Made by a program: the position numbers and the translations under genes. A stretch of DNA of 64,000 bases, taken from an uncultured Prevotellaceae bacterium (GTDB lineage: Bacteria; Bacteroidota; Bacteroidia; Bacteroidales; Bacteroidaceae). This document shows positions 1 through 64,000 of the stretch, piece after piece. Numbering within the stretch: the stretch's first letter is position 1; every line of letters starts with the position of its first letter. Below the pieces are notes generated by a model that did not search any database, had not been told where the DNA came from, and was given only the letters and a program-made list of their open reading frames with translations. The stretch lies in assembly GCA_949299545.1 (NCBI GenBank), contig CASGAM010000029.1, forward strand, positions 90,894-154,893, given 5' to 3'.

Positions 1-123
1 ATTTTTGATTGTCCGCTACCTGCTGCGGCGGAACATCCCAATATATTGGGCTCTTATTTTAAAGTGGAAGAAATTCATTATTATTATAAAGGTGTGTGTG
101 CAGAATGTGAACTTGAAAAATAG
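1..123 (+). CDS. Fur/PerR-family regulator, C-terminal end
   Basis: The window opens inside a reading frame that runs 40 codons to a TAG stop. It ends in a C-terminal Cys-x-x-Cys (CAEC) preceded by YYYKGVC, which resembles the structural zinc site at the C terminus of Fur/PerR metalloregulators. The start and the DNA-binding domain lie outside the window. It sits 55 bp upstream of rubrerythrin on the same strand. In many anaerobes a PerR-type peroxide sensor controls rubrerythrin, so co-regulation or autoregulation of this pair is a reasonable inference. With only the tail visible, another Fur-family member (Fur, Zur) cannot be excluded. Confidence 0.6.
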   Translation: MFDCPLPAAAEHPNILGSYFKVEEIHYYYKGVCAECELEK

Positions 124-178
124 TTATATAGCGATTAAACAAATGTATTTATTAACTCAATATTAAATTAAAACGATT

Positions 179-730
179 ATGAAAAAGAAATTTGTATGTA
201 CAGTTTGCGGTTATATTCATGAAGGTACAGAGGCACCTGCACAGTGCCCACAGTGCAAGGCTCCGGCTTCAAAGTTCAAGGAGTTGGTTGACACTGAGTT
301 GACTTTCGTGACAGAGCATGTTATCGGTATTGCAAAGGACGTTGATCCTGAAATCAAGAAAGGTTTGCAGGCAAACTTCGAAGGTGAGTGTACTGAGGTT
401 GGCATGTATCTGGCGATGAGCCGTCAGGCAGACCGTGAAGGTTATCCTGAAATTGCTGAGGCTTTCAAGCGTTATGCTTTTGAAGAGGCTGATCATGCAT
501 CACGTTTCTGTGAACTGCTGGGTGACATGGTATGGGATACCAAGACAAACTTGAAGAAGAGAATGGAAGCTGAAAGCGGTGCATGTTCTGGCAAGATGGA
601 AATTGCGAAGATGGCAAAAGCACAGAATCTGGATGCTATCCACGATACTGTTCACGAAATGGCTAAGGATGAAGCTCGTCACGGCCGCGGCTTTGCAGGG
701 CTTTACAACCGCTATTTTGGTGATAAGTAA
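179..730 (+). CDS. rbr: Rubrerythrin (rubredoxin domain at N terminus)
   Basis: A 183-residue protein. An N-terminal rubredoxin-like domain (about residues 1-37) carries two Cys-x-x-Cys knuckles, CTVC and CPQC. It is followed by a ferritin-like four-helix domain with Glu/His ligands of a di-iron site (GECTEVGMY near residue 70, EEADHASR near 105, DEARHGRGF near 165). This is the reverse domain order to classical rubrerythrin. Such proteins reduce hydrogen peroxide to water in the cytoplasm, using electrons from NADH or rubredoxin. It follows the tail of a Fur/PerR-like gene and ends at a clear intrinsic terminator. The ATG lies in an A-rich context without a Shine-Dalgarno sequence, as is usual for Bacteroidota. 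Confidence 0.93.
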
Positions 731-762
731 AAACAACTATAGATTTTTATATTGAGAATAAG

Positions 763-792
763 GCCGCCTTTTTATGGGCGGCTTTTTCTTTT
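763..792 (+). terminator. Intrinsic terminator of rubrerythrin
   Basis: GCCGCC and GGCGGC form a perfect 6-bp stem with an 8-nt loop, followed by TTTTTCTTTT. It lies 33 bp after the rubrerythrin stop codon. Confidence 0.85.
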
Positions 793-859
793 GATGTCGA
801 GAGTGTGTTTTTGTCTTATCCGTTCCGGCTGTTTGTAGGTATATCGAAGGTACAAAAAG

Positions 860-898
860 AATCCTCTTACAGAGGATGTAGAACCTTGTAAGAGGATT
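860..898. terminator. Bidirectional terminator hairpin
   Basis: A perfect 12-bp inverted repeat (AATCCTCTTACA / TGTAAGAGGATT) with a 15-nt loop. T-rich sequence flanks it in both orientations: GTTATTTTTT on plus and CTTTTTG on minus. It separates the rubrerythrin gene from the minus-strand OmpH-like gene and most likely ends the latter. Confidence 0.8.
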
Positions 899-966
899 GT
901 TATTTTTTATGCGGCCGTTTTTTATACTGCTCCCGCCCGCTTTCCCTGTACGAGTCGTATGTTGTT

Positions 967-1593
967 TTATTTCGCCTTGTTGATTTGTTTTTCAACTTCC
1001 GGGTCAGTCTTATAACGTTTGTTCAGTCCATTGATGACATCATTGGTAATGTCATATTTGGAATTGGCAACGAGAAGGTTGTCACCGGCTTTACTGATGA
1101 TATAATCGTATTTCTTTGTCTTATTGTATTCTTTCAGGAATGCTTGTATGGAGTCACGCATGGCAATGTTGTATTTTGCCTGTTCTTCGGCAAAGTCATT
1201 CATCAGACGGTCATTCAGGTTTTGCAGGTCCTGCTGCTGTTTTGCAAGAGCCATTTGTGCTTTTTCCAACTGGTCGCGTGTCGTGAACTGGTTAGTTTCA
1301 TATTTACGTTGCATTTCTGCGGCTTTATTTTGCAGGTCACGTTCTTTCGAAGCCAAGGTCGCACGTATGTTTTCACCCTTTTGGTTCATTAGGATGGTGT
1401 AATCTTTGCAAAAGTTATATTGTGACATCAGGGAGTCGATTTCAACATAGGCTATTCGTAGTCCGTTGACAGAAGTTTCGGCCGTGGCCTGGTTGCTGTT
1501 ATCGGAAGTTGTCGCGTTGTTACCACATCCGGACATTATGCAAACTGCTGAAACCGCGAACAGTCCGGTGGCGAATGATTTTTTCTTTCTCAT
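967..1593 (-). CDS. OmpH/Skp-family periplasmic chaperone-like lipoprotein
   Basis: A 208-residue protein with a lipoprotein signal: basic MRKKK, a hydrophobic stretch, then MSGC as lipobox with the acylated Cys near residue 23. After a Ser/Thr/Asn-rich linker it has the OmpH pattern: a beta strand (LRIAYVEIDSLMSQY) followed by a long charged helical hairpin rich in Lys, Glu and Gln (about residues 60-155), as in Skp, which holds unfolded outer-membrane proteins. Skp itself is soluble, so a lipid-anchored form tethered to a membrane is inferred here. It follows a small membrane-protein gene by 15 bp and is probably co-transcribed with it. Confidence 0.85.
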   Translation of the reverse strand: MRKKKSFATGLFAVSAVCIMSGCGNNATTSDNSNQATAETSVNGLRIAYVEIDSLMSQYNFCKDYTILMNQKGENIRATLASKERDLQNKAAEMQRKYETNQFTTRDQLEKAQMALAKQQQDLQNLNDRLMNDFAEEQAKYNIAMRDSIQAFLKEYNKTKKYDYIISKAGDNLLVANSKYDITNDVINGLNKRYKTDPEVEKQINKAK

Positions 1594-1608
1594 TGTTCTA
1601 TCTTGCTT

Positions 1609-1833
1609 TTATGATTTATGCTTTTGCGATTGTTCTGCTATACGGTGCGGATTGTCTTTCCGTTCCATGGCGTCCATTGACTGGACGCACGTTATGCCAC
1701 GTTTACGCATGGCTGCGCTGTGTCCTACATGAGTGTTGGGAAAGCGTCCGTTCTTCTTAAAAATAATTGTGATGGCCAGCATAAAAATACTTATGCCCAC
1801 AATAATAATTGTCAATAGCAGTGTCTTCAACAT
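1609..1833 (-). CDS. Small conserved single-pass membrane protein
   Basis: A 74-residue protein with one transmembrane segment (LLLTIIIVGISIFMLAI) then a conserved-looking tail: KKNGRFPNTHVGHSAAMR, GITCVQSMDAMER. I recall proteins with this FPNTHVG...MRxRGI.C.QS.D pattern throughout Bacteroidales, without a known function. I start it at the ATG at 1833, because the upstream in-frame ATG at 1881 would add a poor leader and place the start across the TATCTTTG box at 1855-1862. It is the first gene of a likely two-gene unit with the OmpH-like lipoprotein. Confidence 0.7.
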   Translation of the reverse strand: MLKTLLLTIIIVGISIFMLAITIIFKKNGRFPNTHVGHSAAMRKRGITCVQSMDAMERKDNPHRIAEQSQKHKS

Positions 1834-1854
1834 TTTTTCGCTATATTTGTGATG

Positions 1855-1886
1855 CAAAGATAACTTATAAAAGATATTCATTGAAA
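1855..1886 (-). promoter_or_regulatory. Bacteroidota-type promoter of the small membrane protein/OmpH unit
   Basis: On the minus strand TATCTTTG (1855-1862) matches the TAnnTTTG -7 element. TTTC (1883-1886) lies 20 nt upstream as a near-consensus -33 element. The box lies 21 bp upstream of the chosen ATG. Confidence 0.5.
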
Positions 1887-1943
1887 CAGGAATGGTGTTT
1901 TAACTAAAATTAGCAACCTATAGCATTGTAAAACTAAAACTTT

Positions 1944-3401
1944 ATGGAACAGAATTTGCTTGAACCGAAAGAGGTGTTCAAATATTTTGCGGAGATAAAC
2001 CGTGTGCCGCGTCCGTCAAAGCGTGAAGAGAAGATGATAGCCTACTTGAGAGATTTTGCTGCGAACCGGCATCTGCCCTGCAAGGTAGACGCAACCGGCA
2101 ATGTGCTTATTGCGAAAGCGGCAACACCGGGTTATGAAAACCGGAAGACATTGGTTTTGCAGAGCCACATGGATATGGTGTGTGAGAAAAACAGAGATGT
2201 GGCGTTCGATTTTGATAATGATGCCATACGGACGGTCGTCAAGGGCGACTGGCTTTGTGCAGAAGGAACCACGTTGGGGGCTGATGACGGCATCGGTATG
2301 GCCATGCAGTTGGCATTGCTTGATGCCGACGATATACCGCATGGCCCTGTCGAGTGTGTGTTTACCCGTGACGAAGAAACAGGACTTACGGGAGCATTCG
2401 GCATGGAACCGGGATTCATGTCCGGCGACATCCTGATCAACCTCGATTCCGAGGATGAAGGGCAGTTGTTTGTCAGTTGTGCCGGGGGCGTACGTACGCA
2501 GGCCGAATTTGTTTTCACGCCGGTGACAGTACCTGCAAACTATTTCTTCTTTGAAGTGAAAATAAAAGGATTGACCGGTGGCCATTCGGGAGACGATATA
2601 GACAAAAAGCGTGCCAACGCCAACAAGTTGCTTGCGCGGTTCCTTTACCAAAGTTACCGGAAATACGACCTATATTTGTGCGACATTCAGGCCGGCGGAC
2701 TTCATAATGCCATTCCCCGCGAGGCCATGGCTTTGTGTGCCATACCGATGGCTGATAAGGAGAGTATACGTGTGGACTGGAACATATTCAGCGCCGACAT
2801 CGAGGAAGAATACCGGGTGACGGAACCCACCATGGAATTTCTTCTCCAAAGTGAGAGTCCGTGCGCCAATGCGGTAGAACGTGGGGTGGCGCAGCGTTTG
2901 ATATGGGCCTTGCAGGCCGTTTACAATGGTGTGCTGTCCATGTCGCAGGACATTGAATTGGTCGAGACCAGTACCAATCTTGCCAGCATACGGCTCGAAG
3001 GGGGTAACAGGATTGTTATCAATAGCAGTCAGCGCAGCAGTCTTACCAGTGCGCGCAAACACATGAGCGATACCGTACAGGCCGTATTTGAGTTGGCCGG
3101 TGCAGACGTGACGGTGGGCGAGGGCTATCCCGGCTGGAAGATGAATCCTTCGTCGGAGATTCTGAAGATAGCGGTCGAGACTTACCGCGCTTTGTTTGGA
3201 TGCGATCCCGAGGTCAAAGGAATCCATGCGGGATTGGAATGTGGCCTTTTCAGTGAGAAATATCCCGGGCTCGACATGATATCTTTCGGTCCCACCTTGC
3301 GGGGGGTACATTCGCCTGACGAACGGTTGCTCATTCCAACGGTGGCAAAAGTGTGGACTCATCTGAAAACCGTTATCAGTAACATACCTGTCAAAGACTG
3401 A
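1944..3401 (+). CDS. pepD: Aminoacyl-histidine dipeptidase (M20 family, PepD)
   Basis: A 485-residue cytoplasmic metallopeptidase, the usual PepD length. Visible metal-site motifs of the M20 di-zinc family are LQSHMDMVCEKN (His, Asp; near residue 73), LGADDGIGM (bridging Asp; near 110), DEETGLTGAFGM (catalytic Glu pair; near 142), NLDSEDEG (near 168) and GIHAGLECG near the C terminus (His ligand). The lid/dimerisation domain lies between about 200 and 390. It cleaves Xaa-His and other dipeptides such as carnosine, for peptide use. It stands alone with its own terminator. Confidence 0.95.
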   Translation: MEQNLLEPKEVFKYFAEINRVPRPSKREEKMIAYLRDFAANRHLPCKVDATGNVLIAKAATPGYENRKTLVLQSHMDMVCEKNRDVAFDFDNDAIRTVVKGDWLCAEGTTLGADDGIGMAMQLALLDADDIPHGPVECVFTRDEETGLTGAFGMEPGFMSGDILINLDSEDEGQLFVSCAGGVRTQAEFVFTPVTVPANYFFFEVKIKGLTGGHSGDDIDKKRANANKLLARFLYQSYRKYDLYLCDIQAGGLHNAIPREAMALCAIPMADKESIRVDWNIFSADIEEEYRVTEPTMEFLLQSESPCANAVERGVAQRLIWALQAVYNGVLSMSQDIELVETSTNLASIRLEGGNRIVINSSQRSSLTSARKHMSDTVQAVFELAGADVTVGEGYPGWKMNPSSEILKIAVETYRALFGCDPEVKGIHAGLECGLFSEKYPGLDMISFGPTLRGVHSPDERLLIPTVAKVWTHLKTVISNIPVKD

Positions 3402-3415
3402 ACGGACAGAAAATA

Positions 3416-3458
3416 AAAAGGCCTCTTCTGCGTTATTATAGTCGGAAGGGGCTTTTTT
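3416..3458 (+). terminator. Intrinsic terminator of pepD
   Basis: AAAAAGGCCTCTTC pairs with GAAGGGGCTTTTTT (two G-U pairs) around a 15-nt loop. The T run gives a U-tract. It lies 14 bp past the pepD stop. Confidence 0.7.
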
Positions 3459-3474
3459 CAACCCCATTAAATAT

Positions 3475-4935
3475 ATGCGGAGAAACTATATGTCATTGCT
3501 GGCGTCCATGCTGTTTGGGCTGGCCGGTGTTTTTGTAGCTTGCGACGACGCGCCCGATTTTACGTCCGACAGTGGGGCTGTATTAACTTTCTCTACAGAC
3601 ACCATAAAATTTGACACGGTGATTACGACAGTCGGTTCCAGCACTCGCCAGCTGATGGCGTACAATCACAACCGGAAAGGGCTGCGCATTGCTTCCGTTT
3701 CACTTCAGAAAGGATACGCCACGCCCTTTAGGGTCAATGTCGACGGTTCCTATCTTGAACCCGAGAGTGGCGCGCGGGCGTTCGATTTTGAGGTGTGGGG
3801 AGGTGACAGCATCCGTGTCTTTGCCGAAGTGACCGTGCCGGCAAAGATGCAGGATGAGCCTTTCAGCCTGACTGATACTCTTTTGTTCCAACTCGAAAGC
3901 GGAGTGACACAACGTGTCATACTGTCTGCGGTAGGGCAGGATGCCTACATGTGGCACGGAAAGATAATCAGTGCCGACACGACCGTACAGTCTGTTCGTC
4001 CCATCGTAGTTTACGACAGTCTTGTTGTTGCACGCGGTGCCACGCTGACGGTCAGTCCTGGTGTGAGATTCTTTTTCCACGACAATGCCGTCATGAAGGT
4101 GTACGGAACTGTCCTTGTGAATGGGACACACGACCGGCCGGTGGTTTTCAGGGGCGACCGTACGGACAATCTGTTCGATTATCTGCCATACGACAATACG
4201 CCTTCCCGTTGGGGCGGTATCATGCTGGACCGCGACAGTTACGGCAATGTCTTCAATTACGCAGATATACACAGTGCCACCTTTGGTATTCGTTGTGACA
4301 GTGCTTCCACTGATGAGCTGAAACTTACGCTTGCCAACTCGGTGCTTCACAATATAGGAGGAGAAGGACTGGGACTTTACCACTGTAAGGCGGAGGTGCG
4401 CAATACGCAGGTGAGCAACACCCTCGGACATTGCGTGTCCGTCGTGGGCGGATGGGTTGAGTTCTTGCATTGTACGCTTGCTCAGTTCTACCCGTGGGAT
4501 GCCATGCGGGGTGATGCCCTTTATTTGAGCAATGAATGGATGTCTGTTCCGTACCCCATGCAACATGCCCATTTCCTCAACTGCCTTGTAACCGGTTATG
4601 GGGATGATGTGGTCACAGGTCGGTTCGACGACCCGGACGGCCTTTTGGACTATTGTTTCAGTCATTGCCTGTTGCGGACGGTCGAAACAGACGACCCGCG
4701 TTTCGTAAACGTCGTTTATGACCTTCCGGAAACTGACGGCGGTGGAAAGGAACATTTTAAACGCTTCGATACGGATAATTTCCTTTATGACTTCCGTCTG
4801 GACTCTCTTTCCGCAGCTCGTGGTGTCGGTAGCTTGCAATGGGCAGAACGTTGTCCGGTTGACTACGACGGGACAGACCGGCTGGCTGATGAAGCGCCTG
4901 ATGCCGGATGTTATGAATTTGTAGCACAACCATAG
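3475..4935 (+). CDS. Beta-helix-type surface lipoprotein of unknown function
   Basis: A 486-residue lipoprotein: MRRNYMSLLASMLFGLAGVF, then VAC as lipobox (Cys about 23), followed by acidic DD residues of the kind linked to surface export in Bacteroidota. The first part (about 30-150) reads like a beta-sandwich (DTIKFDTVITTVGSSTRQL). From about 175 on there are strand-turn repeats (MKVYGTVLVNGTHDRPVVF, WGGIMLDRDSYGNVFNYADI, ANSVLHNIGGEGLGLYHC) typical of right-handed parallel beta-helices. No catalytic residues are recognisable. Twelve bp separate it from the downstream endonuclease/exonuclease/phosphatase gene, so they are probably co-expressed. Confidence 0.75.
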   Translation: MRRNYMSLLASMLFGLAGVFVACDDAPDFTSDSGAVLTFSTDTIKFDTVITTVGSSTRQLMAYNHNRKGLRIASVSLQKGYATPFRVNVDGSYLEPESGARAFDFEVWGGDSIRVFAEVTVPAKMQDEPFSLTDTLLFQLESGVTQRVILSAVGQDAYMWHGKIISADTTVQSVRPIVVYDSLVVARGATLTVSPGVRFFFHDNAVMKVYGTVLVNGTHDRPVVFRGDRTDNLFDYLPYDNTPSRWGGIMLDRDSYGNVFNYADIHSATFGIRCDSASTDELKLTLANSVLHNIGGEGLGLYHCKAEVRNTQVSNTLGHCVSVVGGWVEFLHCTLAQFYPWDAMRGDALYLSNEWMSVPYPMQHAHFLNCLVTGYGDDVVTGRFDDPDGLLDYCFSHCLLRTVETDDPRFVNVVYDLPETDGGGKEHFKRFDTDNFLYDFRLDSLSAARGVGSLQWAERCPVDYDGTDRLADEAPDAGCYEFVAQP

Positions 4936-4947
4936 TATTCCGGTTCC

Positions 4948-6006
4948 ATGTTTTTTCGTTGTTGGCTTGCTGTTTACCTGTTCTTTTGCTTCGGCCTGTC
5001 GGGGACGTTCGCACAAGACCGTTTCCGTGTGGTAACGTACAATGTTGAGAACCTGTTTGATTGCTATGACGACCCTTTGTTTGAAGACGACGAGTTTACC
5101 CCCGCGGGGGAGAAATGTTGGACGCGGTATCGCTATTGGGCGAAGTTGCGCGGCCTTTCAAGGGCTATTGCCGCCATTGCATCCGACCATTTGCCGGATA
5201 TTGTCGGCTTGTGCGAGGTGGAGAACGACAGTGTGCTGTTCGACCTGACTTGCCGTGCCCCCCTGCGTGCAGTCGGTTATCGTTATATTGTGGCCGGTTC
5301 GTCCGACCGTCGAGGTATTCGTGTGGCTTTGCTTTACCAGCCCGGTACTTTCAAACCGATTGTTTCGCGAAGCGTCCGCGTACCTTCACTTGAGGCCGGA
5401 TTTCAGCCTACGCGCGACATCCTTTATGTGGCGGGACAGATTCAGACGGGTGACACGCTGCATATCATGGTGTGTCACTTGCCGAGCCGGAGCGGTCGGA
5501 CTGTAGAGGCAAACCGCCATCGTTCGTTGGCGGCGCGGACGTTATGCAGCCTGGCGGATTCCGTCCTCAGCCGTCATCCGCGTGCATATATGCTTGCCAT
5601 GGGGGATTTCAACGCGTCGGACAGTGACAGAATTTTTGATGACCATTTGCCGGTAGCATCGTCCGTTATTGTTGACGGTCGTCCCGTATTTGAGCGAAAT
5701 GAAACTGCCGCTACGTTTCCGCGTTTTTGCTTCATTCCGTTGGAAGGATACAAACGGGAAACTTCATACCGTTACCATGGCTTGTGGGAGCAGATAGACC
5801 ACATCATCGTCAGTCCTTCGCTGGCGTCGCCGTCAGTTTGTCCGGCGTTAGTTCCGTCACGTTACGGCATAATGTATGCTCCTTTCATGTGCGAGCCGGA
5901 TCCTACATACGGAGGGATACGTCCTTTCAGGACCTACCAGGGACCGTTGTACAAAGGGGGCGTCAGCGACCATCTGCCGGTTGTTCTTGACTTGTTTTAC
6001 CGGTAA
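4948..6006 (+). CDS. Secreted endonuclease/exonuclease/phosphatase-family protein
   Basis: A 352-residue protein with an N-terminal signal peptide (hydrophobic to about residue 24, cleavage near TFAQ). It then has the DNase I-like fold motifs in order: VVTYNVENLFD (metal-site Asn/Glu), GLCEVENDSVL (catalytic Glu), MVCHLPSR (catalytic His region), MGDFNASDSD (Asp/Asn pair) and SDHLPVVLDL (terminal Asp-His). The active site looks complete. The family includes nucleases, sphingomyelinases and inositol phosphatases, so the substrate is open. Export suggests extracellular nucleic acid or phosphoester scavenging. It follows the beta-helix lipoprotein by 12 bp. Confidence 0.85.
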   Translation: MFFRCWLAVYLFFCFGLSGTFAQDRFRVVTYNVENLFDCYDDPLFEDDEFTPAGEKCWTRYRYWAKLRGLSRAIAAIASDHLPDIVGLCEVENDSVLFDLTCRAPLRAVGYRYIVAGSSDRRGIRVALLYQPGTFKPIVSRSVRVPSLEAGFQPTRDILYVAGQIQTGDTLHIMVCHLPSRSGRTVEANRHRSLAARTLCSLADSVLSRHPRAYMLAMGDFNASDSDRIFDDHLPVASSVIVDGRPVFERNETAATFPRFCFIPLEGYKRETSYRYHGLWEQIDHIIVSPSLASPSVCPALVPSRYGIMYAPFMCEPDPTYGGIRPFRTYQGPLYKGGVSDHLPVVLDLFYR

Positions 6007-6084
6007 TTTATTTGTTCTTGCCCTATTATCTTTCAGATGGGGTGGGATTAATGAATAAACTGAAGGAGGATTTTTCTGTCGCGT

Positions 6085-6558
6085 TTATTCATGGTGGTAG
6101 GGCTCATTGTTCAAGATGGTCATGGCCCTGTAAACCTGTTCGGTAAAAACCAGCCTTATCATCTGGTGTGAAAAGGTCATGGCCGACAGCGAGATTTTCT
6201 CTTGCGCGGCGGCATAGACACGTGGCGAAAAACCATAAGGGCCGCCTACGACAAACACCAAACGCCGGATGCCGGCAACCATCTTCTTGTTGAGCCATTC
6301 GGCAAAAGCCATTGAGGTGAACTGTTTTCCCTTCTCGTCAAGCAACACGATGTGGTCGCCCGGCTGGAATGCTTTCAGCAGCAAGTCTCCTTCCCGTTCT
6401 TTTTGCACGTCGACCGGCAGGTTTTTGGCATTTCTCAATTCCGGCACAACTTCCATGCCCATCGGCAGGTAATGGTTGATGCGTTTGACATATTCTTCCG
6501 AAGCCGCTATAAAATGGGAGTCTGTCGATTTTCCGACAACAAGCAGGATGATTTTCAT
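6085..6558 (-). CDS. rlmH: 23S rRNA (pseudouridine1915-N3) methyltransferase RlmH
   Basis: A 157-residue SPOUT methyltransferase, the standard RlmH length. It shows VLLDEKGKQFTS, FVVGGPYGFSP (SAM-binding trefoil knot) and LSLSAMTFSHQMIRLVFTEQVYRA near the C terminus in near-identical family form (written here as LSAMTFSHQMIR and VFTEQVYRA). It methylates pseudouridine 1915 in helix 69 of 23S rRNA on the 70S ribosome. The reading frame stays open far upstream to 6846, but RlmH proteins begin MKI..., and the extra residues encoded by the repeat-containing intergenic DNA are not family-like. I therefore use the ATG at 6558. Confidence 0.93.
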   Translation of the reverse strand: MKIILLVVGKSTDSHFIAASEEYVKRINHYLPMGMEVVPELRNAKNLPVDVQKEREGDLLLKAFQPGDHIVLLDEKGKQFTSMAFAEWLNKKMVAGIRRLVFVVGGPYGFSPRVYAAAQEKISLSAMTFSHQMIRLVFTEQVYRAMTILNNEPYHHE

Positions 6559-6657
6559 GCTACAAAAATAACCTTTAACTTTCGGATTTGCAAATTCATG
6601 GTTGTGTCGGTGTATTGCATTTGCACACGCTTCCAATGCGACAGGTTGCAACGAAAA

Positions 6658-6740
6658 TTGCGACCTGTCGCTTCTGCAAGGCGACCGCTTGCAATTTTTG
6701 TTGCGACCGCACGCTGTATCGCGCGCGTGCGTACACGCAA
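6658..6740. repeat. Intergenic GCGACC repeat, copy A
   Basis: A palindrome-rich segment containing GCGACCTGTCGCTTCTG, GCGACCGCTTGCAA, TTGTTGCGACCGC and then CGCGCGCGTGCGT. The same words in the same order recur at 26284-26500, more than 19 kb away. It resembles a REP/MITE-type intergenic repeat. No protein is encoded. Confidence 0.6.
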
Positions 6741-6812
6741 GTTCTTTATTATTATATTTATGTTTTAATTGTGTGTTCCGGGATTTTATATTTTGCCGTG
6801 ATAACCGCCGTC

Positions 6813-6843
6813 TTGTGGTTTTATAAATAAAGTCGTACCTTTG
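6813..6843 (+). promoter_or_regulatory. Promoter of the TonB receptor at 6895
   Basis: TTG(T) at 6813-6815 within CTTG, then 20 nt, then TACCTTTG (6836-6843), matching the Bacteroidota -33/-7 pattern. It predicts a leader of about 50 nt. No cobalamin riboswitch elements are visible in that leader. Confidence 0.65.
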
Positions 6844-6894
6844 CACCGCCGTTTTATGACGGTTATGTTTTATTAATTAATTTATTGTTATTTT

Positions 6895-8943
6895 ATGTTC
6901 AAGAAAAAGGAACAACGCAAACCGGTGTTCCGTTTCAAGCACTTTGATAACAAACCTTATTCTCTGTTCAACAGCCTTTTCAAGGAAGTGACCATTGGTA
7001 TGTTGAGCGTCTCAACACTGACGTTCGCATCAGCCGGAATGATTCCGGCGCAGGCACAACTTCCGACAGCGGATCGCGAGCAGATGATGGAGGGTATCGA
7101 AGTGATGGGAAGCCGGGTGCCGCTCACACAAGCTGAGACGGCAAGGTTAGTGACTGTATTGGACCGCAGGACGATCGAGAATGCGCCCGTACAGAGTGTG
7201 AATGATTTATTAAAGTATGCGGCAGGCGTGGATGTGCGCCAACGCGGGGAGATGGGAGTACAGACCGACATCTCGATTCGCGGAGGCACTTTTGACCAGA
7301 TTACAATCCTGCTCAACGGGGTGAACATCAGCAATCCGCATACGGGCCATCTGGCAGCAGATTTTCCGGTGGCCTTGGAAGACATCGAGCGGATAGAAAT
7401 TCTTGAAGGGCCGGCCGCACGTGTCTTTGGTACTTCGGCCTTCAGCGGAGCCATCAACATTGTTACCACGGCGGAGGCGCAGAAGTTTGTGCAGGCGAAC
7501 GCCAAAGGTGGAGCATACGGACTGGGAGGTGGCGGACTTCGGCTGAACTTGTCGGAGGGGCGCTGGAAAAACCAAATGTCTGGCAGTTATTTACGCACGG
7601 ACGGGGCGACACTGAACAGTGATTTCGACGTGTGGCGCGGCTATTATCAGGGAGGGCTTTCAGCACGTGACGTTAACGTGCGCTGGCAATTCGGTTATAG
7701 CCAGCAGAAGTTCGGCGCCAATACTTTTTATTCAGCAAAATATAACAATCAATATGAGGAGACGGGGCGTTACCTCGCTTCCGTGCAGGCCGATGCGAAG
7801 GCCGGTGGACTGCACATCATGCCGTCGGTTTACTGGAACCGCTCATTAGACCATTTCCAGTTGGTACGTCATACGGAAAGTGGTGAGAACTTTCACCGAA
7901 CGGATGTGTACGGCGCCAATCTCAATGCTTATTTTTCCACAGTGGCGGGTAAGACATCGTTCGGTGTCGAGGTGCGTAACGAAGGTATCTTCAGTACGTC
8001 GCTGGGGCGTCCCTTGCAAGAGGAGATGTATGTAGAAGTGCCGTGGCATGGCGGCCGTTATTATAAGATGAACGACAGCCGCACCAACGTGAGCTATTAT
8101 GCCGAGCATAATGTTCTGTTGCCGAAAGCGACTTTTTCGGTGGGGGTGATGGCCAATAAAAATACGGCTTACGATGATAAGTTCCATTTTTATCCGGGCG
8201 TGGACATTTCCTGGCGTCCGGCCTACGAATGGAAATTTTTCGTATCGTGGAATATGGCTTTGCGCATGCCGACATTCACAGATCTTTATTACAAAAGCCC
8301 GACGCAGGAAGGCAATGTAGGGTTGAAGCCCGAAGAGACCAGTGCGTTCAATGTCGGTGCCAAGTGGCGACGTATAGGGATAGATGCTTCAGCATCGGTT
8401 TTTTATCACCGGGGGACAAATATGATCGACTGGGTGATGTATTCGGCCGACGATGTGTTTCATTCCGCCAATTTCAAGTTGGATAATGTGGGAACGGAGT
8501 TGAATGCCTCGCTGCTTTTCAGCGAATGGTTCGGCAGGCGTTCGTTTGTCGACCGTTTGTCAGTGGGGTATGCCTATATTCATCAGAAGCGTCATGATGA
8601 TGTTGTGATATACAAGTCTAACTATGCGTTGGAATATCTGCGCCACAAGGTTGTGGCGACGCTCGACCACCGTATTTGGCGTAACTTGTCCGCGGCATGG
8701 GCATTTCGTTGGCAGGATAGGGTCGGCAGTTACATCAAGTATGCGTCGCCGTCAGACGTCGGTACGTTGGTTTCGTATGAACCTTATGCGTTGTTGGATT
8801 TGCGTCTGCAATGGCGCGACCCGAAATATACGGTGTATGTGGAAGGTTCTAACTTGACGAACCGTACTTATTATGATTTGGGAAATATCCCGCAGGCGGG
8901 TTTCTGGGTGAAGGCCGGTGCTAGTTTCAGGCTTGATTTCTAA
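6895..8943 (+). CDS. TonB-dependent receptor, BtuB-like
   Basis: A 682-residue outer-membrane receptor. The plug domain (about 65-200) contains TARLVTVLDRRTIENAPVQS, VNDLLKYAAGVDVRQRG, ISIRGGTFDQITILLNGV and IERIEILEGPAARVFGTSAF. The 22-strand barrel ends in FWVKAGASFRLDF with the C-terminal Phe of barrel proteins. The N terminus is unusually long: about 35 basic/aromatic residues, including KPYSLFNSLFKEVTIGMLSV, precede the hydrophobic core and the PAQAQ cleavage region. I recall such leaders in Bacteroidales BtuB/siderophore-type receptors. There is no SusD partner, so small chelates (corrinoids, siderophores, haem) are likelier cargo than glycans. The ligand is not determined. Confidence 0.88.
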   Translation: MFKKKEQRKPVFRFKHFDNKPYSLFNSLFKEVTIGMLSVSTLTFASAGMIPAQAQLPTADREQMMEGIEVMGSRVPLTQAETARLVTVLDRRTIENAPVQSVNDLLKYAAGVDVRQRGEMGVQTDISIRGGTFDQITILLNGVNISNPHTGHLAADFPVALEDIERIEILEGPAARVFGTSAFSGAINIVTTAEAQKFVQANAKGGAYGLGGGGLRLNLSEGRWKNQMSGSYLRTDGATLNSDFDVWRGYYQGGLSARDVNVRWQFGYSQQKFGANTFYSAKYNNQYEETGRYLASVQADAKAGGLHIMPSVYWNRSLDHFQLVRHTESGENFHRTDVYGANLNAYFSTVAGKTSFGVEVRNEGIFSTSLGRPLQEEMYVEVPWHGGRYYKMNDSRTNVSYYAEHNVLLPKATFSVGVMANKNTAYDDKFHFYPGVDISWRPAYEWKFFVSWNMALRMPTFTDLYYKSPTQEGNVGLKPEETSAFNVGAKWRRIGIDASASVFYHRGTNMIDWVMYSADDVFHSANFKLDNVGTELNASLLFSEWFGRRSFVDRLSVGYAYIHQKRHDDVVIYKSNYALEYLRHKVVATLDHRIWRNLSAAWAFRWQDRVGSYIKYASPSDVGTLVSYEPYALLDLRLQWRDPKYTVYVEGSNLTNRTYYDLGNIPQAGFWVKAGASFRLDF

Positions 8944-8973
8944 GACCTCCCTTTTTGAAAAACATAAAAAATA

Positions 8974-9009
8974 TAGCGGGTGCGTTCCTGGCGTCAGGCG
9001 CACCCGCTA
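8974..9009. terminator. Hairpin between convergent genes (TonB receptor side)
   Basis: A perfect 11-bp stem TAGCGGGTGCG / CGCACCCGCTA with a 14-nt loop. On the minus strand it is followed by TATTTTTTATG. It probably blocks read-through in the convergent interval. Confidence 0.65.
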
Positions 9010-9036
9010 AACTGTTATCGCCGTTGTGAAGAAACA

Positions 9037-9080
9037 AACAGGCGTTCCGGAGACAAGTAGGTCTTTCCGGAACGCCTGTT
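9037..9080. terminator. Hairpin between convergent genes (minus-strand gene side)
   Basis: A perfect 15-bp stem AACAGGCGTTCCGGA / TCCGGAACGCCTGTT with a 14-nt loop, 21 bp past the stop of the minus-strand gene at 9102. Only weakly T-rich sequence follows on either strand. Confidence 0.6.
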
Positions 9081-9101
9081 ACTAATATCTGTATTTTCGC
9101 A

Positions 9102-9947
9102 TTAAATTCTGAAACTCAGGTAGATTCTCAGAGAGCCTGTTTTCAGGCGGTTATTTCCTTTCTTGAAAACATCTTCTATGTTGCTTAAATCAAAATCTTC
9201 TTCGCTGTCCATTGCTTCTTCATCCATTGACAGCGATTTGTATTTCGCTTTACCCCAACGGTATTCTACTCCTAATGAGATGGCTTTCCAGGCAATGGCG
9301 CCGCCGTATGACCAATACGGCACGAAATTGTAGTTAATTTCGTCGTTCAGGAATACGAATGATACGGAGGGAATGAAATGGAAATAAGTGCTGATCATCA
9401 GATCACCTACAGGATTGATGGTGAACGACGGCCCTAAATGCATGCCTAAATCCATTTGCATGATGCCAAGGTCAATTTCGTCTCCTGTGAATTCGCTAAA
9501 AATGTCAGAAGAATAGGGAGTGCTATTGGTAATTCCTTCGTCGGTTGTTTCTTGGTTATCCTTGTATTTTGCATAAACATAATCAATATAGGTCCAGTCT
9601 ATTCCAAATTTCATCATACCAGCCAAAGGCTTTTTATGCAGGTAGAAAGTACGTCCCATGTTTACAGAAAAAGCATATTGGCTTTTCCAATCCATGTTGG
9701 GTATGTCTTGGTGGGTAAGAGTTTGGATGTGGTAACCTATGTTTTTGTATTTACGTCGTGATTTCCATTTTTGGTTAATCACATCTAATTCGCTCTCTTC
9801 TGTATAAGCTGCATCAAATGCGGAAATGTTTTGTTCCTGGGTCCCTTCTGTGGCAGTCAGACTGTCCTGTTGCGCTACTTCTTGTGCGTTGGCCAGGCAC
9901 GGAATCAGAAGCATGGCCGTAAAGATTGTTGCAAATGTCCTTTTCAT
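9102..9947 (-). CDS. Putative outer-membrane beta-barrel protein, unknown function
   Basis: A 281-residue protein with a signal peptide (MKRTFATIFTAMLLIPCLA, cleavage near ANAQ). An acidic, low-complexity linker (about 22-55) is followed by alternating strand patterns with aromatic girdle residues (QYAFSVNMGRTFYLH, FGIDWTYIDYVYAKY, YFHFIPSVSFVFL, GVEYRWGKAKYKSLS). It ends in LRIYLSFRI, which fits a small outer-membrane barrel. No family name is recognised. It has a possible promoter of its own (TATTTTTG on minus at 10008-10015) and lies 150 bp after the larger TonB receptor gene. Confidence 0.65.
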   Translation of the reverse strand: MKRTFATIFTAMLLIPCLANAQEVAQQDSLTATEGTQEQNISAFDAAYTEESELDVINQKWKSRRKYKNIGYHIQTLTHQDIPNMDWKSQYAFSVNMGRTFYLHKKPLAGMMKFGIDWTYIDYVYAKYKDNQETTDEGITNSTPYSSDIFSEFTGDEIDLGIMQMDLGMHLGPSFTINPVGDLMISTYFHFIPSVSFVFLNDEINYNFVPYWSYGGAIAWKAISLGVEYRWGKAKYKSLSMDEEAMDSEEDFDLSNIEDVFKKGNNRLKTGSLRIYLSFRI

Positions 9948-10097
9948 ATTAGCTTTGAAAATTTAATAATAGCGGGTATGAATATTCATAAATATGATTG
10001 ACGTCTGCAAAAATACTAAAAAAATATTAAAAGAAAGTTTGCCTTTGATTATTTTCAGGTTACCCGTATGTTTTTTCTTTAAAATAGGAACTTTCGG

Positions 10098-12491
10098 TTA
10101 TAATTCAATCAAGATACGTGCGTTGATGAGTCGTCCCGTCAGATAATTCGGTACGGCATATTGCTGGTTGGTCACGTCGGTAACCCAGTAGTAGGAACTG
10201 ACGTTGCTGATGTCGAACAGGTTGAAACACTCCACGCCGAGCCACACGTTGCGCAGATGCCCCCATAAACGGTGGGTATTGCGTCCGTCCTCGTTATCAA
10301 ACAGCCGGTAACTCATGCCGATGTCGATACGTTTGTAGGCCGGAGCGCGGAACACTTGTTTTTCGAGGCCGGTATGGGGCGGTCCGAACGGCAGGCCGTC
10401 TGCCAGACAGGCTTTGAGAGTCATTTTCCAACGTGTGGTGCCGGGGAACAAGTCGCTGAAAAAGAAATTCAGGTTGTAGCGTTGGTCTGTGGCTTGCGGG
10501 AAACTTTTGCCGTTGACGCGTTGCGACGCCTTCATGAGGCTGAAACTGAGCCAAGAGTCGGTGCCTTCGACAAACTCGCCAAAGATTTTGAAGTCGATGC
10601 CGGTGGTATAACCGCTTGCGATATTGCCGCCGTAATACACGATTTTCATGTTGTCAACATTGTAGGGAATGAGGCGGCTAAGGGCTTTGTAATAGACTTC
10701 AGTCGTGAATTTGAAAGGACGGTTCATGAGTTTGAAACTGTAGTCGCCGCCGACAACGAACTGTATGGAGCGTGGCGCACGGATGTCGCGGTTAAGTACG
10801 ACCTTTGTCGAACCGTTTGAAGTGACCGTGTCGCGCAATTCTTTATAAAAAGGTGCTTGGTAGTAGATACCGGTCGCGGCCCGCAGTGTGAAGGCTTCGT
10901 TTCCGGCCGGGATATAGCCGATTGATGCGCGGGGGCTGAATAGCCACTCATCATTCCATGTCCAATAACTCAGGCGCGCGCCGTAGTTGAGGGTGAAAAT
11001 ACCTGCGCTGTTCTCAAAACGCCATGTGTCCTGTGCATATAGTTCCATACGATGGTTGCTGATGCGGTTGCTGGAGTGCAGGTTGTAGATGAGATCCAGA
11101 CGGTCGCCGGTATGGGGAATAGAATAACCGGACGAGTCGCGCATCTCCCATTCGCGTGAGGTCTCTTCAATGATTTCGTGTTTCCAGGTGATGCCGCTTT
11201 CTATGTTATGTCCGGCTGTCTTGTGCGAGAATACGGCCTTAAGGCTTTTCATGTTGGCGTCGAGATAGTTTCGCGCATGTTCCATGTAAGTGCCGACACC
11301 TAATTGTTCTGAGGTGTTGGTCTCGTCCAGCCAGTATTGTCCCTGAATGTCGTAGGTTTCCCGTTCGGTACTCATGAACGCAGAACCGGTCAGGGACAGT
11401 CTGGTGTCGGCATTCAGTAAATAGGAGAGACTTAAGGTGCCGAACACCGTGCGGAACAGGTCTTTTTCGCGACCGTCGAAATAGACGCGGAAAGACTTTA
11501 CGTCCTCCATCGTTCCGAAGTTTGTCTGTCGGTCAGCCGGTATGAAATCGTATTTGTTCTGCGACACATAGCCGATGAGGTCAACTGTCCATTTGGCAGC
11601 CGGTGACCAGCTGATGTATGTCTGATAGTCGAGAAAGCGCGGTCGGTATTCTCCGCGTGTTTCCAATGTTCCCAACATGTACTGGTTGGTCTTGTATCGC
11701 AGGCCGTGCGTCATGCTGAAACGTTTACCGGCTATGCCGGCATAAAGGCTGCCGCCCAGAAGACTGGCAGCTGCACTGGCTTCAAAGGCTTTGGGCTTTT
11801 TGTAAGTGATATCAAGAACAGAAGCCATCTTGTCGCCGTATTTGGCTTCAAAACCACCGGCCGAGAAATTGATGTTTTCCACCATGTCACTGTTGATGAT
11901 GCTGAGGCCTTCTTGCTGCCCCGAACTGACCAACATCGGTCTGTAAACTTCCACACCGTTGATGTAAACACTGTTTTCATCGAAACTTCCGCCGCGCACG
12001 TTATATTGCGAGCTCAGTTCGTTATGGGTGCTTACGCCGGCTTGTGTAGCCACTAATTCTTCCACGGCGTTGCCCGTCGTGGAGGGCAGCCGTTTCAGGT
12101 TCTCGGCATTGATGTTTTGGGTCGTTCCCATCTGCCGGCGTGTTTCCTTGACCGTCACTTCACCCAGGCTGAAACTTTCCGAGCGAAGTGTTACTGTCAG
12201 TCGCAAGTCGCCCGACGGGTTGCGGAGTACGCGTTCACGCCGTTCAAACCCGACCATGGAGAATATGACTGTCACCGAATCGGCGCTGTTAAATTCTATG
12301 GCATATTTGCCGTCAATGTCAGTGGTTGCGACGGCAGCCTGTTCTTTGATCTTGACAGTGGCGAATATAATCGGGCTCTGTTCCTCGTCCATGACGCGAC
12401 CGGACAATTTGACTTTCTGTTGGGCTGCCCCCCCGGCGGTTATCGACAAGGCTGTCAGCAGGCACAGTATATATTTATAGAGTGTGTTCAT
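10098..12491 (-). CDS. TonB-dependent receptor with carboxypeptidase-D-like regulatory domain
   Basis: A 797-residue receptor. The signal peptide runs to about residue 24 (SITAGGAAQQ). A carboxypeptidase-D-like beta-sandwich follows at about 27-110 (LSGRVMDEEQSPIIFATVKI, TTDIDGKYAIEF, VIFSMVGFERRE). The plug spans about 115-225 (EVTVKETRR, QYNVRGGSFDENSVYINGVE, VENINFSAGGFEAKYGDKMA), then the barrel, ending TGRLINARILIEL. The architecture is that of Bacteroidota receptors lacking a SusD partner and close to the FecA/CirA-like group. No neighbouring gene identifies the cargo. Confidence 0.88.
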   Translation of the reverse strand: MNTLYKYILCLLTALSITAGGAAQQKVKLSGRVMDEEQSPIIFATVKIKEQAAVATTDIDGKYAIEFNSADSVTVIFSMVGFERRERVLRNPSGDLRLTVTLRSESFSLGEVTVKETRRQMGTTQNINAENLKRLPSTTGNAVEELVATQAGVSTHNELSSQYNVRGGSFDENSVYINGVEVYRPMLVSSGQQEGLSIINSDMVENINFSAGGFEAKYGDKMASVLDITYKKPKAFEASAAASLLGGSLYAGIAGKRFSMTHGLRYKTNQYMLGTLETRGEYRPRFLDYQTYISWSPAAKWTVDLIGYVSQNKYDFIPADRQTNFGTMEDVKSFRVYFDGREKDLFRTVFGTLSLSYLLNADTRLSLTGSAFMSTERETYDIQGQYWLDETNTSEQLGVGTYMEHARNYLDANMKSLKAVFSHKTAGHNIESGITWKHEIIEETSREWEMRDSSGYSIPHTGDRLDLIYNLHSSNRISNHRMELYAQDTWRFENSAGIFTLNYGARLSYWTWNDEWLFSPRASIGYIPAGNEAFTLRAATGIYYQAPFYKELRDTVTSNGSTKVVLNRDIRAPRSIQFVVGGDYSFKLMNRPFKFTTEVYYKALSRLIPYNVDNMKIVYYGGNIASGYTTGIDFKIFGEFVEGTDSWLSFSLMKASQRVNGKSFPQATDQRYNLNFFFSDLFPGTTRWKMTLKACLADGLPFGPPHTGLEKQVFRAPAYKRIDIGMSYRLFDNEDGRNTHRLWGHLRNVWLGVECFNLFDISNVSSYYWVTDVTNQQYAVPNYLTGRLINARILIEL

Positions 12492-12589
12492 TCTTTCCTG
12501 TATTCAAGATAATAACGTGCCGGCAGCTTTTTTGGTACATGCCGGCCGATTTATTTTTTCGTGCCGTGCAATCGGCAGGGCTGTTTCGT

Positions 12590-12619
12590 TTTGCCTTTCC
12601 GAGAAATAATGTATCTTTG
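12590..12619 (+). promoter_or_regulatory. Promoter of the nitroreductase-led gene run
   Basis: TTTG (12590-12593), 18 nt, TATCTTTG (12612-12619). It predicts a leader of about 35 nt before the ATG at 12657 and likely drives the downstream run. Confidence 0.55.
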
Positions 12620-12656
12620 CATCTGTACAAACAGACAGATTTATATAGAAAAAATT

Positions 12657-13199
12657 ATGGATAGTTTTAGCGAATTGATAAAGAAACGGCGCAGCATGCG
12701 CAAGTTTACCGAACAGGAACTGAACCAGGACGATGTGGCTACACTGATACGTGCAGCCCTGATGGCGCCCTCATCCAAAGGCACTTGTTGCTGGGAGTTC
12801 GTGGTTGTGGACGACAAGGATCTGCTTGGCCGTTTGTCAGCCTGTAAGGACAAAGGCGCCGAGCTGATTGCCGGTGCGCCGCTTGCCATCGTGGTATTGG
12901 GAAATCCCGAGGTGAGCGATGTCTGGGTAGAGGATGCGGCCGTGGCCACAACCATGCTGCTGCTGCAAGCCGAAGATTTGGGGCTGGGCGCCTGCTGGGT
13001 ACAGGTGAGAAACCGTTCGATGGCAGACGGAAAGCCGGCTGAAGATATTGTGCGGGGGCTTCTTGGCATACCGGCTCATTTGCGGGTGCTTTCCATTGTG
13101 GCTGTAGGTTATAAAGGTATGGAACGCAAGCCTTTCAATGAAGAAAAGTTACGTTGGGAGAAAGTCCATATCAACACTTATAACGATACGCAGGCATGA
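12657..13199 (+). CDS. Nitroreductase-family flavoprotein
   Basis: A 180-residue FMN-dependent protein of the nitroreductase fold. FSELIKKRRSMRKFTEQEL carries the Arg-rich FMN phosphate contact, ALMAPSSKGTCCWEFVVV the Pro-Ser-Lys segment, and DAAVATTMLLLQAEDLGLGAC the core helix (near 100). The members known best reduce quinones, flavins or nitro compounds with NAD(P)H. The physiological substrate here is unknown. An upstream in-frame ATG at 12561 would extend through the promoter, so I use 12657. Its last four bases overlap the start of the next gene (ATGA), which implies translational coupling. Confidence 0.85.
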   Translation: MDSFSELIKKRRSMRKFTEQELNQDDVATLIRAALMAPSSKGTCCWEFVVVDDKDLLGRLSACKDKGAELIAGAPLAIVVLGNPEVSDVWVEDAAVATTMLLLQAEDLGLGACWVQVRNRSMADGKPAEDIVRGLLGIPAHLRVLSIVAVGYKGMERKPFNEEKLRWEKVHINTYNDTQA

Positions 13200-13993
13200 A
13201 AATCGTCCTCATCGGTGCCGGAAACGTTGCCACACAAATGGGGCGTGCGCTTGTAGCCGCAGGTCATCAGGTGGTGCAGGTTTACAGCCGCACCATGTCT
13301 TCTGCGGCAGTCTTGGCAGACAGGTTGCACTGTGATGCTACAGACAATACCGGAACGGTCGATAAAACCGCCGACCTTTATATTTTCTCCGTCAAGGATG
13401 ATGTGCTGCCAGCCTTGGCACGGCAACTGGCACCGGGACGTGAAGGGGGCGTTTTTGTTCACACGGCCGGCAGCGTGGAGATGGGGGTATTTGAAGGGCT
13501 TGTGCCGCATTTTGGTGTAATATATCCCATGCAGACGTTCTCAAAAGCGCGCGATGTTGATTTTGAGGAAATCCCTGTCTTTCTGGAGGCCTCTGACGGG
13601 CAGACGCGGCAACTTCTGGAGACATTTGCCGCTACTTTTTCTAAGAATGTCATTGCCATGGATAGCGCCGGCAGGCGACAGTTGCATCTTGCGGCTGTTT
13701 TTGCCTGTAATTTTGTGAACCATTGTTATGCACTTTCGGCTGAGATATTGGAGCGTAACGGTTTGTCGTTTGATGTGATGCAACCATTGGTCGAAGAAAC
13801 GGCCCGAAAAGTCCGTTTCATGCGGCCGGCAGAGGCGCAGACAGGTCCTGCGGTGCGATATGACAAAACCGTTATCAATCGCCAGTCGGCACTGTTGGCC
13901 GATGACCGGCAGATGCGTGCCATTTATGAACTCATGAGCGAGAGCATCCACAGGCTTGCGCTCGAAAAACAAAACAGACATGATAAACTATGA
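13196..13993 (+). CDS. Rossmann-like and DUF2520 domain oxidoreductase
   Basis: A 265-residue protein. The N-terminal NAD(P)-binding fold ([20 protein letters not shown], about 1-120) has a GxGNVA loop. It is followed by a helical DUF2520 domain (about 125-255: [36 protein letters not shown], with a conserved GP and D). The architecture is like F420-dependent NADP oxidoreductases and ketopantoate-type dehydrogenases, but the reaction is unknown. It overlaps the nitroreductase by 4 bp and the KdsC-like gene by 14 bp, so the three are clearly one transcription unit. Confidence 0.85.
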
Positions 13994-14498
13994 CCTGAAG
14001 AAAATAAAAGCCGTCGTTTTTGACGTCGATGGTGTACTCAGTGCGGAAACCATCACCCTGCATCCTGCGGAAGGCCCCATGCGAACGGTCAACATCAAAG
14101 ACGGCTATGCCATACAGCTGGCAGTCAAGATGGGGCTGCATGTCGCCATCATATCCGGAGGTACGTCCGAGTCTGTCAGGAAACGTTATGAAGGATTGGG
14201 GATGACCGATGTTTATATGGGCAGTTCCATAAAGATAAAGACCTATGAGGCTTTTCTTGAGAAATACGGGCTGAAGGATGCCGAAGTGTTGTACATGGGA
14301 GATGATATTCCCGACTATGAAGTGATGACACGTTGCGGTTGTCCTTGCTGTCCTGCCGATGCCGCACCTGAAATCAGGAATGTAGCCTGTTACATTTCCC
14401 ATTATCCCGGTGGCCACGGTTGTGGCCGCGATGTGCTGGAACAGGTACTGAAGGCACAGCATAAGTGGCTCAAGGACGAGAAGGCTTTCGGATGGTAA
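13980..14498 (+). CDS. KdsC-like HAD phosphatase
   Basis: A 172-residue HAD-superfamily hydrolase without a cap domain, the size of KdsC (3-deoxy-D-manno-octulosonate 8-phosphate phosphatase), an enzyme of the KDO branch of lipopolysaccharide synthesis that works as a tetramer. Motifs: [10 protein letters not shown] (nucleophile and acid Asp), IISGGTS (motif II), and [13 protein letters not shown] with [12 protein letters not shown] (motifs III/IV). The start [10 protein letters not shown] at 13980 matches homologues as I remember them. An alternative ATG at 13956 lies deeper in the previous gene. No other KDO gene is nearby, so the substrate remains an inference. Confidence 0.82.
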
Positions 14499-14525
14499 AT
14501 AAATGATAGCGTAAAACAGTGTTGT

Positions 14526-15107
14526 ATGTTGGAAAATCTGAAGAAATATAAAATTATTCTTGCCAGCAATTCGCCCCGTCGCAGGGAACTGCTGGCCGGT
14601 TTGGATATTCCTTTCGAGGTGAAGGTCCTGCCGGGAATAGAGGAACATTATCCTGCGACACTGCAAGGGGAGGATATCCCCAAATATTTGTCAGCCCAAA
14701 AAGCTGCCGCTTATCGTGACGGTATGACAGGCGACGAACTTATCATTACGGCAGATACCATAGTGTGGGTGGACGGTGTTGTGTTGGGTAAACCGCATGA
14801 CGCGTCCGATGCCGTTCGCATGCTCGCAATGCTTTCGGGCAAGACGCACGAAGTAATGACGGGAGTTACTGTTATGACCTGCGACCGTCAACGTACGTTT
14901 GCCGTAACGACGAAAGTGGAGTTTGCCGCTTTGTCGGATGAGGAAATAACGTACTATGTGGAACATTACCGGCCTTTCGACAAAGCCGGCGCCTATGGCA
15001 TACAGGAGTGGATCGGGTATGTCGGGGTACGGTCGCTCGAAGGTTCTTATTATAATGTGATGGGGTTGCCGGTGCAGCGTCTTTATGTTGAATTATTAAA
15101 GTTTTAA
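14526..15107 (+). CDS. maf: Maf-family nucleoside triphosphate pyrophosphatase
   Basis: A 193-residue cytoplasmic protein of the Maf/HAM1-like fold. ILASNSPRRRELL is the N-terminal phosphate-binding loop (residues 10-22). ITADTIVWVDGVVLGKP carries the catalytic Asp (near 75), and KAGAYGIQEWIGYVG lies near 155. The ATADTIV-type motif marks the dTTP/UTP pyrophosphatase (YhdE) subgroup, which hydrolyses non-canonical or excess nucleotides to monophosphates and affects septum formation. It lies 27 bp after the KdsC-like gene and 3 bp before a lipoprotein gene, in one run. Confidence 0.92.
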   Translation: MLENLKKYKIILASNSPRRRELLAGLDIPFEVKVLPGIEEHYPATLQGEDIPKYLSAQKAAAYRDGMTGDELIITADTIVWVDGVVLGKPHDASDAVRMLAMLSGKTHEVMTGVTVMTCDRQRTFAVTTKVEFAALSDEEITYYVEHYRPFDKAGAYGIQEWIGYVGVRSLEGSYYNVMGLPVQRLYVELLKF

Positions 15108-15110
15108 AGT

Positions 15111-15632
15111 ATGCGTTTTATCAGTTTTTTTAGAATTAGTTTGTTGGTGGTTGGCTTTTCTATGGTAACGGCACTCATGACGGGCTGTGAAGAAAAACAT
15201 GTCAGCATGTTGCCGGCTTTTGCCGGTTTCCGTTTGGAGCCGTCCCAATGGACAGCCGGTGATTCCGTGGTGATTACTGCCGTACAGAGCCGTACCGGAG
15301 ATCTGCTTTATAGGGCGGAATATGAATGGAGAGTAACTTGTGGTGATACTACTTTCTTTAAAACAGCTAAGGTGGTTTACGATGTAGACAAGAGTGACCC
15401 GTCTTTCGGATTCCGTATTCCTGAAGACGTCAGTGGATCCACAAGCATCAGTTTCTCGGCAACCTACCAGTATTCGTCCGCAACCATTTCTTCCGATATT
15501 CCGGGAAGCGTAACGGCGACCGGAGGGCTTGTCGGATCGTTCTCGGCCATGGCGGGCGGAATGATTGAGGCGTCATGTTCCGGAAGTGCCACTACCGTTA
15601 TCGCACCGTTGCCATCGTCAGAAGAGCAATGA
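15111..15632 (+). CDS. Lipoprotein of unknown function
   Basis: A 173-residue protein with a lipoprotein signal (LLVVGFSMVTALMTGC, Cys about 25) followed by EEKHV. The mature part looks all-beta (FRLEPSQWTAGDSVVITAVQ, YRAEYEWRVTCGDTTFF, GFRIPEDVSGSTSISFSATY), like a single immunoglobulin-type sandwich. A Gly/Ala/Ser-rich tail follows. I do not recognise the family. It begins only 3 bp after maf, so it is co-transcribed. Confidence 0.7.
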   Translation: MRFISFFRISLLVVGFSMVTALMTGCEEKHVSMLPAFAGFRLEPSQWTAGDSVVITAVQSRTGDLLYRAEYEWRVTCGDTTFFKTAKVVYDVDKSDPSFGFRIPEDVSGSTSISFSATYQYSSATISSDIPGSVTATGGLVGSFSAMAGGMIEASCSGSATTVIAPLPSSEEQ

Positions 15633-15710
15633 CCTTTTGTTTGCGAATGCAGACCGTTTCCTTTAGGCACGACCGTGCCTTGGGGCTTGTACATATCAAC
15701 ATAATTCACA

Positions 15711-16178
15711 ATGAAGAAAATACTTTTTGTGTGCCTCGGCAATATATGTCGTTCCAGTGCGGCAGAGGAGATCATGCGGCATTACGTATGCGAGGCAGGT
15801 CTGGAAAAAGAAATCATACTTGATTCGGCCGGTTTGATTGATTATCATGAAGGCGAGCCGGCAGATGCACGGATGAGGGCACATGCGGCACGCCGTGGCT
15901 ATAACATCACCCATTTGTCACGCCCCGTGAAATATGACGATTTTTTCGCATTCGACATGATTGTGGGGATGGACGACCGCAATATCGACCGGTTGAAAGC
16001 CTTGGCGCCGGGAATAGAGGAGGAGCGTAAGGTTGTGCGTATGACAGACTATTGTGTCCGAAAATTGGCAGATTACGTACCCGACCCCTATTATGGCGGT
16101 GCGGAAGGTTTTGAAAATGTCTTGGATATTCTCGAAGACGCTTGTGAAGGGCTGTTGGATGCGGTAAGGCGCGAATAG
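15711..16178 (+). CDS. Low-molecular-weight protein-tyrosine phosphatase
   Basis: A 155-residue enzyme. The P-loop CLGNICRSS at residues 8-16 matches C-x5-R-S (nucleophile Cys8, Arg14). The general-acid Asp is in VPDPYYGG near residue 122. The whole sequence fits the LMW-PTP fold. In Bacteroidota such enzymes may dephosphorylate tyrosine autokinases of polysaccharide export or arginine/tyrosine-phosphorylated proteins. No kinase lies nearby. A shared terminator follows. Confidence 0.92.
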   Translation: MKKILFVCLGNICRSSAAEEIMRHYVCEAGLEKEIILDSAGLIDYHEGEPADARMRAHAARRGYNITHLSRPVKYDDFFAFDMIVGMDDRNIDRLKALAPGIEEERKVVRMTDYCVRKLADYVPDPYYGGAEGFENVLDILEDACEGLLDAVRRE

Positions 16179-16222
16179 ATTTTTTGTGCGGTTGCGCGTG
16201 CGTCCTTTAGACAGGAAACAGT

Positions 16223-16262
16223 AAAAGGGAGCTTATACCAAAGAATGGTGTGGCTCCCTTTT
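16223..16262. terminator. Bidirectional terminator between the phosphatase gene and cdsA
   Basis: AAAAGGGAGC / GCTCCCTTTT, a perfect 10-bp stem with a 20-nt loop. A/T runs on both sides give U-tracts for both converging transcripts. Confidence 0.85.
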
Positions 16263-16298
16263 ATTGTTTTGTATTTTTATGATATCTTTTCCTTTGCT

Positions 16299-17147
16299 TT
16301 AAAAGAGGGTGAGCGTATAGATGTACACGACTGTTGCAGGAATAGCCAGCAGCGAACTGTCAAAACGGTCCAGCATGCCGCCGTGTCCCGGCAGAATATT
16401 ACCGCTGTCTTTGATGCCGAGCTGGCGTTTCATAAGGCTTTCTATGAGGTCGCCCCATGTGCCGAATATGACAACGACAAGTCCGAAACCCAGCCATTCG
16501 AGATATGACATGAAAGGGAAGTTCCATGCCAGGACCTGTGAGATGGCCAATGCCGTAATGGCGCCCCCTATAGAACCTTCCCACGATTTTTTTGGTGAGA
16601 TGGAAGGGAACAGCCGGTGTTTTCCGAACATCGAACCGAAACAATAGGCACCGCTGTCGCTGGCCCACAGGAGAATGAAGACAGACAAGGGCAGGATGCC
16701 GCTGTAGCTGATGCTGTTATATTCCGGCGTGTATTGGAATGCCAATAAGTTCAGCAAGGCAAACGGCAGTGCGATGTACATTTGTCCAAGCATGCTGAAT
16801 GCCCAATTGTTCAGGGCATGGGTGCGTTCCTGGTAAAGTTCGCTGATGAAGATGTAAATCACGGAAATAATGTACGGTATGAAGATGACAACATTGGCAA
16901 TTTCCATGCAAAGAGCCGACACGGCCAGAAAAAGATATGTACCGGCAACAGAGTTGAGCAGCGTGTTTACCTTTACGTCCGCGCGGTTGTTGATGATGTG
17001 GCAGTATTCCATGACGCTCAGAGCCGTGATAACGGCAAAGAGCAAGGTAAAAGATATCCAGTTCCATAAAATACCGCCGACAAGGACAGCCACAAACACG
17101 ATGCCGGTGGCTGTCCTTACGATAAGATTCTTTACTTTTTCGGTCAT
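16299..17147 (-). CDS. cdsA: Phosphatidate cytidylyltransferase
   Basis: A 282-residue integral membrane enzyme with about eight hydrophobic segments. The C-terminal CDP-diglyceride synthetase signature is present: SLMKRQLGIKDSGNILPGHG followed by GMLDRFDS. It makes CDP-diacylglycerol from phosphatidic acid and CTP, the branch point for phosphatidylethanolamine and phosphatidylglycerol. It starts 4 bp after ftsH ends and is the last gene of rsfS-ftsH-cdsA. Confidence 0.95.
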   Translation of the reverse strand: MTEKVKNLIVRTATGIVFVAVLVGGILWNWISFTLLFAVITALSVMEYCHIINNRADVKVNTLLNSVAGTYLFLAVSALCMEIANVVIFIPYIISVIYIFISELYQERTHALNNWAFSMLGQMYIALPFALLNLLAFQYTPEYNSISYSGILPLSVFILLWASDSGAYCFGSMFGKHRLFPSISPKKSWEGSIGGAITALAISQVLAWNFPFMSYLEWLGFGLVVVIFGTWGDLIESLMKRQLGIKDSGNILPGHGGMLDRFDSSLLAIPATVVYIYTLTLF

Positions 17148-17151
17148 AATG

Positions 17152-19233
17152 TTATTCTTCTTTAGGACCAGTAGTCTCGTTTACAGTGTTGCCTGTTTCA
17201 TCTGAATCGTTTTTCACTTCGCTTTCGCCGTCTTGCGACGTTTCTCCGTTTACGTCAGATGGTAAACCCTTTGCGGTCTTTTCTTCCTCATCATTCTTGT
17301 TTTCAAGTGCCTCTGTCGCTTCTTCCTCGCCGTTGAGACTTAACAACTCTTCCGTACGGCTTGTCCACGGACGCTTACCGAAGATTTTCTCGACATCTTC
17401 TGCAAAAATGACTTCACGTTCCACTAACACTTTGGCTAATTGTGCATGCCCTTCCTTGTGTTCTAACAGCAGTTGTTTGGCACGTTCGTATTGTTCGGAG
17501 ATCATTTTTTTAACGGCTTTGTCGATGGTTTGTGCCGTGTCTTCCGAATAAGGCTTGTTGAAACTGTACTCCTCGTTGCTGTAATAACAGATGTTGGGCA
17601 GCTCATCGCTCATGCCGAGGTAAGCAATCATTCCGTATGCCTGTTTCGTTACCCGTTCCAGGTCATTGAGTGCGCCGGATGAAATATGTCCGGTGAACAG
17701 TTCCTCGGCTGCACGTCCGCCCAATGTGGCGCACATTTCGTCGAGCATTTGTTCCTTGGTTGTAATCTGACGTTCTTCCGGCAGATACCAGGCCGCTCCT
17801 AAGGCTCTTCCTCGCGGAACGATGGTGACTTTAATCAACGGATTGGCGTAACGCAGGAACCATGAGATGGTGGCATGTCCGGCTTCGTGCAGGGCGATGG
17901 TTTGTTTCTCTTCCGTGGTCATTACCTTGGATTTCTTTTCCAGTCCGCCTACAATCCGGTCTACAGCGCTCAGGAAGTCTTCCTTGCTTACAGCTTTTTT
18001 GCCATGGCGGGCTGCGATAAGCGCCGCTTCATTACATACGTTGGCAATGTCGGCACCTGAAAAGCCGGGTGTTTGGCGTGCCAGCAGATCTACATCTACG
18101 CTTTCGTCTGTCTTGACAGGGCGGAGATGTACTTTGAAAACGGCCTTGCGCTCGTTCAAATCCGGCAGGTCTACATGTATCTGTCTGTCGAAACGTCCGG
18201 CGCGGAGCAGGGCCTTGTCGAGGATGTCCACACGGTTGGTGGCCGCTAAGATGATGACGCCGCTGTTGGTGCCGAAACCGTCCATTTCCGTCAGCAACTG
18301 GTTCAGCGTGTTCTCGCGTTCGTCATTGCCGCCCATGGCAGGGTTTTTTCCGCGGGCACGGCCCACGGCATCGATTTCGTCAATGAAGATGATACAGGGG
18401 GCTTTCTCCTTGGCTTGTCTGAACAAGTCTCTGACACGGCTGGCACCGACACCTACGAACATTTCCACGAAGTCGGAACCTGACATTGAGAAGAAGGGGA
18501 CATCCGCTTCGCCGGCAACAGCCTTGGCGAGTAATGTCTTACCTGTTCCCGGAGGGCCTACGAGCAATGCGCCTTTGGGGATTTTACCGCCCAAGTCGGT
18601 AAATTTCTTCGGGCTTTTCAGAAATTCCACAATTTCCTGCACTTCCTGTTTGGCGCTGGCTTGCCCGGCAACGTCCTTGAACGTCACTTTAGTACCCGCA
18701 CCCTTTTCAATCAGGCGCGCTTTGCTTTTGCCGACATTGAACACGTTGCCGCCGCCTGCATTGCCTCCGCTCATCTTGCGCATGATAAAAATCCAGATTG
18801 CGAAGATGATGATGAACGGAAAGAAATTCCAAAAGATATTCTGCATCAGGTCGTTGCTGCGCTCATAGCTCAAGTCGCCTGTGAACTGGTTGTTTTGCTG
18901 GCATTGCTCTATGAACTCTTCCAGTTTGTCGTTGGAAGGGTATTCCACTAAAATATATGGTTTGGTACCGACGTTCTGAGTGCCGTTGTTGAAAACATCG
19001 CGGATGTGTTCCGGCTTGACGAACATCGTCAATGTACCCTCATCTTTGTTAGCCACGATTTTGCTGGCATATCCTTCGGTGACATATTTCTTGAATTGCG
19101 TATAAGTCGCAGTCTTGCCCGTGCTTCCTTCGTTACCCGTGAAGAACAGGTAGAGCAGGACTATTACGATGATGCCGTATATCCATGACAGGTTGAAACG
19201 CGGCATTTTGTTTTTGTTCGGTGATTCACTCAT
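17152..19233 (-). CDS. ftsH: ATP-dependent zinc metalloprotease FtsH
   Basis: A 693-residue inner-membrane AAA protease. TM1 is near residues 18-32, a periplasmic domain follows to about 130, and TM2 is near 133-150 ([15 protein letters not shown]). The AAA module carries Walker A GPPGTGKT (near 228), Walker [12 protein letters not shown], the SRH ([19 protein letters not shown]) and the pore motif FVEMFVG. The M41 zinc site HEAGH lies near 452. The acidic, low-complexity tail of about 60 residues is longer than in E. coli FtsH. It degrades misassembled membrane proteins and short-lived regulators. It lies between rsfS (21 bp) and cdsA (4 bp). Confidence 0.97.
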
Positions 19234-19254
19234 AATCTATTGGTTCTGTTATAT

Positions 19255-19614
19255 TTAGTCAATGTCTTCTATTTTGGTCAGTCTGGCATCTTCCCATAGG
19301 TGTTCAAGGTCGTAGAAATCACGTGAAGCCGGCATGAAAATATGTGCCACCACATCACTGTAATCCATTGCCACCCATTCTGCATTGGAAAGTCCGTCTA
19401 CTGAGGTTGGCTTTATGCGGGTGGCTTTAAGGGCTGTTTCCCTGATAGAGTCAGTGATGGCGGCTACCTGTGTGGGTGAGTTGCCTTGACATATTATCAA
19501 ATAACGGCAGATGGTATCCTGGATGTCGTTCAGGTCTGCAATGACTATGTTTTTTCCTTTTTTTTCTTGAATGCCTTTCGTGATGGCATCGATGAGCTTT
19601 TGTGTTTCGTCCAT
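19255..19614 (-). CDS. rsfS: Ribosomal silencing factor RsfS
   Basis: A 119-residue protein of the RsfS/Iojap family: IVIADLNDIQDTICRYLIIC, GNSPTQVAAITDSI, WVAMDYSDVVAHIFMP and FYDLEHLWEDA. It binds uL14 on the large subunit and blocks subunit joining when nutrients are scarce. It is first gene of rsfS-ftsH-cdsA. A TATCTTTG -7 box on the minus strand (19642-19649) lies 28 bp upstream. Confidence 0.95.
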   Translation of the reverse strand: MDETQKLIDAITKGIQEKKGKNIVIADLNDIQDTICRYLIICQGNSPTQVAAITDSIRETALKATRIKPTSVDGLSNAEWVAMDYSDVVAHIFMPASRDFYDLEHLWEDARLTKIEDID

Positions 19615-19795
19615 GCTTTATTTGTAGGTATTAATAATGGGCAAAGATACTATATTTATATGTAACAACCGGTATCCATAGGATTAAATTCGTACAGTAT
19701 TTTATGTTTTTTAGATAAACTTATGGCATGTCTGTTGGCAAACGGGGTAAAAAAGTTCAGAAGACATTTTTTGGAATAAAAAATATCGCCAAAAG

Positions 19796-19826
19796 TTTGT
19801 GGTTATAAAAAAAGTCTCTACCTTTG
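19796..19826 (+). promoter_or_regulatory. Promoter of the tRNA-Gln pair
   Basis: TTTG (19796-19799), 19 nt, TACCTTTG (19819-19826): a perfect match to the Bacteroidota consensus. It lies 16 bp upstream of the first tRNA. Confidence 0.8.
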
Positions 19827-19842
19827 CACTCGGAATCGCAAT

Positions 19843-19913
19843 TGGGCTATGGTGTAATGGTAACACAACAGATTCTGGTCCTGTTTTTCTTGGTTCGAAT
19901 CCAGGTAGCCCAA
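19843..19913 (+). tRNA. tRNA-Gln (CTG), copy 1
   Basis: 71 nt. Acceptor TGGGCTA / TAGCCCA, D arm GTGT-AATGGTA-ACAC, T arm CTTGG-TTCGAAT-CCAGG, discriminator A, no encoded CCA. The anticodon loop TTCTGGT gives anticodon CTG. The closing pair of the anticodon stem is A-C (ACAGA / CCTGT), so the stem has four good pairs. The same tRNA is repeated 24 bp downstream. Confidence 0.85.
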
Positions 19914-19937
19914 CTCTTTTTTATGATTATTCGTTCT

Positions 19938-20008
19938 TGGGCTATGGTGTAATGGTAACACAACAGATTCTGGTCCTGTTTTTCTTGGTTCGAATCCAGG
20001 TAGCCCAA
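19938..20008 (+). tRNA. tRNA-Gln (CTG), copy 2
   Basis: Identical in sequence to the copy at 19843, including the A-C closing pair in the anticodon stem. It is followed after 7 bp by a terminator hairpin, so both copies form one short transcription unit. Confidence 0.85.
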
Positions 20009-20015
20009 CTTGAAG

Positions 20016-20040
20016 AGGTCTCTTGGCGAGGCCTTCTTTT
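20016..20040 (+). terminator. Terminator of the tRNA-Gln unit
   Basis: AGGTCTC / GAGGCCT (one G-U pair) with a 5-nt loop, followed by TCTTTT. Confidence 0.6.
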
Positions 20041-20210
20041 GTGAGCGGACGATTGGGGGGTCGTCCGTATACCGGCCGCGGCAATCCATGTCTTGACATG
20101 AATTTGTTGCGGCTTCGCATTTATAAAAAATAGAGTCTGTATTACACGGTTTCGGGATTTTATGTGTATTTTTGTCCTGTCAAATTAATGTCAAACCTAA
20201 TAGTGAGATT

Positions 20211-21296
20211 ATGTTAACCGCTACACGTAGAGAATGGAATGAGTTGTATACTGTGTTCAGATTGTTGGCCGATGGTGAGATTGCTTGCGGTACAGCCGAT
20301 GGAAAAGCATCGTCGCGTGTCTTGCAGATTGCCGCCATCGAGCGTGAGGAACACGACGGTCGCCGCAGCTATATGGTGGACGGCAACGACATACGTGTAG
20401 TCGGACGGGATATGGACGAACGCTATCCGCGTGAAGACTTTGCCACCGTGGCCGGGCTTATTCTGGAAGCATTGCGCGGAGGCGGTGACGAGGTTGAAGC
20501 GCCCGAAGGGGTGGAAGGTTTTCTGGACACGTTGCAGATTCTCGATTTTGAGGCGCAGACAGAAGACCGCACCGACTTTCACATTGTGTTTTTTGACAGA
20601 AACTTTCCGGCGTCCGGCTTCCGCGTCTATTCCCGTCTGTGCGGCATGTGGCCATTGCTGGACGGCGGCCGCACGGCCAACCTGAAATTCGAGCAGACAG
20701 GGGTGCGCTTTTCGCAGCCGGCTGTAAACAACATCAATTATACCGACCGTCCCGACGCTGTCGAAGAAGTGGCGCGCCGCATGCTTTACATTGAGAGCCT
20801 GGGCGGCGTGTTGAAGTACAGCGACGTGGCGGATAAGATATTCAGGAGCAACCTCAGCATGATAGACCTGCACTTCCCGCGCATGTTGGCCGAGATGGTT
20901 CGCCGCTTGCATATCGACAATGTCAGCAAGGTTTCCGACCTGGTAAAACTGGTTGAGGAGAGCAACCCGTTGAAGATAAAGGAAGAGCTGGTTTATAAAC
21001 ATGGCTTCTACCGTTATAAGATGAAAGAGTTCCTGTTGGCACTGGCCTTCGGCATGCGTCCTGCAAAGCAATACGACGGGACGCCCTCGGCCGTTGAAGG
21101 CTTTGTGATGGTCGATGCAGACGGTCGCCTCGTCTGTTACCACAAGTCAGAACGCGAAGTGTTCGGTGATTTCCTTTACAACCACACCCGTTTGGAAAAA
21201 GGACTTCCCGAGAAAGACAAGTATGGCTGTCTGGAACGGGAAAACGGTAAGTATTATTTAAAGCTGAACCTTAAAGTAGGTTTCGCGAAGTTCTGA
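20211..21296 (+). CDS. HpaII-family restriction endonuclease homologue, probably catalytically altered
   Basis: A 361-residue protein, close to the length of HpaII (about 358). Family-like segments run end to end: REWNELYTVFRLLADGEI at the N terminus, TDFHIVFFDR (121-130), GFRVYSRLCG (136-145), YIESLGGVLKYSDV (193-206), KEFLLALAFGMRPAKQYDG (272-290) and KYYLKLNLKVGF at the end. HpaII cuts CCGG. As I recall the family, the PD-(D/E)xK site is a TD in the first strand plus GFSIKS. Here the Asp is kept (D122), but the lysine position reads Tyr140 (GFRVYS). No methyltransferase is adjacent. A TATTTTTG box (20167-20174) supports this ATG over an upstream TTG at 20172 that lies within the box. It may be a domesticated binding protein. 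The family call is fairly firm; loss of activity is inferred. Confidence 0.75.
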   Translation: MLTATRREWNELYTVFRLLADGEIACGTADGKASSRVLQIAAIEREEHDGRRSYMVDGNDIRVVGRDMDERYPREDFATVAGLILEALRGGGDEVEAPEGVEGFLDTLQILDFEAQTEDRTDFHIVFFDRNFPASGFRVYSRLCGMWPLLDGGRTANLKFEQTGVRFSQPAVNNINYTDRPDAVEEVARRMLYIESLGGVLKYSDVADKIFRSNLSMIDLHFPRMLAEMVRRLHIDNVSKVSDLVKLVEESNPLKIKEELVYKHGFYRYKMKEFLLALAFGMRPAKQYDGTPSAVEGFVMVDADGRLVCYHKSEREVFGDFLYNHTRLEKGLPEKDKYGCLERENGKYYLKLNLKVGFAKF

Positions 21297-21475
21297 TGCG
21301 TGTTGAAGCGTTGTTGATTGATTTTTAGCGTTTAATTTGCTCAAAAACTTGTTTGTTACGATAGTTTTTGCTATTATTGTACAAAAATTCCTGTAAAAAG
21401 GACAATATCCATTTTTGAGGGGTGCAGCCGGGGCTGCCATTGACTCCTTTTATATTCATTAACCTGATTGATATT

Positions 21476-24400
21476 ATGAAAAAGAAGCACTGTTTTTTAT
21501 TGGCCATGGCGTGCCTTCCCTTTACGGCAGCTTTGGCGCAGCGGCAGATGGAAAACCTCGACAGAGGAACGGTGGCTGTCCCGACGGCAGACGGGGTGTA
21601 CGTCGGTTGGCGTATTTTCGGAACGGAGTATTACGACACGCAGTATAACCTCTACCGCGACGGGACGAAAGTGAACGACTCGCCGTTGGACGTTTCCAAT
21701 TATCTGGATAAGGACGGTACGGCGTCTTCTGTCTATACCGTGCGTGCCGTTTCGAAAGGCGTGGAGCAGGAACCCGACGGCCTGTCGGCTGCGGTTTGGG
21801 AACAGCCGTATCTTGCCATCCCCATGGGAAAGGTCTATTCCCGCAGAGGGACGGACATCACGGCCGATTATCAGCTGAACGACGCCTCGGCGGCCGACCT
21901 CGACGGCGACGGGCAGATGGAGTTTATCATCAAACGCATCTATGCCCCCGACGGGCTTTTCGACGTGGCCAACGACAGCGCCTTTTGTATGTTCGAAGCC
22001 TATAAAATGGACGGCACCCGCTTGTGGACGATTGACTGCGGCCCCAACCTCATCAGCTCGGGGCATGTGGAGACCAACCTCGTGGCCTTCGACTGGGACG
22101 GCGACGGCAAGGCGGAACTGCTGATGCGCGCGGCCGACGGAACCATCCTCCATACCCCGGACGGAGACCAGGTGATTGGTGATGCGACGAAAAACTACCG
22201 CAACATGATTTCGCATTCGGCCAACATGACCTATGCCACGGCCGGCGACGAGTTCCTCCTTTATATGGAAGGCGCCACGGCGCGGCTTTACAACCAGCGC
22301 GAGTTCCCCCTGAAACGGCTCGAGAGCGGGGAGACGGATTTGGAGAAAGCCTGGGGCGACGGCTACGGCCACCGTTCCAACAAATTCTTTTTCGGCGCAC
22401 CTTATCTTGACGGCCGGCGGCCGAGCATCTATCTCGGCCGGGGCATTTACACCCGCCATAAGATGATTGCCTATGACGTCAATCCCGATACGCACGAACT
22501 GACCGAACGCTGGCGCTGGGACTGCAATACCGGCGGCCCGTGGTACGGACAGGGCTATCATAATTACGGCATTGCCGATGTGGACTGGGACGGACGCGAC
22601 GAGATCGTCTACGGCTCGATGGTCATTGACGACAATGGGAAAGGACTCTCCACCACCGGCCTGGGACACGGCGACGCACAGCATTGCAGCGACCTCGACC
22701 CGTTCCGCAAAGGACAGGAGATTTTTGCCTGCAACGAGAATGCGCAGGGCGCCAACTACCGTGACGCCACGACCAGCCAGATTTATTACTGGCACTCATA
22801 CGGCCGCGATTGCGGACGCGCCATGGCCGGCAACTTTACCGACAAGTTCTTCGGCAGCCAGATGGTGGCGCCGGGACTGGCGTTGCTGAGTTCCGTCACG
22901 AACGGGGTTGTCGAGCAGTCGTACACCGGCATCGGCATGAATTTCCCCATCTACTGGGACGGCGACCTGTGCCGTGAGTCGTTGGACGGCAACGGAACCG
23001 AAGGCGCCGCCACGGTGTCGAAATACGGCGTGGGCGTCATCTTCTCGGCCGACGGGACAAAGATGAACAACTGGACCAAAAACACGCCGGCGCTGCAGGC
23101 CGATGTCCTGGGCGACTGGCGCGAGGAAATCATTGCGCGCAGCGAGGACAACATGGAACTGCGCATCTATACGACGACCGACGTGACGCCGTGGCGCAAC
23201 TACACGCTCCTGCATGACATGCAGTACCGGCAGGCCGTCATGTGGCAGATGTGCGGCTACAACCAGCCGCCGCATACGAGCTATTTCCTCGGTCGCGCCG
23301 AGGGTATCACCGTGGCGCCGCCACCCGTCATGACAAACGGCAGGGTAGAGGTGACCGACGCCATTACCGACGCGCAGAACGGCTCCCACGTCCTGCTGGC
23401 TGAAACGGCCGGCGGCACGGTGAACGTGTCTGAGGGTGCGGCACCGTATATCCTGACCGTAAACGCCTTTTCACATACGCAGGGGAACGACAACAACGAT
23501 AATATCACCACCGATTATGCGACCTATACGCTGATGGGCGGCGGTTTTGCCGGCAGCATGCGTCTGGTAAAACAGGGCGAGGGCAGACTCGTCTTTGGCG
23601 GCACGCAGAACTACACGGGCGAAACGGCTTTGTGGGGCGGTACGACCGTCTTCAACGGTACGCTCGCTGCCAGCCGTGTGTGGATGAACCGTTTTGCGGA
23701 GCTGGATGCTGCGGGCACGTTCGGAAAAGCCATCGAGCAGTCGTATGGCTCCGTCCTGCGTCCGGGCGGAAAAGATGCGAAAGCGACGCTCCGTGCCGAC
23801 AGCCTGATTCTCGGGTTTGGCGCAATCGTGGAGTTTGACATTTATGGCGACGACCTGTCCGCCGACAATATAGAACTGGACAAGGCTTTGGTGCTTGGTA
23901 AAATCAACGTGCAGAACGGCCCGCAATATCAGGTGCCCGTGTTCCGCTTTACGGCGCATCCGGCTGCCGGGGCTGACGAGGTACCCGACGGCACCTACCG
24001 GCTCATCAAGGCGCCGGCTGTGGAGGGCGATTTGCAGACCGTTGTCATCGAAGGGTTGGAAGGCCGTAAGAAGCACCTCGAAGTGCAGGACGGCTATGTC
24101 TGTCTGGTGATTGACGCCATGCGGTCGGCGGCGACCGTTTATTGGAACGGCGGTGAGAGCAACGGCCTGTGGGACTTTGCGAACACGCTCAATTTCAACA
24201 ATGAAGGCCAACCCGATTTCTTTGTGACGGGCGACAAAGTCATTTTCGACGATGCGGCTGAAGGCCGCAACATCCGCCTGGCGGAAGAACTGATGCCTTC
24301 CGAATTGCTGTTTTCCGGAACGGCCGATTATACGATGAGCGGAACGGGATACATCGCCGGGACGGCAGCGCTCACCAAGCAGGGAACAGGCCAGCTCACC

Positions 24401-26005
24401 ATCAGCAATGTAAACCGTTATACGGGAAAAACGACGTTGGAGGGCGGCACGACGGTTGTGGCTTCCCTGGCCGACGAGATCAACAACTATGGCGCCTTAG
24501 GCGCTTATTCCACTGAGGAAGGACGCATCGAAATCAGGAACGGCGCGGTGCTGAAGAATACGGTGAACGTCACCAATGCCGTACCGATTACGGTCGGCGA
24601 AGGCGGCGCGGAACTCAACTGTGGCGCCCAGTTCGAGATGAAGGGCGCGTTCAAGGGCGGCACGTTGGTCAAGTCCGGTACCGGGACACTCGTCATGAGT
24701 GGGCAGAACAGCCTGAAGTCGACCGTCCTCAAGGCCGGCGCCATCAGGGCGTCCGTCGACGGGGTCAGCTTCGGCGACACGCTGATTTTCGAGGGCGGCA
24801 CATACTACGACTGTGACAACATTCATTCCTATAGCGGCAATGCGAACAACTTCTGCGTGAGAAAACGCAAGACCGGAACGTTCAGCGCCGACGCGCGCTG
24901 TAATTATACCGGCCGGCTGTATGGCGAAGGCACCTTCAAGGTGGATATCCACAATGTCCGTACCTATTTGCAAGGCAACTGGTCGGCGTTTGAAGGAACG
25001 GTGGAGCCGGTCAATGCCACTTACGGCCTGACGCTCGACAATGCTTACGGGTTGCCGAAAGCATCGCTCGACCTGTCATCCGGTTGTCCGGTGACGAATA
25101 CGGGCAAATCGTTCACCATCGGTGAGGTGACCGGCAGCGGAAGCCTCGGAGAATATCCCCCGTTTGGCGGCAGCGGTTCCAATACCTGGATTGTCGGCTC
25201 GTTGGGGACGGATTTCAGTTTCTCCGGAACGATAACGGGAGCGGCTACAGTCTTCAAAAAGGTCGGTGCGGGCAAGATGTCTGTCAGCGGCTACAGCACG
25301 TTTGGCGGCGCCTGCACGGTCGAGGAAGGCACGTTGCAGATCAACAGGTCCAATGCCGCAGCTGCCATGCTCGGAACGGGCGTTTTGACGGTAGAGTCGG
25401 GCGCCATGCTGGTCGGACAGGGCAAACTGGGCAACTCGTCCGTCAGCATTGCAAAAGGGGCGACGTTGCGTCCCGGCAGTTCGGAAACGTCCATCATCGG
25501 TACGATAGATTTCAGCGACAAGAATGTCACGGTGCAGACCGGGGCGACACTCCAGTTCTATGTCAACAGCAAGACCACCCATACGGAACTGACCGGCATC
25601 AACCTGCTGAACCTGCGGGGAACGCTGAAGGTGCTTACCCGTGAAGGGCTGCAACTTGCGGCCGGCGACGAGATCCGGCTTTGGGAAGCCGACAGGACCA
25701 CCTTGTCCGCCAATCTGGTGCTGGAACTTTCCTCACCCGGAACAGGGCTGGAGTGGGACACCACGTCCTTGTCCGAAGGCATCCTGCGGGTGCAGATTGC
25801 GACCGGCGTCAGCGACGTGCAGGCCGACAGTCCTGTGAAATGTGAAATATTCCGTCTCGACGGCACGTCAGCCGGTGTGCTTTATGCAGCGCCGGCCGCT
25901 TTGCCGGTAAAGATGCGCGCGGCCGGTTATAAGCCCGATACCTATGTGGTGAGTTATTACCTATCCGACGGCGTGATGACGGACAAACTGCTGATTGAAA
26001 AATAA
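21476..26005 (+). CDS. Secreted PL11 rhamnogalacturonan lyase with autotransporter-type repeats
   Basis: A 1509-residue exported protein. Signal peptide about 1-21 (cleavage near ALAQ). The PL11 catalytic beta-propeller spans about 22-625, with calcium-type loops DLDGDGQMEF, DWDGDGKAELLMR and DVDWDGRDEIVYGS, then GHGDAQHCSDLDP, ADVLGDWREEI and YRQAVMWQMCGYNQPPHTSY. It cleaves the rhamnose-galacturonate backbone of pectin by beta-elimination. Autotransporter-associated beta-strand repeats follow near 687, 965, 1062 and 1260 (for example LVKSGTGTLVMSGQNSLKS). The last 55 residues (CEIFRLDGTSAG ... TDKLLIEK) look like a type IX secretion sorting domain. The gene is visibly richer in G+C than both flanks. 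No SusC/SusD or other pectin gene is adjacent. An in-frame ATG at 21422 precedes the signal peptide and is not used. Confidence 0.85.
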   Translation: MKKKHCFLLAMACLPFTAALAQRQMENLDRGTVAVPTADGVYVGWRIFGTEYYDTQYNLYRDGTKVNDSPLDVSNYLDKDGTASSVYTVRAVSKGVEQEPDGLSAAVWEQPYLAIPMGKVYSRRGTDITADYQLNDASAADLDGDGQMEFIIKRIYAPDGLFDVANDSAFCMFEAYKMDGTRLWTIDCGPNLISSGHVETNLVAFDWDGDGKAELLMRAADGTILHTPDGDQVIGDATKNYRNMISHSANMTYATAGDEFLLYMEGATARLYNQREFPLKRLESGETDLEKAWGDGYGHRSNKFFFGAPYLDGRRPSIYLGRGIYTRHKMIAYDVNPDTHELTERWRWDCNTGGPWYGQGYHNYGIADVDWDGRDEIVYGSMVIDDNGKGLSTTGLGHGDAQHCSDLDPFRKGQEIFACNENAQGANYRDATTSQIYYWHSYGRDCGRAMAGNFTDKFFGSQMVAPGLALLSSVTNGVVEQSYTGIGMNFPIYWDGDLCRESLDGNGTEGAATVSKYGVGVIFSADGTKMNNWTKNTPALQADVLGDWREEIIARSEDNMELRIYTTTDVTPWRNYTLLHDMQYRQAVMWQMCGYNQPPHTSYFLGRAEGITVAPPPVMTNGRVEVTDAITDAQNGSHVLLAETAGGTVNVSEGAAPYILTVNAFSHTQGNDNNDNITTDYATYTLMGGGFAGSMRLVKQGEGRLVFGGTQNYTGETALWGGTTVFNGTLAASRVWMNRFAELDAAGTFGKAIEQSYGSVLRPGGKDAKATLRADSLILGFGAIVEFDIYGDDLSADNIELDKALVLGKINVQNGPQYQVPVFRFTAHPAAGADEVPDGTYRLIKAPAVEGDLQTVVIEGLEGRKKHLEVQDGYVCLVIDAMRSAATVYWNGGESNGLWDFANTLNFNNEGQPDFFVTGDKVIFDDAAEGRNIRLAEELMPSELLFSGTADYTMSGTGYIAGTAALTKQGTGQLTISNVNRYTGKTTLEGGTTVVASLADEINNYGALGAYSTEEGRIEIRNGAVLKNTVNVTNAVPITVGEGGAELNCGAQFEMKGAFKGGTLVKSGTGTLVMSGQNSLKSTVLKAGAIRASVDGVSFGDTLIFEGGTYYDCDNIHSYSGNANNFCVRKRKTGTFSADARCNYTGRLYGEGTFKVDIHNVRTYLQGNWSAFEGTVEPVNATYGLTLDNAYGLPKASLDLSSGCPVTNTGKSFTIGEVTGSGSLGEYPPFGGSGSNTWIVGSLGTDFSFSGTITGAATVFKKVGAGKMSVSGYSTFGGACTVEEGTLQINRSNAAAAMLGTGVLTVESGAMLVGQGKLGNSSVSIAKGATLRPGSSETSIIGTIDFSDKNVTVQTGATLQFYVNSKTTHTELTGINLLNLRGTLKVLTREGLQLAAGDEIRLWEADRTTLSANLVLELSSPGTGLEWDTTSLSEGILRVQIATGVSDVQADSPVKCEIFRLDGTSAGVLYAAPAALPVKMRAAGYKPDTYVVSYYLSDGVMTDKLLIEK

Positions 26006-26026
26006 GAAGTTCCGTTAAAGAAAAAA

Positions 26027-26078
26027 TAGAGGCAGCATTCGGCCGGCTTTCTTCGCGTTTTATGCCGGCCGACCTCTA
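26027..26078 (+). terminator. Terminator-like hairpin of the lyase gene
   Basis: TAGAGG...CGGCCGGC pairs with GCCGGCCG...CCTCTA: a compound 8 + 6 bp stem. No strong T run follows, so it may be a weak terminator or a 3'-end stabiliser. Confidence 0.5.
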
Positions 26079-26093
26079 CACTAAGTTTTCCAG

Positions 26094-26163
26094 AAAAGTC
26101 CTTCACTCCTTCACCGTACTTTGAACCGACAGTACATCAGTGAGTTACGGGTGAAGGACTTTT
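26094..26163. repeat. CCTTCACC inverted-repeat unit 1
   Basis: AAAAGTCCTTCAC (26094-26106) and GTGAAGGACTTTT (26151-26163) are perfect 13-bp arms. A second left-arm copy, TCCTTCACCGTA, starts at 26107, so the right arm can pair with either copy. Two more direct copies of TCCTTCACC follow at 26172 and 26184. Confidence 0.7.
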
Positions 26164-26283
26164 CCGTTTTATCCTTCACCATGTCCTTCACCTTTTGCGT
26201 TCCGTTCCGTTTCGGAACAGTGCTTTCCGGCGACTTCCGCATAACGGTTTGTCACGTCCGGACGGCTTGCGTCGGCCCCTCGA

Positions 26284-26500
26284 AATGCGACCTGTCGCTT
26301 CTGTGAGGCGAGCGGTCGCCTTGCAGCAGCGACCGCTTGCAAATTTTGTTGCGACCGCTCGCTGTGGCCGCTGTCTGATGACGCATGTTTCCATACAAGT
26401 CCTTCACCTGTAATCTCTTGTATGTCAGTAACTTGGAAGGAAGGTGAAGGACTGAACCGTTTTTGGGTGAAACCTGCTGTAGCGCGCGTGCGTGCGCGCG
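26284..26500. repeat. Intergenic GCGACC repeat, copy B (split)
   Basis: 26284-26367 repeats the 6658-6720 segment (GCGACCTGTCGCTTCTG ... GCGACCGCTTGCAA ... TTGTTGCGACCGC). The matching distal part, GCTGTAGCGCGCGTGCGT, lies at 26476-26493, after about 110 bp that include the second CCTTCACC unit. It looks like one repeat interrupted by another. Confidence 0.55.
26398..26453. repeat. CCTTCACC inverted-repeat unit 2
   Basis: AGTCCTTCACCT (26398-26409) and AGGTGAAGGACT (26442-26453), a perfect 12-bp inverted repeat with a 32-nt spacer. It shares its arm sequence with unit 1, about 300 bp away. Confidence 0.7.
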
Positions 26501-26786
26501 ACCGTTTAAACGTCAGATGGTTTGATGGATAGTATGTTAATAATAATTATGACAGATTTCTCTCATATTAAATTATAATTACTATTTTTGTATCTATAAG
26601 AACAAAAGGTATGCTTTAGCGAAACTGTAAAATCGATAACCATGTGGTCGCAATTAGTGCTATGATGTTCTATACCAAAATTTCTCTTTATAAGTTTCTT
26701 CAGAGGCAATATGAGAAAGATACTCCATGAAAGTTAGAAAAAATATAACACCTTATCTGTATTAATGCTTATATAAACAATTTAAT

Positions 26787-28159
26787 ATGACAGAGACCAA
26801 CCGCATAGAGTATAAAAGAGAATTAACTCCTGAGCTTGATATAGAAAAGGAGATTGTTGCGTTCCTCAATTACAAGGAAGGTGGATACATTTACATCGGC
26901 ATTGATAAAGATGGTTCAACCGTGGGAGTAAAGGATGTAGATGATTGTATGCTAAGGTTGAAAGATCGCATCAAACATAATATATCCCCTTCCGCAATGG
27001 GGCTGTTTGATATAGCAGAGGAACAAAAAGACGGATGTAGCATTATCAAGATTACGGTGGCAAGTGGTATTGAGAAACCATATTTCAAAATAAAATATGG
27101 AATGACACCGCGAGGTGCGTATATGCGTGTTGGAACATCGGCTGAGCCCATGCCTCAAGAACAGATTGACCGTCTATTTGCCATGCGGACACGTAACTCT
27201 ATTGGACGCATAGTATCTAACCGACAGGATTTGAGTTTTGAGCAGTTACGTATCTATTACGACGAACGGGGTAAAAGGCTCAACGATAATTTTAAACGGA
27301 CATTGGAATTGCTCACTGAAGATGGAAAATAAATTATGTAGCTTATCTTCTGGCTGATGAAAATGGTAATTCAATCAAAGTGGCCAAGTATTCAAGCCTT
27401 GACCGTTGTGATTTGATAGAGAATAATGAGTATGGATATTGTTCTCTCATTAAAGCAACCAAGAGCGTGTTGGCCAAATTGGATATTGAAAATAAGGTTG
27501 CTGCTGCTATTACACCTATGGAACGCATTGAAACCCCATTGTGGAATAAGGTCGCTTTGCGAGAAGCCGTTATTAATGCAATCGTGCATAATGATTATTC
27601 ATTTGAGGTGCCGCCTAAATTCGAGATATTTCCAGATAGACTTGAGATAACCTCAGCAGGGCGTTTGCCAGAGTCTCTTTCAGAAGAGGAGTTTTTTAAT
27701 GGTATATCTATTCCACGCAACAAGGAGTTAATGAGAATTTATCGTGACGTGGAGTTGGTTGAGTCGTTAGGTTCAGGTATTCCTCGCATTCTGAGAGCAT
27801 ACGGTGAAGATTGTTTCAAGTTTACTGATAATTTTATTCGTATAACTTTTCCTAAAAGTATTTATAACCATGCAAGTGACCATGCAAGTGACCATGCAAG
27901 TGACCATGCAAGTGACCATGCAAGTTTACAAGTTAAAAAATTGGTTTCTGTTTTAGTCGAAGAGAAAGGACGTTCGGAATTACAGGAATTGTTATCAATT
28001 AAGAATAGGGATTATTTTAGGACGGACTATTTAGCTCCGGCAATTAATGATGGTTATGTAGAACTAACTATACCGGATAAGCCCAATAGTCAGAATCAAA
28101 AATATCGCCTTACAGTAAAAGGTTTGGCTTTGAAGGAGACATTAAAACGTAAGGAGTAG
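26787..28159 (+). pseudogene. AlbA_2 (Schlafen-type) / GHKL-like ATPase regulator gene with one frameshift
   Basis: Two frames together encode one RecG-like or transcriptional-regulator-type protein of about 457 residues. Frame 1 (26787-27332) carries the AlbA_2 domain: RIEYKRELTPELDIEKEIVA, GGYIYIGIDKDGSTVGV, PRGAYMRVGTSAEPM. It stops at TAA (27330-27332) within GGA-AAA-TAA. The -1 frame continues directly as INYVAYLLADENGNSIKVA. It carries the ATPase-like half (ALREAVINAIVHNDYS with an N-box Asn, ELVESLGSGIPRI with a glycine box), a HASD tandem repeat and a C-terminal winged-helix-like segment (YRLTVKGLALKE). A missing T in 'TATAAT' would explain it. A true pseudogene, a sequencing error, or slippage on A-AAA before TAA are all possible. 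Codon use is A+T-rich relative to neighbours, which suggests transfer. Confidence 0.75.
27869..27925 (+). repeat. 12-nt in-frame tandem repeat
   Basis: Four exact copies of CATGCAAGTGAC plus a 9-nt partial copy, encoding HASD-HASD-HASD-HASD-HAS between the ATPase-like and winged-helix parts. The unit length keeps the frame, so copy-number change would alter linker length only. Confidence 0.9.
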
Positions 28160-28197
28160 TTTATCATACAGTATAAAAAACGCACATTTCTAGCATT

Positions 28198-28878
28198 ATG
28201 GAATATGTAGTTGTCATTTTGATACTGGGTTGTATCGTAATTTTATATTTGTATCACCGGCAAAATATGAAATTACTACGTTCTGTATCTTCTCCCGAAC
28301 GCGGAACCAAAGCAGAACGCAGGCTGGTGGTCAAAATGCTGAGAAAGGGAGTTCATCCTAAAGCCATATTTCATGATCTTTATCTGCAAAAGAGAAACGG
28401 GGAGTTTTCGCAGATAGACATTGTGGTTGCTACCCCGCAAGGATTACTCGCCATAGAGGTAAAAGATTATAGCGGATGGTTGTTCGGCAATGAGAAGCAG
28501 CAATATTGGACGCAGGTTCTGAATTATGGCAAAGAGAAGTATCGTTTCTACAATCCGATTATGCAAAATGCCGGTCACATAAAAGCTTTACGAGAACAGT
28601 CGGAACAATTTGCACATTTGCCCATCTTCAACGTCGTACTTTTCGCCGGGAACTGTACGCTCAAGAATGTGAACTACTGGGCTGACAACACCTTTGTGGG
28701 TTACATCAGTAATATTTCCTATGTATTGGAAACAGTGAGTGAATTGTGTTTGGCCGGATATACTGACAAAAGAGAGGTTGTACGACTGCTTCACCAAGCC
28801 GTTGAGAACGGGAATAATCCGGACATAGTTACCAGCCATCAGGCTTCTGTAAAAAGGAAAAGTATTGGGAGACTTTAA
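28198..28878 (+). CDS. Membrane-anchored NERD-domain protein
   Basis: A 226-residue protein. One N-terminal transmembrane helix (VVVILILGCIVILYLY, about 4-20) is followed by a NERD (nuclease-related) domain at about 33-150: ERGTKAERRLVVKML, FHDLYLQKRNGEFSQIDIVV, GLLAIEVKDYSGW. The E...QID...EVK series matches the PD-(D/E)xK-like core (Asp in QID, E-x-K in EVK), so nuclease chemistry is possible. The last 60 residues are not recognised. It lies 38 bp after the frameshifted AlbA_2/ATPase gene on the same strand. Both are A+T-rich and probably arrived together. NERD proteins occur in plasmids and defence-type loci, but function is not established. Confidence 0.82.
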   Translation: MEYVVVILILGCIVILYLYHRQNMKLLRSVSSPERGTKAERRLVVKMLRKGVHPKAIFHDLYLQKRNGEFSQIDIVVATPQGLLAIEVKDYSGWLFGNEKQQYWTQVLNYGKEKYRFYNPIMQNAGHIKALREQSEQFAHLPIFNVVLFAGNCTLKNVNYWADNTFVGYISNISYVLETVSELCLAGYTDKREVVRLLHQAVENGNNPDIVTSHQASVKRKSIGRL

Positions 28879-28912
28879 CCTTCCATTAGCCGGCATTCCT
28901 GAATCCGTAGAA

Positions 28913-30280
28913 TCAACTGGCGCCGTCAGCATTCATGTCGGGCAACTCCAGCGGTTCGTTCTCTTCGGGGATGACTTTCTTCGGGCCGGGTTTCGCACCG
29001 AGCTTGATGAGTTTGTTTGAGGCGCCTACCACGCTCTGCCGGCCGTCTTTCAGCTTGTCAGATGCTTTGGTGAACATGGCTGATGCGTCGTGCAGCTTTT
29101 CGCCTACCTCGTCGAAGTAGTGCAGGAAGTCGGCCACGCGGTCGAGCAGCTGGCGGGCTGTGTCGAAGATTTGCTCCTGGTTGCGGGCCTGCTGAACCTG
29201 TGTCCATGCAATCTGGATGATGCGCAGGGCGGCGGCCAGGTTCTGTTCGCCGGTGATGAAGACGCCTTTCTCAAAAGCGTCGCGCCACAGGCTCGGCTCG
29301 CTGTAGAGGGCTAATTGCAGGGCGCCTTCGTTGGGAACGAACATAATGACGTAGTTCAGTGCCTGTCGCGGCGCTTTGATATAGGCGGCATAGTCTTTCC
29401 TTGCCAGTTCCTGTACGTGCTGCCGGAGGCTTTTGAGGTGGCGGGACAGGGCTTCGGCACGCTTGGCATCGTCTTCGGCGTTCTGGTAGTCGAGGAAGGC
29501 GGTGAGCGAGACTTTGGAGTCGATGATGGCGTCTTTGCCGTCGGGGTAGTGGAGGATGGTGTCGGGAATCATGCGCTGGCCGGTTTCTTCGTTGCGCAGC
29601 GCCTTTCCGCCGGCATCGCGCAGGATGGCCTGTTTCTCGTAATGTATTCCCTCTACAAGCCCGTAGCTTGTGAGCAGTTCGTCGAGGATGAGTTCTCCCC
29701 AGTTGCCTTGCGTCTTGTTTTCATTGCGCAGGGCATGCGCCAGCTTGTCGGCTTCCTCGCCGACCTCGCGGGTGCGTTTCATGACTTCCTCGATGGCTTT
29801 CTCCAGTGACGCGGTGTTTTTGTTGTGCATGTCGCGGCTGACGTCCATGGAGGCTTTCATCTCTTTGATGGTGTCTTTCAGCGGGGTGATGATGGCGTCC
29901 ATCTGTTGGGCGTTTTGTGCCGACAGCTCATGGCTGCGCTGTTTCAGCAGTTCCTGTGAAGCGTTTTGCAGCTGTTCTCTGACCAGTTTGAGCTGTTCGT
30001 CGAAGTGCAGCCGGCGTTCTTCGCTTTCTTTCTCCGCCTGTTCGCGGGTCAGCTCTATTTCTCTTTTCATGGTCAGGTTCTCGGCGGACAGTTGCCGGTT
30101 CTCGTCTGCCAGACGGGCGTTTGTTTCTTCCAGCCGTCTGTTGTCTGCCGCGAGGTCGTTGCAGTTGTTGTCTTTCAGGTCTAAAGCCGTGTTCAGGGCG
30201 GCTGTCTTGGCTTTCATCGCAAAGTATGTCAGGGCGGCCGCGCAGATTGCCGCGGCGATGCACCATAAGATATATTCCAT
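28913..30280 (-). CDS. rmuC: DNA recombination protein RmuC
   Basis: A 455-residue protein. An N-terminal membrane anchor (YILWCIAAAICAAALTYFAM) precedes a long coiled coil (about 20-150, Lys/Glu/Gln/Arg-rich). The RmuC domain (about 180-400) shows NKTQGNWGELILDELLTSYG, DTILHYPDGKDAIIDSKVSL, MFVPNEGALQLAL and ITGEQNLAAALRIIQIAW. RmuC limits inversion and other rearrangements at short repeats and has a nuclease-like core (IDSKVS). Starting at 30280 puts the membrane anchor at the N terminus. The upstream ATG at 30337 adds a leader with no family match. Confidence 0.92.
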   Translation of the reverse strand: MEYILWCIAAAICAAALTYFAMKAKTAALNTALDLKDNNCNDLAADNRRLEETNARLADENRQLSAENLTMKREIELTREQAEKESEERRLHFDEQLKLVREQLQNASQELLKQRSHELSAQNAQQMDAIITPLKDTIKEMKASMDVSRDMHNKNTASLEKAIEEVMKRTREVGEEADKLAHALRNENKTQGNWGELILDELLTSYGLVEGIHYEKQAILRDAGGKALRNEETGQRMIPDTILHYPDGKDAIIDSKVSLTAFLDYQNAEDDAKRAEALSRHLKSLRQHVQELARKDYAAYIKAPRQALNYVIMFVPNEGALQLALYSEPSLWRDAFEKGVFITGEQNLAAALRIIQIAWTQVQQARNQEQIFDTARQLLDRVADFLHYFDEVGEKLHDASAMFTKASDKLKDGRQSVVGASNKLIKLGAKPGPKKVIPEENEPLELPDMNADGAS

Positions 30281-30417
30281 GTTGCAGGGTGTTTTTGTAA
30301 GTGCTGCAAAGGAAACCATAATTTTGTGAAATGTCAAGTTTCTGTTATGTTTTTTTAGTCGTGCGGCCTGAAGTTTCGTGTGTTACGGTGCGCTGTCGGG
30401 CGCATTTTCCCGTTGGA

Positions 30418-30449
30418 TTTGGAAGATAGGGGCGTTGGTGTTATCTTTG
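30418..30449 (+). promoter_or_regulatory. Promoter of the GNAT gene
   Basis: TTTG (30418-30421), 20 nt, TATCTTTG (30442-30449). The leader would be about 83 nt. Confidence 0.65.
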
Positions 30450-30535
30450 TAACTGTACGGGGAGGGCAGCGGCGTGCCGTCGTGTGCTTTCCTCCGGCAA
30501 TGATGATATTCATTCGATAAAAACAGGATTACAGT

Positions 30536-31087
30536 ATGGTTCAATTGGTACCGATGCACATCTCTGACGGCTTTTATTTGCAGGCGGAGAATCTTATGGA
30601 GACTGCTTTCCCGTCTGACGAGCGGCGACCTTTGCAGGCTCAAAGGGAACTTATAGGCAGCGATGCTGCGTTTATGCCTCGTTTTATTGTTGACGACGGC
30701 GCTTTCGTGGGATTCCTGAATTACTGGGAGTTTGACACGTTCGCTTATGTGGAACATTTTGCGACGGAGCCGGCCCTGCGGGGCGGCGGTTATGGAGGGC
30801 GGGTCCTGGATCTGCTGAGGGACGAGATTGCCTGTCCGATTGTTCTTGAGGTGGAATATCCGGAAACTGATTTTGCGCGCCGTCGTATTGCCTTTTACGA
30901 GCGCCACGGCTACAGGGTGTGGCAGGGGCATGATTATGTGCAGCCTCCGTATGGCGAGGGAAAGGCGTGGTTGCCGTTGCTGCTGATGGTGAACGGGACG
31001 TTGGACGACGGGGCTGAGAGCTTTGAGAGGGTACGGCGGACGCTTTATAAACGGGTTTACGGTGTATCGTCTGAATCTGTACGGTGA
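30536..31087 (+). CDS. GNAT-family N-acetyltransferase
   Basis: A 183-residue protein. The central GNAT core shows VGFLNYWEFDTFAYVEHFAT (strands beta 2-4), the acetyl-CoA pyrophosphate loop ALRGGGYGGRVL (near 80-91, R-x-x-G-x-G/A type), and RRIAFYERHGYRV near 120 (the typical FYERxGF motif). The substrate is unknown. The start is supported by the consensus promoter upstream. It is followed by a separate amino-acid symporter gene with its own promoter. Confidence 0.85.
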   Translation: MVQLVPMHISDGFYLQAENLMETAFPSDERRPLQAQRELIGSDAAFMPRFIVDDGAFVGFLNYWEFDTFAYVEHFATEPALRGGGYGGRVLDLLRDEIACPIVLEVEYPETDFARRRIAFYERHGYRVWQGHDYVQPPYGEGKAWLPLLLMVNGTLDDGAESFERVRRTLYKRVYGVSSESVR

Positions 31088-31231
31088 ACAATTTGTTATC
31101 AGATTGTGCCGGACAGGTGACAATGGTTAGCCTGCTTTGCGTATTTTGTATCGTTAGTTTATGTTTTTTCAATATTTATTAGTACTTTTGAAACCGATTT
31201 CAGAAAAACGGGTATTTTCAAAAGGTATTTT

Positions 31232-32605
31232 ATGTTGGATTCGATTTCAAAAGCGATAGAAGCGTGCAGTAACTTTTTGTGGGGCTGGCCCATGATTATC
31301 ATGTTGTTGGGGACGCATTTGTTCCTGACTGTCAGGTTACGTTTTCCGCAACGCAAGATATTCAAGGCTATCCGCCTGTCGTTGACGTCCGACAAGGGGG
31401 CGTCGGGGGACGTCAGTCAGTTTGGGGCGTTGGCGACGGCATTGGCGGCGACCATCGGGACGGGCAATATCATCGGCGTGGCCACGGCCATAACGCTGGG
31501 CGGTCCCGGTGCGGTGTTCTGGTGCTGGCTGACCGGTGTCTTCGGTATAGCGACGAAGTATGCTGAAGGGCTGGTGGCCGTAAAATACCGTATCAAGACG
31601 TCGAACGGCAAAATGTTGGGCGGGCCGATGTATGCGCTTGAGCGCGGTCTCGGCATGAAATGGCTGGCCGTATTGTTTTGCGTGTTTACGGTGCTGGCTT
31701 CGTTCGGTATTGGTAATCTGGTGCAGAGCAATGCCATCTCGCTGCTTTGTTATGAGACTTACAGGGTGCCGGTAGAGGTGTCCGGACTGTGTATCGCCGT
31801 GGCGGTGGCGCTGGTCGTCATCTTCGGCGTTAAAGGCATCGCGAAGGTTTGCAGCATGTTTGTGCCGCTTATGGCATTGCTTTATGTGTTGGGTTGCGTT
31901 TTTATCCTGTTTGTCAACGGGGCTTATGTGGGCGAGGCCCTGAAGCTCATTATCGTTTCTGCATTTAATCCGGAAGCGGCCGGCGGCGGTTTTATCGGCG
32001 GCAGCATCATTATGACAGCGCGTTACGGTATCGCACGCGGCCTTTTCAGTAACGAGAGCGGAATGGGTTCTGCACCCATCGTGGCGGCGGCTGCGCGTAC
32101 CCGCAACCCGGTGCGGCAGGCGTTGGTGTCATCGACCGGTACTTTCTGGGATACGGTGGTGATTTGCGCCTTGACGGGACTCGTGCTGGTGTCGAGTATC
32201 CTGGCTTATCCGGACATAACGTATAATGACGGGCCGGCCTTGACGAAGGTTGCTTTTGACAAGATTCCTTATATCGGCGCGCCGCTTTTGACATTCGGTA
32301 TCATTACCTTTGCTTTTTCCACTATTCTCGGATGGTGCTATTACGGGGAGAAAGCCATGGAGTATCTGACCGGTAAGAAACTGACATTGGTTTACCGCGG
32401 TATTTTCATCATTGCGACGTTCTTCGGCGCGATTGTCAAACTTGCGGTGGTATGGAACCTGGCGGACCTGACGAACGCGCTGATGGCCATTCCCAACCTC
32501 GTTTCGCTGATTTTCCTCTCCGGAGTCATCGTGGCGGAAACAAAGAAATATTTATGGGAAGACCGGTTGGACGAGGAGGCCGATCCGGAAGACAATCCGA
32601 TGTAG
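31232..32605 (+). CDS. Sodium/alanine (glycine) symporter, AGCS family
   Basis: A 457-residue inner-membrane transporter with about ten or more transmembrane helices. Family signatures are TALAATIGTGNIIGVATAIT with GGPGAVFWCWLTGVFG (near 70-105), GGPMYALERGLGMKWLA, and FSNESGMGSAPIVAAAA near 270. The transporter couples Na+ or H+ to uptake of alanine, glycine or similar amino acids. A TACTTTTG box at 31183-31190 lies 41 bp upstream. Confidence 0.93.
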   Translation: MLDSISKAIEACSNFLWGWPMIIMLLGTHLFLTVRLRFPQRKIFKAIRLSLTSDKGASGDVSQFGALATALAATIGTGNIIGVATAITLGGPGAVFWCWLTGVFGIATKYAEGLVAVKYRIKTSNGKMLGGPMYALERGLGMKWLAVLFCVFTVLASFGIGNLVQSNAISLLCYETYRVPVEVSGLCIAVAVALVVIFGVKGIAKVCSMFVPLMALLYVLGCVFILFVNGAYVGEALKLIIVSAFNPEAAGGGFIGGSIIMTARYGIARGLFSNESGMGSAPIVAAAARTRNPVRQALVSSTGTFWDTVVICALTGLVLVSSILAYPDITYNDGPALTKVAFDKIPYIGAPLLTFGIITFAFSTILGWCYYGEKAMEYLTGKKLTLVYRGIFIIATFFGAIVKLAVVWNLADLTNALMAIPNLVSLIFLSGVIVAETKKYLWEDRLDEEADPEDNPM

Positions 32606-32701
32606 GCGTTCGAAAACGATGCCGGACAAGAATTTACCACTTCCTTTGTTGCAATATCACGAACTTTTTGCGTAAGTTTGTACAAAAATTATAAGCAGAA
32701 A

Positions 32702-33265
32702 ATGAAAAGACACTATTTGTGGATGATGGCATTGGCGGCCGTGTTGGCGCTCGCAGCCTGCCGTAACAAAGAACAGAATACAACCGGGTATGATGCTTAC
32801 GAGCGACCTGAAAAAAGCAATGAGGTCATCAGGATGAAAGATTACCATTACAGTGCATCCATAAAGTCGGGTAATGCGGAATATACTTATTCCGTAGACA
32901 GGGTTCCCAATGATACGCTGCCGGTGGTTACGGATGAGGCCGGTGACCGTTATGCAGATAATGTCATCAGGCTTCGCATTAACAAAAGCGGCAGTCAGAT
33001 TTTTAACCGTTTGTTTACAAAACGGACGTTTAAGGCTTATGCCGGAGAGGGCTTCATATCAAAAGCCATTCTTGAGGGAATGGCCTTTGACAAGGTCGTA
33101 CCGCAAGGACTGCGTTTCTCGGCCAGCGTGAGCTATCCCAATTCTGACATGTTTGTGCCTTTTTCCATCACGGTGGCACCGGACGGTTCTTATGTCATTG
33201 CCAAAGATGAAGTACTTGACACGGAAACGGATATGGAGGTTGAGGACTCAAGCGTTATAGAATAA
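32702..33265 (+). CDS. DUF4738 lipoprotein
   Basis: A 187-residue lipoprotein (MMALAAVLALAAC, Cys about 20). The mature part matches the Bacteroidota DUF4738 family as I recall it: YSVDRVPNDTLPVVTDEAGD, NVIRLRINKSGSQIFNRLFT and GMAFDKVVPQGLRFSASVSYP. No activity is known. An ATG at 32678 is in frame but would bury the lipoprotein signal, so 32702 is used. It lies 27 bp before the transglutaminase-like gene. Confidence 0.82.
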   Translation: MKRHYLWMMALAAVLALAACRNKEQNTTGYDAYERPEKSNEVIRMKDYHYSASIKSGNAEYTYSVDRVPNDTLPVVTDEAGDRYADNVIRLRINKSGSQIFNRLFTKRTFKAYAGEGFISKAILEGMAFDKVVPQGLRFSASVSYPNSDMFVPFSITVAPDGSYVIAKDEVLDTETDMEVEDSSVIE

Positions 33266-33292
33266 AGGTTTTTATCAAACAACTGGAGGAAA

Positions 33293-34501
33293 ATGCTTGT
33301 CATTACTTTGTCTAACAGGTTTTTGAAACGTGTCGGATATGCGGTGGGGCTGCTCGTCGTTTTAGGTGTTGGTGTGTTTCTTGGCACACGTGCGAAAGAC
33401 ATATTTTACCAGACTGATTTTATCATTACGGATGATCTGGCCGGTAATATCTTTCCTTCGTCGATATTGGCTGTGGCCACGACAGATGTGATCGTCGTTC
33501 CGCCTTCGGACAAGGCTCCGTATGTGGGACATCCCAAGTCTGACATTGCCATACGCATCAAGTCTCCTTCAGAAAACGCGCGGATTACCGTAACGATGGA
33601 AGAGACGCCTTTTTTCAGAACTTCCATTTCAGAATTTATTCTGCCTTTGAAGGATACCACGTATGTCGTTTATCCCGATATTCTCTGGAACTTTGACGCA
33701 TTGCGTAATAATCTGCAGGCGGAGCCTGTTAATGTTACTGTCCAAGTGCAGGTGAAAGGACAGGAACCGAGCCGTCAGGTGAAAACCTTCTCGGTGAGAA
33801 GCATCAATGAGTGTCTGCTGGGTTACATTGACCATAACAACAAAGTCAGGCGCACGGATATGTTGTTTGCGGCTTACGTCAACGAGAACCATCCGCTTAT
33901 AGACGGGATTCTTCGTGAGGCGTTGAATACGAGGATCGTCAATCGTTTTGCCGGCTATCAGGTGAGTCAGGCGGAAGGTGTTGACAGGCAGGTTTATGCT
34001 TTGTGGCACGTGCTACAACAACGTAAGTTTAAGTATAGTTCCACTTCTTATACCAGTTTGTCGAGCAATGTTGTCTTTTCACAGCGGGTAAGGACTTTTG
34101 AGGATGCTTTCCGTTCGTCGCAGATTAATTGTGTGGATGGCAGTATCGTGTTTGCTTCGCTTTTGCGTGCCATCAATATTGACCCGATTCTGGTACGGGT
34201 GCCCGGTCACATGTATATCGGTTATTACACGGACAGCCGGCACAGCGACGTGGATTTCTTGGAGACGACCATGATTGGCGACATTAATCTTGATGACTTT
34301 TTCCCGGAAGAGAATCTGGATTCTGTCGTAGTGGGGAAATCCCAAAAGGAAATGTCGAGAATCGCTTTTGAGAAGTCCAAAGTCTATGCCCGTAAGAATT
34401 ACGAGAAACACAGAAAGCAGCTTGAGGGAGGTACCGTGGGTTATACTTTCCTTGAAATTTCCAAATCATTGCGCAGGAAAATACAACCCATCGGCAAGTA
34501 A
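33293..34501 (+). CDS. Membrane-anchored transglutaminase-like protein
   Basis: A 402-residue protein. One N-terminal transmembrane helix (YAVGLLVVLGVGVFLGT, about 13-29) is followed by a beta-rich domain (about 40-165: VVPPSDKAPYVGHPKSDIAI). A transglutaminase/papain-like domain follows at about 195-340, with Cys in SSQINCVDGSIVFASLLRA, His in VPGHMYIGYY and Asp/Glu in VDFLETTMI as the probable catalytic triad. Such proteins act as peptidases or crosslinkers. Here the active site would face the periplasm. The start is preceded by TGGAGGAAA, a real Shine-Dalgarno sequence, which is rare in this genome. Its stop lies 9 bp from the convergent luxS stop. Confidence 0.75.
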   Translation: MLVITLSNRFLKRVGYAVGLLVVLGVGVFLGTRAKDIFYQTDFIITDDLAGNIFPSSILAVATTDVIVVPPSDKAPYVGHPKSDIAIRIKSPSENARITVTMEETPFFRTSISEFILPLKDTTYVVYPDILWNFDALRNNLQAEPVNVTVQVQVKGQEPSRQVKTFSVRSINECLLGYIDHNNKVRRTDMLFAAYVNENHPLIDGILREALNTRIVNRFAGYQVSQAEGVDRQVYALWHVLQQRKFKYSSTSYTSLSSNVVFSQRVRTFEDAFRSSQINCVDGSIVFASLLRAINIDPILVRVPGHMYIGYYTDSRHSDVDFLETTMIGDINLDDFFPEENLDSVVVGKSQKEMSRIAFEKSKVYARKNYEKHRKQLEGGTVGYTFLEISKSLRRKIQPIGK

Positions 34502-34510
34502 CACTTGTGT

Positions 34511-35002
34511 TTATTCAGTTTCAGCCTGCGGATAATGCAGGTTGTCAGGACGTATCTGTTCCAGCACCTCATGCAGGAATTTTGCAGCTTCCCATTTGGC
34601 CATGGGCAGGTCGTGCAGCAGGTAGTTGCCGCAATCGCGTGGGGTTGTCCCCGGAACCTCGCCTTCATAAGCGGCGATGAAGCGGAATGTTTCTTTCATG
34701 ATTTCGACCATGTCTTCGGATGAGAAATCACCTTTTACGAGCAGATAGTTGCCGGTGAGGCAGCCCATCGGTCCCCAGTAAACAATGCGGTTTCCCCATG
34801 TCGGATGGTTCCTCAGGAAGGTGGCCGCCAAATGTTCAATGGTGTGCAGTGCGCCTTGGCCCAAAGCCGGTTCGCGGTTAGGCGCTTTCATGCGGATGTC
34901 AAACGTCGTAACGGTCTCGCCGCCCACTTCGTCCTTTCTGGAGACATAAATGCCACGTTGCAGGTGAATGTGGTCGATGGTAAAACTTGGAATCTTTTTC
35001 AT
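34511..35002 (-). CDS. luxS: S-ribosylhomocysteine lyase LuxS
   Basis: A 163-residue metalloenzyme. Zinc ligands are in ALHTIEHLAATFLR (His, His) and RDCGNYL (Cys). The catalytic Cys/Glu region is GPMGCLTGNYLLV. It cleaves S-ribosylhomocysteine to homocysteine and DPD, the AI-2 precursor. It starts 23 bp after pfs ends, so pfs and luxS provide both steps of SAH recycling. Autoinducer signalling does not follow from this alone. An upstream in-frame ATG at 35119 falls within pfs and is not used. Confidence 0.96.
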   Translation of the reverse strand: MKKIPSFTIDHIHLQRGIYVSRKDEVGGETVTTFDIRMKAPNREPALGQGALHTIEHLAATFLRNHPTWGNRIVYWGPMGCLTGNYLLVKGDFSSEDMVEIMKETFRFIAAYEGEVPGTTPRDCGNYLLHDLPMAKWEAAKFLHEVLEQIRPDNLHYPQAETE

Positions 35003-35025
35003 TGATGCAGAGTTTATATTGTTTC

Positions 35026-35721
35026 TTATAATGTTTGCGGAAGGGAGTTCAGGAAAGTACGGATGACGCCGAAAGAACGGTCGGCTAATGTGTCCCAGAA
35101 TCCTTTGTACTGTGCCCAATGTCCGTCAGCGAAAGGGGTGTCGCTGATGATACGGAAACTTATGAACGGTATGCCGTAAAGATAGCATACTTGGGCGATG
35201 GCTCCCGACTCCATGTCGACGGCAAGGCCTTTGGGGAACTGAGTTTTGATGGTTTCCATTTCAGCCCGGTTTGTGATGAACTTGTCACCGCTGCAAATCA
35301 GTCCGCCATGGATATTACTTTCACAATGTATGGTGGCTGCAGCTTTTGCCAATGTTTCATGACCGTTGAACACCGGTGGCAATCCCTGTATCTGTCCGTA
35401 AGCGTTGCCCGTGCCGCACCATACGTCATGGTAGACCACTTGTGTGCCGTACACCACATCCATCACGCCGATTGTCGCATCGATGCCACCGGCAACACCT
35501 GTGCTGATGATGGCGTCCGGCCGGATGTTCATAATCAGTTCTGTCGTGCCAACGGCTGCGTTTACTTTTCCGATGCCACATTCCATGATATATAATGTAT
35601 TGCCGTTCAGATGGCCGGTACAATAGTCATAACGTCCGTGATGTTCGGTACGGACATCGGACAAAAGTCCGGTGAGCTGTTTCCTTTCGGAAGACATGGC
35701 AGCAATGATTCCTATTTTCAT
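35026..35721 (-). CDS. mtnN: 5'-methylthioadenosine/S-adenosylhomocysteine nucleosidase
   Basis: A 231-residue enzyme of the PNP/UDP fold. N-terminal MKIGIIAAMSSERKQL carries the general-base Glu (M-x-x-E). It also has GVAGGIDATIGVMDVVYG, AVDMESGAIAQVCY (ribose contacts Met-Glu-Ser) and RIISDTPFADGHW (catalytic Asp). It hydrolyses SAH to S-ribosylhomocysteine and adenine, and feeds LuxS 23 bp downstream. A 10-bp inverted repeat overlaps its promoter (see 35750-35782). Confidence 0.95.
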   Translation of the reverse strand: MKIGIIAAMSSERKQLTGLLSDVRTEHHGRYDYCTGHLNGNTLYIMECGIGKVNAAVGTTELIMNIRPDAIISTGVAGGIDATIGVMDVVYGTQVVYHDVWCGTGNAYGQIQGLPPVFNGHETLAKAAATIHCESNIHGGLICSGDKFITNRAEMETIKTQFPKGLAVDMESGAIAQVCYLYGIPFISFRIISDTPFADGHWAQYKGFWDTLADRSFGVIRTFLNSLPQTL

Positions 35722-35749
35722 ACGTTCGCCTTTAAAAGATTGTCAAGCG

Positions 35750-35782
35750 CAAAGATACGATTTTTCTGCCATAAATCGTATC
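35750..35782 (-). promoter_or_regulatory. Promoter and candidate operator of pfs-luxS
   Basis: On minus, TATCTTTG (35750-35757) is a -7 box 28 bp from the pfs ATG. GATACGATTT (35754-35763) and AAATCGTATC (35773-35782) form a perfect 10-bp inverted repeat with a 9-nt spacer. One arm overlaps the -7 box, the layout of a repressor operator. There is no T run, so it is unlikely to be a terminator. Confidence 0.5.
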
Positions 35783-35802
35783 ATGAAAACGGTGATATAA
35801 AA

Positions 35803-35830
35803 AAGGTGTACCTTGGGGAGGGTACACCTT
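35803..35830 (-). terminator. Terminator of the PepSY gene
   Basis: AAGGTGTACC / GGTACACCTT, a perfect 10-bp stem with an 8-nt loop. On minus it is followed by TTTTTTATA. It lies 18 bp past the PepSY stop. Confidence 0.85.
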
Positions 35831-35847
35831 GTTGAGCGTTGTTTTTC

Positions 35848-36285
35848 TCAGTCTATTTCCTTTATTTTACCTTTCTTGTCGAATTTCATGTCCACATCAT
35901 TGGTAAGTTCAACTTCGTATTCCCGAGGATCCTTTTCTATCCTGGTTATTTTCTCACCCGGAAACATTACGTTGACTTCTTTTTTAATGAAGTCGGGAAT
36001 GAAAACAGCCGGTACTTCATTTCTTTGGCAGTCTACTTCCGTCCAGTTACCTTTGCTGTCGAAACATACTTCCCAGCCGTTTACTAATTGTACCTCATAC
36101 GTCGGAGACTGGAAAAGATCTTTTTCGATCTTTATGTAAGATACCTTGGTGTTGGAAAAATGTTTGTTGAGAACTTCGCGGGCAGGAGCCGGAATGTCGG
36201 CTACGTTTCTTGTAATCACGTCATCGGCGCAAGCTGTGGTACCGATTCCCAATCCTAATACTAATGCCATTAAAATCTTTTTCAT
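35848..36285 (-). CDS. Periplasmic PepSY-like domain protein
   Basis: A 145-residue exported protein (signal peptide about 1-20, TTACADD). It has two PepSY-like (DUF2874) repeats, about 30-85 and 95-145: VSYIKIEKDLFQSPTYEVQL with GWEVCFDSKGNW, and KITRIEKDPREYEVELTNDV with DMKFDKKGKIKEID. Such proteins in Bacteroidota are small periplasmic sensors or inhibitors of unknown target. It lies 77 bp after the histidine kinase gene, on the same strand. It may be a regulated output or a sensory accessory of that two-component system. Confidence 0.85.
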   Translation of the reverse strand: MKKILMALVLGLGIGTTACADDVITRNVADIPAPAREVLNKHFSNTKVSYIKIEKDLFQSPTYEVQLVNGWEVCFDSKGNWTEVDCQRNEVPAVFIPDFIKKEVNVMFPGEKITRIEKDPREYEVELTNDVDMKFDKKGKIKEID

Positions 36286-36362
36286 AATCGTAAGTTTTAA
36301 ATGTTAATAATCAATTTCGTTGATACAAAGTAAACTTCAGATTTGGGAAAGAATTGGGAATT

Positions 36363-37649
36363 TCAGGCCAAATGTTCGTGTTTAGGGAATTTTAACACAA
36401 AGTGATGCTGCCCGTCAAAATTATATTGCAATTTAATATGATAATATTGTGTGATGGACTGTACGATTGACAGTCCCAGTCCGATGGAGTCTTTGTATCG
36501 GGAACCGCCTTTGTAGAAGCGGTTGAACATTTTGTCCTTGTCCAATGGTGTTTCGCCATCGTTGGTGATTTCCACACAGTTTTCGTCTGTTTGTATGATT
36601 ACGCTTCCCTTTTCGGGACTGTGTACGATGGCGTTTTTGATGAGATTGTTCATCAGCGTATGTGCCAGTGATTCGTTCATGTATGCGGTGCAAGGGCCTT
36701 TTTCATGCAGGCGGATGTCAAGCTGTTTGTCTTCATAAATTTCCGAAAGGAGACCGGTAATGCTTTTTATATGTTTGTTCAGATCTACTTCAGTAGTTTC
36801 CGGAAATTGTCCGTTGTGTATGCGCGAAAGCAGGAGCAATGATTTGTTGAGTTGTACGGCACGGTTGAGGCTTCCGTAAAGTTCGTCGATGGCTTTCAGT
36901 TCCTTTTCGCATAGGCATTCGCTCTCGGCCAATAATTCCAACTTCCCGAGAGCGATGGCCAATGGTGTCTGAAGTTCATGCGATGCGTTTTCAATGAATT
37001 GTTTCTGCTCTTCATAGGTACGTTCGTTACGGGCCTGCATGTCGATGGCGGCCTGTATAAGTGTTCTGAACTCTTTGATTTTTGTGTTGTTGGCCAACGG
37101 TGGCGCCTTACGGTCGGGGGATATGTTTTCCAGCCATGACAATAAGGTACGCATTGGTTTGAATATTTTTTTTAGCAGGAAACGGGTGCCCAGCAAGGTG
37201 CAGAGCCAAAGTATTGCATAAAGGGTAATAAGATACCAAAAGATGGCTCTTACGACATCATCCCGTTCCAATGTAGACAGTCGCAGTTCCAATTCATAAT
37301 AGTTCAGGTCTGATGCGCGGAAACAGGATTTCATGACTCTTACCGGTTCATATTCATCTTCCGTTTCGATGTAGACTGTTGAGTCGTAGAAACGTTCCTG
37401 ATAATCGTAGGCTTCTTCTTCCGTGATGGGGCGAATGGTGTAGCTGTGCAGTATCCGGTCTTCTGTCTTGAGGATGGTGGAATCGGCCAAGATTTTTCCG
37501 ACCACTATTCCGCGGTAGTTCTCAAGGGTATCGTCTGTTTCGTCCATTACTTCATCAATGATGGTGTAATAAAAGAAAATTCCCCATATTCCCATCAAGA
37601 TAATCAGGAAGACGGACATGTGACGGTTGATGTATTTCAGAAGGTTCAT
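36363..37649 (-). CDS. Sensor histidine kinase
   Basis: A 428-residue membrane kinase. TM1 about 10-32 (VFLIILMGIWGIFFYYTI) and TM2 about 137-162 frame a periplasmic sensor of roughly 100 residues. A short linker is followed by the HisKA box ENASHELQTPLAIALGKLEL (phospho-His in SHELQTP, near 223) and HATPase (NNLIKNAIVHSP N-box, GLGLSIVQSI G2-box). It resembles RprX/QseC-type kinases. It starts 25 bp after the response regulator stop. The periplasmic sensor and the downstream PepSY gene suggest an envelope signal. Confidence 0.93.
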   Translation of the reverse strand: MNLLKYINRHMSVFLIILMGIWGIFFYYTIIDEVMDETDDTLENYRGIVVGKILADSTILKTEDRILHSYTIRPITEEEAYDYQERFYDSTVYIETEDEYEPVRVMKSCFRASDLNYYELELRLSTLERDDVVRAIFWYLITLYAILWLCTLLGTRFLLKKIFKPMRTLLSWLENISPDRKAPPLANNTKIKEFRTLIQAAIDMQARNERTYEEQKQFIENASHELQTPLAIALGKLELLAESECLCEKELKAIDELYGSLNRAVQLNKSLLLLSRIHNGQFPETTEVDLNKHIKSITGLLSEIYEDKQLDIRLHEKGPCTAYMNESLAHTLMNNLIKNAIVHSPEKGSVIIQTDENCVEITNDGETPLDKDKMFNRFYKGGSRYKDSIGLGLSIVQSITQYYHIKLQYNFDGQHHFVLKFPKHEHLA

Positions 37650-37674
37650 GGCAAAAGTTTTTCTGTAGTGATGG

Positions 37675-38355
37675 TCATGTATCGGTCGTGAGTTTATACC
37701 CGAAACCGTATACGGACTTAATTTCCGGTTCTGAACCGGCCGCTTTCATTTTTTTTCGAAGGTTTTTCACTTGCGAGTAAATGAAATCGAGACTGTCGGC
37801 CTGGTCGATATTGTCGCCCCAGACGGATTCGGCGAGCGAGGTCTTGTTGATGAGCCGGTTGGGGTTGCTCGCAAAATAGTAGAGCAGGTCGAACTCTTTG
37901 CGGTTGAGAATCAATGGTTGTCCGTTGACGCTTGCTTCGCGGGTGTCGGGCGTGACGGTCAGGTTGCCTATGATGATACTGGTGTCGCCGTTCGCTTTCT
38001 TACGCCGGAGCAAGGACTTGACTCGTGCGTTCAGTTCGGCCAGATGGAAAGGTTTGGCCAGGTAATCGTCAGCGCCCAGATTCAGTCCTTCCACCTTGTC
38101 CTCGATGGAATCTTTGGCCGAAAGGATGATGACGCTTTCTTTTTTACGCTGTTTCTTGAGGTGCGCCAGGATGGAAAGCCCGCTTCCGCCCGGCAACATG
38201 ATGTCGAGCAGGATACAGTCATAATCGTAGTCGTTTATTTTGCTCATGGCTGTGGCATAGTCTTCGGCACACTCTACGATGAACTTTTCTTTCAGAAGCG
38301 ATTCCCTGACGGTGTCACGCAATGCTTCTTCGTCTTCGATAATCAGGATTTTCAT
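37675..38355 (-). CDS. OmpR/PhoB-family response regulator
   Basis: A 226-residue regulator. The receiver (about 1-120) has acidic DEE at 8-10, phospho-Asp in CILLDIMLPGGSG (near 52), Thr/Ser in VIILSAKDS and Lys in YLAKPF. The winged-helix effector (about 130-226) shows LNRKEFDLLYYFASNPNRLI and DFIYSQVKNLRKKM. It pairs with the histidine kinase directly downstream and lies 19 bp after a thioesterase gene. Confidence 0.95.
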   Translation of the reverse strand: MKILIIEDEEALRDTVRESLLKEKFIVECAEDYATAMSKINDYDYDCILLDIMLPGGSGLSILAHLKKQRKKESVIILSAKDSIEDKVEGLNLGADDYLAKPFHLAELNARVKSLLRRKKANGDTSIIIGNLTVTPDTREASVNGQPLILNRKEFDLLYYFASNPNRLINKTSLAESVWGDNIDQADSLDFIYSQVKNLRKKMKAAGSEPEIKSVYGFGYKLTTDT

Positions 38356-38374
38356 GAGCAGGGCATTTCCTTGT

Positions 38375-38785
38375 TTATTCCAGTCCGTCGATAGGCAGTT
38401 CGTCTTTTTTGCGGTAGCCGGTGTTGGTTACGATGGCAACGAGGTCACCCTCCCCGGTGAGGACGCGTACTTCTATGTATGGTATCTTATTGTGGTTAAA
38501 TGTTTCGCGGGCTTCCGCGTAGAGCGTTGTGCCGGGTTTTGCAGACTTTAGGAATGTGATATTAGAGCTGAGTGAAAGGGTAATGTTTTTATGGCTGTTG
38601 GCTACGGCCGCGAAGGCCAGGTCGGCAAGTGTGAAGATGGCGCCGCCCTGGCAGACACCGGCGGCATTGAGATGTTCTTGCGTAACAGTCATGCTGACAC
38701 GTGCATAGCCAGGTTCGATGTGGAGAATCCGCGCACCGGCATCGTATGCGAAACGGTCTTTAATGAGAAATTCGTTCAGTTTCAT
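38375..38785 (-). CDS. PaaI-type hotdog thioesterase
   Basis: A 136-residue single-hotdog-domain protein. GVCQGGAIFTLADLAFAAVA is the long central helix with the active-site Asp. NITLSLSSNITFLKSAKPGT and YIEVRVLTGEGDLVAI are core strands. PaaI-type enzymes hydrolyse acyl-CoA thioesters (phenylacetyl-CoA and others). The substrate is unknown here. A TATATTTG -7 box on minus (38814-38821) lies 28 bp upstream. It may share a transcript with the response regulator/kinase genes. Confidence 0.87.
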   Translation of the reverse strand: MKLNEFLIKDRFAYDAGARILHIEPGYARVSMTVTQEHLNAAGVCQGGAIFTLADLAFAAVANSHKNITLSLSSNITFLKSAKPGTTLYAEARETFNHNKIPYIEVRVLTGEGDLVAIVTNTGYRKKDELPIDGLE

Positions 38786-38896
38786 GATTATAACTATTTT
38801 AAGTCAGAGGTTTCAAATATACGTTTTTTCCCGGATGGTTGTATCACCGGCAGTGGCAGATGTGTGATAGTAATTCGGACTTATAACGATCCGTGT

Positions 38897-39625
38897 TTAT
38901 GCAAAAGTGGCCAGCAGGTCGTCCCATGCGTTGCAAAGGGCTTGCATGGACGGAAACAATAGGTCGGCTCCTGCGTCGAGCAGTATGCTGTCGGGGAGGG
39001 GGCCGGTGTTGACTGCAATGGTGAAGATGTTGGCGGCAACGGCCGCTTCGACGCCTAACGGTGCATTCTCGACAACGATGCCTTCCCAAGGTTGCAGATG
39101 GCCTTTCCGGAGTCCCATCAGGTAAGGTTCCGGGTTGGGCTTGCCATGCTTTACATCGAAGCTGGTCACCATCAGTTCCCACCGGAATATGCCCGGGAAG
39201 TTTGAGTTAAGCCGATCCAACAGGGTGACTTGCCCGGAGCCGGTGACAATGAGCGGTGTCCGTCCGCTGTCCTTAACCTTGATGAGCAGTTCGTGCGCGC
39301 CGGGCATCTTTGGTGCTTCGGGGCAACGGCTGAACAGGTCGGATTTGGCTTTGTAAATTACTTGTTTTTCTTCTTCCGTGGCGTCGCGTCCCCATGCTCG
39401 CTGCGCCAGAATATTGATGGTGCCTGCCCCGGTGCGCCCTTCATGTAAATAGGCTTCTTCGGCCGACATTTCTAATCCGAACTGGGTCATGGCGTGGCTC
39501 CACGCATACGCGTGATTAGGCATGGAGTCGAACAGTACACCGTCCATATCAAACAGCACGGCTTTGAGGCAAGTCTGCTCAAAGCCGTGTTTATTCAGAT
39601 AGTTTTCTTTTTCTTTTTCAAACAT
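38897..39625 (-). CDS. HAD hydrolase, beta-phosphoglucomutase-like
   Basis: A 242-residue HAD subfamily IA protein. Motif I is LFDMDGVLFDSMPNHAYAW, with a helical cap (about 45-105). Motif II is LIVTGSGQ. Lys is in VKHGKPNPEPYLMGL, and VVENAPLGVEAAVAA carries the motif IV acid as E-N rather than E-D. The family includes beta-phosphoglucomutases and sugar phosphatases. It begins 4 bp after pgi ends, which suggests a sugar-phosphate housekeeping role in that operon. Confidence 0.88.
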   Translation of the reverse strand: MFEKEKENYLNKHGFEQTCLKAVLFDMDGVLFDSMPNHAYAWSHAMTQFGLEMSAEEAYLHEGRTGAGTINILAQRAWGRDATEEEKQVIYKAKSDLFSRCPEAPKMPGAHELLIKVKDSGRTPLIVTGSGQVTLLDRLNSNFPGIFRWELMVTSFDVKHGKPNPEPYLMGLRKGHLQPWEGIVVENAPLGVEAAVAANIFTIAVNTGPLPDSILLDAGADLLFPSMQALCNAWDDLLATFA

Positions 39626-39629
39626 GGAT

Positions 39630-40979
39630 TTACTTGTTTAATCTCGCGCGGATGGCTTCGCTTTCCTTTTCATAACCCGGTTTGTTGAGGAGGGCAAACA
39701 TGTTTTTCTTGTAAGCCTCTACACCCGGCTGGTTGAAGGTGTTGACACCTAACAAGTTACCGCTGATACCACAGGCTTTTTCAAAGAAATAGATGATTTG
39801 GCCGAGATAGTATTCGTTAAGTTCAGGCACGATTAGGCGCATGTTGGGCACACCACCGTCAACGTGAGCGAGCTGGGTGCCGAGTTCCGCCATCTTGTTA
39901 ACCTCGTCGACACGTTTTCCCGCCAAGAAGTTCAAACCGTCAAGGTTCTCCTCGTCAGTTGGGAACAGTACTTTGTGGTTCGGTTGTTCGATACTGATGA
40001 CCGTTTCATAGATGGTACGCTCACCTTCCTGAATCCATTGGCCCATGGAGTGGAGGTCGGTAGTGAAGTCAACGGCTGCCGGGAAAATGCCTTTTCCTTC
40101 TTTGCCTTCTGATTCTCCGTAGAGTTGTTTCCACCATTCGTTCAGGTAATGCAATTTGGGTTGGTAGTTCACCATTATTTCTATTTTCTTGCCGGCATCA
40201 TATAATGCGTTGCGGCACGCAGCATATACGGCTGATGGATTTTCGGTGAACGGTACGTCAATGGCTGTTGCTTTTTCCATGTCGGCTGCGCCTTCTACTA
40301 ACTTGGCGATGTCGAATCCGGCTACAGCAATCGGGAGCAAGCCTACCGGGGTGAGGACAGAGAAACGACCACCCACATTGTCGGGTATCACGAAGCTCTT
40401 GTAGCCTTCTTTGTCAGCAGTTGTGCGGGCTGCGCCTTTCTTTGCATCGGTTACGGCCACGATGACCTTTTGCGCCATCTCCTTGCCGCGCTGGTCTTCG
40501 CACTGTTTCTTGAGCAGGCGGAAGGTGAGAGCCGTCTCGGTAGTTGTACCGCTTTTTGAGATGTTGATGACGCCGAATTTCTTGCCTTTCAAATAATCAC
40601 ACATTTCTGCCAGATAATCCTCACTAATGTTGTTTCCTGCATACAGAATGACGGGATTCTTGCTGTCGTTGAGCAACCACTGGAAACTGTTGCTCAAGGC
40701 TTCGATAACGGTACGTGCGCCCAAATAGCTGCCGCCGATACCGGCTACGACTACCACCTCGCAGTTGTCGCGCAACACTTTGGCTGTTTCGTTAACTTCG
40801 GCAATGAATGCCGGTGTGATGGAACTTGGCAAGTGTAACCATCCGAGAAAATCATTGCCGGGGCAGGTGCCGTTTTCCAGTGCTTCCTGTGCAGCCTTCA
40901 CTTTCGGTTCATAGGCTGAAATCGCGTTTGCGCTCAGAAACTGGGCGGCTTTTGTAATGTCTAACTGAATATTTTTCAT
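39630..40979 (-). CDS. pgi: Glucose-6-phosphate isomerase
   Basis: A 449-residue enzyme. SIS-fold motifs are [19 protein letters not shown] (near 80), [18 protein letters not shown] (near 140), [19 protein letters not shown] (near 205) and [19 protein letters not shown] near 370. It interconverts glucose-6-phosphate and fructose-6-phosphate in glycolysis. The length is that of the shorter bacterial Pgi group. It lies 58 bp after gpsA and 4 bp before the HAD gene. Confidence 0.95.
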
Positions 40980-41037
40980 CTTTTTTCGCGTTTAAATATC
41001 TGTATTTAATTTGATTTTATCTGATTGGTTCTTCTGT

Positions 41038-42033
41038 TTATCTGAATGAATCGGTGAGGAGTTTTATCTCGATACTCGGCGAAATACGTTCGTACAGAAT
41101 GTTGTAGACGGCGTCCAAAATGGGCATGTTCACGTGCAGGTGCTTGTTGATGTCTTTCATACATTTCGTACCGTAATATCCTTCCGCTATCATTTCCATT
41201 TCAAACTGGGCACTTTTCACGCTGAACCCTTTGCCTATCATTGTTCCGAACACACGGTTGCGGCTGAAGTTGGAGTAACCGGTGACTAATAAGTCGCCTA
41301 AATACACTGAGTCGATGATGCTGCGTTCTATCGGGTGTACCGTTTTCAAAAAACGGTTCATCTCTTGGGCTGCATTGGATATCAGTACTGACTGGAAATT
41401 GTCGCCGTACTTCAATCCCGTGCAGATACCGGCCGCGATGGCATAGACATTTTTCAGGACCGACGCATATTCGATGCCGATCACGTCGTCGCTGGTCTTT
41501 GTCTTTACATAGTCGCTGGCCATCATGTCGGCAAAGTTCTGAGCTTTGTTCAGGTCGGCGCAGCCCACCGTGAGGTAAGTCAGCCGGCCGAGCGCCACTT
41601 CCTCGGCATGGCTCGGGCCGCCCAACACGGCTAAGTTTTCATCGGGTACGCCGTATATCTGGTGGAAATATTCGGAACAGATCAGGTTCTCGTCGGGAAC
41701 GATACCTTTGATGGCTGTAACGATGAATTTGTCACGCAGACGCGCCTTCAACTTTTTCAGATGGCTTTTAAGGTAGGGTGATGGCGTGACGAATACCAAC
41801 GTGTCAGACTCTTCCACAATTTTGTTGATATCTGAAGAGAAGTTGATGCGGTTGACATCAAACTTAACACCCGTCAGGTATGCCGGGTTATGCCCCAAAC
41901 GGCAGAATTCTTCTATGCGGTCGTCACGCCGCATGTACCAAGAAATGGAATCATTTCGCTCCAGCATCATTTTGGCGATGGCGGTAGCCCAACTGCCGCC
42001 CCCCATGATGGCTATGGTTCCACAGTTTCCCAT
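41038..42033 (-). CDS. gpsA: Glycerol-3-phosphate dehydrogenase [NAD(P)+]
   Basis: A 331-residue cytoplasmic enzyme. The N-terminal dinucleotide fold (IAIMGGGSWATAIAKMML) is followed by FIVTAIKGIVPDENL, LGGPSHAEEVALG and the catalytic Lys in EYASVLKNVYAIAAGIC. It makes sn-glycerol-3-phosphate from dihydroxyacetone phosphate for phospholipids. It starts 6 bp after lysS ends. Confidence 0.95.
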   Translation of the reverse strand: MGNCGTIAIMGGGSWATAIAKMMLERNDSISWYMRRDDRIEEFCRLGHNPAYLTGVKFDVNRINFSSDINKIVEESDTLVFVTPSPYLKSHLKKLKARLRDKFIVTAIKGIVPDENLICSEYFHQIYGVPDENLAVLGGPSHAEEVALGRLTYLTVGCADLNKAQNFADMMASDYVKTKTSDDVIGIEYASVLKNVYAIAAGICTGLKYGDNFQSVLISNAAQEMNRFLKTVHPIERSIIDSVYLGDLLVTGYSNFSRNRVFGTMIGKGFSVKSAQFEMEMIAEGYYGTKCMKDINKHLHVNMPILDAVYNILYERISPSIEIKLLTDSFR

Positions 42034-42039
42034 GATTCG

Positions 42040-43767
42040 TCAGTTAAGTTTCTCAATCCATGCCGCCACGTCGTTGACAGACGGTTTTTCGGTTTCTAAC
42101 TTATATTTTTTGATGATTTCGCCGATTTGTTGCTGTACTTTTTGAGGGTTGACTCCTTGAAGGTCGTTGACTAAATTGTAGCCTGCCTTTTGGAGTATCG
42201 GGACGAGTTCTTCGGCTATGCCAATTTCCATAAACTTGGCCGGTTGGTCTTTGGGGATTTTCTTTTCGGGGCGCATCTGTGGGAAGAACAATACTTCCTG
42301 GATGGTGGTTTGGCCTGTCAGCAGCATTGTCAGGCGGTCCATGCCGATACCGATACCTGCCAAGTTCGGCATGCCGTATTGCAGGGCGCGCAGGAAATCC
42401 TGGTCGATGAACATGGCTTCGTCGTCACCTTTTTCGCTCAGGCGCAACTGATCCTGGAAACGCTCTTCCTGGTCTATCGGGTCGTTTAACTCGGAGTAAG
42501 CGTTTGCCAATTCCTTGCCGTTGACCATCAATTCAAAGCGCTCGGTCAGTTCCGGATTGTTGCGGTGTTTCTTTGTGAGGGGTGACATCTCAATGGGATA
42601 ATCGGTGATGAATGTCGGTTGGATGAAAGTGCCTTCGCAGAATTCCCCGAATATCTCGTCTATCATCTTGCCTTTGCCGAAAGTCTCGTCAACTTCATCC
42701 ATGTTGAGTGCCTTGCAGACTTCGCGTATTTCCTCTTCGCTCTTTCCGTTCAGGTCATAGCCTGTTTTCTCTTTGATGGCATCGAGAATGCTGATACGCT
42801 TGTACGGTGCTTTGAAGTCAATGATGTTGTCGCCCACTTTCACTTGGGGCGTACCGTTGACATCCATGGCTATTTTTTCAAGCATCTGTTCCGTATATTC
42901 CATCATCCAGTACAAGTCTTTATAGGACACATACAGTTCCATGCAGGTGAACTCAGGGTTGTGGTTGCGATCCATGCCCTCGTTGCGGAAATTCTTTGAG
43001 AACTCATAGACACCCTCGAAACCGCCCACAATGAGTTTCTTCAGGTACAATTCGCAGGCGATGCGCATGTACAGGTCGATGTCCAGCGCATTGTGGTGGG
43101 TAATGAACGGACGGGCTGACGCACCTCCGGGGATAGACTGTAGGATAGGGGTTTCCACCTCTGTGTAACCGTCCTTGTCGAAAAAGGCGCGCATGGATTT
43201 ATAGATTTGCGCACGTTTGAGGAATGTTTCTTTCACGCCGCTGTTTACGACCAAATCAACGTAGCGCTGGCGGTAACGCAGTTCCGGGTCGTCGAAAGAG
43301 TCATACACTTCACCGTCCTTGGTCTTTACGATAGGCAACGGTTTGATGCTTTTGGCCAAAACGGTCAGTTCCTCTGCATGTACACTTATTTCGCCGGTTT
43401 GAGTTTTGAAAACAAAGCCTTTGATGCCCACAAAGTCGCCTAAGTCTAACAACTTCTTGAAGACAACATTGTACATGTCTTTGTTTTCTTCGGGACAAAT
43501 ATCGTCACGTGTGATATAAACTTGGATACGTCCTTTTGAGTCCTGCAATTCAATGAAAGAGGCTTTGCCCATGATGCGGCGGCTCATCATACGCCCTGCG
43601 ATACATACTTGGCGTTTTGCCCCATCTTCGTATTCTGCCTTTATGTCGGTTGAAAAAGCATTGGTAGGATATGCGGCGGCCGGATACGGGTCTATACCCA
43701 AGGCACGAAGTTCATTCAGGTTGTTTCTTCTGACGATTTCCTGTTCACTTAACTCTAAAATGTTCAT
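42040..43767 (-). CDS. lysS: Lysyl-tRNA synthetase, class II
   Basis: A 575-residue synthetase. The OB-fold anticodon domain (about 55-165: VCIAGRMMSRRIMGKASFIE) precedes the class II core: motif 1 in FDKDGYTEVETPILQSIPGG, motif 2 FRNEGMDRNHNPEFTCMEL and motif 3 GIGIGMDRLTMLLTG. About 60 extra C-terminal residues (KFMEIGIAEELVPILQKAGY) are a Bacteroidota-type extension. It is first gene of lysS-gpsA-pgi-HAD. Confidence 0.96.
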   Translation of the reverse strand: MNILELSEQEIVRRNNLNELRALGIDPYPAAAYPTNAFSTDIKAEYEDGAKRQVCIAGRMMSRRIMGKASFIELQDSKGRIQVYITRDDICPEENKDMYNVVFKKLLDLGDFVGIKGFVFKTQTGEISVHAEELTVLAKSIKPLPIVKTKDGEVYDSFDDPELRYRQRYVDLVVNSGVKETFLKRAQIYKSMRAFFDKDGYTEVETPILQSIPGGASARPFITHHNALDIDLYMRIACELYLKKLIVGGFEGVYEFSKNFRNEGMDRNHNPEFTCMELYVSYKDLYWMMEYTEQMLEKIAMDVNGTPQVKVGDNIIDFKAPYKRISILDAIKEKTGYDLNGKSEEEIREVCKALNMDEVDETFGKGKMIDEIFGEFCEGTFIQPTFITDYPIEMSPLTKKHRNNPELTERFELMVNGKELANAYSELNDPIDQEERFQDQLRLSEKGDDEAMFIDQDFLRALQYGMPNLAGIGIGMDRLTMLLTGQTTIQEVLFFPQMRPEKKIPKDQPAKFMEIGIAEELVPILQKAGYNLVNDLQGVNPQKVQQQIGEIIKKYKLETEKPSVNDVAAWIEKLN

Positions 43768-43794
43768 TTTCTATTGTTGTTATGTATATGGGGA

Positions 43795-43826
43795 CAAATT
43801 TACAAAAGTTTTGTGAACTAAGCCAA
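43795..43826 (-). promoter_or_regulatory. Promoter of the lysS operon
   Basis: On minus, TTGG (43823-43826), 20 nt, TAAATTTG (43795-43802), 27 bp before the lysS ATG. Confidence 0.5.
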
Positions 43827-44346
43827 TTAAATGCGTGTTTATTGGGGTAAAGCCGTTACATTTTGTTTGTTTCGTCATTACGCTTATATCTGTCTTTGCA
43901 ATTATCGAGATTGAAACAAATATGTCAATAATACATTGTTGTATATTTGCTTGCGTACCGGCGGTTTTCCGTTTCCGTGAAATGAAAATGTTTATAACAA
44001 AGTTTGTTTTATATAAAACAAGGCTTCTTTTAATTATAAAAAACTTTCTTATATATAAAATAAGCCTTAATATAAAGAATACATAAGTCCGGCAAAAACA
44101 TTACAGCGTTGTCTTATTGTTTTTCCCGTTTTGATAATGCAAATTTCTTTCTCTTCAGGCTGACCAAAATTTATGCTTGAGTAATGAAGCCTTAAGGCTT
44201 TTACGTTGTTCCAGAAAGTGAGCAGTCGTTTTACAGATATGGATACTGTAATATTCAAACTAAGCATTGGATTTTTTAGCACGACTAATATAAATATTCT
44301 TTGCAGTCTCCGGATGACGTGCCTGAAGTGTTTCTTGTATATGCAA

Positions 44347-44376
44347 TTTGAGGAGACTCTCACGAGTCCCCTCAAA
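44347..44376 (+). terminator. Orphan terminator-like hairpin
   Basis: TTTGAGG-A-GACTC pairs with GAGTC-C-CCTCAAA (12 pairs, one A-C mismatch) around TCAC. On plus it is followed by AACTTTTT. No gene on the plus strand precedes it. TATTCTTTG at 44295-44303 resembles a -7 box, so a short RNA of about 80 nt is possible. Confidence 0.45.
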
Positions 44377-44586
44377 AACTTTTTAAATTATAACGATATA
44401 AAGAAATTGTATGAATATGGTTATGTGATTATAAGAATGCCGCAATGGCATTTGGGATTCTTCTATCGTTTAACTATTATGGCCTGTTCTGTCATCTCGT
44501 GACTTTGCAAAGATATGCCGAAAGGCCGAATCCCGCAATCGCTAAAAATAGTGATTTTGTGAATACCCGGTTGTTCGTCTTGTCTT

Positions 44587-46281
44587 TTATCGTAGCTTTA
44601 TTTTCAGAACCTTTCCGCCGTAAGCGGGTACGTCTGTCAACACACTTTGCTTGCTGTTGAAGGCGATGCATTCTTTGTTGCCATCGAGCAGATTGGTGGC
44701 GATGACTTCTTCCTGTTCGTCGATTCCCATAAATTCAAACAGGTGGTGAGGCAGGTTGACAGACATGTGGCGATCTGTATCTTCAAAGTTGGCGATGATG
44801 AGTAACAGTTCGTTTTTGTAACGGCGGATGAAGGCATAAGCCTTGTCCGCATTGAACAGGTCGCTGTTGTTGTTTACATACATCAGGTCATAAAAGTCTC
44901 CTTTGTAAATGGCTTTTTCTTTCCTGCACATGTTCAGTATTCCTGCATAAAACGATTTGAGAACGATTTCTTCGGCCGTGAGCAACTTGTTGTCGTACTT
45001 GCCACGGTTTCTCCACCGCCGTACGGTGTCGACACTCCAGTAATCGAAGATGGTAGTGCGTCCGTCAAGTCCGCTGAAACCCTCGTTGTCCATGCCGCGT
45101 TCTCCAAGTTCCTGACCGAAATAAACCATGACGGGGTTTTTACCCATGCAGGCACAAGTCAAGAAGGCTGCACATCCCTTTCTTGCATCTCCTGCAAAAA
45201 AATCGGAGGCGATGCGCTGTTCATCGTGGTTTTCAAGGAAGTTGAGCATGTGTTCTTTGATGTCGTCAACGTTTTGCCAGCAGCCTGTAATTTGCCGTGC
45301 TGACTGGTAGCCGCAAATGACGCCACGCAGGGTATCATAAAGGCCGACTTTGTCGTAAAGGTAGTCAAAATGTCCTTCGTGGACGTAGCTTCTGTATTGT
45401 CCCGGATTGTAAACCTCGGCAATGAAAATGAGGTTAGGGTAGAGGGCCTTCACTTGTGGAATGACCCATCCCCAAAACTCGACCGGAACCATTTCTGCCA
45501 TGTCACAGCGGAAACCGTCCACATCCTTGCCTGCCCAGAATAACAAGATGTCTCTCATCTTCATCCACGTGTCGGGTATCGGTTCAAAGTGTTTGCTGCC
45601 TCCCCCACAATAGTCGACGCCATAGTTCAACTTGACGGTTTCATACCAGTCGTTGATGCCGGGGCTGGCGCTGAAATTATCGTTGCCTGTGGCTTTGGCA
45701 GGGAACTCACGGTAGGCTTCCGGCGCGTTTCCTTGCAGGTCGAAATGTGGACTGAATGTTGTGCCGGGAATGTAGTAGAAATTGTTCTGCGGGTTAAAGG
45801 CATGGTCTGTCCGGTCGTCTTCGCCCAAATCTTTCGTTCCGGCCGGTTTACTGTCGGAATGGTACTGTCGCGCCACATGATTGGGTACGAAGTCGATGAG
45901 TATTTTCAGTCCGGCTTTGTGTGTGCGTTTCACTAAATTCTCGAACTCTTTCATCCGCTCGACCGGTTTTGTGGCTAAATCGGGGTCGACATCATAATAA
46001 TCTTTGATGGCATAAGGTGAGCCGGCCTTGCCTTTTACGACTGCCGGATGGTCGGGGCGTATGCCTTCTTTGCTGTAATCCGTCTGCGTGGCATGTTCAA
46101 TGATGCCGGTATACCAGATATGTGTGGCGCCGAGTGTCTTGATTTCATCTAAAGTCTTTTGAGTGAAGTCGGCTAATTTCCCGCAACCGTTTTCAGTGAT
46201 TCCGCCGTTGTGCCGACAATGGGCGTTGTCATTTCCGAATAATCGGGTAAAGACTTGGTAAATGATGATTTTGTTTTCCAT
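44587..46281 (-). CDS. Cytoplasmic GH13 alpha-amylase-family enzyme
   Basis: A 564-residue glycoside hydrolase with no signal peptide. GH13 conserved regions are ILIDFVPNHVARQYHSD (region I), VDGFRCDMAEMVPVEFWGW (region II, nucleophile Asp), LIFIAEVYNPGQYRSYV (region III, acid/base Glu) and LNFLENHDEQRIASDF (region IV). The C-terminal beta domain ends YGGKVLKIKLR. It acts inside the cell on alpha-glucans or maltodextrins, possibly glycogen-derived; the exact bond specificity is not readable by eye. It stands apart from any sus-type operon. Confidence 0.9.
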   Translation of the reverse strand: MENKIIIYQVFTRLFGNDNAHCRHNGGITENGCGKLADFTQKTLDEIKTLGATHIWYTGIIEHATQTDYSKEGIRPDHPAVVKGKAGSPYAIKDYYDVDPDLATKPVERMKEFENLVKRTHKAGLKILIDFVPNHVARQYHSDSKPAGTKDLGEDDRTDHAFNPQNNFYYIPGTTFSPHFDLQGNAPEAYREFPAKATGNDNFSASPGINDWYETVKLNYGVDYCGGGSKHFEPIPDTWMKMRDILLFWAGKDVDGFRCDMAEMVPVEFWGWVIPQVKALYPNLIFIAEVYNPGQYRSYVHEGHFDYLYDKVGLYDTLRGVICGYQSARQITGCWQNVDDIKEHMLNFLENHDEQRIASDFFAGDARKGCAAFLTCACMGKNPVMVYFGQELGERGMDNEGFSGLDGRTTIFDYWSVDTVRRWRNRGKYDNKLLTAEEIVLKSFYAGILNMCRKEKAIYKGDFYDLMYVNNNSDLFNADKAYAFIRRYKNELLLIIANFEDTDRHMSVNLPHHLFEFMGIDEQEEVIATNLLDGNKECIAFNSKQSVLTDVPAYGGKVLKIKLR

Positions 46282-46315
46282 TATAATAATAGAAGATAGA
46301 TATTATGAATTAAGA

Positions 46316-46360
46316 AAAATCCCCTTGTCCGAGTTTGTGGCAGAGGGCAAGAGGAATTTT
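46316..46360 (-). terminator. Terminator of fabD
   Basis: On minus, AAAATTCCTCTTGCCC pairs with the GGACAAGGGGATTTTT arm, with a few G-U pairs and a bulge, then TTTTTCTT. It lies 19 bp past the fabD stop. Confidence 0.65.
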
Positions 46361-46378
46361 ATAAAAAGTGGCGTATGT

Positions 46379-47278
46379 CTATGCTTGCACGCCGTGTACC
46401 GTGATGTCTGCGTTGCCTTTGGCTATTTTACCAATCATGCCTTGCAATGCTTTTCCCGGGCCGCATTCTGTGAAATCGGTAGCTCCGGCACTGATCATGT
46501 TCTGCACTTCCTGTGTCCAGCGTACGGAAGCCGTCAGTTGTGCAATCAGGTTGGCTTTGATTTCATTGGCGTCGGTATGTGCTTGGGCATCTACGTTTTG
46601 GTAAACAGGACATTTCGGCGTGCTGAAGTTTGTAGCTTCTATTGCTGCCTGAAGTTCGTCCTTGGCCGGTTGCATCAAGGGAGAGTGGAAGGCACCGCCT
46701 ACAGGCAATACCAATGCGCGTTTTGCACCTGCTGCTTTCAGTTTTTCGCAGGCTGCATTGACAGCTTCGATGTTGCCGCTGATGACAAGCTGGCCCGGAC
46801 AGTTGTAATTAGCCGGAACCACAATATTGCCTTCTGTGCTGACTTCCTTGCAGATGTTTTCAATGGTCTCGTCTTCCATGCCTACAATGGCGGCCATGGT
46901 TGAGGGGGCAGCTTCGCAGGCTTTTTGCATGGCCATTGCACGTGCGTATACCAGTCTGAGGCCGTCTTCAAAGCTGAGGGCACCGGCAGCTACCAAAGCT
47001 GAAAACTCGCCCAATGAATGTCCGCCAACCATTTCCGGTTTAAAATCGTCGCCCATGCAAAGGGCTGTAATGACAGAATGCAGGAATACTGCCGGTTGGG
47101 TTACCTTTGTCTGTTTCAGTTCTTCATCGGTACCGCTGAACATAATGTCGGTGATGCGGTAGCCTAAAATATCGTTAGCTTTTTCAAATAATTCTTTTGC
47201 GAGCGGGTTGTTCTCGTAGAGGTCTTTACCCATGCCTACAAATTGTGCGCCCTGACCGGGGAATACAAATGCTTTCAT
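46379..47278 (-). CDS. fabD: Malonyl-CoA:ACP transacylase
   Basis: A 299-residue enzyme. FVFPGQGAQFVGMGKDLYE (oxyanion Gln), VGGHSLGEFSALVAAGAL (nucleophile Ser in GHSLG) and ALVLPVGGAFHSPLMQPA (catalytic His) are all in place. It loads malonyl groups onto acyl carrier protein for fatty acid elongation. A TAAATTTG box on minus (47334-47341) lies 55 bp upstream. It is not clustered with other fab genes here. Confidence 0.95.
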   Translation of the reverse strand: MKAFVFPGQGAQFVGMGKDLYENNPLAKELFEKANDILGYRITDIMFSGTDEELKQTKVTQPAVFLHSVITALCMGDDFKPEMVGGHSLGEFSALVAAGALSFEDGLRLVYARAMAMQKACEAAPSTMAAIVGMEDETIENICKEVSTEGNIVVPANYNCPGQLVISGNIEAVNAACEKLKAAGAKRALVLPVGGAFHSPLMQPAKDELQAAIEATNFSTPKCPVYQNVDAQAHTDANEIKANLIAQLTASVRWTQEVQNMISAGATDFTECGPGKALQGMIGKIAKGNADITVHGVQA

Positions 47279-47348
47279 TTTTCTTTATTGTTTAGTAAGT
47301 ATGTAATATCAGTTATCTTATGTATTGCACGTGCAAATTTAGTAAACT

Positions 47349-48176
47349 TTAGTTAATAATCAGCTTTTGTGGGTCAAAAAAGTGGTTTAAAGGACCGTGA
47401 CCGTGTCCGAAATGTATTTCCGACGCGCTCTCGAGTGCGTGGGTAACATAGATTTTTGCTTTGTCGACAGCCTTTGCAAGTGGTAGTCCACGCGCCATGT
47501 AGGCAGCGATTGCAGACGACAGTGTACAACCGGTTCCGTGCGTGTTGCAGGTTTTTATCTCTGCTGACAGAAAAGTATGTATCGCTTCATCTGCGCCGTT
47601 CGCGACAAGTACGTCCGTTTTTCCTGATGAGGGGAGATGGCCGCCTTTGACTAATACCGCTTTACAACCAAAGCGCAGCATCTCGCGTCCGGCTGTTGTC
47701 ATTTCATCAACTGTATGAGGGATATGTCCGGTCAGTATTTCAGTTTCGGGCAGATTGGGAGTTATCAGGGTGCAGAGTGGTAGCAATGCTTGTTTCATGG
47801 CCTCCAATGCCTGCTCTGTGATGAATGGTACACCATTGCTTGACGCCATTACCGGGTCGAGTACGATTCTTATTTCGGGATGTCTGTTTAATACGGCTGT
47901 GAGCGCGAGAATGGTCTCACGGTCGGTTAACATGCCGATTTTGATTACATTCACGTCCATATCCTCTATGACAGTCTCAACCTGAGCTTTTATCACATGT
48001 GCCGGTAGCGGCATGATGTTTTTCACGCCACAAGTGTTTTGTACGGTGATGGCCGTAATGGCACTCGCCGCATAGCAACCGAGTGCGGAGATGGTTTTGA
48101 TGTCAGCTTGTATGCCGGCACCGCCACTGCAATCGGACCCGGCTATGGTCAAGACGGATGGGACCTTTCTTTTCAT
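47349..48176 (-). CDS. thiD: Hydroxymethylpyrimidine/phosphomethylpyrimidine kinase
   Basis: A 275-residue ribokinase-family enzyme. LTIAGSDCSGGAGIQADIKT at the N terminus, LDPVMASSNGVPFI, LITPNLPETEILTG and NTHGTGCTLSSAIAAYMARG (anion hole GTGC) define it. It phosphorylates HMP twice for thiamine synthesis or salvage. It has a consensus promoter of its own. No TPP riboswitch is visible upstream, and no other thi gene is nearby, so a salvage role is likely. Confidence 0.94.
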   Translation of the reverse strand: MKRKVPSVLTIAGSDCSGGAGIQADIKTISALGCYAASAITAITVQNTCGVKNIMPLPAHVIKAQVETVIEDMDVNVIKIGMLTDRETILALTAVLNRHPEIRIVLDPVMASSNGVPFITEQALEAMKQALLPLCTLITPNLPETEILTGHIPHTVDEMTTAGREMLRFGCKAVLVKGGHLPSSGKTDVLVANGADEAIHTFLSAEIKTCNTHGTGCTLSSAIAAYMARGLPLAKAVDKAKIYVTHALESASEIHFGHGHGPLNHFFDPQKLIIN

Positions 48177-48220
48177 GTCATTTATCTGTCTGAATTTGTA
48201 TTTGTTTGCATTTCGTGGTG

Positions 48221-48251
48221 CAAAAATATTTTTTTTTAGCTAATATTCAAA
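48221..48251 (-). promoter_or_regulatory. Promoter of thiD
   Basis: On minus, TTTG (48248-48251), 19 nt, TATTTTTG (48221-48228): a full match to the Bacteroidota consensus. Confidence 0.7.
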
Positions 48252-48264
48252 TTAAATATGGAAC

Positions 48265-48297
48265 TTTGGGCTATGAGATAAAAATTATGTATATTTG
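48265..48297 (+). promoter_or_regulatory. Promoter of the mannose-1-phosphate guanylyltransferase gene
   Basis: TTTG (48265-48268), 21 nt, TATATTTG (48290-48297). Transcription would begin around 48301-48304, which argues for the start codon at 48322 rather than 48304. Confidence 0.6.
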
Positions 48298-48321
48298 TCA
48301 GCAATGAATAAAAATGTAGCC

Positions 48322-49383
48322 ATGGAAGCAAGTAATAACCATCTCGTAATTATGGCGGGAGGCATCGGCAGCCGATTCTGGCCAATGAGTACTCCTGAGT
48401 GCCCGAAACAATTTATTGACGTCTTGGGGTGTGGGCGTACCTTGTTACAACTGACTGCCGACAGGTTTAAAGGCCTATGTCCGGTAGAGAATATATGGGT
48501 AGTGACGTCTGAGAATTACGCTGCTATCGTGAAAGAACAGTTGCCTGAGATTCCGGAAAGCAATATATTGAAAGAGCCATGCCGGAGAAATACTGCTCCA
48601 TGTATCGCCTATGTAAGTTGGCGTATCAAGAAAAATAATCCCCGTGCCAACGTTGTGGTAACGCCCAGTGACCATATTGTCATGAATGTGCCGGAATTCC
48701 AGCGCGTAGTTCTTTCGGCTTTGTCGTTTACGGCTGAAAATGACGCGATAGTCACTTTAGGTATGAAACCGACGCGGCCGGAAACCGGTTTTGGCTATAT
48801 TCAAGCGGATCTTTCCGTGGCTTCGGCACGTAACAAGGAAATATTCAGGGTTGACTCATTTAAAGAGAAACCCGACTTGGAGACTGCACAGAAATATATT
48901 CGCCGTAACAATTATTTTTGGAATGCCGGTATTTTTATTTGGCGTGTCAGTACTATTGTCAACGCATTCAGGGTGTATCAACCGGGTATATCCAAAATAT
49001 TTGAGAACATGATGGATGTTTATGGTACGGATGGTGAACAGACTGCCATCAACAGGGAGTTTCCTCTTTGTGAGAGTATTTCGGTGGATTATGCCATAAT
49101 GGAAAAGGTCGAAGAGATATTTGTTGTACCGGCCGATTTCGGATGGAGCGATTTGGGTACATGGGGCGCTTTACATGAACAAGTTGGAAAAGATATTTAT
49201 GGAAATGTTTGTATAGGCAGTGACATACGCTTGTTTGAGACGCGCGATTGTATTATTCATACCACGCAAGAGAAAAAAGTTGTCGTGCAAGGACTTAACG
49301 GCTACATTGTTGCAGAAAAGAATAATACTTTGTTAATTTGCAAACTTTCTGAGGAGCAACGAATCAAACAATTCAGTGAGTGA
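48322..49383 (+). CDS. manC: Mannose-1-phosphate guanylyltransferase
   Basis: A 353-residue nucleotidyltransferase. HLVIMAGGIGSRFWPMSTPE (GTP-binding G-G-x-G-S-R), VVTPSDHIVMN (metal Asp), GFGYIQAD, FKEKPDLETAQKYI, YFWNAGIFIWR and FGWSDLGTWGALHE fit the GMP family. It makes GDP-mannose for glycans and capsule, and lacks the isomerase domain of bifunctional ManC/AlgA. ATG 48304 is an alternative start six codons earlier, but it would give a leaderless message. It is convergent with the TPR gene. Confidence 0.9.
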   Translation: MEASNNHLVIMAGGIGSRFWPMSTPECPKQFIDVLGCGRTLLQLTADRFKGLCPVENIWVVTSENYAAIVKEQLPEIPESNILKEPCRRNTAPCIAYVSWRIKKNNPRANVVVTPSDHIVMNVPEFQRVVLSALSFTAENDAIVTLGMKPTRPETGFGYIQADLSVASARNKEIFRVDSFKEKPDLETAQKYIRRNNYFWNAGIFIWRVSTIVNAFRVYQPGISKIFENMMDVYGTDGEQTAINREFPLCESISVDYAIMEKVEEIFVVPADFGWSDLGTWGALHEQVGKDIYGNVCIGSDIRLFETRDCIIHTTQEKKVVVQGLNGYIVAEKNNTLLICKLSEEQRIKQFSE

Positions 49384-49414
49384 TACATATTAATCAAGGT
49401 GTAAACAGAAAAAG

Positions 49415-49462
49415 AACCGGCATGACGGTAAATGGAAAATATACATCACCGTGGTGTCGGTT
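49415..49462. terminator. Bidirectional terminator between manC and the TPR gene
   Basis: AACCGGCA...ACGGT pairs with ACCGT...TGTCGGTT (13 pairs in two blocks). It is followed by TTATT on plus and CTTTTTC on minus. Confidence 0.7.
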
Positions 49463-49470
49463 TATTATGT

Positions 49471-50937
49471 TCAGTACTTTTTATCTTCGGACTTGATTTT
49501 TAGAAACCATTCGGGATGGGTGATGACATAATCGTAGAATTCGTTTGTTTCAATTTCCTCAGGGAAATATGAACCTAAGGCGACCTCTAAAAAAGGGTCA
49601 TCGACTTCGCATGCGGATTTGAGAAATGACAAAAATGTTTTGGCGTCATCCCGTTTCAAGGCGCATAAAGAAAGGTAAGCATAGGCCTTGTTGGCCGAGA
49701 TGCGGTTTTTGCTTTCCAATACAGAACGCAGATAATGTTCAGCTTCTTTGTAGTGGAAACATTCAGCATAAGCTATTCCTATATAAAGGCATGTTTCCGC
49801 TTTCTTTTCGGGTTTGGATTCGGTAATGGCGGAATTAAAACATTTGAGAGCTTCAGCCGGCCTGTTGTTTTCAAGGTAAATGTTTCCTTTAAAAATATTA
49901 ATATGATGTTCTAACGGGGTAATATTGTTCGCCGTTTCAATTTCATCAATTGCAGCCTTCACATTTCCTTGTTTACTGTATAGCATGGACAATTGAATAT
50001 GAATTTGTTGCTGGACAATATGGTCGGTGCGTGCGTATTTGCAGCCTTTTTCAAGCTGTGTCCGTGCGTTTTCGTAATCCTTGATATTGAAAAGCGAGAT
50101 GCCATCATACAAGTAATTCATCGCATCAACGGGGAAAGCTTTGATGGATGCCTCATAGTAACGGTGGGCTTCATGAAAATTGTTTTGGTAGAACAAACAA
50201 TGAGCTTTCATCTGTAAACTGCGTGGGTCAGTTTCGTTGATTGCTAATGCGAAATCTATCGTCTCGTTGGCTTTAGTATAATCATTGAGGAGAATATAGA
50301 CCTCTGTCAACGATTGCCAGGCATAAATGTTGTAGGGGTTGATATCAAGAGCGCGGTTGAGAATCTCAACTGCTTCTTCTTGTCGGTTGAGTCCGGACAG
50401 AATTTCCCCTTTAAGTTTAAGGTTACGGTCGCTTGCCGGATGGATGGCCAGTACTTTTTCGCACCATGTGTCTGCTATCTCAAATAAACCGTAGTCAATA
50501 TACAAATATGCAATGTCATACGCAAACAACTCTATGTCATCGTCCATCCGATGTGATGCTTTTTCTATGTATGCGGCTGCTTCTGACAGTTTTTTTTCGT
50601 ATAGTAATAGTTCCGCATCAAAAAAGATGACTTCGCGGTCATTTTCATCGGGGAATTGTTTGCGGATGGCTTTCGCACCTTCAATGTCGTTGGCAAAAAG
50701 CTTCTGTCGTGCCATGAAAATGAACGGGTCTACACAATCCGGATGTAGGCTACGAGCGTAATTGATACACTCTGTAGCCTTTTCTGTTTCGCCGCTTATC
50801 ATGTAAAACTCCGCAATGTCAGTCAGTTCATCTGCTTCCAAATAAACTGGCTGATTTGTTCCCAGCATTTTTTCGTATAGGGATAGATGCTTTTTAAACT
50901 CGGCATCGTTGAAATATGAAAAGTCTTCGCCAGACAT
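49471..50937 (-). CDS. Tetratricopeptide-repeat protein
   Basis: A 488-residue all-helical protein made of about a dozen TPR units. Examples are YMISGETEKATECINYARSL, LSGLNRQEEAVEILNRALDI, YILLNDYTKANETIDFALAI and YSKQGNVKAAIDEIETANNI, with the usual Gly/Ala/Pro spacing. No signal peptide, so it is cytoplasmic. The function is unknown; TPR proteins are adaptors. It starts 2 bp after glnS ends, so the two are co-transcribed. Confidence 0.88.
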   Translation of the reverse strand: MSGEDFSYFNDAEFKKHLSLYEKMLGTNQPVYLEADELTDIAEFYMISGETEKATECINYARSLHPDCVDPFIFMARQKLFANDIEGAKAIRKQFPDENDREVIFFDAELLLYEKKLSEAAAYIEKASHRMDDDIELFAYDIAYLYIDYGLFEIADTWCEKVLAIHPASDRNLKLKGEILSGLNRQEEAVEILNRALDINPYNIYAWQSLTEVYILLNDYTKANETIDFALAINETDPRSLQMKAHCLFYQNNFHEAHRYYEASIKAFPVDAMNYLYDGISLFNIKDYENARTQLEKGCKYARTDHIVQQQIHIQLSMLYSKQGNVKAAIDEIETANNITPLEHHINIFKGNIYLENNRPAEALKCFNSAITESKPEKKAETCLYIGIAYAECFHYKEAEHYLRSVLESKNRISANKAYAYLSLCALKRDDAKTFLSFLKSACEVDDPFLEVALGSYFPEEIETNEFYDYVITHPEWFLKIKSEDKKY

Positions 50938-50939
50938 CC

Positions 50940-52643
50940 TTATTTATTAATTTTACTCCATGTATCTTTAAGTCCAACGGTACGGTTAAATATTAAGTGG
51001 TCGGCGGTGCTGTCTTTGTCCATTGTGAAATAACCGATACGTTGGAATTGTAAATAGTCGAGTGGGTGCTTTGTGGTTAAGAATTTTTCCACATAACAGT
51101 TCGTCAAGACTTTTAAGGAATCCGGATTTAGCAATTCGCGGAAATCTCGTTCGTCGGCCGATGGGTTTTCTACACTGAAAAGACGGTCGTACAGTCGTAC
51201 TTCTGCAGGTAGACAGTGGTTACAGCTTAACCAATGTAGGGTTCCTTTTACTTTACGATCAGCGCCTGGCAAACCGCTTTTGGATGCCGGGTCGTATTCG
51301 CAATATACTTCGCAGACATTGCCGTTTTCATCTTTTTTGCAGCCTGTACATTTCACGATATAGGCGTTTTTCAGGCGTACTTCGTTACCGGGGGTTAAAC
51401 GGAAATACTTCTTTGGCGCGTTTTCCATAAAATCTTCCCGTTCGATCCACAATTCGCGGCTGAACTCTATTGTGTGACTACCTTCCGATAGGTTTTCAGG
51501 ATTGTTTATGGCTTCCAATTCTTCTGTTTGTCCTTCCGGATAATTTGTGATGATGAGCTTCACCGGGTTTAGTACCGCTGAGACACGTGTGGCACGCTGG
51601 TTTAAATCTTCTCTCACGGCTGCTTCTAACATGGCGAAGTCGTTCAGTGCGTCAAACTTGGTATAGCCTATCATGTCAATGAATTTACGGATGGCTTCAG
51701 GTGAATAGCCGCGTCGCCTGTAACCGCATAACGTCGGCATACGTGGATCGTCCCATCCATTTACAAGACCTTCTTTCACCAATGCCAATAATTTACGTTT
51801 ACTCATTACCGTGTAAGTGAGATTAAGCCGATTGAATTCTATCTGGCGTGGCCGGTGGTCGGCCAAGTCTTTACCTTGTTTCAGCTCATCAATAAAATAG
51901 TCGTATAATGGACGATGAGGAACAAATTCCAATGTACAGATAGAATGAGTTACGCCTTCGAAATAGTCGCTTTGCCCGTGTGCGAAATCATACATAGGGT
52001 AAGCTTTCCATTTGTTGCCTGTACGGTGATGTTCTTTGTTGATGATGCGGTATATTATTGGATCACGGAAGTGCATGTTCGGACTGGCCATGTCTATTTT
52101 TGCACGCAATACCATTGAACCTTCTTCAGCTTCGCCACTGTTCATCTTTTTAAACAATTCCAGATTCTCTTCGATAGGTCTGTCGCGGTACGGACTTGGC
52201 GTACCTGCTTGTGTTGGAGTTCCTTTCTGAATAGCAATTTCTTCGCTTGTTTGCTCGTCAACATACGCTTTGCCTTCTTCTATCAACCGGATTGCAAAGT
52301 CCCATAACTGTTGGAAATAGTCAGATGCATGGTAAATGTTGCCCCATTTGAATCCTAACCATTGAATGTCTTCTTTAATGGCTTCTACGTATTCAGTATC
52401 TTCTTTGACTGGATTGGTATCATCAAGTCGCAAGTTGCAAACCCCGCCATATTTTTGGGCAATACCGAAGTCCATGCAAATAGCTTTGGCATGGCCGATA
52501 TGAAGGTAACCATTAGGCTCTGGTGGGAAACGGGTTTGCAGTCGTCCGTCATTTTTGCCTGCGGCAAGATCAGCTGTTACAAGTTCCTCTACAAAATTGA
52601 GACTTTTTTTTTCGGACAGTTCTTCTGTATTTGTTGTTGTCAT
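50940..52643 (-). CDS. glnS: Glutaminyl-tRNA synthetase
   Basis: A 567-residue class I synthetase. The HIGH motif is in PPEPNGYLHIGHAKAICMDF. The KMSKS equivalent is in YTVMSKRKLLALVKEGLV. RGYSPEAIRKFIDMIGY and the C-terminal anticodon-binding barrels (VKCTGCKKDENG, KVKGTLHWLSCNHC) complete it. It charges tRNA-Gln directly, matching the two tRNA-Gln genes near 19.9 kb. A TATCTTTG box on minus (52678-52685) lies 34 bp upstream. Confidence 0.96.
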   Translation of the reverse strand: MTTTNTEELSEKKSLNFVEELVTADLAAGKNDGRLQTRFPPEPNGYLHIGHAKAICMDFGIAQKYGGVCNLRLDDTNPVKEDTEYVEAIKEDIQWLGFKWGNIYHASDYFQQLWDFAIRLIEEGKAYVDEQTSEEIAIQKGTPTQAGTPSPYRDRPIEENLELFKKMNSGEAEEGSMVLRAKIDMASPNMHFRDPIIYRIINKEHHRTGNKWKAYPMYDFAHGQSDYFEGVTHSICTLEFVPHRPLYDYFIDELKQGKDLADHRPRQIEFNRLNLTYTVMSKRKLLALVKEGLVNGWDDPRMPTLCGYRRRGYSPEAIRKFIDMIGYTKFDALNDFAMLEAAVREDLNQRATRVSAVLNPVKLIITNYPEGQTEELEAINNPENLSEGSHTIEFSRELWIEREDFMENAPKKYFRLTPGNEVRLKNAYIVKCTGCKKDENGNVCEVYCEYDPASKSGLPGADRKVKGTLHWLSCNHCLPAEVRLYDRLFSVENPSADERDFRELLNPDSLKVLTNCYVEKFLTTKHPLDYLQFQRIGYFTMDKDSTADHLIFNRTVGLKDTWSKINK

Positions 52644-52788
52644 GTTTGTTGCATTTTACATTCTGTTTTCTGCCTGCAAAGATACGATTAATATCGGATG
52701 ATTTTTATAAAAATGCTAACTTTATGTGCATTGTCTCATTCTTTTCTTAAAATCAGATAGAAATATGCTAAGAAACATGAAAAAAAGT

Positions 52789-52819
52789 TTTGCTTGCTAA
52801 AATTAAAGCCCGATATTTG
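52789..52819 (+). promoter_or_regulatory. Promoter upstream of the leader terminator
   Basis: TTTG (52789-52792), 19 nt, GATATTTG (52812-52819), one base off TAnnTTTG. The start would be near 52823, giving a leader of about 160 nt to the receptor ATG. Confidence 0.5.
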
Positions 52820-52876
52820 CAACTGTTATTCTGAAAACAATCTTTTTACCTTAAAAACTAATACCTATTGAAAAAT

Positions 52877-52908
52877 AAAAAGGATATGTCGTGAGACATG
52901 TCCTTTTT
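52877..52908 (+). terminator. Intrinsic terminator inside the receptor leader
   Basis: AAAAAGGATATGTC / GACATGTCCTTTTT: a 14-bp stem with one G-U pair, loop GTGA and a T5 run. No plus-strand gene ends before it. It may be an attenuator for the receptor or the end of a small RNA of about 90 nt. Confidence 0.7.
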
Positions 52909-52981
52909 AATTATATGGCACTCGTATTGTTTGTATATGTTTTTTTTATACCTTTACATATACATAATAAAATTGTTTTGT

Positions 52982-54892
52982 ATGAGGAGTAAAAGAACTG
53001 TTTTCTTTATCGGACTGATTTCGTTTTCGATATTTTTTGTATCGGGAAATTTGTTAGCGCAAGAAAGTAATGATTATGAGAAACTTGATGAAATTAGGGA
53101 AATTGTAGTGACAGGAACACGCAATGAAACTGATGTGCGCCATCTTTCACAAACTGTAACTGTAATAGATCGTTCTGCCATTGAGGAAGCCATGCAACCA
53201 TCTTTATTACCTGTTCTTTCAGAGCAGGTTCCTGGGCTGTTTGTCACTTCACGTGGCATAATGGGTTACGGTGTCTCAAATGGAGCTGCAGGCGGTATCT
53301 CCTTGAGGGGGTTAAGTGGCAGTTCTGCACGCTTGATGGTAATGATTGACGGCCATCCGCAATATGCCGGTATTTTTGGTCATCCCATATCAGACGCATA
53401 TCAATCATTCCTTGCCGATCGTATAGAAATTTTAAGAGGCCCGGCCTCAATGCTTTATGGTTCAAATGCAATGGGAGGTGTGGTGAATATTGTGACCCGG
53501 AAAATGCGTGATGACGGGGTAGAAACACATTTTCACGTTGGTTATGGTTCATACAATACGGTAGAAACAGAAATGACGAACCGCATCCGTAAAGGGCGCT
53601 TCTCAAGTGTTGTTTCCGGTTCGTATAACCGTACTGACGGACATCGTGCTGATATGGCATTTGAACAATATGGAGGTTATGCGAAGCTCGGTTATGAGGT
53701 AACAAAAAACTGGAATATGCGGGGAGATGTTAACTTGACGCACTTTAACGCGTCTTATCCCGGGCCGGTTAGCGCTCCATTGTTAGATGGTGACCAGCGT
53801 ATCACGCGAGGCATGACCTCATTGGCCATAGAAAACAGTTATGAAAATACTTCCGGAGCGATAAGTTTTTTTTATAACTGGGGTAATCATTGGATTAATG
53901 ATGGTTATACGCCGTCTAAAGGTGAAGGGCCACAAGATGCCCGATTCCTGTCGGTCGATAATATGATGGGGGTATCTCTATACCAAAGTACGCAGTTTTT
54001 CAGAGGAAACCGTATAACAGTCGGACTTGACTGGTTCCGATATGGTGGACGTGCATGGAATGAATATGTTTCAGGTGAAAATGCAGGTAGCACATCTGAT
54101 TTGGTTGATAAGCAAGAGGACGAATTTGCCGGATATATTGACTTGCGCCAGGATGTTTTTTCTTGGTTGACATTCAATGCCGGGATTCGTGGTGACCATC
54201 ATTCACGTGTGGGGATGGAATGGGTGCCTCAAGGGGGATTAGCTTTTCATTTACCGAAATCCATGGAGTTGAAGGCTTCTGTTTCAAAAGGTTTTCGTTA
54301 TCCTATTCTTCGGGAAATGTACATGTTTCCTCCTCAAAATCCGGATTTGCAGCCTGAATCAATGTGGAATTATGAATTGGCATTCTCACAGACTTTGAAG
54401 GACGGGCGTTTGGTTTACGGTGTAAACCTGTTCTATATTAATGGCAAAAACCTTATTCTGACGCTTCCAAATCCGAATGGTAGTGGTATGTTGAACCAAA
54501 ATTCCGGAAAAATAAAAAACGCAGGTGTCGAAGTGCAAGCAGCTTACCGCATTGATCGTCATTGGTCGGTGGATGGAAATTATAGTTTTTTACATATGGA
54601 ATATCCTGTCATTGCTGCACCTGGTCACAAGCTCTACGCCGGTGCAAGTTTTTCATCTGGTCGTTGGCATGTTGCCACAGGAGTGCAATATATTGCAGAC
54701 CTTTATACACAAACATCTCCGGTTGTAACGGAAGATTTTGTATTATGGAATCTTCGGGCCTCATACCGTGCTGCACGCTGGCTTGATATTTGGGCGCGCG
54801 GAGAAAATCTGTTGGCGCAAAGTTATGAAATCAATGCTGGTTATCCGATGCCACGGGCTACAGTGATGGCTGGGTTTAACTTCCGTTTCTGA
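52982..54892 (+). CDS. TonB-dependent receptor, BtuB/CirA-like
   Basis: A 636-residue outer-membrane receptor. Signal peptide about 1-26 (FSIFFVSGNLLAQ). TonB box-like EIVVTGTRNE is followed by the plug (QTVTVIDRSAIEEAMQPSL, LRGLSGSSARLMVMIDGHPQ, ADRIEILRGPASMLYGSNAM) and the barrel, ending MPRATVMAGFNFRF with a terminal Phe. Size and plug resemble siderophore, haem or corrinoid receptors. There is no SusD partner. The start is the ATG before MRSKRT; the open frame upstream to 52898 runs through the leader terminator. A DUF362 protein gene follows after 37 bp. Confidence 0.88.
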   Translation: MRSKRTVFFIGLISFSIFFVSGNLLAQESNDYEKLDEIREIVVTGTRNETDVRHLSQTVTVIDRSAIEEAMQPSLLPVLSEQVPGLFVTSRGIMGYGVSNGAAGGISLRGLSGSSARLMVMIDGHPQYAGIFGHPISDAYQSFLADRIEILRGPASMLYGSNAMGGVVNIVTRKMRDDGVETHFHVGYGSYNTVETEMTNRIRKGRFSSVVSGSYNRTDGHRADMAFEQYGGYAKLGYEVTKNWNMRGDVNLTHFNASYPGPVSAPLLDGDQRITRGMTSLAIENSYENTSGAISFFYNWGNHWINDGYTPSKGEGPQDARFLSVDNMMGVSLYQSTQFFRGNRITVGLDWFRYGGRAWNEYVSGENAGSTSDLVDKQEDEFAGYIDLRQDVFSWLTFNAGIRGDHHSRVGMEWVPQGGLAFHLPKSMELKASVSKGFRYPILREMYMFPPQNPDLQPESMWNYELAFSQTLKDGRLVYGVNLFYINGKNLILTLPNPNGSGMLNQNSGKIKNAGVEVQAAYRIDRHWSVDGNYSFLHMEYPVIAAPGHKLYAGASFSSGRWHVATGVQYIADLYTQTSPVVTEDFVLWNLRASYRAARWLDIWARGENLLAQSYEINAGYPMPRATVMAGFNFRF

Positions 54893-54929
54893 GTAAGTAG
54901 GTTTTATTGTTTTAAATAAATATATAATT

Positions 54930-55919
54930 ATGAGAAAAAGTTTTGTGATGTTTGTGCTGGCCGTATTATTCGCATTCGCGGCGGAGGTAAACGGCCAAAT
55001 CCGGAATGCGAACGACCTGTCGCAGGCTACATTGTCTAAGGCTGACGATATTTCGTTGCCGGAAGTTTTTATATTCAGGGAGATTACACCAGAAAATCTC
55101 GTTAAGATTTATGAGGCACTTGGACGGCCTGCAAAAGGAAAAGTAGCCGTAAAACTTTCTACGGGTGAACCTGGTGGTCGCAATTTTTTGCAGCCTTCAC
55201 TCATTAGGGAACTGGTGCAAAAAGTAAACGGAACTATTGTGGAATGTAATACGGCATACGGAGGTGGGCGTTCGAACACAAAGAGTCATCTTAAGGCTGC
55301 AGAAGACCATGGCTTTACCGCCATAGCGCCGGTGGATATTATGGATGCGGAAGGCGAAACAGAATTACCGGTCAAAGGAGGGAGTCATCTTACCCGGGAT
55401 ATTGTGGGAAAAAACTATTTGAATTATGATTTTACCATTGTTCTTTCACATTTTAAAGGACATGCCATGGGGGGATTTGGCGGTGCTATCAAGAATATGT
55501 CTATTGGCATTGCCTCATCTAACGGTAAACGTCTGATTCATTCTGCCGGAAAAAGTACTACCAGTTGGGGACGTCCGAAACAAGAAGATTTCCTTGAATC
55601 TATGGCGGAAGCTGCAAAGGCTGTTGCCGATCACTGTGGTGAGAATATTCTCTATATCAGTGTTGCCAATAATTTGTCGGTAGACTGCGATTGTGATGCT
55701 TCTCCGGCAGATCCACAGATGGGAGATATAGGTATTTTGGCTTCACTCGATCCTGTAGCTCTCGATCGTGCTTGTACAGATTTGGTACGTTCTTCAGAGG
55801 ATCATGGTAAAATCCACCTTATAGAGCGTATAGATTCGCGTCATGGAATGCACACATTGGAGCACGCTGAAACTATTGGACTGGGTAGCCAGAAATACCA
55901 GCTTATAAAACTGGATTGA
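54930..55919 (+). CDS. Exported DUF362-domain protein
   Basis: A 329-residue protein with a signal peptide (MFVLAVLFAFAAEVNGQ, about 8-24). The DUF362 core follows: GKVAVKLSTGEPGGRNFLQP, VECNTAYGGGRSNTKSHLKA, VLSHFKGHAMGGFGGAIKNM and DIGILASLDPVALDRACTDL. Other DUF362 proteins often carry ferredoxin domains; none is present here. The CDCDAS and GHAMGG segments could hold a metal. Being exported and immediately after a TonB receptor suggests a role with the same ligand in the periplasm, but function is unknown. Confidence 0.82.
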   Translation: MRKSFVMFVLAVLFAFAAEVNGQIRNANDLSQATLSKADDISLPEVFIFREITPENLVKIYEALGRPAKGKVAVKLSTGEPGGRNFLQPSLIRELVQKVNGTIVECNTAYGGGRSNTKSHLKAAEDHGFTAIAPVDIMDAEGETELPVKGGSHLTRDIVGKNYLNYDFTIVLSHFKGHAMGGFGGAIKNMSIGIASSNGKRLIHSAGKSTTSWGRPKQEDFLESMAEAAKAVADHCGENILYISVANNLSVDCDCDASPADPQMGDIGILASLDPVALDRACTDLVRSSEDHGKIHLIERIDSRHGMHTLEHAETIGLGSQKYQLIKLD

Positions 55920-55950
55920 TACCATAAGAAGTGAATTCTGGTTTATGCAT

Positions 55951-55981
55951 TTTACATTCATAAAAAAATAAACTAAATTTG
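55951..55981 (+). promoter_or_regulatory. Promoter of the DUF4923 gene
   Basis: TTTA (55951-55954), 19 nt, TAAATTTG (55974-55981), 47 bp before the ATG. Confidence 0.5.
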
Positions 55982-56028
55982 CAAATAAAGCTAATATTAG
56001 TATTCTTTTAAAACATCAGACAAATATT

Positions 56029-56685
56029 ATGAAAACAAATTTTAAGTTGTTATCAGTTTTATGTGTCGGCGCACTTATATTTACCGTAAGTGGATGTGGT
56101 GGTATGGCTCCGGCTTCAACTGTAAATAATCAAAACGCATCACCTACTACTGCGGCTCAAGTAGGTTCAAGTTTCCTAACATCGCTTATTGGAGACGTTT
56201 TAGGTAAGTCGACACTGAAAAAAGCTAGTTTGATTGGAACATGGAGTTTTGTTAGTTCCGACTGTAAGTTTGAATCAGAAAGTTTCTTGCAACAGGCCGG
56301 AGGAGAAATTGCAGCACGTTCCATAGAAAGTAAACTCAATGAATTGTTTGGTAAAGTTGGTATTAAGCAAGGAGCGTTTAGTTTCACCTTTGATTCAGAG
56401 GGAGCATATCAAATGACCATCGGTTCGCGGAGTATTAGCGGAACGTATACATTCGATGAGGAAACCGGCTCATTGACAATGGTTGGAATGTTAGGCATAA
56501 CAAAAAGTGAAGCTGTTGTTACTTTAAATAATGCTAACAGTATAAGTCTGCTTTATGATGTGACGAAACTTATGGAAATAATGAATTCAGTCGCTTCTAT
56601 GAGTGGGAACTCTACCATACAATCATTAAGTTCATTATTGGGAAGTTATAGCGGTTTAAAGATTGGTTTCGAGTTGACGAAATAA
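56029..56685 (+). CDS. DUF4923 lipoprotein
   Basis: A 218-residue lipoprotein (LCVGALIFTVSGC, Cys about 23) with a low-complexity Asn/Thr/Ala linker. The mature domain fits DUF4923 as I recall it: LIGTWSFVSSDCKFESESFL, GGEIAARSIESKLNELFGKV, GAFSFTFDSEGAYQM, ISGTYTFDEETGSLTM and LSSLLGSYSGLKIGFELTK. It looks like a lipocalin-type beta-barrel with helices. Function unknown. It has its own promoter and terminator. Confidence 0.85.
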   Translation: MKTNFKLLSVLCVGALIFTVSGCGGMAPASTVNNQNASPTTAAQVGSSFLTSLIGDVLGKSTLKKASLIGTWSFVSSDCKFESESFLQQAGGEIAARSIESKLNELFGKVGIKQGAFSFTFDSEGAYQMTIGSRSISGTYTFDEETGSLTMVGMLGITKSEAVVTLNNANSISLLYDVTKLMEIMNSVASMSGNSTIQSLSSLLGSYSGLKIGFELTK

Positions 56686-56716
56686 TCACCCCGAAGGGAA
56701 CTCCTGATTCTTTTAT

Positions 56717-56757
56717 GGAAGACTACATTTTTTATAATGTAATCTTCCGTTCTTTTT
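56717..56757 (+). terminator. Terminator of the DUF4923 gene
   Basis: GGAAGACTACATT pairs with AATGTAATCTTCC (one mismatch), loop of 6, followed by GTTCTTTTTT. Confidence 0.8.
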
Positions 56758-56881
56758 TGCATGAAAGTTCCAAACGGGTATTTGGAATAAATAAAAAACA
56801 TGTTACCGATAGTATGGTTTTGCTCATGAGTTTTTTATACAAAAGTAAAAGTTTGTATCTTAATTGTTTAATATTTATTTT

Positions 56882-57613
56882 ATGGCTGATTTTATGGAAT
56901 TGACGTCCTGGATGGAAACTTTCCGGAATAAACTTGTCACGCTTTTTGATTCCCGATTGTTGTTTTTGGGTTTACAGGGTAGCTATGCGCGCGGTGAACA
57001 GACACCGAAGAGCGATATTGACGTGGTTGTTATTCTTGATAAAGTGAACTTTATTGATTTAAAAGCATACCGGCACATGCTCGACACCATGGAGCGACGT
57101 GAATTGATTTGTGGCTTTTTGGCAGGCGAAGAGGAACTTAGGAACTGGGAGAAATCCGATTTACTTCAACTTATACTTGATACACGTTCAATAGTCGGTT
57201 CATTAGATTATCTGTTTCAGTCTTTTTCACTTGAGGATGTCCGTCGCGCAGTGTTGTCGGGAGCTTGTAATATTTATCATGCCTGTTCGCACAATTTTTT
57301 GCATGCGCGTAGTCGCGACATGATTGTGGGACTTTACAAGTCGGCACGCTTCACGGTGCGCATGAAACATTTTATGGAAACAGGTGATTATATTGCCTCT
57401 ATGGCTATTCTTGTAAAGGCCGTTTCCGGTTATGATCGCTGTATCTTGGAAACTGTAGTTTCAGGTAACAATATTGTCGATGAAGATGCTTTTGAGAATA
57501 GTTGCTGCCAACTTTTAGAATGGGCTATTAGAGTTATTCTGGATATGGGTGAAAAGGAAAAGCTTATACAGTGTACGCAGACCAATTTTATAATGAGGAG
57601 TAAATTGGGGTGA
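56882..57613 (+). CDS. MNT-type nucleotidyltransferase with HEPN-like C-terminal half
   Basis: A 243-residue protein. The nucleotidyltransferase motif GSYARGEQTPKSDIDVVV (residues 33-50) satisfies G-S-x10-D-x-D (Asp45, Asp47). The helical C-terminal half (about 115-243) contains R156 and H163 in ARFTVRMKH, which fits the R-x4-6-H motif of HEPN domains. MNT and HEPN are usually separate toxin-antitoxin partners; here both would be in one chain. Aminoglycoside-nucleotidyltransferase-like proteins of similar build also exist. I start at ATG 56882; a TTG at 56864 is less likely. It stands alone, convergent with fbp. Confidence 0.72.
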   Translation: MADFMELTSWMETFRNKLVTLFDSRLLFLGLQGSYARGEQTPKSDIDVVVILDKVNFIDLKAYRHMLDTMERRELICGFLAGEEELRNWEKSDLLQLILDTRSIVGSLDYLFQSFSLEDVRRAVLSGACNIYHACSHNFLHARSRDMIVGLYKSARFTVRMKHFMETGDYIASMAILVKAVSGYDRCILETVVSGNNIVDEDAFENSCCQLLEWAIRVILDMGEKEKLIQCTQTNFIMRSKLG

Positions 57614-57712
57614 ATCGCAGTTACGATATACTTTCTTGTGCATAAAAATAAGGTGCTCATTTTGATTTACCTTCGACACTGGTTGTATCAGGCTGGATAC
57701 AGTTTACCACTT

Positions 57713-57735
57713 AGTCAAGAATGCTTGTCTTGACT
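57713..57735. terminator. Convergent terminator-like hairpin
   Basis: AGTCAAGA / TCTTGACT, a perfect 8-bp stem with a 7-nt loop, between the convergent nucleotidyltransferase and fbp genes. T runs are weak. Confidence 0.4.
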
Positions 57736-57765
57736 TATAGGCAGAACTTTTTAAAAACAAGACTA

Positions 57766-59781
57766 TCAGTAACGTATTTTATTTTTGCTACTCTCCTTAA
57801 TGATACCATGTCGGTAGGCGAAGAGAAGTTCTTTGAGTTCTTCGATTTGTGCTTCGAGTTCTGCTCCCTTGTCAGTATCACGCACCATCATGCGTTGGGT
57901 GCTCATTTCTACAATTTGTGTGGTGCTGACAATGTCTGTCCCGTTCTTCACGGCTTCTTCAGCTGAGGTGAACGGTTCGTGCTGTACAAGTTGAAAACCC
58001 CGGCTGTGGTATACGAGGGTATAACCTGCGATGCCGGTCGTGTCGTGGTAAGCCTTGGCGAATCCGCCGTCGATGACCATCAGCTTGCCATTGGCCTTGA
58101 TGGGCGTTTCACCGTGCCCAACACGTACCGGCACGTGACCGTTGATGATGTGACGGTGTTGCCCTTTGACTCCGAACGCGTCTAAAATCATGTCGCAGAT
58201 TTTTTCGTCATCACGCAGTTTATAGTAGTAACCTTTCTCTTCTTTATGAGTTTCTTTGTCTTCAAGGAAATAACGCTCGAATGTTGTCATTTTGGATTTG
58301 TCGAAGAGGGGAGAGTCTGCGCCACACCATAAATACCAGAAGTAGTCGATGGCGAATTTTCTTTCGTTCGCTTCCGTATCGCTGTTGAAAGCAGAACGAA
58401 GTACCATTCCTATGCGGTCGAGCAAGTCACGTCCTTTGAATTTCTGCCCGTTGATGTCTACTTCCTTCAAGGTGCCGTCTTCATTAAGTGGCACGGACGC
58501 ATGGAAAAGCAGGTTGGAGTTAAAGATTCCGTAAAGGCAGCCATGTGAGAAGAGACAACGCACATGTTTGTTGAGTTTGTCACTGACACTGAACGAGTGG
58601 TGGAGTTTGGCCACAAGATCTTCTTCCTCCGGTGTAAGAGTATAAGGAGATTCAGGGTTGACCGTAGGCAGGTAACAGTCACGCATGGCGTATTCTTTAC
58701 CGTCTTTTATAAACAGTTTACGCTTGAAATCTATGTATTCCAATAATTTACGGCCTTTCATGTGCCATTCCGGCCGACTGTCAATCATGGCCGCTTCGAG
58801 CTTGAATTGAATGATGCTGATGGCTTTGTGCATTTGTGCTATGAGCCTGCGTGTTTTCAAATTGTGATTCGTGTCATCCTTGTCAAGTTGCGGGCCGAAA
58901 AATTTACAAGGATCGTCAGCATAAGTTTCCATAGCAAAAGTGGCAAGGGGCACTAAATTGATGCCGTAACCGTCTTCAAGCGTTGCCAAATTGCCGTATC
59001 TTAACGAGAGACGCAACACATTGGCTATGCAACAGTCGTTTCCGGCAGCTGCCCCCATCCATAAAGCATCATGGTTCCCCCATTGGATGTCAAAATTGTG
59101 GTAGTCACAAAGGGTATCCATAATGATGTGAGCGCCGGGACCACGGTCGAATATGTCACCGAGGATGTGCAGTTGGTCGATGCTGAGCCGTTGTATGAGG
59201 TTACATATGGCAATAATAAACTCGTCAGCTCTTCCCGTGAGGACAATGGTTTCCACAATACGGTTGAAATATGCCTGTTTGTTGTAGTCCAATGGTGACT
59301 CATGCAGCAATTCTTCAATGATGTAGGCAAATTCCTTTGGCAGCGCTTTGCGCACCTTTGAACGTGTGTACTTTGAGGACACCTCTTGGCAAATGCTGAC
59401 CAACTGATGGAGTGTGATATTATAATAGTCATTTAGATTCGATTCGGAGGCCTTGATATATTGCAACTTGCGTTCGGGATAATAGATGAGCGAACAGAGT
59501 TGTCTGATTTCGGCTTCTCGCATGGTTGTACCGAATATTTCGTACACTTTGCGCTTGATATTGCCCGACGCATTTTTAAGGATATGTTGGAATGCCTCAT
59601 GCTCACCATGGATGTCGGCCAAAAAATGTTCCGTGCCTTTTGGCAGGTTAAGAATAGCTTCCAGGTTGATGATTTCCGTACAGGCTGTTCCGATGTCCGG
59701 TACGGTTTGTGAGAGTAATTCCAGGATGCGCATATCGTTTTTAATTCGCTCCATTGAGTAGGACGTGTTGCTTGTATTCAT
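57766..59781 (-). CDS. fbp: Fructose-1,6-bisphosphatase class III
   Basis: A 671-residue enzyme of the class III (Firmicutes/Bacteroidota) type on a calcineurin-like phosphoesterase core. LADIHGEHEAFQHILKN (metal Asp-His), ILGDIFDRGPGAHIIMD, WGNHDALWMGAAAGNDCCIA, IINGHVPVRVGHGETPI and LMVIDGGFAKAYH follow in order. It hydrolyses fructose-1,6-bisphosphate in gluconeogenesis and differs wholly from the E. coli Fbp fold. MNTSNTSYSMERIK at 59781 is a plausible start; an ATG at 59808 would add nine residues. A TAATTTTG box on minus (59835-59842) supports either. Confidence 0.95.
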   Translation of the reverse strand: MNTSNTSYSMERIKNDMRILELLSQTVPDIGTACTEIINLEAILNLPKGTEHFLADIHGEHEAFQHILKNASGNIKRKVYEIFGTTMREAEIRQLCSLIYYPERKLQYIKASESNLNDYYNITLHQLVSICQEVSSKYTRSKVRKALPKEFAYIIEELLHESPLDYNKQAYFNRIVETIVLTGRADEFIIAICNLIQRLSIDQLHILGDIFDRGPGAHIIMDTLCDYHNFDIQWGNHDALWMGAAAGNDCCIANVLRLSLRYGNLATLEDGYGINLVPLATFAMETYADDPCKFFGPQLDKDDTNHNLKTRRLIAQMHKAISIIQFKLEAAMIDSRPEWHMKGRKLLEYIDFKRKLFIKDGKEYAMRDCYLPTVNPESPYTLTPEEEDLVAKLHHSFSVSDKLNKHVRCLFSHGCLYGIFNSNLLFHASVPLNEDGTLKEVDINGQKFKGRDLLDRIGMVLRSAFNSDTEANERKFAIDYFWYLWCGADSPLFDKSKMTTFERYFLEDKETHKEEKGYYYKLRDDEKICDMILDAFGVKGQHRHIINGHVPVRVGHGETPIKANGKLMVIDGGFAKAYHDTTGIAGYTLVYHSRGFQLVQHEPFTSAEEAVKNGTDIVSTTQIVEMSTQRMMVRDTDKGAELEAQIEELKELLFAYRHGIIKESSKNKIRY

Positions 59782-60089
59782 GTCTGTAGGGCTTTTGCGG
59801 CCAACCAAAACGGCCGAATGACTTTTATTGCATACAAAATTAATGAAATCTTTTTTGATTGTTTGCCAGATGGTAAGTATTTTTATGTGTCGGAGGAGAT
59901 TTTATATCAAGTAGGTGTCATTTGTATGACATGTCATGGGTATCGGCATTTCTGTGCAGAGTAAAGTGTGGAGAATTTGCATGGATAGCCATAAATATGT
60001 TAATTATTTATTGAAAGTAAGGAAAAAGAGAGATTCATTTGATGTGTTCGGGACAAAAAAGTGTAATTTTGCACGCAATGAAGTATAAT
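59782..60089. other. Divergent intergenic region with an operator-like repeat
   Basis: It contains the fbp -7 box, TGTCAT-TTGT-ATGACA plus a further TGTCAT (59916-59937), and a TAATTTTG box (60064-60071) for the plus-strand gene. No coding sequence is evident. Confidence 0.55.
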
Positions 60090-61391
60090 ATGAGGGTAAA
60101 GAAGACTGCCACGTTGTTTGCATGTTGTGGAATATTCTTTCTGATGTGTAAGCCATTACAGGCACAGATTGTCCGTAACGTTGATACTGTAGCTGTAATG
60201 GAGTTGGCTCATCATGGCAGGACGACATTCCCGGCTGATAGCATGGGTAAGGCAAATGTGCTGGCAAATGTGTTGCCGGATACATTGTTGCCAGTTTTGC
60301 CGGTAACAGTGGAGCCGTCCAATTACCGGTCTAAGTATTATAGTCCGTTGAAATGGATAGGTAAATATTTGGCCAATACCAATAAACAGAGTGATAAACC
60401 ATTTGATTTTAGCGTATTGTTCGGGCCGAGTTATTCGGCAGCCACATCTCTCGGAATAGGTGCGACGGCTTCAGGTCTATACTCGTGGGACCGTTCAGAT
60501 AAGTCATTGCCAAAATCCAATGTTTCTGTTTTTGCCAATGCATCTATTGCCGGGATGTTGTCTTTAGGCGTGCGCGGCAACAATTTCCTGCCACATGACA
60601 AATACCGTTTGGATTACCAAGTGTTTGTTTTTACTTTTCCCAGCAACTTCTGGGGAATCGGCTATGAAAACGGGGTTGACGATGCCAACAAAGGCACTTA
60701 CGAACGAGTGAAATTCCAGTTCAAACCCAGTTTCTTGTTCCGACTCAGCCGCAAGAAATCGGTTTTTCTGGGGCCGGTCGTAGATATTGAATGGGTAAAC
60801 AGTTTCGGGTTTACAGACATTTCCAAGTTGGAAGGACAGGATCCAACCATTGCCAATTATGGTTTTGGTTTCAACTTTTCGTACGATACGCGCGATTTCG
60901 TCCTGAATGCTTACAAGGGTAATTATTTCAGATGGGAGCAGATGACTTATCCGGGTGCGTTGGGTAATAAATACCAGTTTAGCTATACAGACCTTACTTA
61001 TTGTGCTTACCGGCAGATATGGAAAGGTGGAGTGTTGGCAATGGAACTGCATTCGCTTTTCAATTACGGTGATGTGCCTTGGACGATGATGGCACAAGTC
61101 GGCGTACAGGGCCGCATGCGTGGCTACTATGAAGGCCGTTACCGCGACCGTAACATTCTTGAAGGCCAAGTCGAACTGCGCCAGCGCATCAAGGGGCGGC
61201 ATGGCATTGCGGTGTGGGGCGGTATGGCTAACGTGTTTCCGGGATTTAAAGATATTTATTGGAACCAGACGCTGCCGAACTATGGTATCGGCTACCGATG
61301 GGAGTTTAAAGAGCGTGTGAATGTACGTTTCGATTTCGGTTTTACCAAGAACAGCCCGAACTTTACATTTAACATCAATGAAGCATTCTAA
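60090..61391 (+). CDS. Omp85-type (BamA/TamA-like) outer-membrane barrel protein
   Basis: A 433-residue exported protein. The signal peptide is about 1-26 (CCGIFFLMCKPLQAQ). A short N-terminal region without obvious POTRA domains (about 27-100) is followed by the Omp85 barrel half: GPSYSAATSLGIGATASGLY, NFWGIGYENG, GFGFNFSYDTRDFVLNAYKG, AQVGVQGRMRGYYEGRYRDR, VELRQRIKGRHGIAVWG and NYGIGYRWEFKERVNVRFDF. The RGYYEGRYRD segment matches the conserved R-G-x-x-x-G-R-Y-R-D loop. ATG 60078 would be leaderless given the TAATTTTG box at 60064-60071, so 60090 is preferred. It is followed after 19 bp by a PCMD protein gene. Confidence 0.82.
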   Translation: MRVKKTATLFACCGIFFLMCKPLQAQIVRNVDTVAVMELAHHGRTTFPADSMGKANVLANVLPDTLLPVLPVTVEPSNYRSKYYSPLKWIGKYLANTNKQSDKPFDFSVLFGPSYSAATSLGIGATASGLYSWDRSDKSLPKSNVSVFANASIAGMLSLGVRGNNFLPHDKYRLDYQVFVFTFPSNFWGIGYENGVDDANKGTYERVKFQFKPSFLFRLSRKKSVFLGPVVDIEWVNSFGFTDISKLEGQDPTIANYGFGFNFSYDTRDFVLNAYKGNYFRWEQMTYPGALGNKYQFSYTDLTYCAYRQIWKGGVLAMELHSLFNYGDVPWTMMAQVGVQGRMRGYYEGRYRDRNILEGQVELRQRIKGRHGIAVWGGMANVFPGFKDIYWNQTLPNYGIGYRWEFKERVNVRFDFGFTKNSPNFTFNINEAF

Positions 61392-61410
61392 TCTAAAAAT
61401 AACTGACAAG

Positions 61411-62379
61411 ATGAACAAACAGCTGAATTTTAAAAACAAGATGTTGCTTGCCGCATTGTTTATGTCGGGTGCAGTCGGTGTTTCCGGCCAGACAGAGTTT
61501 ATCAAATACGGTGATTTTGACAGTTGGATTGTCCGCAACATCAAGGAAAGTGCAATTATAGGTGGACAGACCAAACAACTTTATGAGATAGGCCCCAATG
61601 CCGTCTGGAACAACAATAATCCTTATGTCAACCAGGGTGGCTCACCGTGGGGAACGTCCAATGTGATGGCTAAAGTTTGTGGCATTGTCAAGACAAATAC
61701 GTCTACTTACCGTGAGAAGCGCGGCAACGGCTATTGTGCCCGTTTGGAGACGCATATTGAGAAAGTAAAAGTCCTCGGGGTGGTCAGTATTGAAGTGTTG
61801 GCTGCCGGTTCCGTTTTCCTCGGACACGTGCCGGAGCCCATTACCAATACCTCAAACCCGATGAGTAAATTGTCTGTTGGATTGCCGTTTACCAAACGTC
61901 CGAAAGCCATCTGTTTCGATTACAAGGTCAAGTTGTCCGGCAAACCGGACCGTATCCGTGAGACAGGTTTCAGCAAGGTGACGAAAGTGGAAGGCATGGA
62001 CATGCCCGATGTCTTTTGTTTGCTTCAGAAACGGTGGGAAGACGAAGACGGCAATGTATATGCCAAGCGCATCGGTACGTTGGTACATCGTTTCAACAAA
62101 AATACAGACTGGGTGAACAATGCCAATTTTGAAATACAGTACGGTGACATTACGCGTCAAAGCGGCTTTAAGAGTTACATGGGGCTGATTACCGGCGACG
62201 CCACCAAGTATTGTCAAAACAGCAAGGGGAAAATGGTGCCCATTAAGGAAGTGGGGTGGGCCGATGCCGACGAAACGCCTACACATATGATATTGCAGTT
62301 TGACTCCAGTTACGGCGGTGCCTATGTTGGAGCCGTGGGAACGACCCTATGGGTAGACAATGTCCGTTTGGTATATTGA
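61411..62379 (+). CDS. Exported PCMD-domain protein
   Basis: A 322-residue protein with a signal peptide (MLLAALFMSGAVGVSGQ, about 11-27). The putative carbohydrate metabolism domain (PCMD) fills the rest: FIKYGDFDSWIVRNIKES, SPWGTSNVMAKVCGIVKTNT, CFDYKVKLSGKPDRIRETGF and the closing FDSSYGGAYVGAVGTTLWVD then NVRLVY. PCMD is a beta-jelly-roll found in exported Bacteroidota proteins. Its ligand is unknown. It lies 19 bp after the barrel gene and 24 bp before nspC, so the three are likely one operon. Confidence 0.8.
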   Translation: MNKQLNFKNKMLLAALFMSGAVGVSGQTEFIKYGDFDSWIVRNIKESAIIGGQTKQLYEIGPNAVWNNNNPYVNQGGSPWGTSNVMAKVCGIVKTNTSTYREKRGNGYCARLETHIEKVKVLGVVSIEVLAAGSVFLGHVPEPITNTSNPMSKLSVGLPFTKRPKAICFDYKVKLSGKPDRIRETGFSKVTKVEGMDMPDVFCLLQKRWEDEDGNVYAKRIGTLVHRFNKNTDWVNNANFEIQYGDITRQSGFKSYMGLITGDATKYCQNSKGKMVPIKEVGWADADETPTHMILQFDSSYGGAYVGAVGTTLWVDNVRLVY

Positions 62380-62403
62380 TTTTATATATAAGTTTTACTA
62401 AGT

Positions 62404-63594
62404 ATGAAAAAGAACCGTATGACTTATGAAGGCGTAAACACGCCTTGTTATATAATAGAAGAAGATTTGTTACGTGACAATTTGCGTCTCATCAGGCATG
62501 TGATGGATGAAGCCCAAGTAGAGATAATATTGGCCTTCAAGGCATTTGCACAGTGGAAAACGTTCCCGATTTTCCGCGAGTACATCAATCATACGACTGC
62601 CAGTTCGCTTAATGAGGCAAAACTGGCAGTGGAAAAGTTCGGTAGTAAGGCGCATGCTTTTTTCACCGCATACAGCGAAAGTGAATTTTATGATGTGCTT
62701 GAGCATTGCAGTCATGTCACTTTCAACACACTTTCCCAGCTTGAGCGTTTCAAAGGGATGGTGGAAACATATAATCGCAGTCATGCGGGCAACGCAGTTT
62801 CATGCGGACTCAGAATAAATCCCGAACACTCTGAAATACAGGTAGAACTGTATAACCCCTGTGCTCCCGGTTCACGCTTCGGGGTCATGGCCTCACAAAT
62901 GCCTGATGAATTGCCCGGCATTGTTGAGGGATTGCATTGTCATTGCCATTGTGAAAGCACTTCGTATGAACTTGAGCGTACGTTGGAGCGCATTGATAGA
63001 AAATTCGGACGGTGGTTGCCTAAGATCAAGTGGCTCAATTTAGGCGGCGGGCATCTTATGACCCGTAAGGATTATGATGTGGAGCATCTTATCTCGTTGC
63101 TGAAAAGTTTTAAGCGTGCGCATCCCAATTTGTCGCTGATACTTGAGCCCGGTTCAGCGTTTGCCTGGCAGACAGGGCCGTTAGTGGCCTCTGTACTCGA
63201 CATTGTGGAGAATAAAGGCATACGTACAGCTATTTTAGACGTCAGTTTCACCTGCCACATGCCCGATTGTTTGGAGATGCCATACCAGCCGGAAGTGCGG
63301 TTTGCCGAATCGCTCGAACCGGAGGCCGTCAAGTTCGCATCACCCGGTAGTCATGTGTACAGGCTCGGCGGAAACAGTTGCCTGAGCGGTGATTATATGG
63401 GTTTATGGCGTTTCGACCACGAGCTGCAAGTTGGTGAGAAGGTGATTTTTGAAGATATGATACATTATACAATCGTAAAAACGACGATGTTCAACGGGGT
63501 AGGCCATCCCTCGATAGCCATGCTCCACAGCAACGGCGAATTGGAGATTTATCGCAAATTCACATACGAAGATTACCGTGACAGGATGTGTTAA
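62404..63594 (+). CDS. nspC: Carboxynorspermidine/carboxyspermidine decarboxylase
   Basis: A 396-residue PLP enzyme of the alanine racemase/ornithine decarboxylase fold III group. NTPCYIIEEDLLRDNLRLI opens the domain. AFKAFAQWKTFPIFREYI carries the PLP Lys, and SSLNEAKLAVEKFGSKAHAF, GLHCHCHCESTSYELERTLE, NLGGGHLMTRKDYDVEHLI and FTCHMPDCLEMPYQPEV follow (active-site Cys/Asp region). It completes spermidine or norspermidine synthesis from the carboxy-polyamine. The partner carboxynorspermidine synthase is not in the window. It ends the barrel-PCMD-nspC run. Confidence 0.94.
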   Translation: MKKNRMTYEGVNTPCYIIEEDLLRDNLRLIRHVMDEAQVEIILAFKAFAQWKTFPIFREYINHTTASSLNEAKLAVEKFGSKAHAFFTAYSESEFYDVLEHCSHVTFNTLSQLERFKGMVETYNRSHAGNAVSCGLRINPEHSEIQVELYNPCAPGSRFGVMASQMPDELPGIVEGLHCHCHCESTSYELERTLERIDRKFGRWLPKIKWLNLGGGHLMTRKDYDVEHLISLLKSFKRAHPNLSLILEPGSAFAWQTGPLVASVLDIVENKGIRTAILDVSFTCHMPDCLEMPYQPEVRFAESLEPEAVKFASPGSHVYRLGGNSCLSGDYMGLWRFDHELQVGEKVIFEDMIHYTIVKTTMFNGVGHPSIAMLHSNGELEIYRKFTYEDYRDRMC

Positions 63595-63631
63595 CCATTT
63601 TAGGTGAAAAAAGAAATTTTTCGTTAGAATG

Positions 63632-63663
63632 CTTGCACGTTCTAAAAAAAGATTATACCTTTG
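63632..63663 (+). promoter_or_regulatory. Promoter of the tRNA cluster
   Basis: CTTG (63632-63635), 20 nt, TACCTTTG (63656-63663), followed after 55 bp by tRNA-Gly. It has the same -7 sequence as the tRNA-Gln promoter. Confidence 0.7.
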
Positions 63664-63718
63664 CAACCGCATTCAGGGGAATGTGAAAATAAAAAAGTTT
63701 AGTGAACACGGTTCTGTT

Positions 63719-63791
63719 GCGGAAATAGCTCAGTTGGTAGAGCACAACCTTGCCAAGGTTGGGGTCGCGAGTTCGAGTCTCGTTTTCCGCT
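63719..63791 (+). tRNA. tRNA-Gly (GCC)
   Basis: 73 nt. Acceptor GCGGAAA / TTTCCGC, D arm GCTC...GAGC, anticodon arm CAACC-TTGCCAA-GGTTG (anticodon GCC), T arm GCGAG-TTCGAGT-CTCGT, discriminator T. No encoded CCA. Confidence 0.93.
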
Positions 63792-63818
63792 CAGAAAGGA
63801 AATATTAAGTAACAGTTT

Positions 63819-63899
63819 GCCCAGGTGGCGGAATGGTAGACGCGCTCGTTTCAGGTGCGAGTGTTGAGAGACGTGCAGGTTCGAGTCCTGTTCTGGGCA
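63819..63899 (+). tRNA. tRNA-Leu (CAG)
   Basis: 81 nt, class II with a long variable arm. Acceptor GCCCAGG / TCTGGGC, anticodon loop TTCAGGT (anticodon CAG), T loop TTCGAGT, discriminator A. Confidence 0.92.
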
Positions 63900-63917
63900 C
63901 TTCACTGTTCTTTAATT

Positions 63918-64000
63918 GGAGAGATGGCGGAATTGGTAGACGCGCTACTTTGAGGGGGTAGTGACAATTGTGTCGTGGGAGTTCGAGTCTCCTTCTCTTC
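63918..64000 (+). tRNA. tRNA-Leu (GAG), cut by the window end
   Basis: Acceptor GGAGAGA / TCTCTTC (one G-U pair) closes exactly at the last base. The anticodon loop TTGAGGG gives GAG. A long variable arm marks it as class II. The discriminator base lies beyond the window. Confidence 0.88.

Follow-up and report, generated by a model that had tools for sequence, protein, structure and literature searches.

The closest described relatives of the protein studied here are the canonical R.HpaII restriction endonucleases and a set of HpaII-like proteins from Bacteroides. In the passages of Ershova et al. (2012, PMC3488263) that deal with the latter, 11 mutually similar HpaII-like proteins are described in Bacteroides, six of them without a candidate methylase. 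One of these, BthVORF1149P, is given there as listed in REBASE as without activity, and the authors suggested a changed function for the solitary proteins. The idea of a changed function in solitary members of this family is therefore not new, as these passages already raise it. In PMC8099122, both the mitochondrial HpaII protein of a katablepharid and its methyltransferase are reported as active. A literature search, with most subscription journals and bioRxiv preprints outside its coverage, gave Ershova et al. as the one directly relevant paper and found no later study of solitary HpaII-like proteins, and a search on ‘BT1149’ found no functional paper.

Here we describe a solitary HpaII-family gene in a stretch of 64,000 nucleotides, referred to as the window, and the clade to which it belongs, called s1 in the following. 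Very probably, s1 and the solitary Bacteroides proteins in those passages of Ershova et al. are the same group.

Family membership and genomic context

The gene occupies positions 20211..21296 on the forward strand, with an ATG at 20211 and a stop codon ending at 21296, and encodes 361 amino acids. An earlier note on this DNA had described a resemblance to the HpaII family over the whole length of the protein, and the HMM search bears this out: the Pfam RE_HpaII profile (PF09561) matches with an E-value of 1e-126 and 423.5 bits against a cut-off of 25, covering profile positions 1-359 of 359. A chance resemblance is ruled out by this E-value. Additionally, the PADLOC model REase_II matches the protein (8.1e-43). 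There were no matches in NCBIfam, and a PDB sequence search found no relative, the sole match having an E-value of 0.28.

Upstream, two identical tRNA-Gln(CTG) genes lie 23 bases apart on the forward strand (19843-19914 and 19938-20009), and RsfS and FtsH are encoded beyond them on the opposite strand. The element TATTTTTGT at 20167..20175 (+) ends 35 bases before the start codon; by eye it resembles the Bacteroidales -7 promoter box TAnnTTTG, and we take it to be a candidate. On the 3' side, the next gene (21476-26005, +) encodes a 1509-amino acid rhamnogalacturonan lyase family 11 protein. The twin tRNA genes named in the earlier note are thus in place, and its ‘pectin lyase’ is this family 11 enzyme rather than a pectin lyase in the narrow sense. 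The lyase also carries three PATR (passenger-associated-transport) repeats, an odd pairing, and is followed by a gene for a Schlafen/AlbA_2 domain protein (26787-27329, +).

A solitary clade within the HpaII family

The loci that were fetched are a subset of the matches from 399 sampled family genomes. The main alignment held 154 rows (121 s1, 25 canonical and 8 of a further group, s2). Enlarged by 80 further stretches, with places shorter than 850 bases left out and proteins identical over their last 300 residues merged, the census came to 206 distinct family members: 151 s1, 47 canonical and 8 s2. Members of s1 occur in Paraprevotella, Bacteroides, Phocaeicola and others.

A ‘quick’ tree without bootstrap and with a midpoint root was calculated from 93 of the 154 rows, taking 25 of the 86 mid-identity rows at random and all other rows. 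The canonical proteins were split from the solitary ones with an SH-aLRT value of 100, and s1 and s2 each obtained 99. Canonical proteins of many families intermingle on the tree, as expected of mobile genes. Members of s1 group largely by genus; departures occur in places, because the rows of one set, g11 (L060, L225 and L227), nest among Paraprevotella rows. The fewest changes on the tree are three for the Lys at position 140 and four for the Asp at position 122 (window protein numbering), counted on a tree whose alignment included these scored columns. Beyond the order, all five intact relatives sampled are canonical, with a methyltransferase adjacent; two that were broken or below the cut-off were set aside.

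The solitary clade is also marked by residues of its own. R154, P170, K255 and E342 are present in 121/121 s1 and 8/8 s2 rows, and K159, K202, E259 and K263 in nearly all of them; each of these eight residues occurs in 0 to 6 of the 25 canonical rows. In the window, the segment R154 to K159 (‘RTANLK’) is encoded at 20670..20687 (+); R154 is seen in one of the 25 canonical rows, and K159 in 121 s1, 7 s2 and no canonical rows. Common to nearly the whole family is a polar core of R45, N157, N176, N214, D219, Y267, K270 and N353.

In 7/8 loci of s2 (which includes L061, L062 and L210-L214), from two families, the next gene downstream on the same strand is rnhB; Pfam RNase_HII was found in 7/7 of the rnhB genes tested. 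This group is possibly an intermediate, still living, between the active enzyme and a non-restriction protein.

Loss of the catalytic residues

A profile alignment (hhalign) of 45 relatives of the window protein against 10 canonical HpaII proteins gave a probability of 100 and an E-value of 7.5e-69. In this alignment RTD122 pairs with KTD125, and GF-R138-V-Y140-S pairs with GF-S144-I-K146-S. The active site given in the earlier note, a TD followed by GFSIKS with Tyr replacing Lys in the window protein, is thereby confirmed. An active HpaII-type endonuclease has the Asp together with S-x-K; the window protein keeps D122 (GAC, 20574..20576, +), the Asp left over from the former active site, and reads R138-V139-Y140 (CGC GTC TAT, 20622..20630, +) where the canonical proteins have S-I-K.

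In the census, Lys at position 140 was found in 0/151 s1 proteins, in 46/47 canonical proteins (the remaining row being a gap) and in 5/8 s2 proteins. The s1 proteins have R (100), Y (31), Q (11), L (3), F (2), H (2), C (1) or W (1) instead. A single-genome mutation or a sequencing error behind Y140 is ruled out, as Lys is absent across all 151 s1 sequences. A survey of orthologues had been proposed with a conserved Tyr and a missing methylase in mind: Lys and a neighbouring methylase are indeed absent throughout s1, and Tyr is one state among several (31/151). In the 154-row alignment, Ser at position 138 is found in 25/25 canonical and 11/121 s1 rows.

The equivalent of D122 is present in 25/25 canonical and 113/121 s1 rows of the same alignment, and in 142/151 s1 proteins of the census. 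Among the 113 s1 rows with D122, 86 columns are at least 97% conserved, and this set was used to describe the eight s1 rows that have lost the Asp. L033 retains 85/86 of these columns, D122 itself being the sole one missing; such a pattern is as expected if cleavage no longer matters while the remainder of the protein does. L143 keeps 83/86 columns and the rest keep 63-75, and in L219-L221 the entire DRTD stretch has been lost.

The AlphaFold2 model of the window protein shows a confident full fold (mean pLDDT 93.5, pTM 0.91), and that of a canonical protein is fair (mean pLDDT 85.8). The order of the predicted elements is identical in both, with Lys-146 and Tyr-140 placed close to the end of equivalent strands. 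A Foldseek comparison with the PDB returned no match at an E-value of 0.001 or better for either model.

Missing methyltransferase and CCGG sites

A C5 methyltransferase lies within 1.5 kb of 45/47 canonical genes, of 0/151 s1 genes (12 of these being flanked on one side by less than 1 kb of sequence) and of 0/8 s2 genes; in three of the canonical cases PF00145 was confirmed by Pfam. The claim in the earlier note that no methyltransferase lies near the gene holds, at this distance, for the whole of s1. The two canonical exceptions, L222 (G731) and L223 (G657), keep the Lys and have a shortened N-terminus. HNH_2 and Vsr genes lie upstream of L222 on the same strand (Vsr confirmed by Pfam), and L222 and L223 may be decaying systems. 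In one further genome (G057), apparent remnants of a canonical HpaII system occur within about 5 kb of an s1 gene (L063), namely Vsr, a methylase fragment 3.8 kb away and a truncated endonuclease.

The host genome was searched as well, as had been suggested. A type II restriction-modification system has its cognate C5 methyltransferase adjacent or elsewhere in the genome. The window's own assembly, 79% complete and hence possibly short of about one fifth of the genome, yielded none; for PF01555 there was one match, below its cut-off. At an E-value of 0.001, no C5 methyltransferase match was obtained in 13/37 s1 genomes tested (the window's own included) or in 5/8 s2 genomes. The s1 genomes concerned include four single-contig ones (G026, G610, G679 and G722). 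The other 24/37 s1 genomes have some C5 methyltransferase match elsewhere, the best being 45% identical over about 405 residues (G001). That s1 reads 5-methyl-CCGG made by the cell itself is a poor fit, since 13/37 s1 genomes have no such match. Four of the s2 proteins with Lys come from genomes without a C5 methyltransferase match. A solitary life alone does not prove inactivity, because 5/8 s2 proteins keep the Lys without a neighbouring methyltransferase.

Avoidance of the target site is a common, though not strict, trait of type II restriction-modification systems. In the window, 395 CCGG sites were counted against 377 expected from trinucleotides; the site is not avoided. Within s1 genes, CCGG likewise showed no avoidance, at 3.5 per kb compared to 3.2 per kb expected from the G+C content alone. 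Autoregulation through CCGG was considered and rejected, as the sites are not enriched upstream of s1 genes (69 against 65 expected in 120 upstream regions). As a separate observation, GATC is strongly depleted in the window (63 observed, 174 expected), which may reflect a history of GATC restriction.

Selection and distribution

The median dN/dS of s1 was 0.05 over 86 pairs, by a simple Nei-Gojobori estimate with high dS values (median 1.27). In matched pairs, s1 equalled RsmG (0.044) and nitroreductase (0.058). It lay above YigZ, the SerA-like protein, GcvP, the DUF1015 protein, SerC and FabD (e.g. 0.060 versus 0.044 for YigZ and 0.100 versus 0.038 for FabD) and below ThiD/PdxK (0.105 versus 0.151, 6 pairs). 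Overall, the constraint on s1 is comparable to that on nine adjacent genes, with dN/dS mostly somewhat above theirs, 6/9 neighbours being more constrained. The names YigZ, nitroreductase, SerC, GcvP, RsmG and DUF1015 come from the annotation of one Bacteroides locus; SerA-like, FabD, ThiD/PdxK, Maf and glycosidase were assigned by eye. A length of 356 amino acids or more is kept in 119/121 s1 rows. Thus s1 has given up the catalytic Lys while purifying selection maintains the remainder of the protein, as in a domesticated pseudo-enzyme, and the suggestion of a conserved role beyond the usual active site is supported.

The neighbours recur within genera: YigZ and nitroreductase in Bacteroides, and glycosidase and FabD, or a Maf-containing block, in others. 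They differ among genera, with no one partner common to all s1 genes. Of 98 loci taken together (91 s1, 7 s2), 24 have YigZ as the immediate upstream neighbour and 27 have nitroreductase as the immediate downstream one. The s1 gene was found in 16/17 other genomes of the window's genus, and matches to the family, s1 or canonical, in 148/399 sampled family genomes. Broken s1 copies were seen in G015 (L025, an in-frame TAG) and in L241 (two pieces). The gene is not essential everywhere, because of these broken copies and of the presence in 148/399 genomes.

A phage origin was also considered and rejected, as a scan of viral_contigs confirmed no relative. A phage collection gave six short unannotated faecal records; three are s1-like by identity (54-58%) and are perhaps chromosomal fragments. 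Two of seven plasmid records are s1-like. The one from B. finegoldii is perhaps a mislabelled chromosomal piece, because its gene is surrounded by serC, gcvP and rsmG, the setting seen in Bacteroides chromosomes.

Discussion

The reading we lean towards, with some confidence, is that s1 is a domesticated, cleavage-dead protein with the HpaII fold, most likely a chromosomal protein that binds DNA or a DNA/RNA substrate. A job other than restriction is probable, because s1 shows near-housekeeping conservation despite the loss of the cutting residue and the methylase. Judged from the sequences, cleavage appears to have been lost. Binding of nucleic acid is suggested, less strongly, by the fold, by the polar core common to the family and by the basic residues newly fixed, and a particular sequence specificity and cellular role may be supposed with similar reserve. 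Against this reading, D122 is still Asp in more s1 proteins than a wholly unused residue might be.

The following course of events would fit. The ancestor of the Bacteroidales solitary clade may have lost the adjacent C5 methyltransferase and would have fixed ten residues, five of them basic (R154, K159, K202, K255 and K263) and five others (P170, G199, E259, E342 and N345). The catalytic residues would then have eroded in several lineages, the loss of the Lys becoming complete in Bacteroidaceae s1. The whole fold and the polar core are kept, the protein is under strong purifying selection and its gene stays at stable chromosomal places within genera; as a chromosomal protein it would now bind nucleic acid and leave it uncut. 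On the midpoint-rooted tree, the likely order is that the methylase was lost and the new residues were fixed before the cleavage residues went, because the new residues are already present in s2 members that still have the old Lys.

Several other explanations were weighed. The window protein could be a rewired nuclease in which K159, on the predicted strand that follows (N157-x-K159-x-E161), has taken over as catalytic Lys; a Lys from another segment is what the earlier note had named as a refutation of its reading. Such an enzyme would still cut, perhaps modified foreign DNA alone in a type IV-like manner, accounting for the missing methylase. Migration of the Lys is known among PD-(D/E)xK enzymes, and K159 is fixed in 151/151 s1 and 7/8 s2 proteins of the census and found in 0/47 canonical ones, which have N, I, R, T, V, L, C or a gap there. 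The new and the old Lys stand together in 4/8 s2 proteins, the order expected of a hand-over, and D122 is mostly kept. However, nine of the 151 s1 proteins have K159 without D122, three proteins (L219-L221) are without the whole DRTD stretch, E161 is replaced in 3/121 s1 rows, and for a modification-dependent (type IV) enzyme the window protein has no complete recognised active site, so that we regard rewiring as rather unlikely. A role outside DNA, with the fold recruited for an RNA or protein partner, would agree with the acidic pI of s1 and with the place of s2 upstream of rnhB, a hint at RNA/DNA-hybrid metabolism. Yet among the 98 loci all six occurrences of the rnhB cluster as direct downstream neighbour belong to s2, none to s1, and the s1 genera share no partner, making such a role quite improbable.

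The full-length fold without its Lys could also serve as a decoy or modulator of HpaII restriction, i.e. as a dead subunit forming mixed dimers, or competing, with an active plasmid- or rival-borne HpaII. Canonical HpaII genes with their methylase are found on plasmids, and s1 and canonical proteins occur together in G670 (L246, L247), G524 (L250, L251), G706 (L252, L117) and G024 (L054, L059). Such coexistence is nevertheless exceptional (among the matches listed, two per genome occur in G024, G057 and G080 only), the s1 neighbours look like housekeeping genes (by annotation for one Bacteroides and by eye for others), and no viral relative was confirmed; we find this explanation decidedly doubtful. 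That s1 is a functionless, decaying remnant of a restriction-modification system could be read from the missing catalytic residues and the few broken copies, but is contradicted by the median dN/dS, by the nearly constant length, by the 86 highly conserved columns and by the gene's presence throughout almost all of the window's genus. We give it hardly any credence.

A more specific form of the domesticated, non-cutting protein can be put forward tentatively, as short of an even chance: a selfish restriction enzyme would have become, in Bacteroidaceae, a conserved protein that binds chromosomal DNA at specific sequences and does not cut it, the methylase being lost first, new basic contacts gained next and the cleavage residues lost last, more than once. 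If true, major human gut genera would possess a regulator or a genome-organising protein derived from the fold of a type II restriction enzyme. The acidic pI of s1 proteins (median 5.7, against 6.4 for canonical ones) would be unusual for an abundant nucleoid protein; the patchy presence among the sampled family genomes and the broken copies (L025, L241) speak against a simple nucleoid role as well.

The database label of these proteins is ‘HpaII family restriction endonuclease’, and the PADLOC model assigns a type II restriction enzyme. With these labels, a non-cutting enzyme is probably being counted in defence surveys of Bacteroides, Phocaeicola and Paraprevotella. What is new here is the definition of the clade, the census of the active site, the selection test, the shared derived residues, the inferred order of losses and the s2 group. 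Active-site loss, a clade of their own, selection and the s2 sister group do not come up in the passages of Ershova et al. (PMC3488263) on the solitary proteins.

The wider comparison is with restriction enzymes of described fold. Enzymes of the HinP1I / MspI type have a PD-(D/E)xK fold with a D...(Q/N)xK arrangement. HinP1I (1ynm) was the top, weak match of the canonical model (Foldseek E-value 0.055, probability 0.25) and is absent from the 50 listed matches of the s1 model. Much closer are the canonical R.HpaII proteins themselves (PF09561), which s1 resembles in homology over the whole length, in the order of predicted secondary structure and in the polar core. It differs from them in having neither the catalytic Lys and the S-x-K nor an adjacent C5 methyltransferase, in carrying clade-specific residues, and in a tree that follows genera to a large extent where that of the canonical proteins mixes many families. 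As a whole, s1 offers a traceable case of a restriction enzyme turned conserved non-restriction protein.
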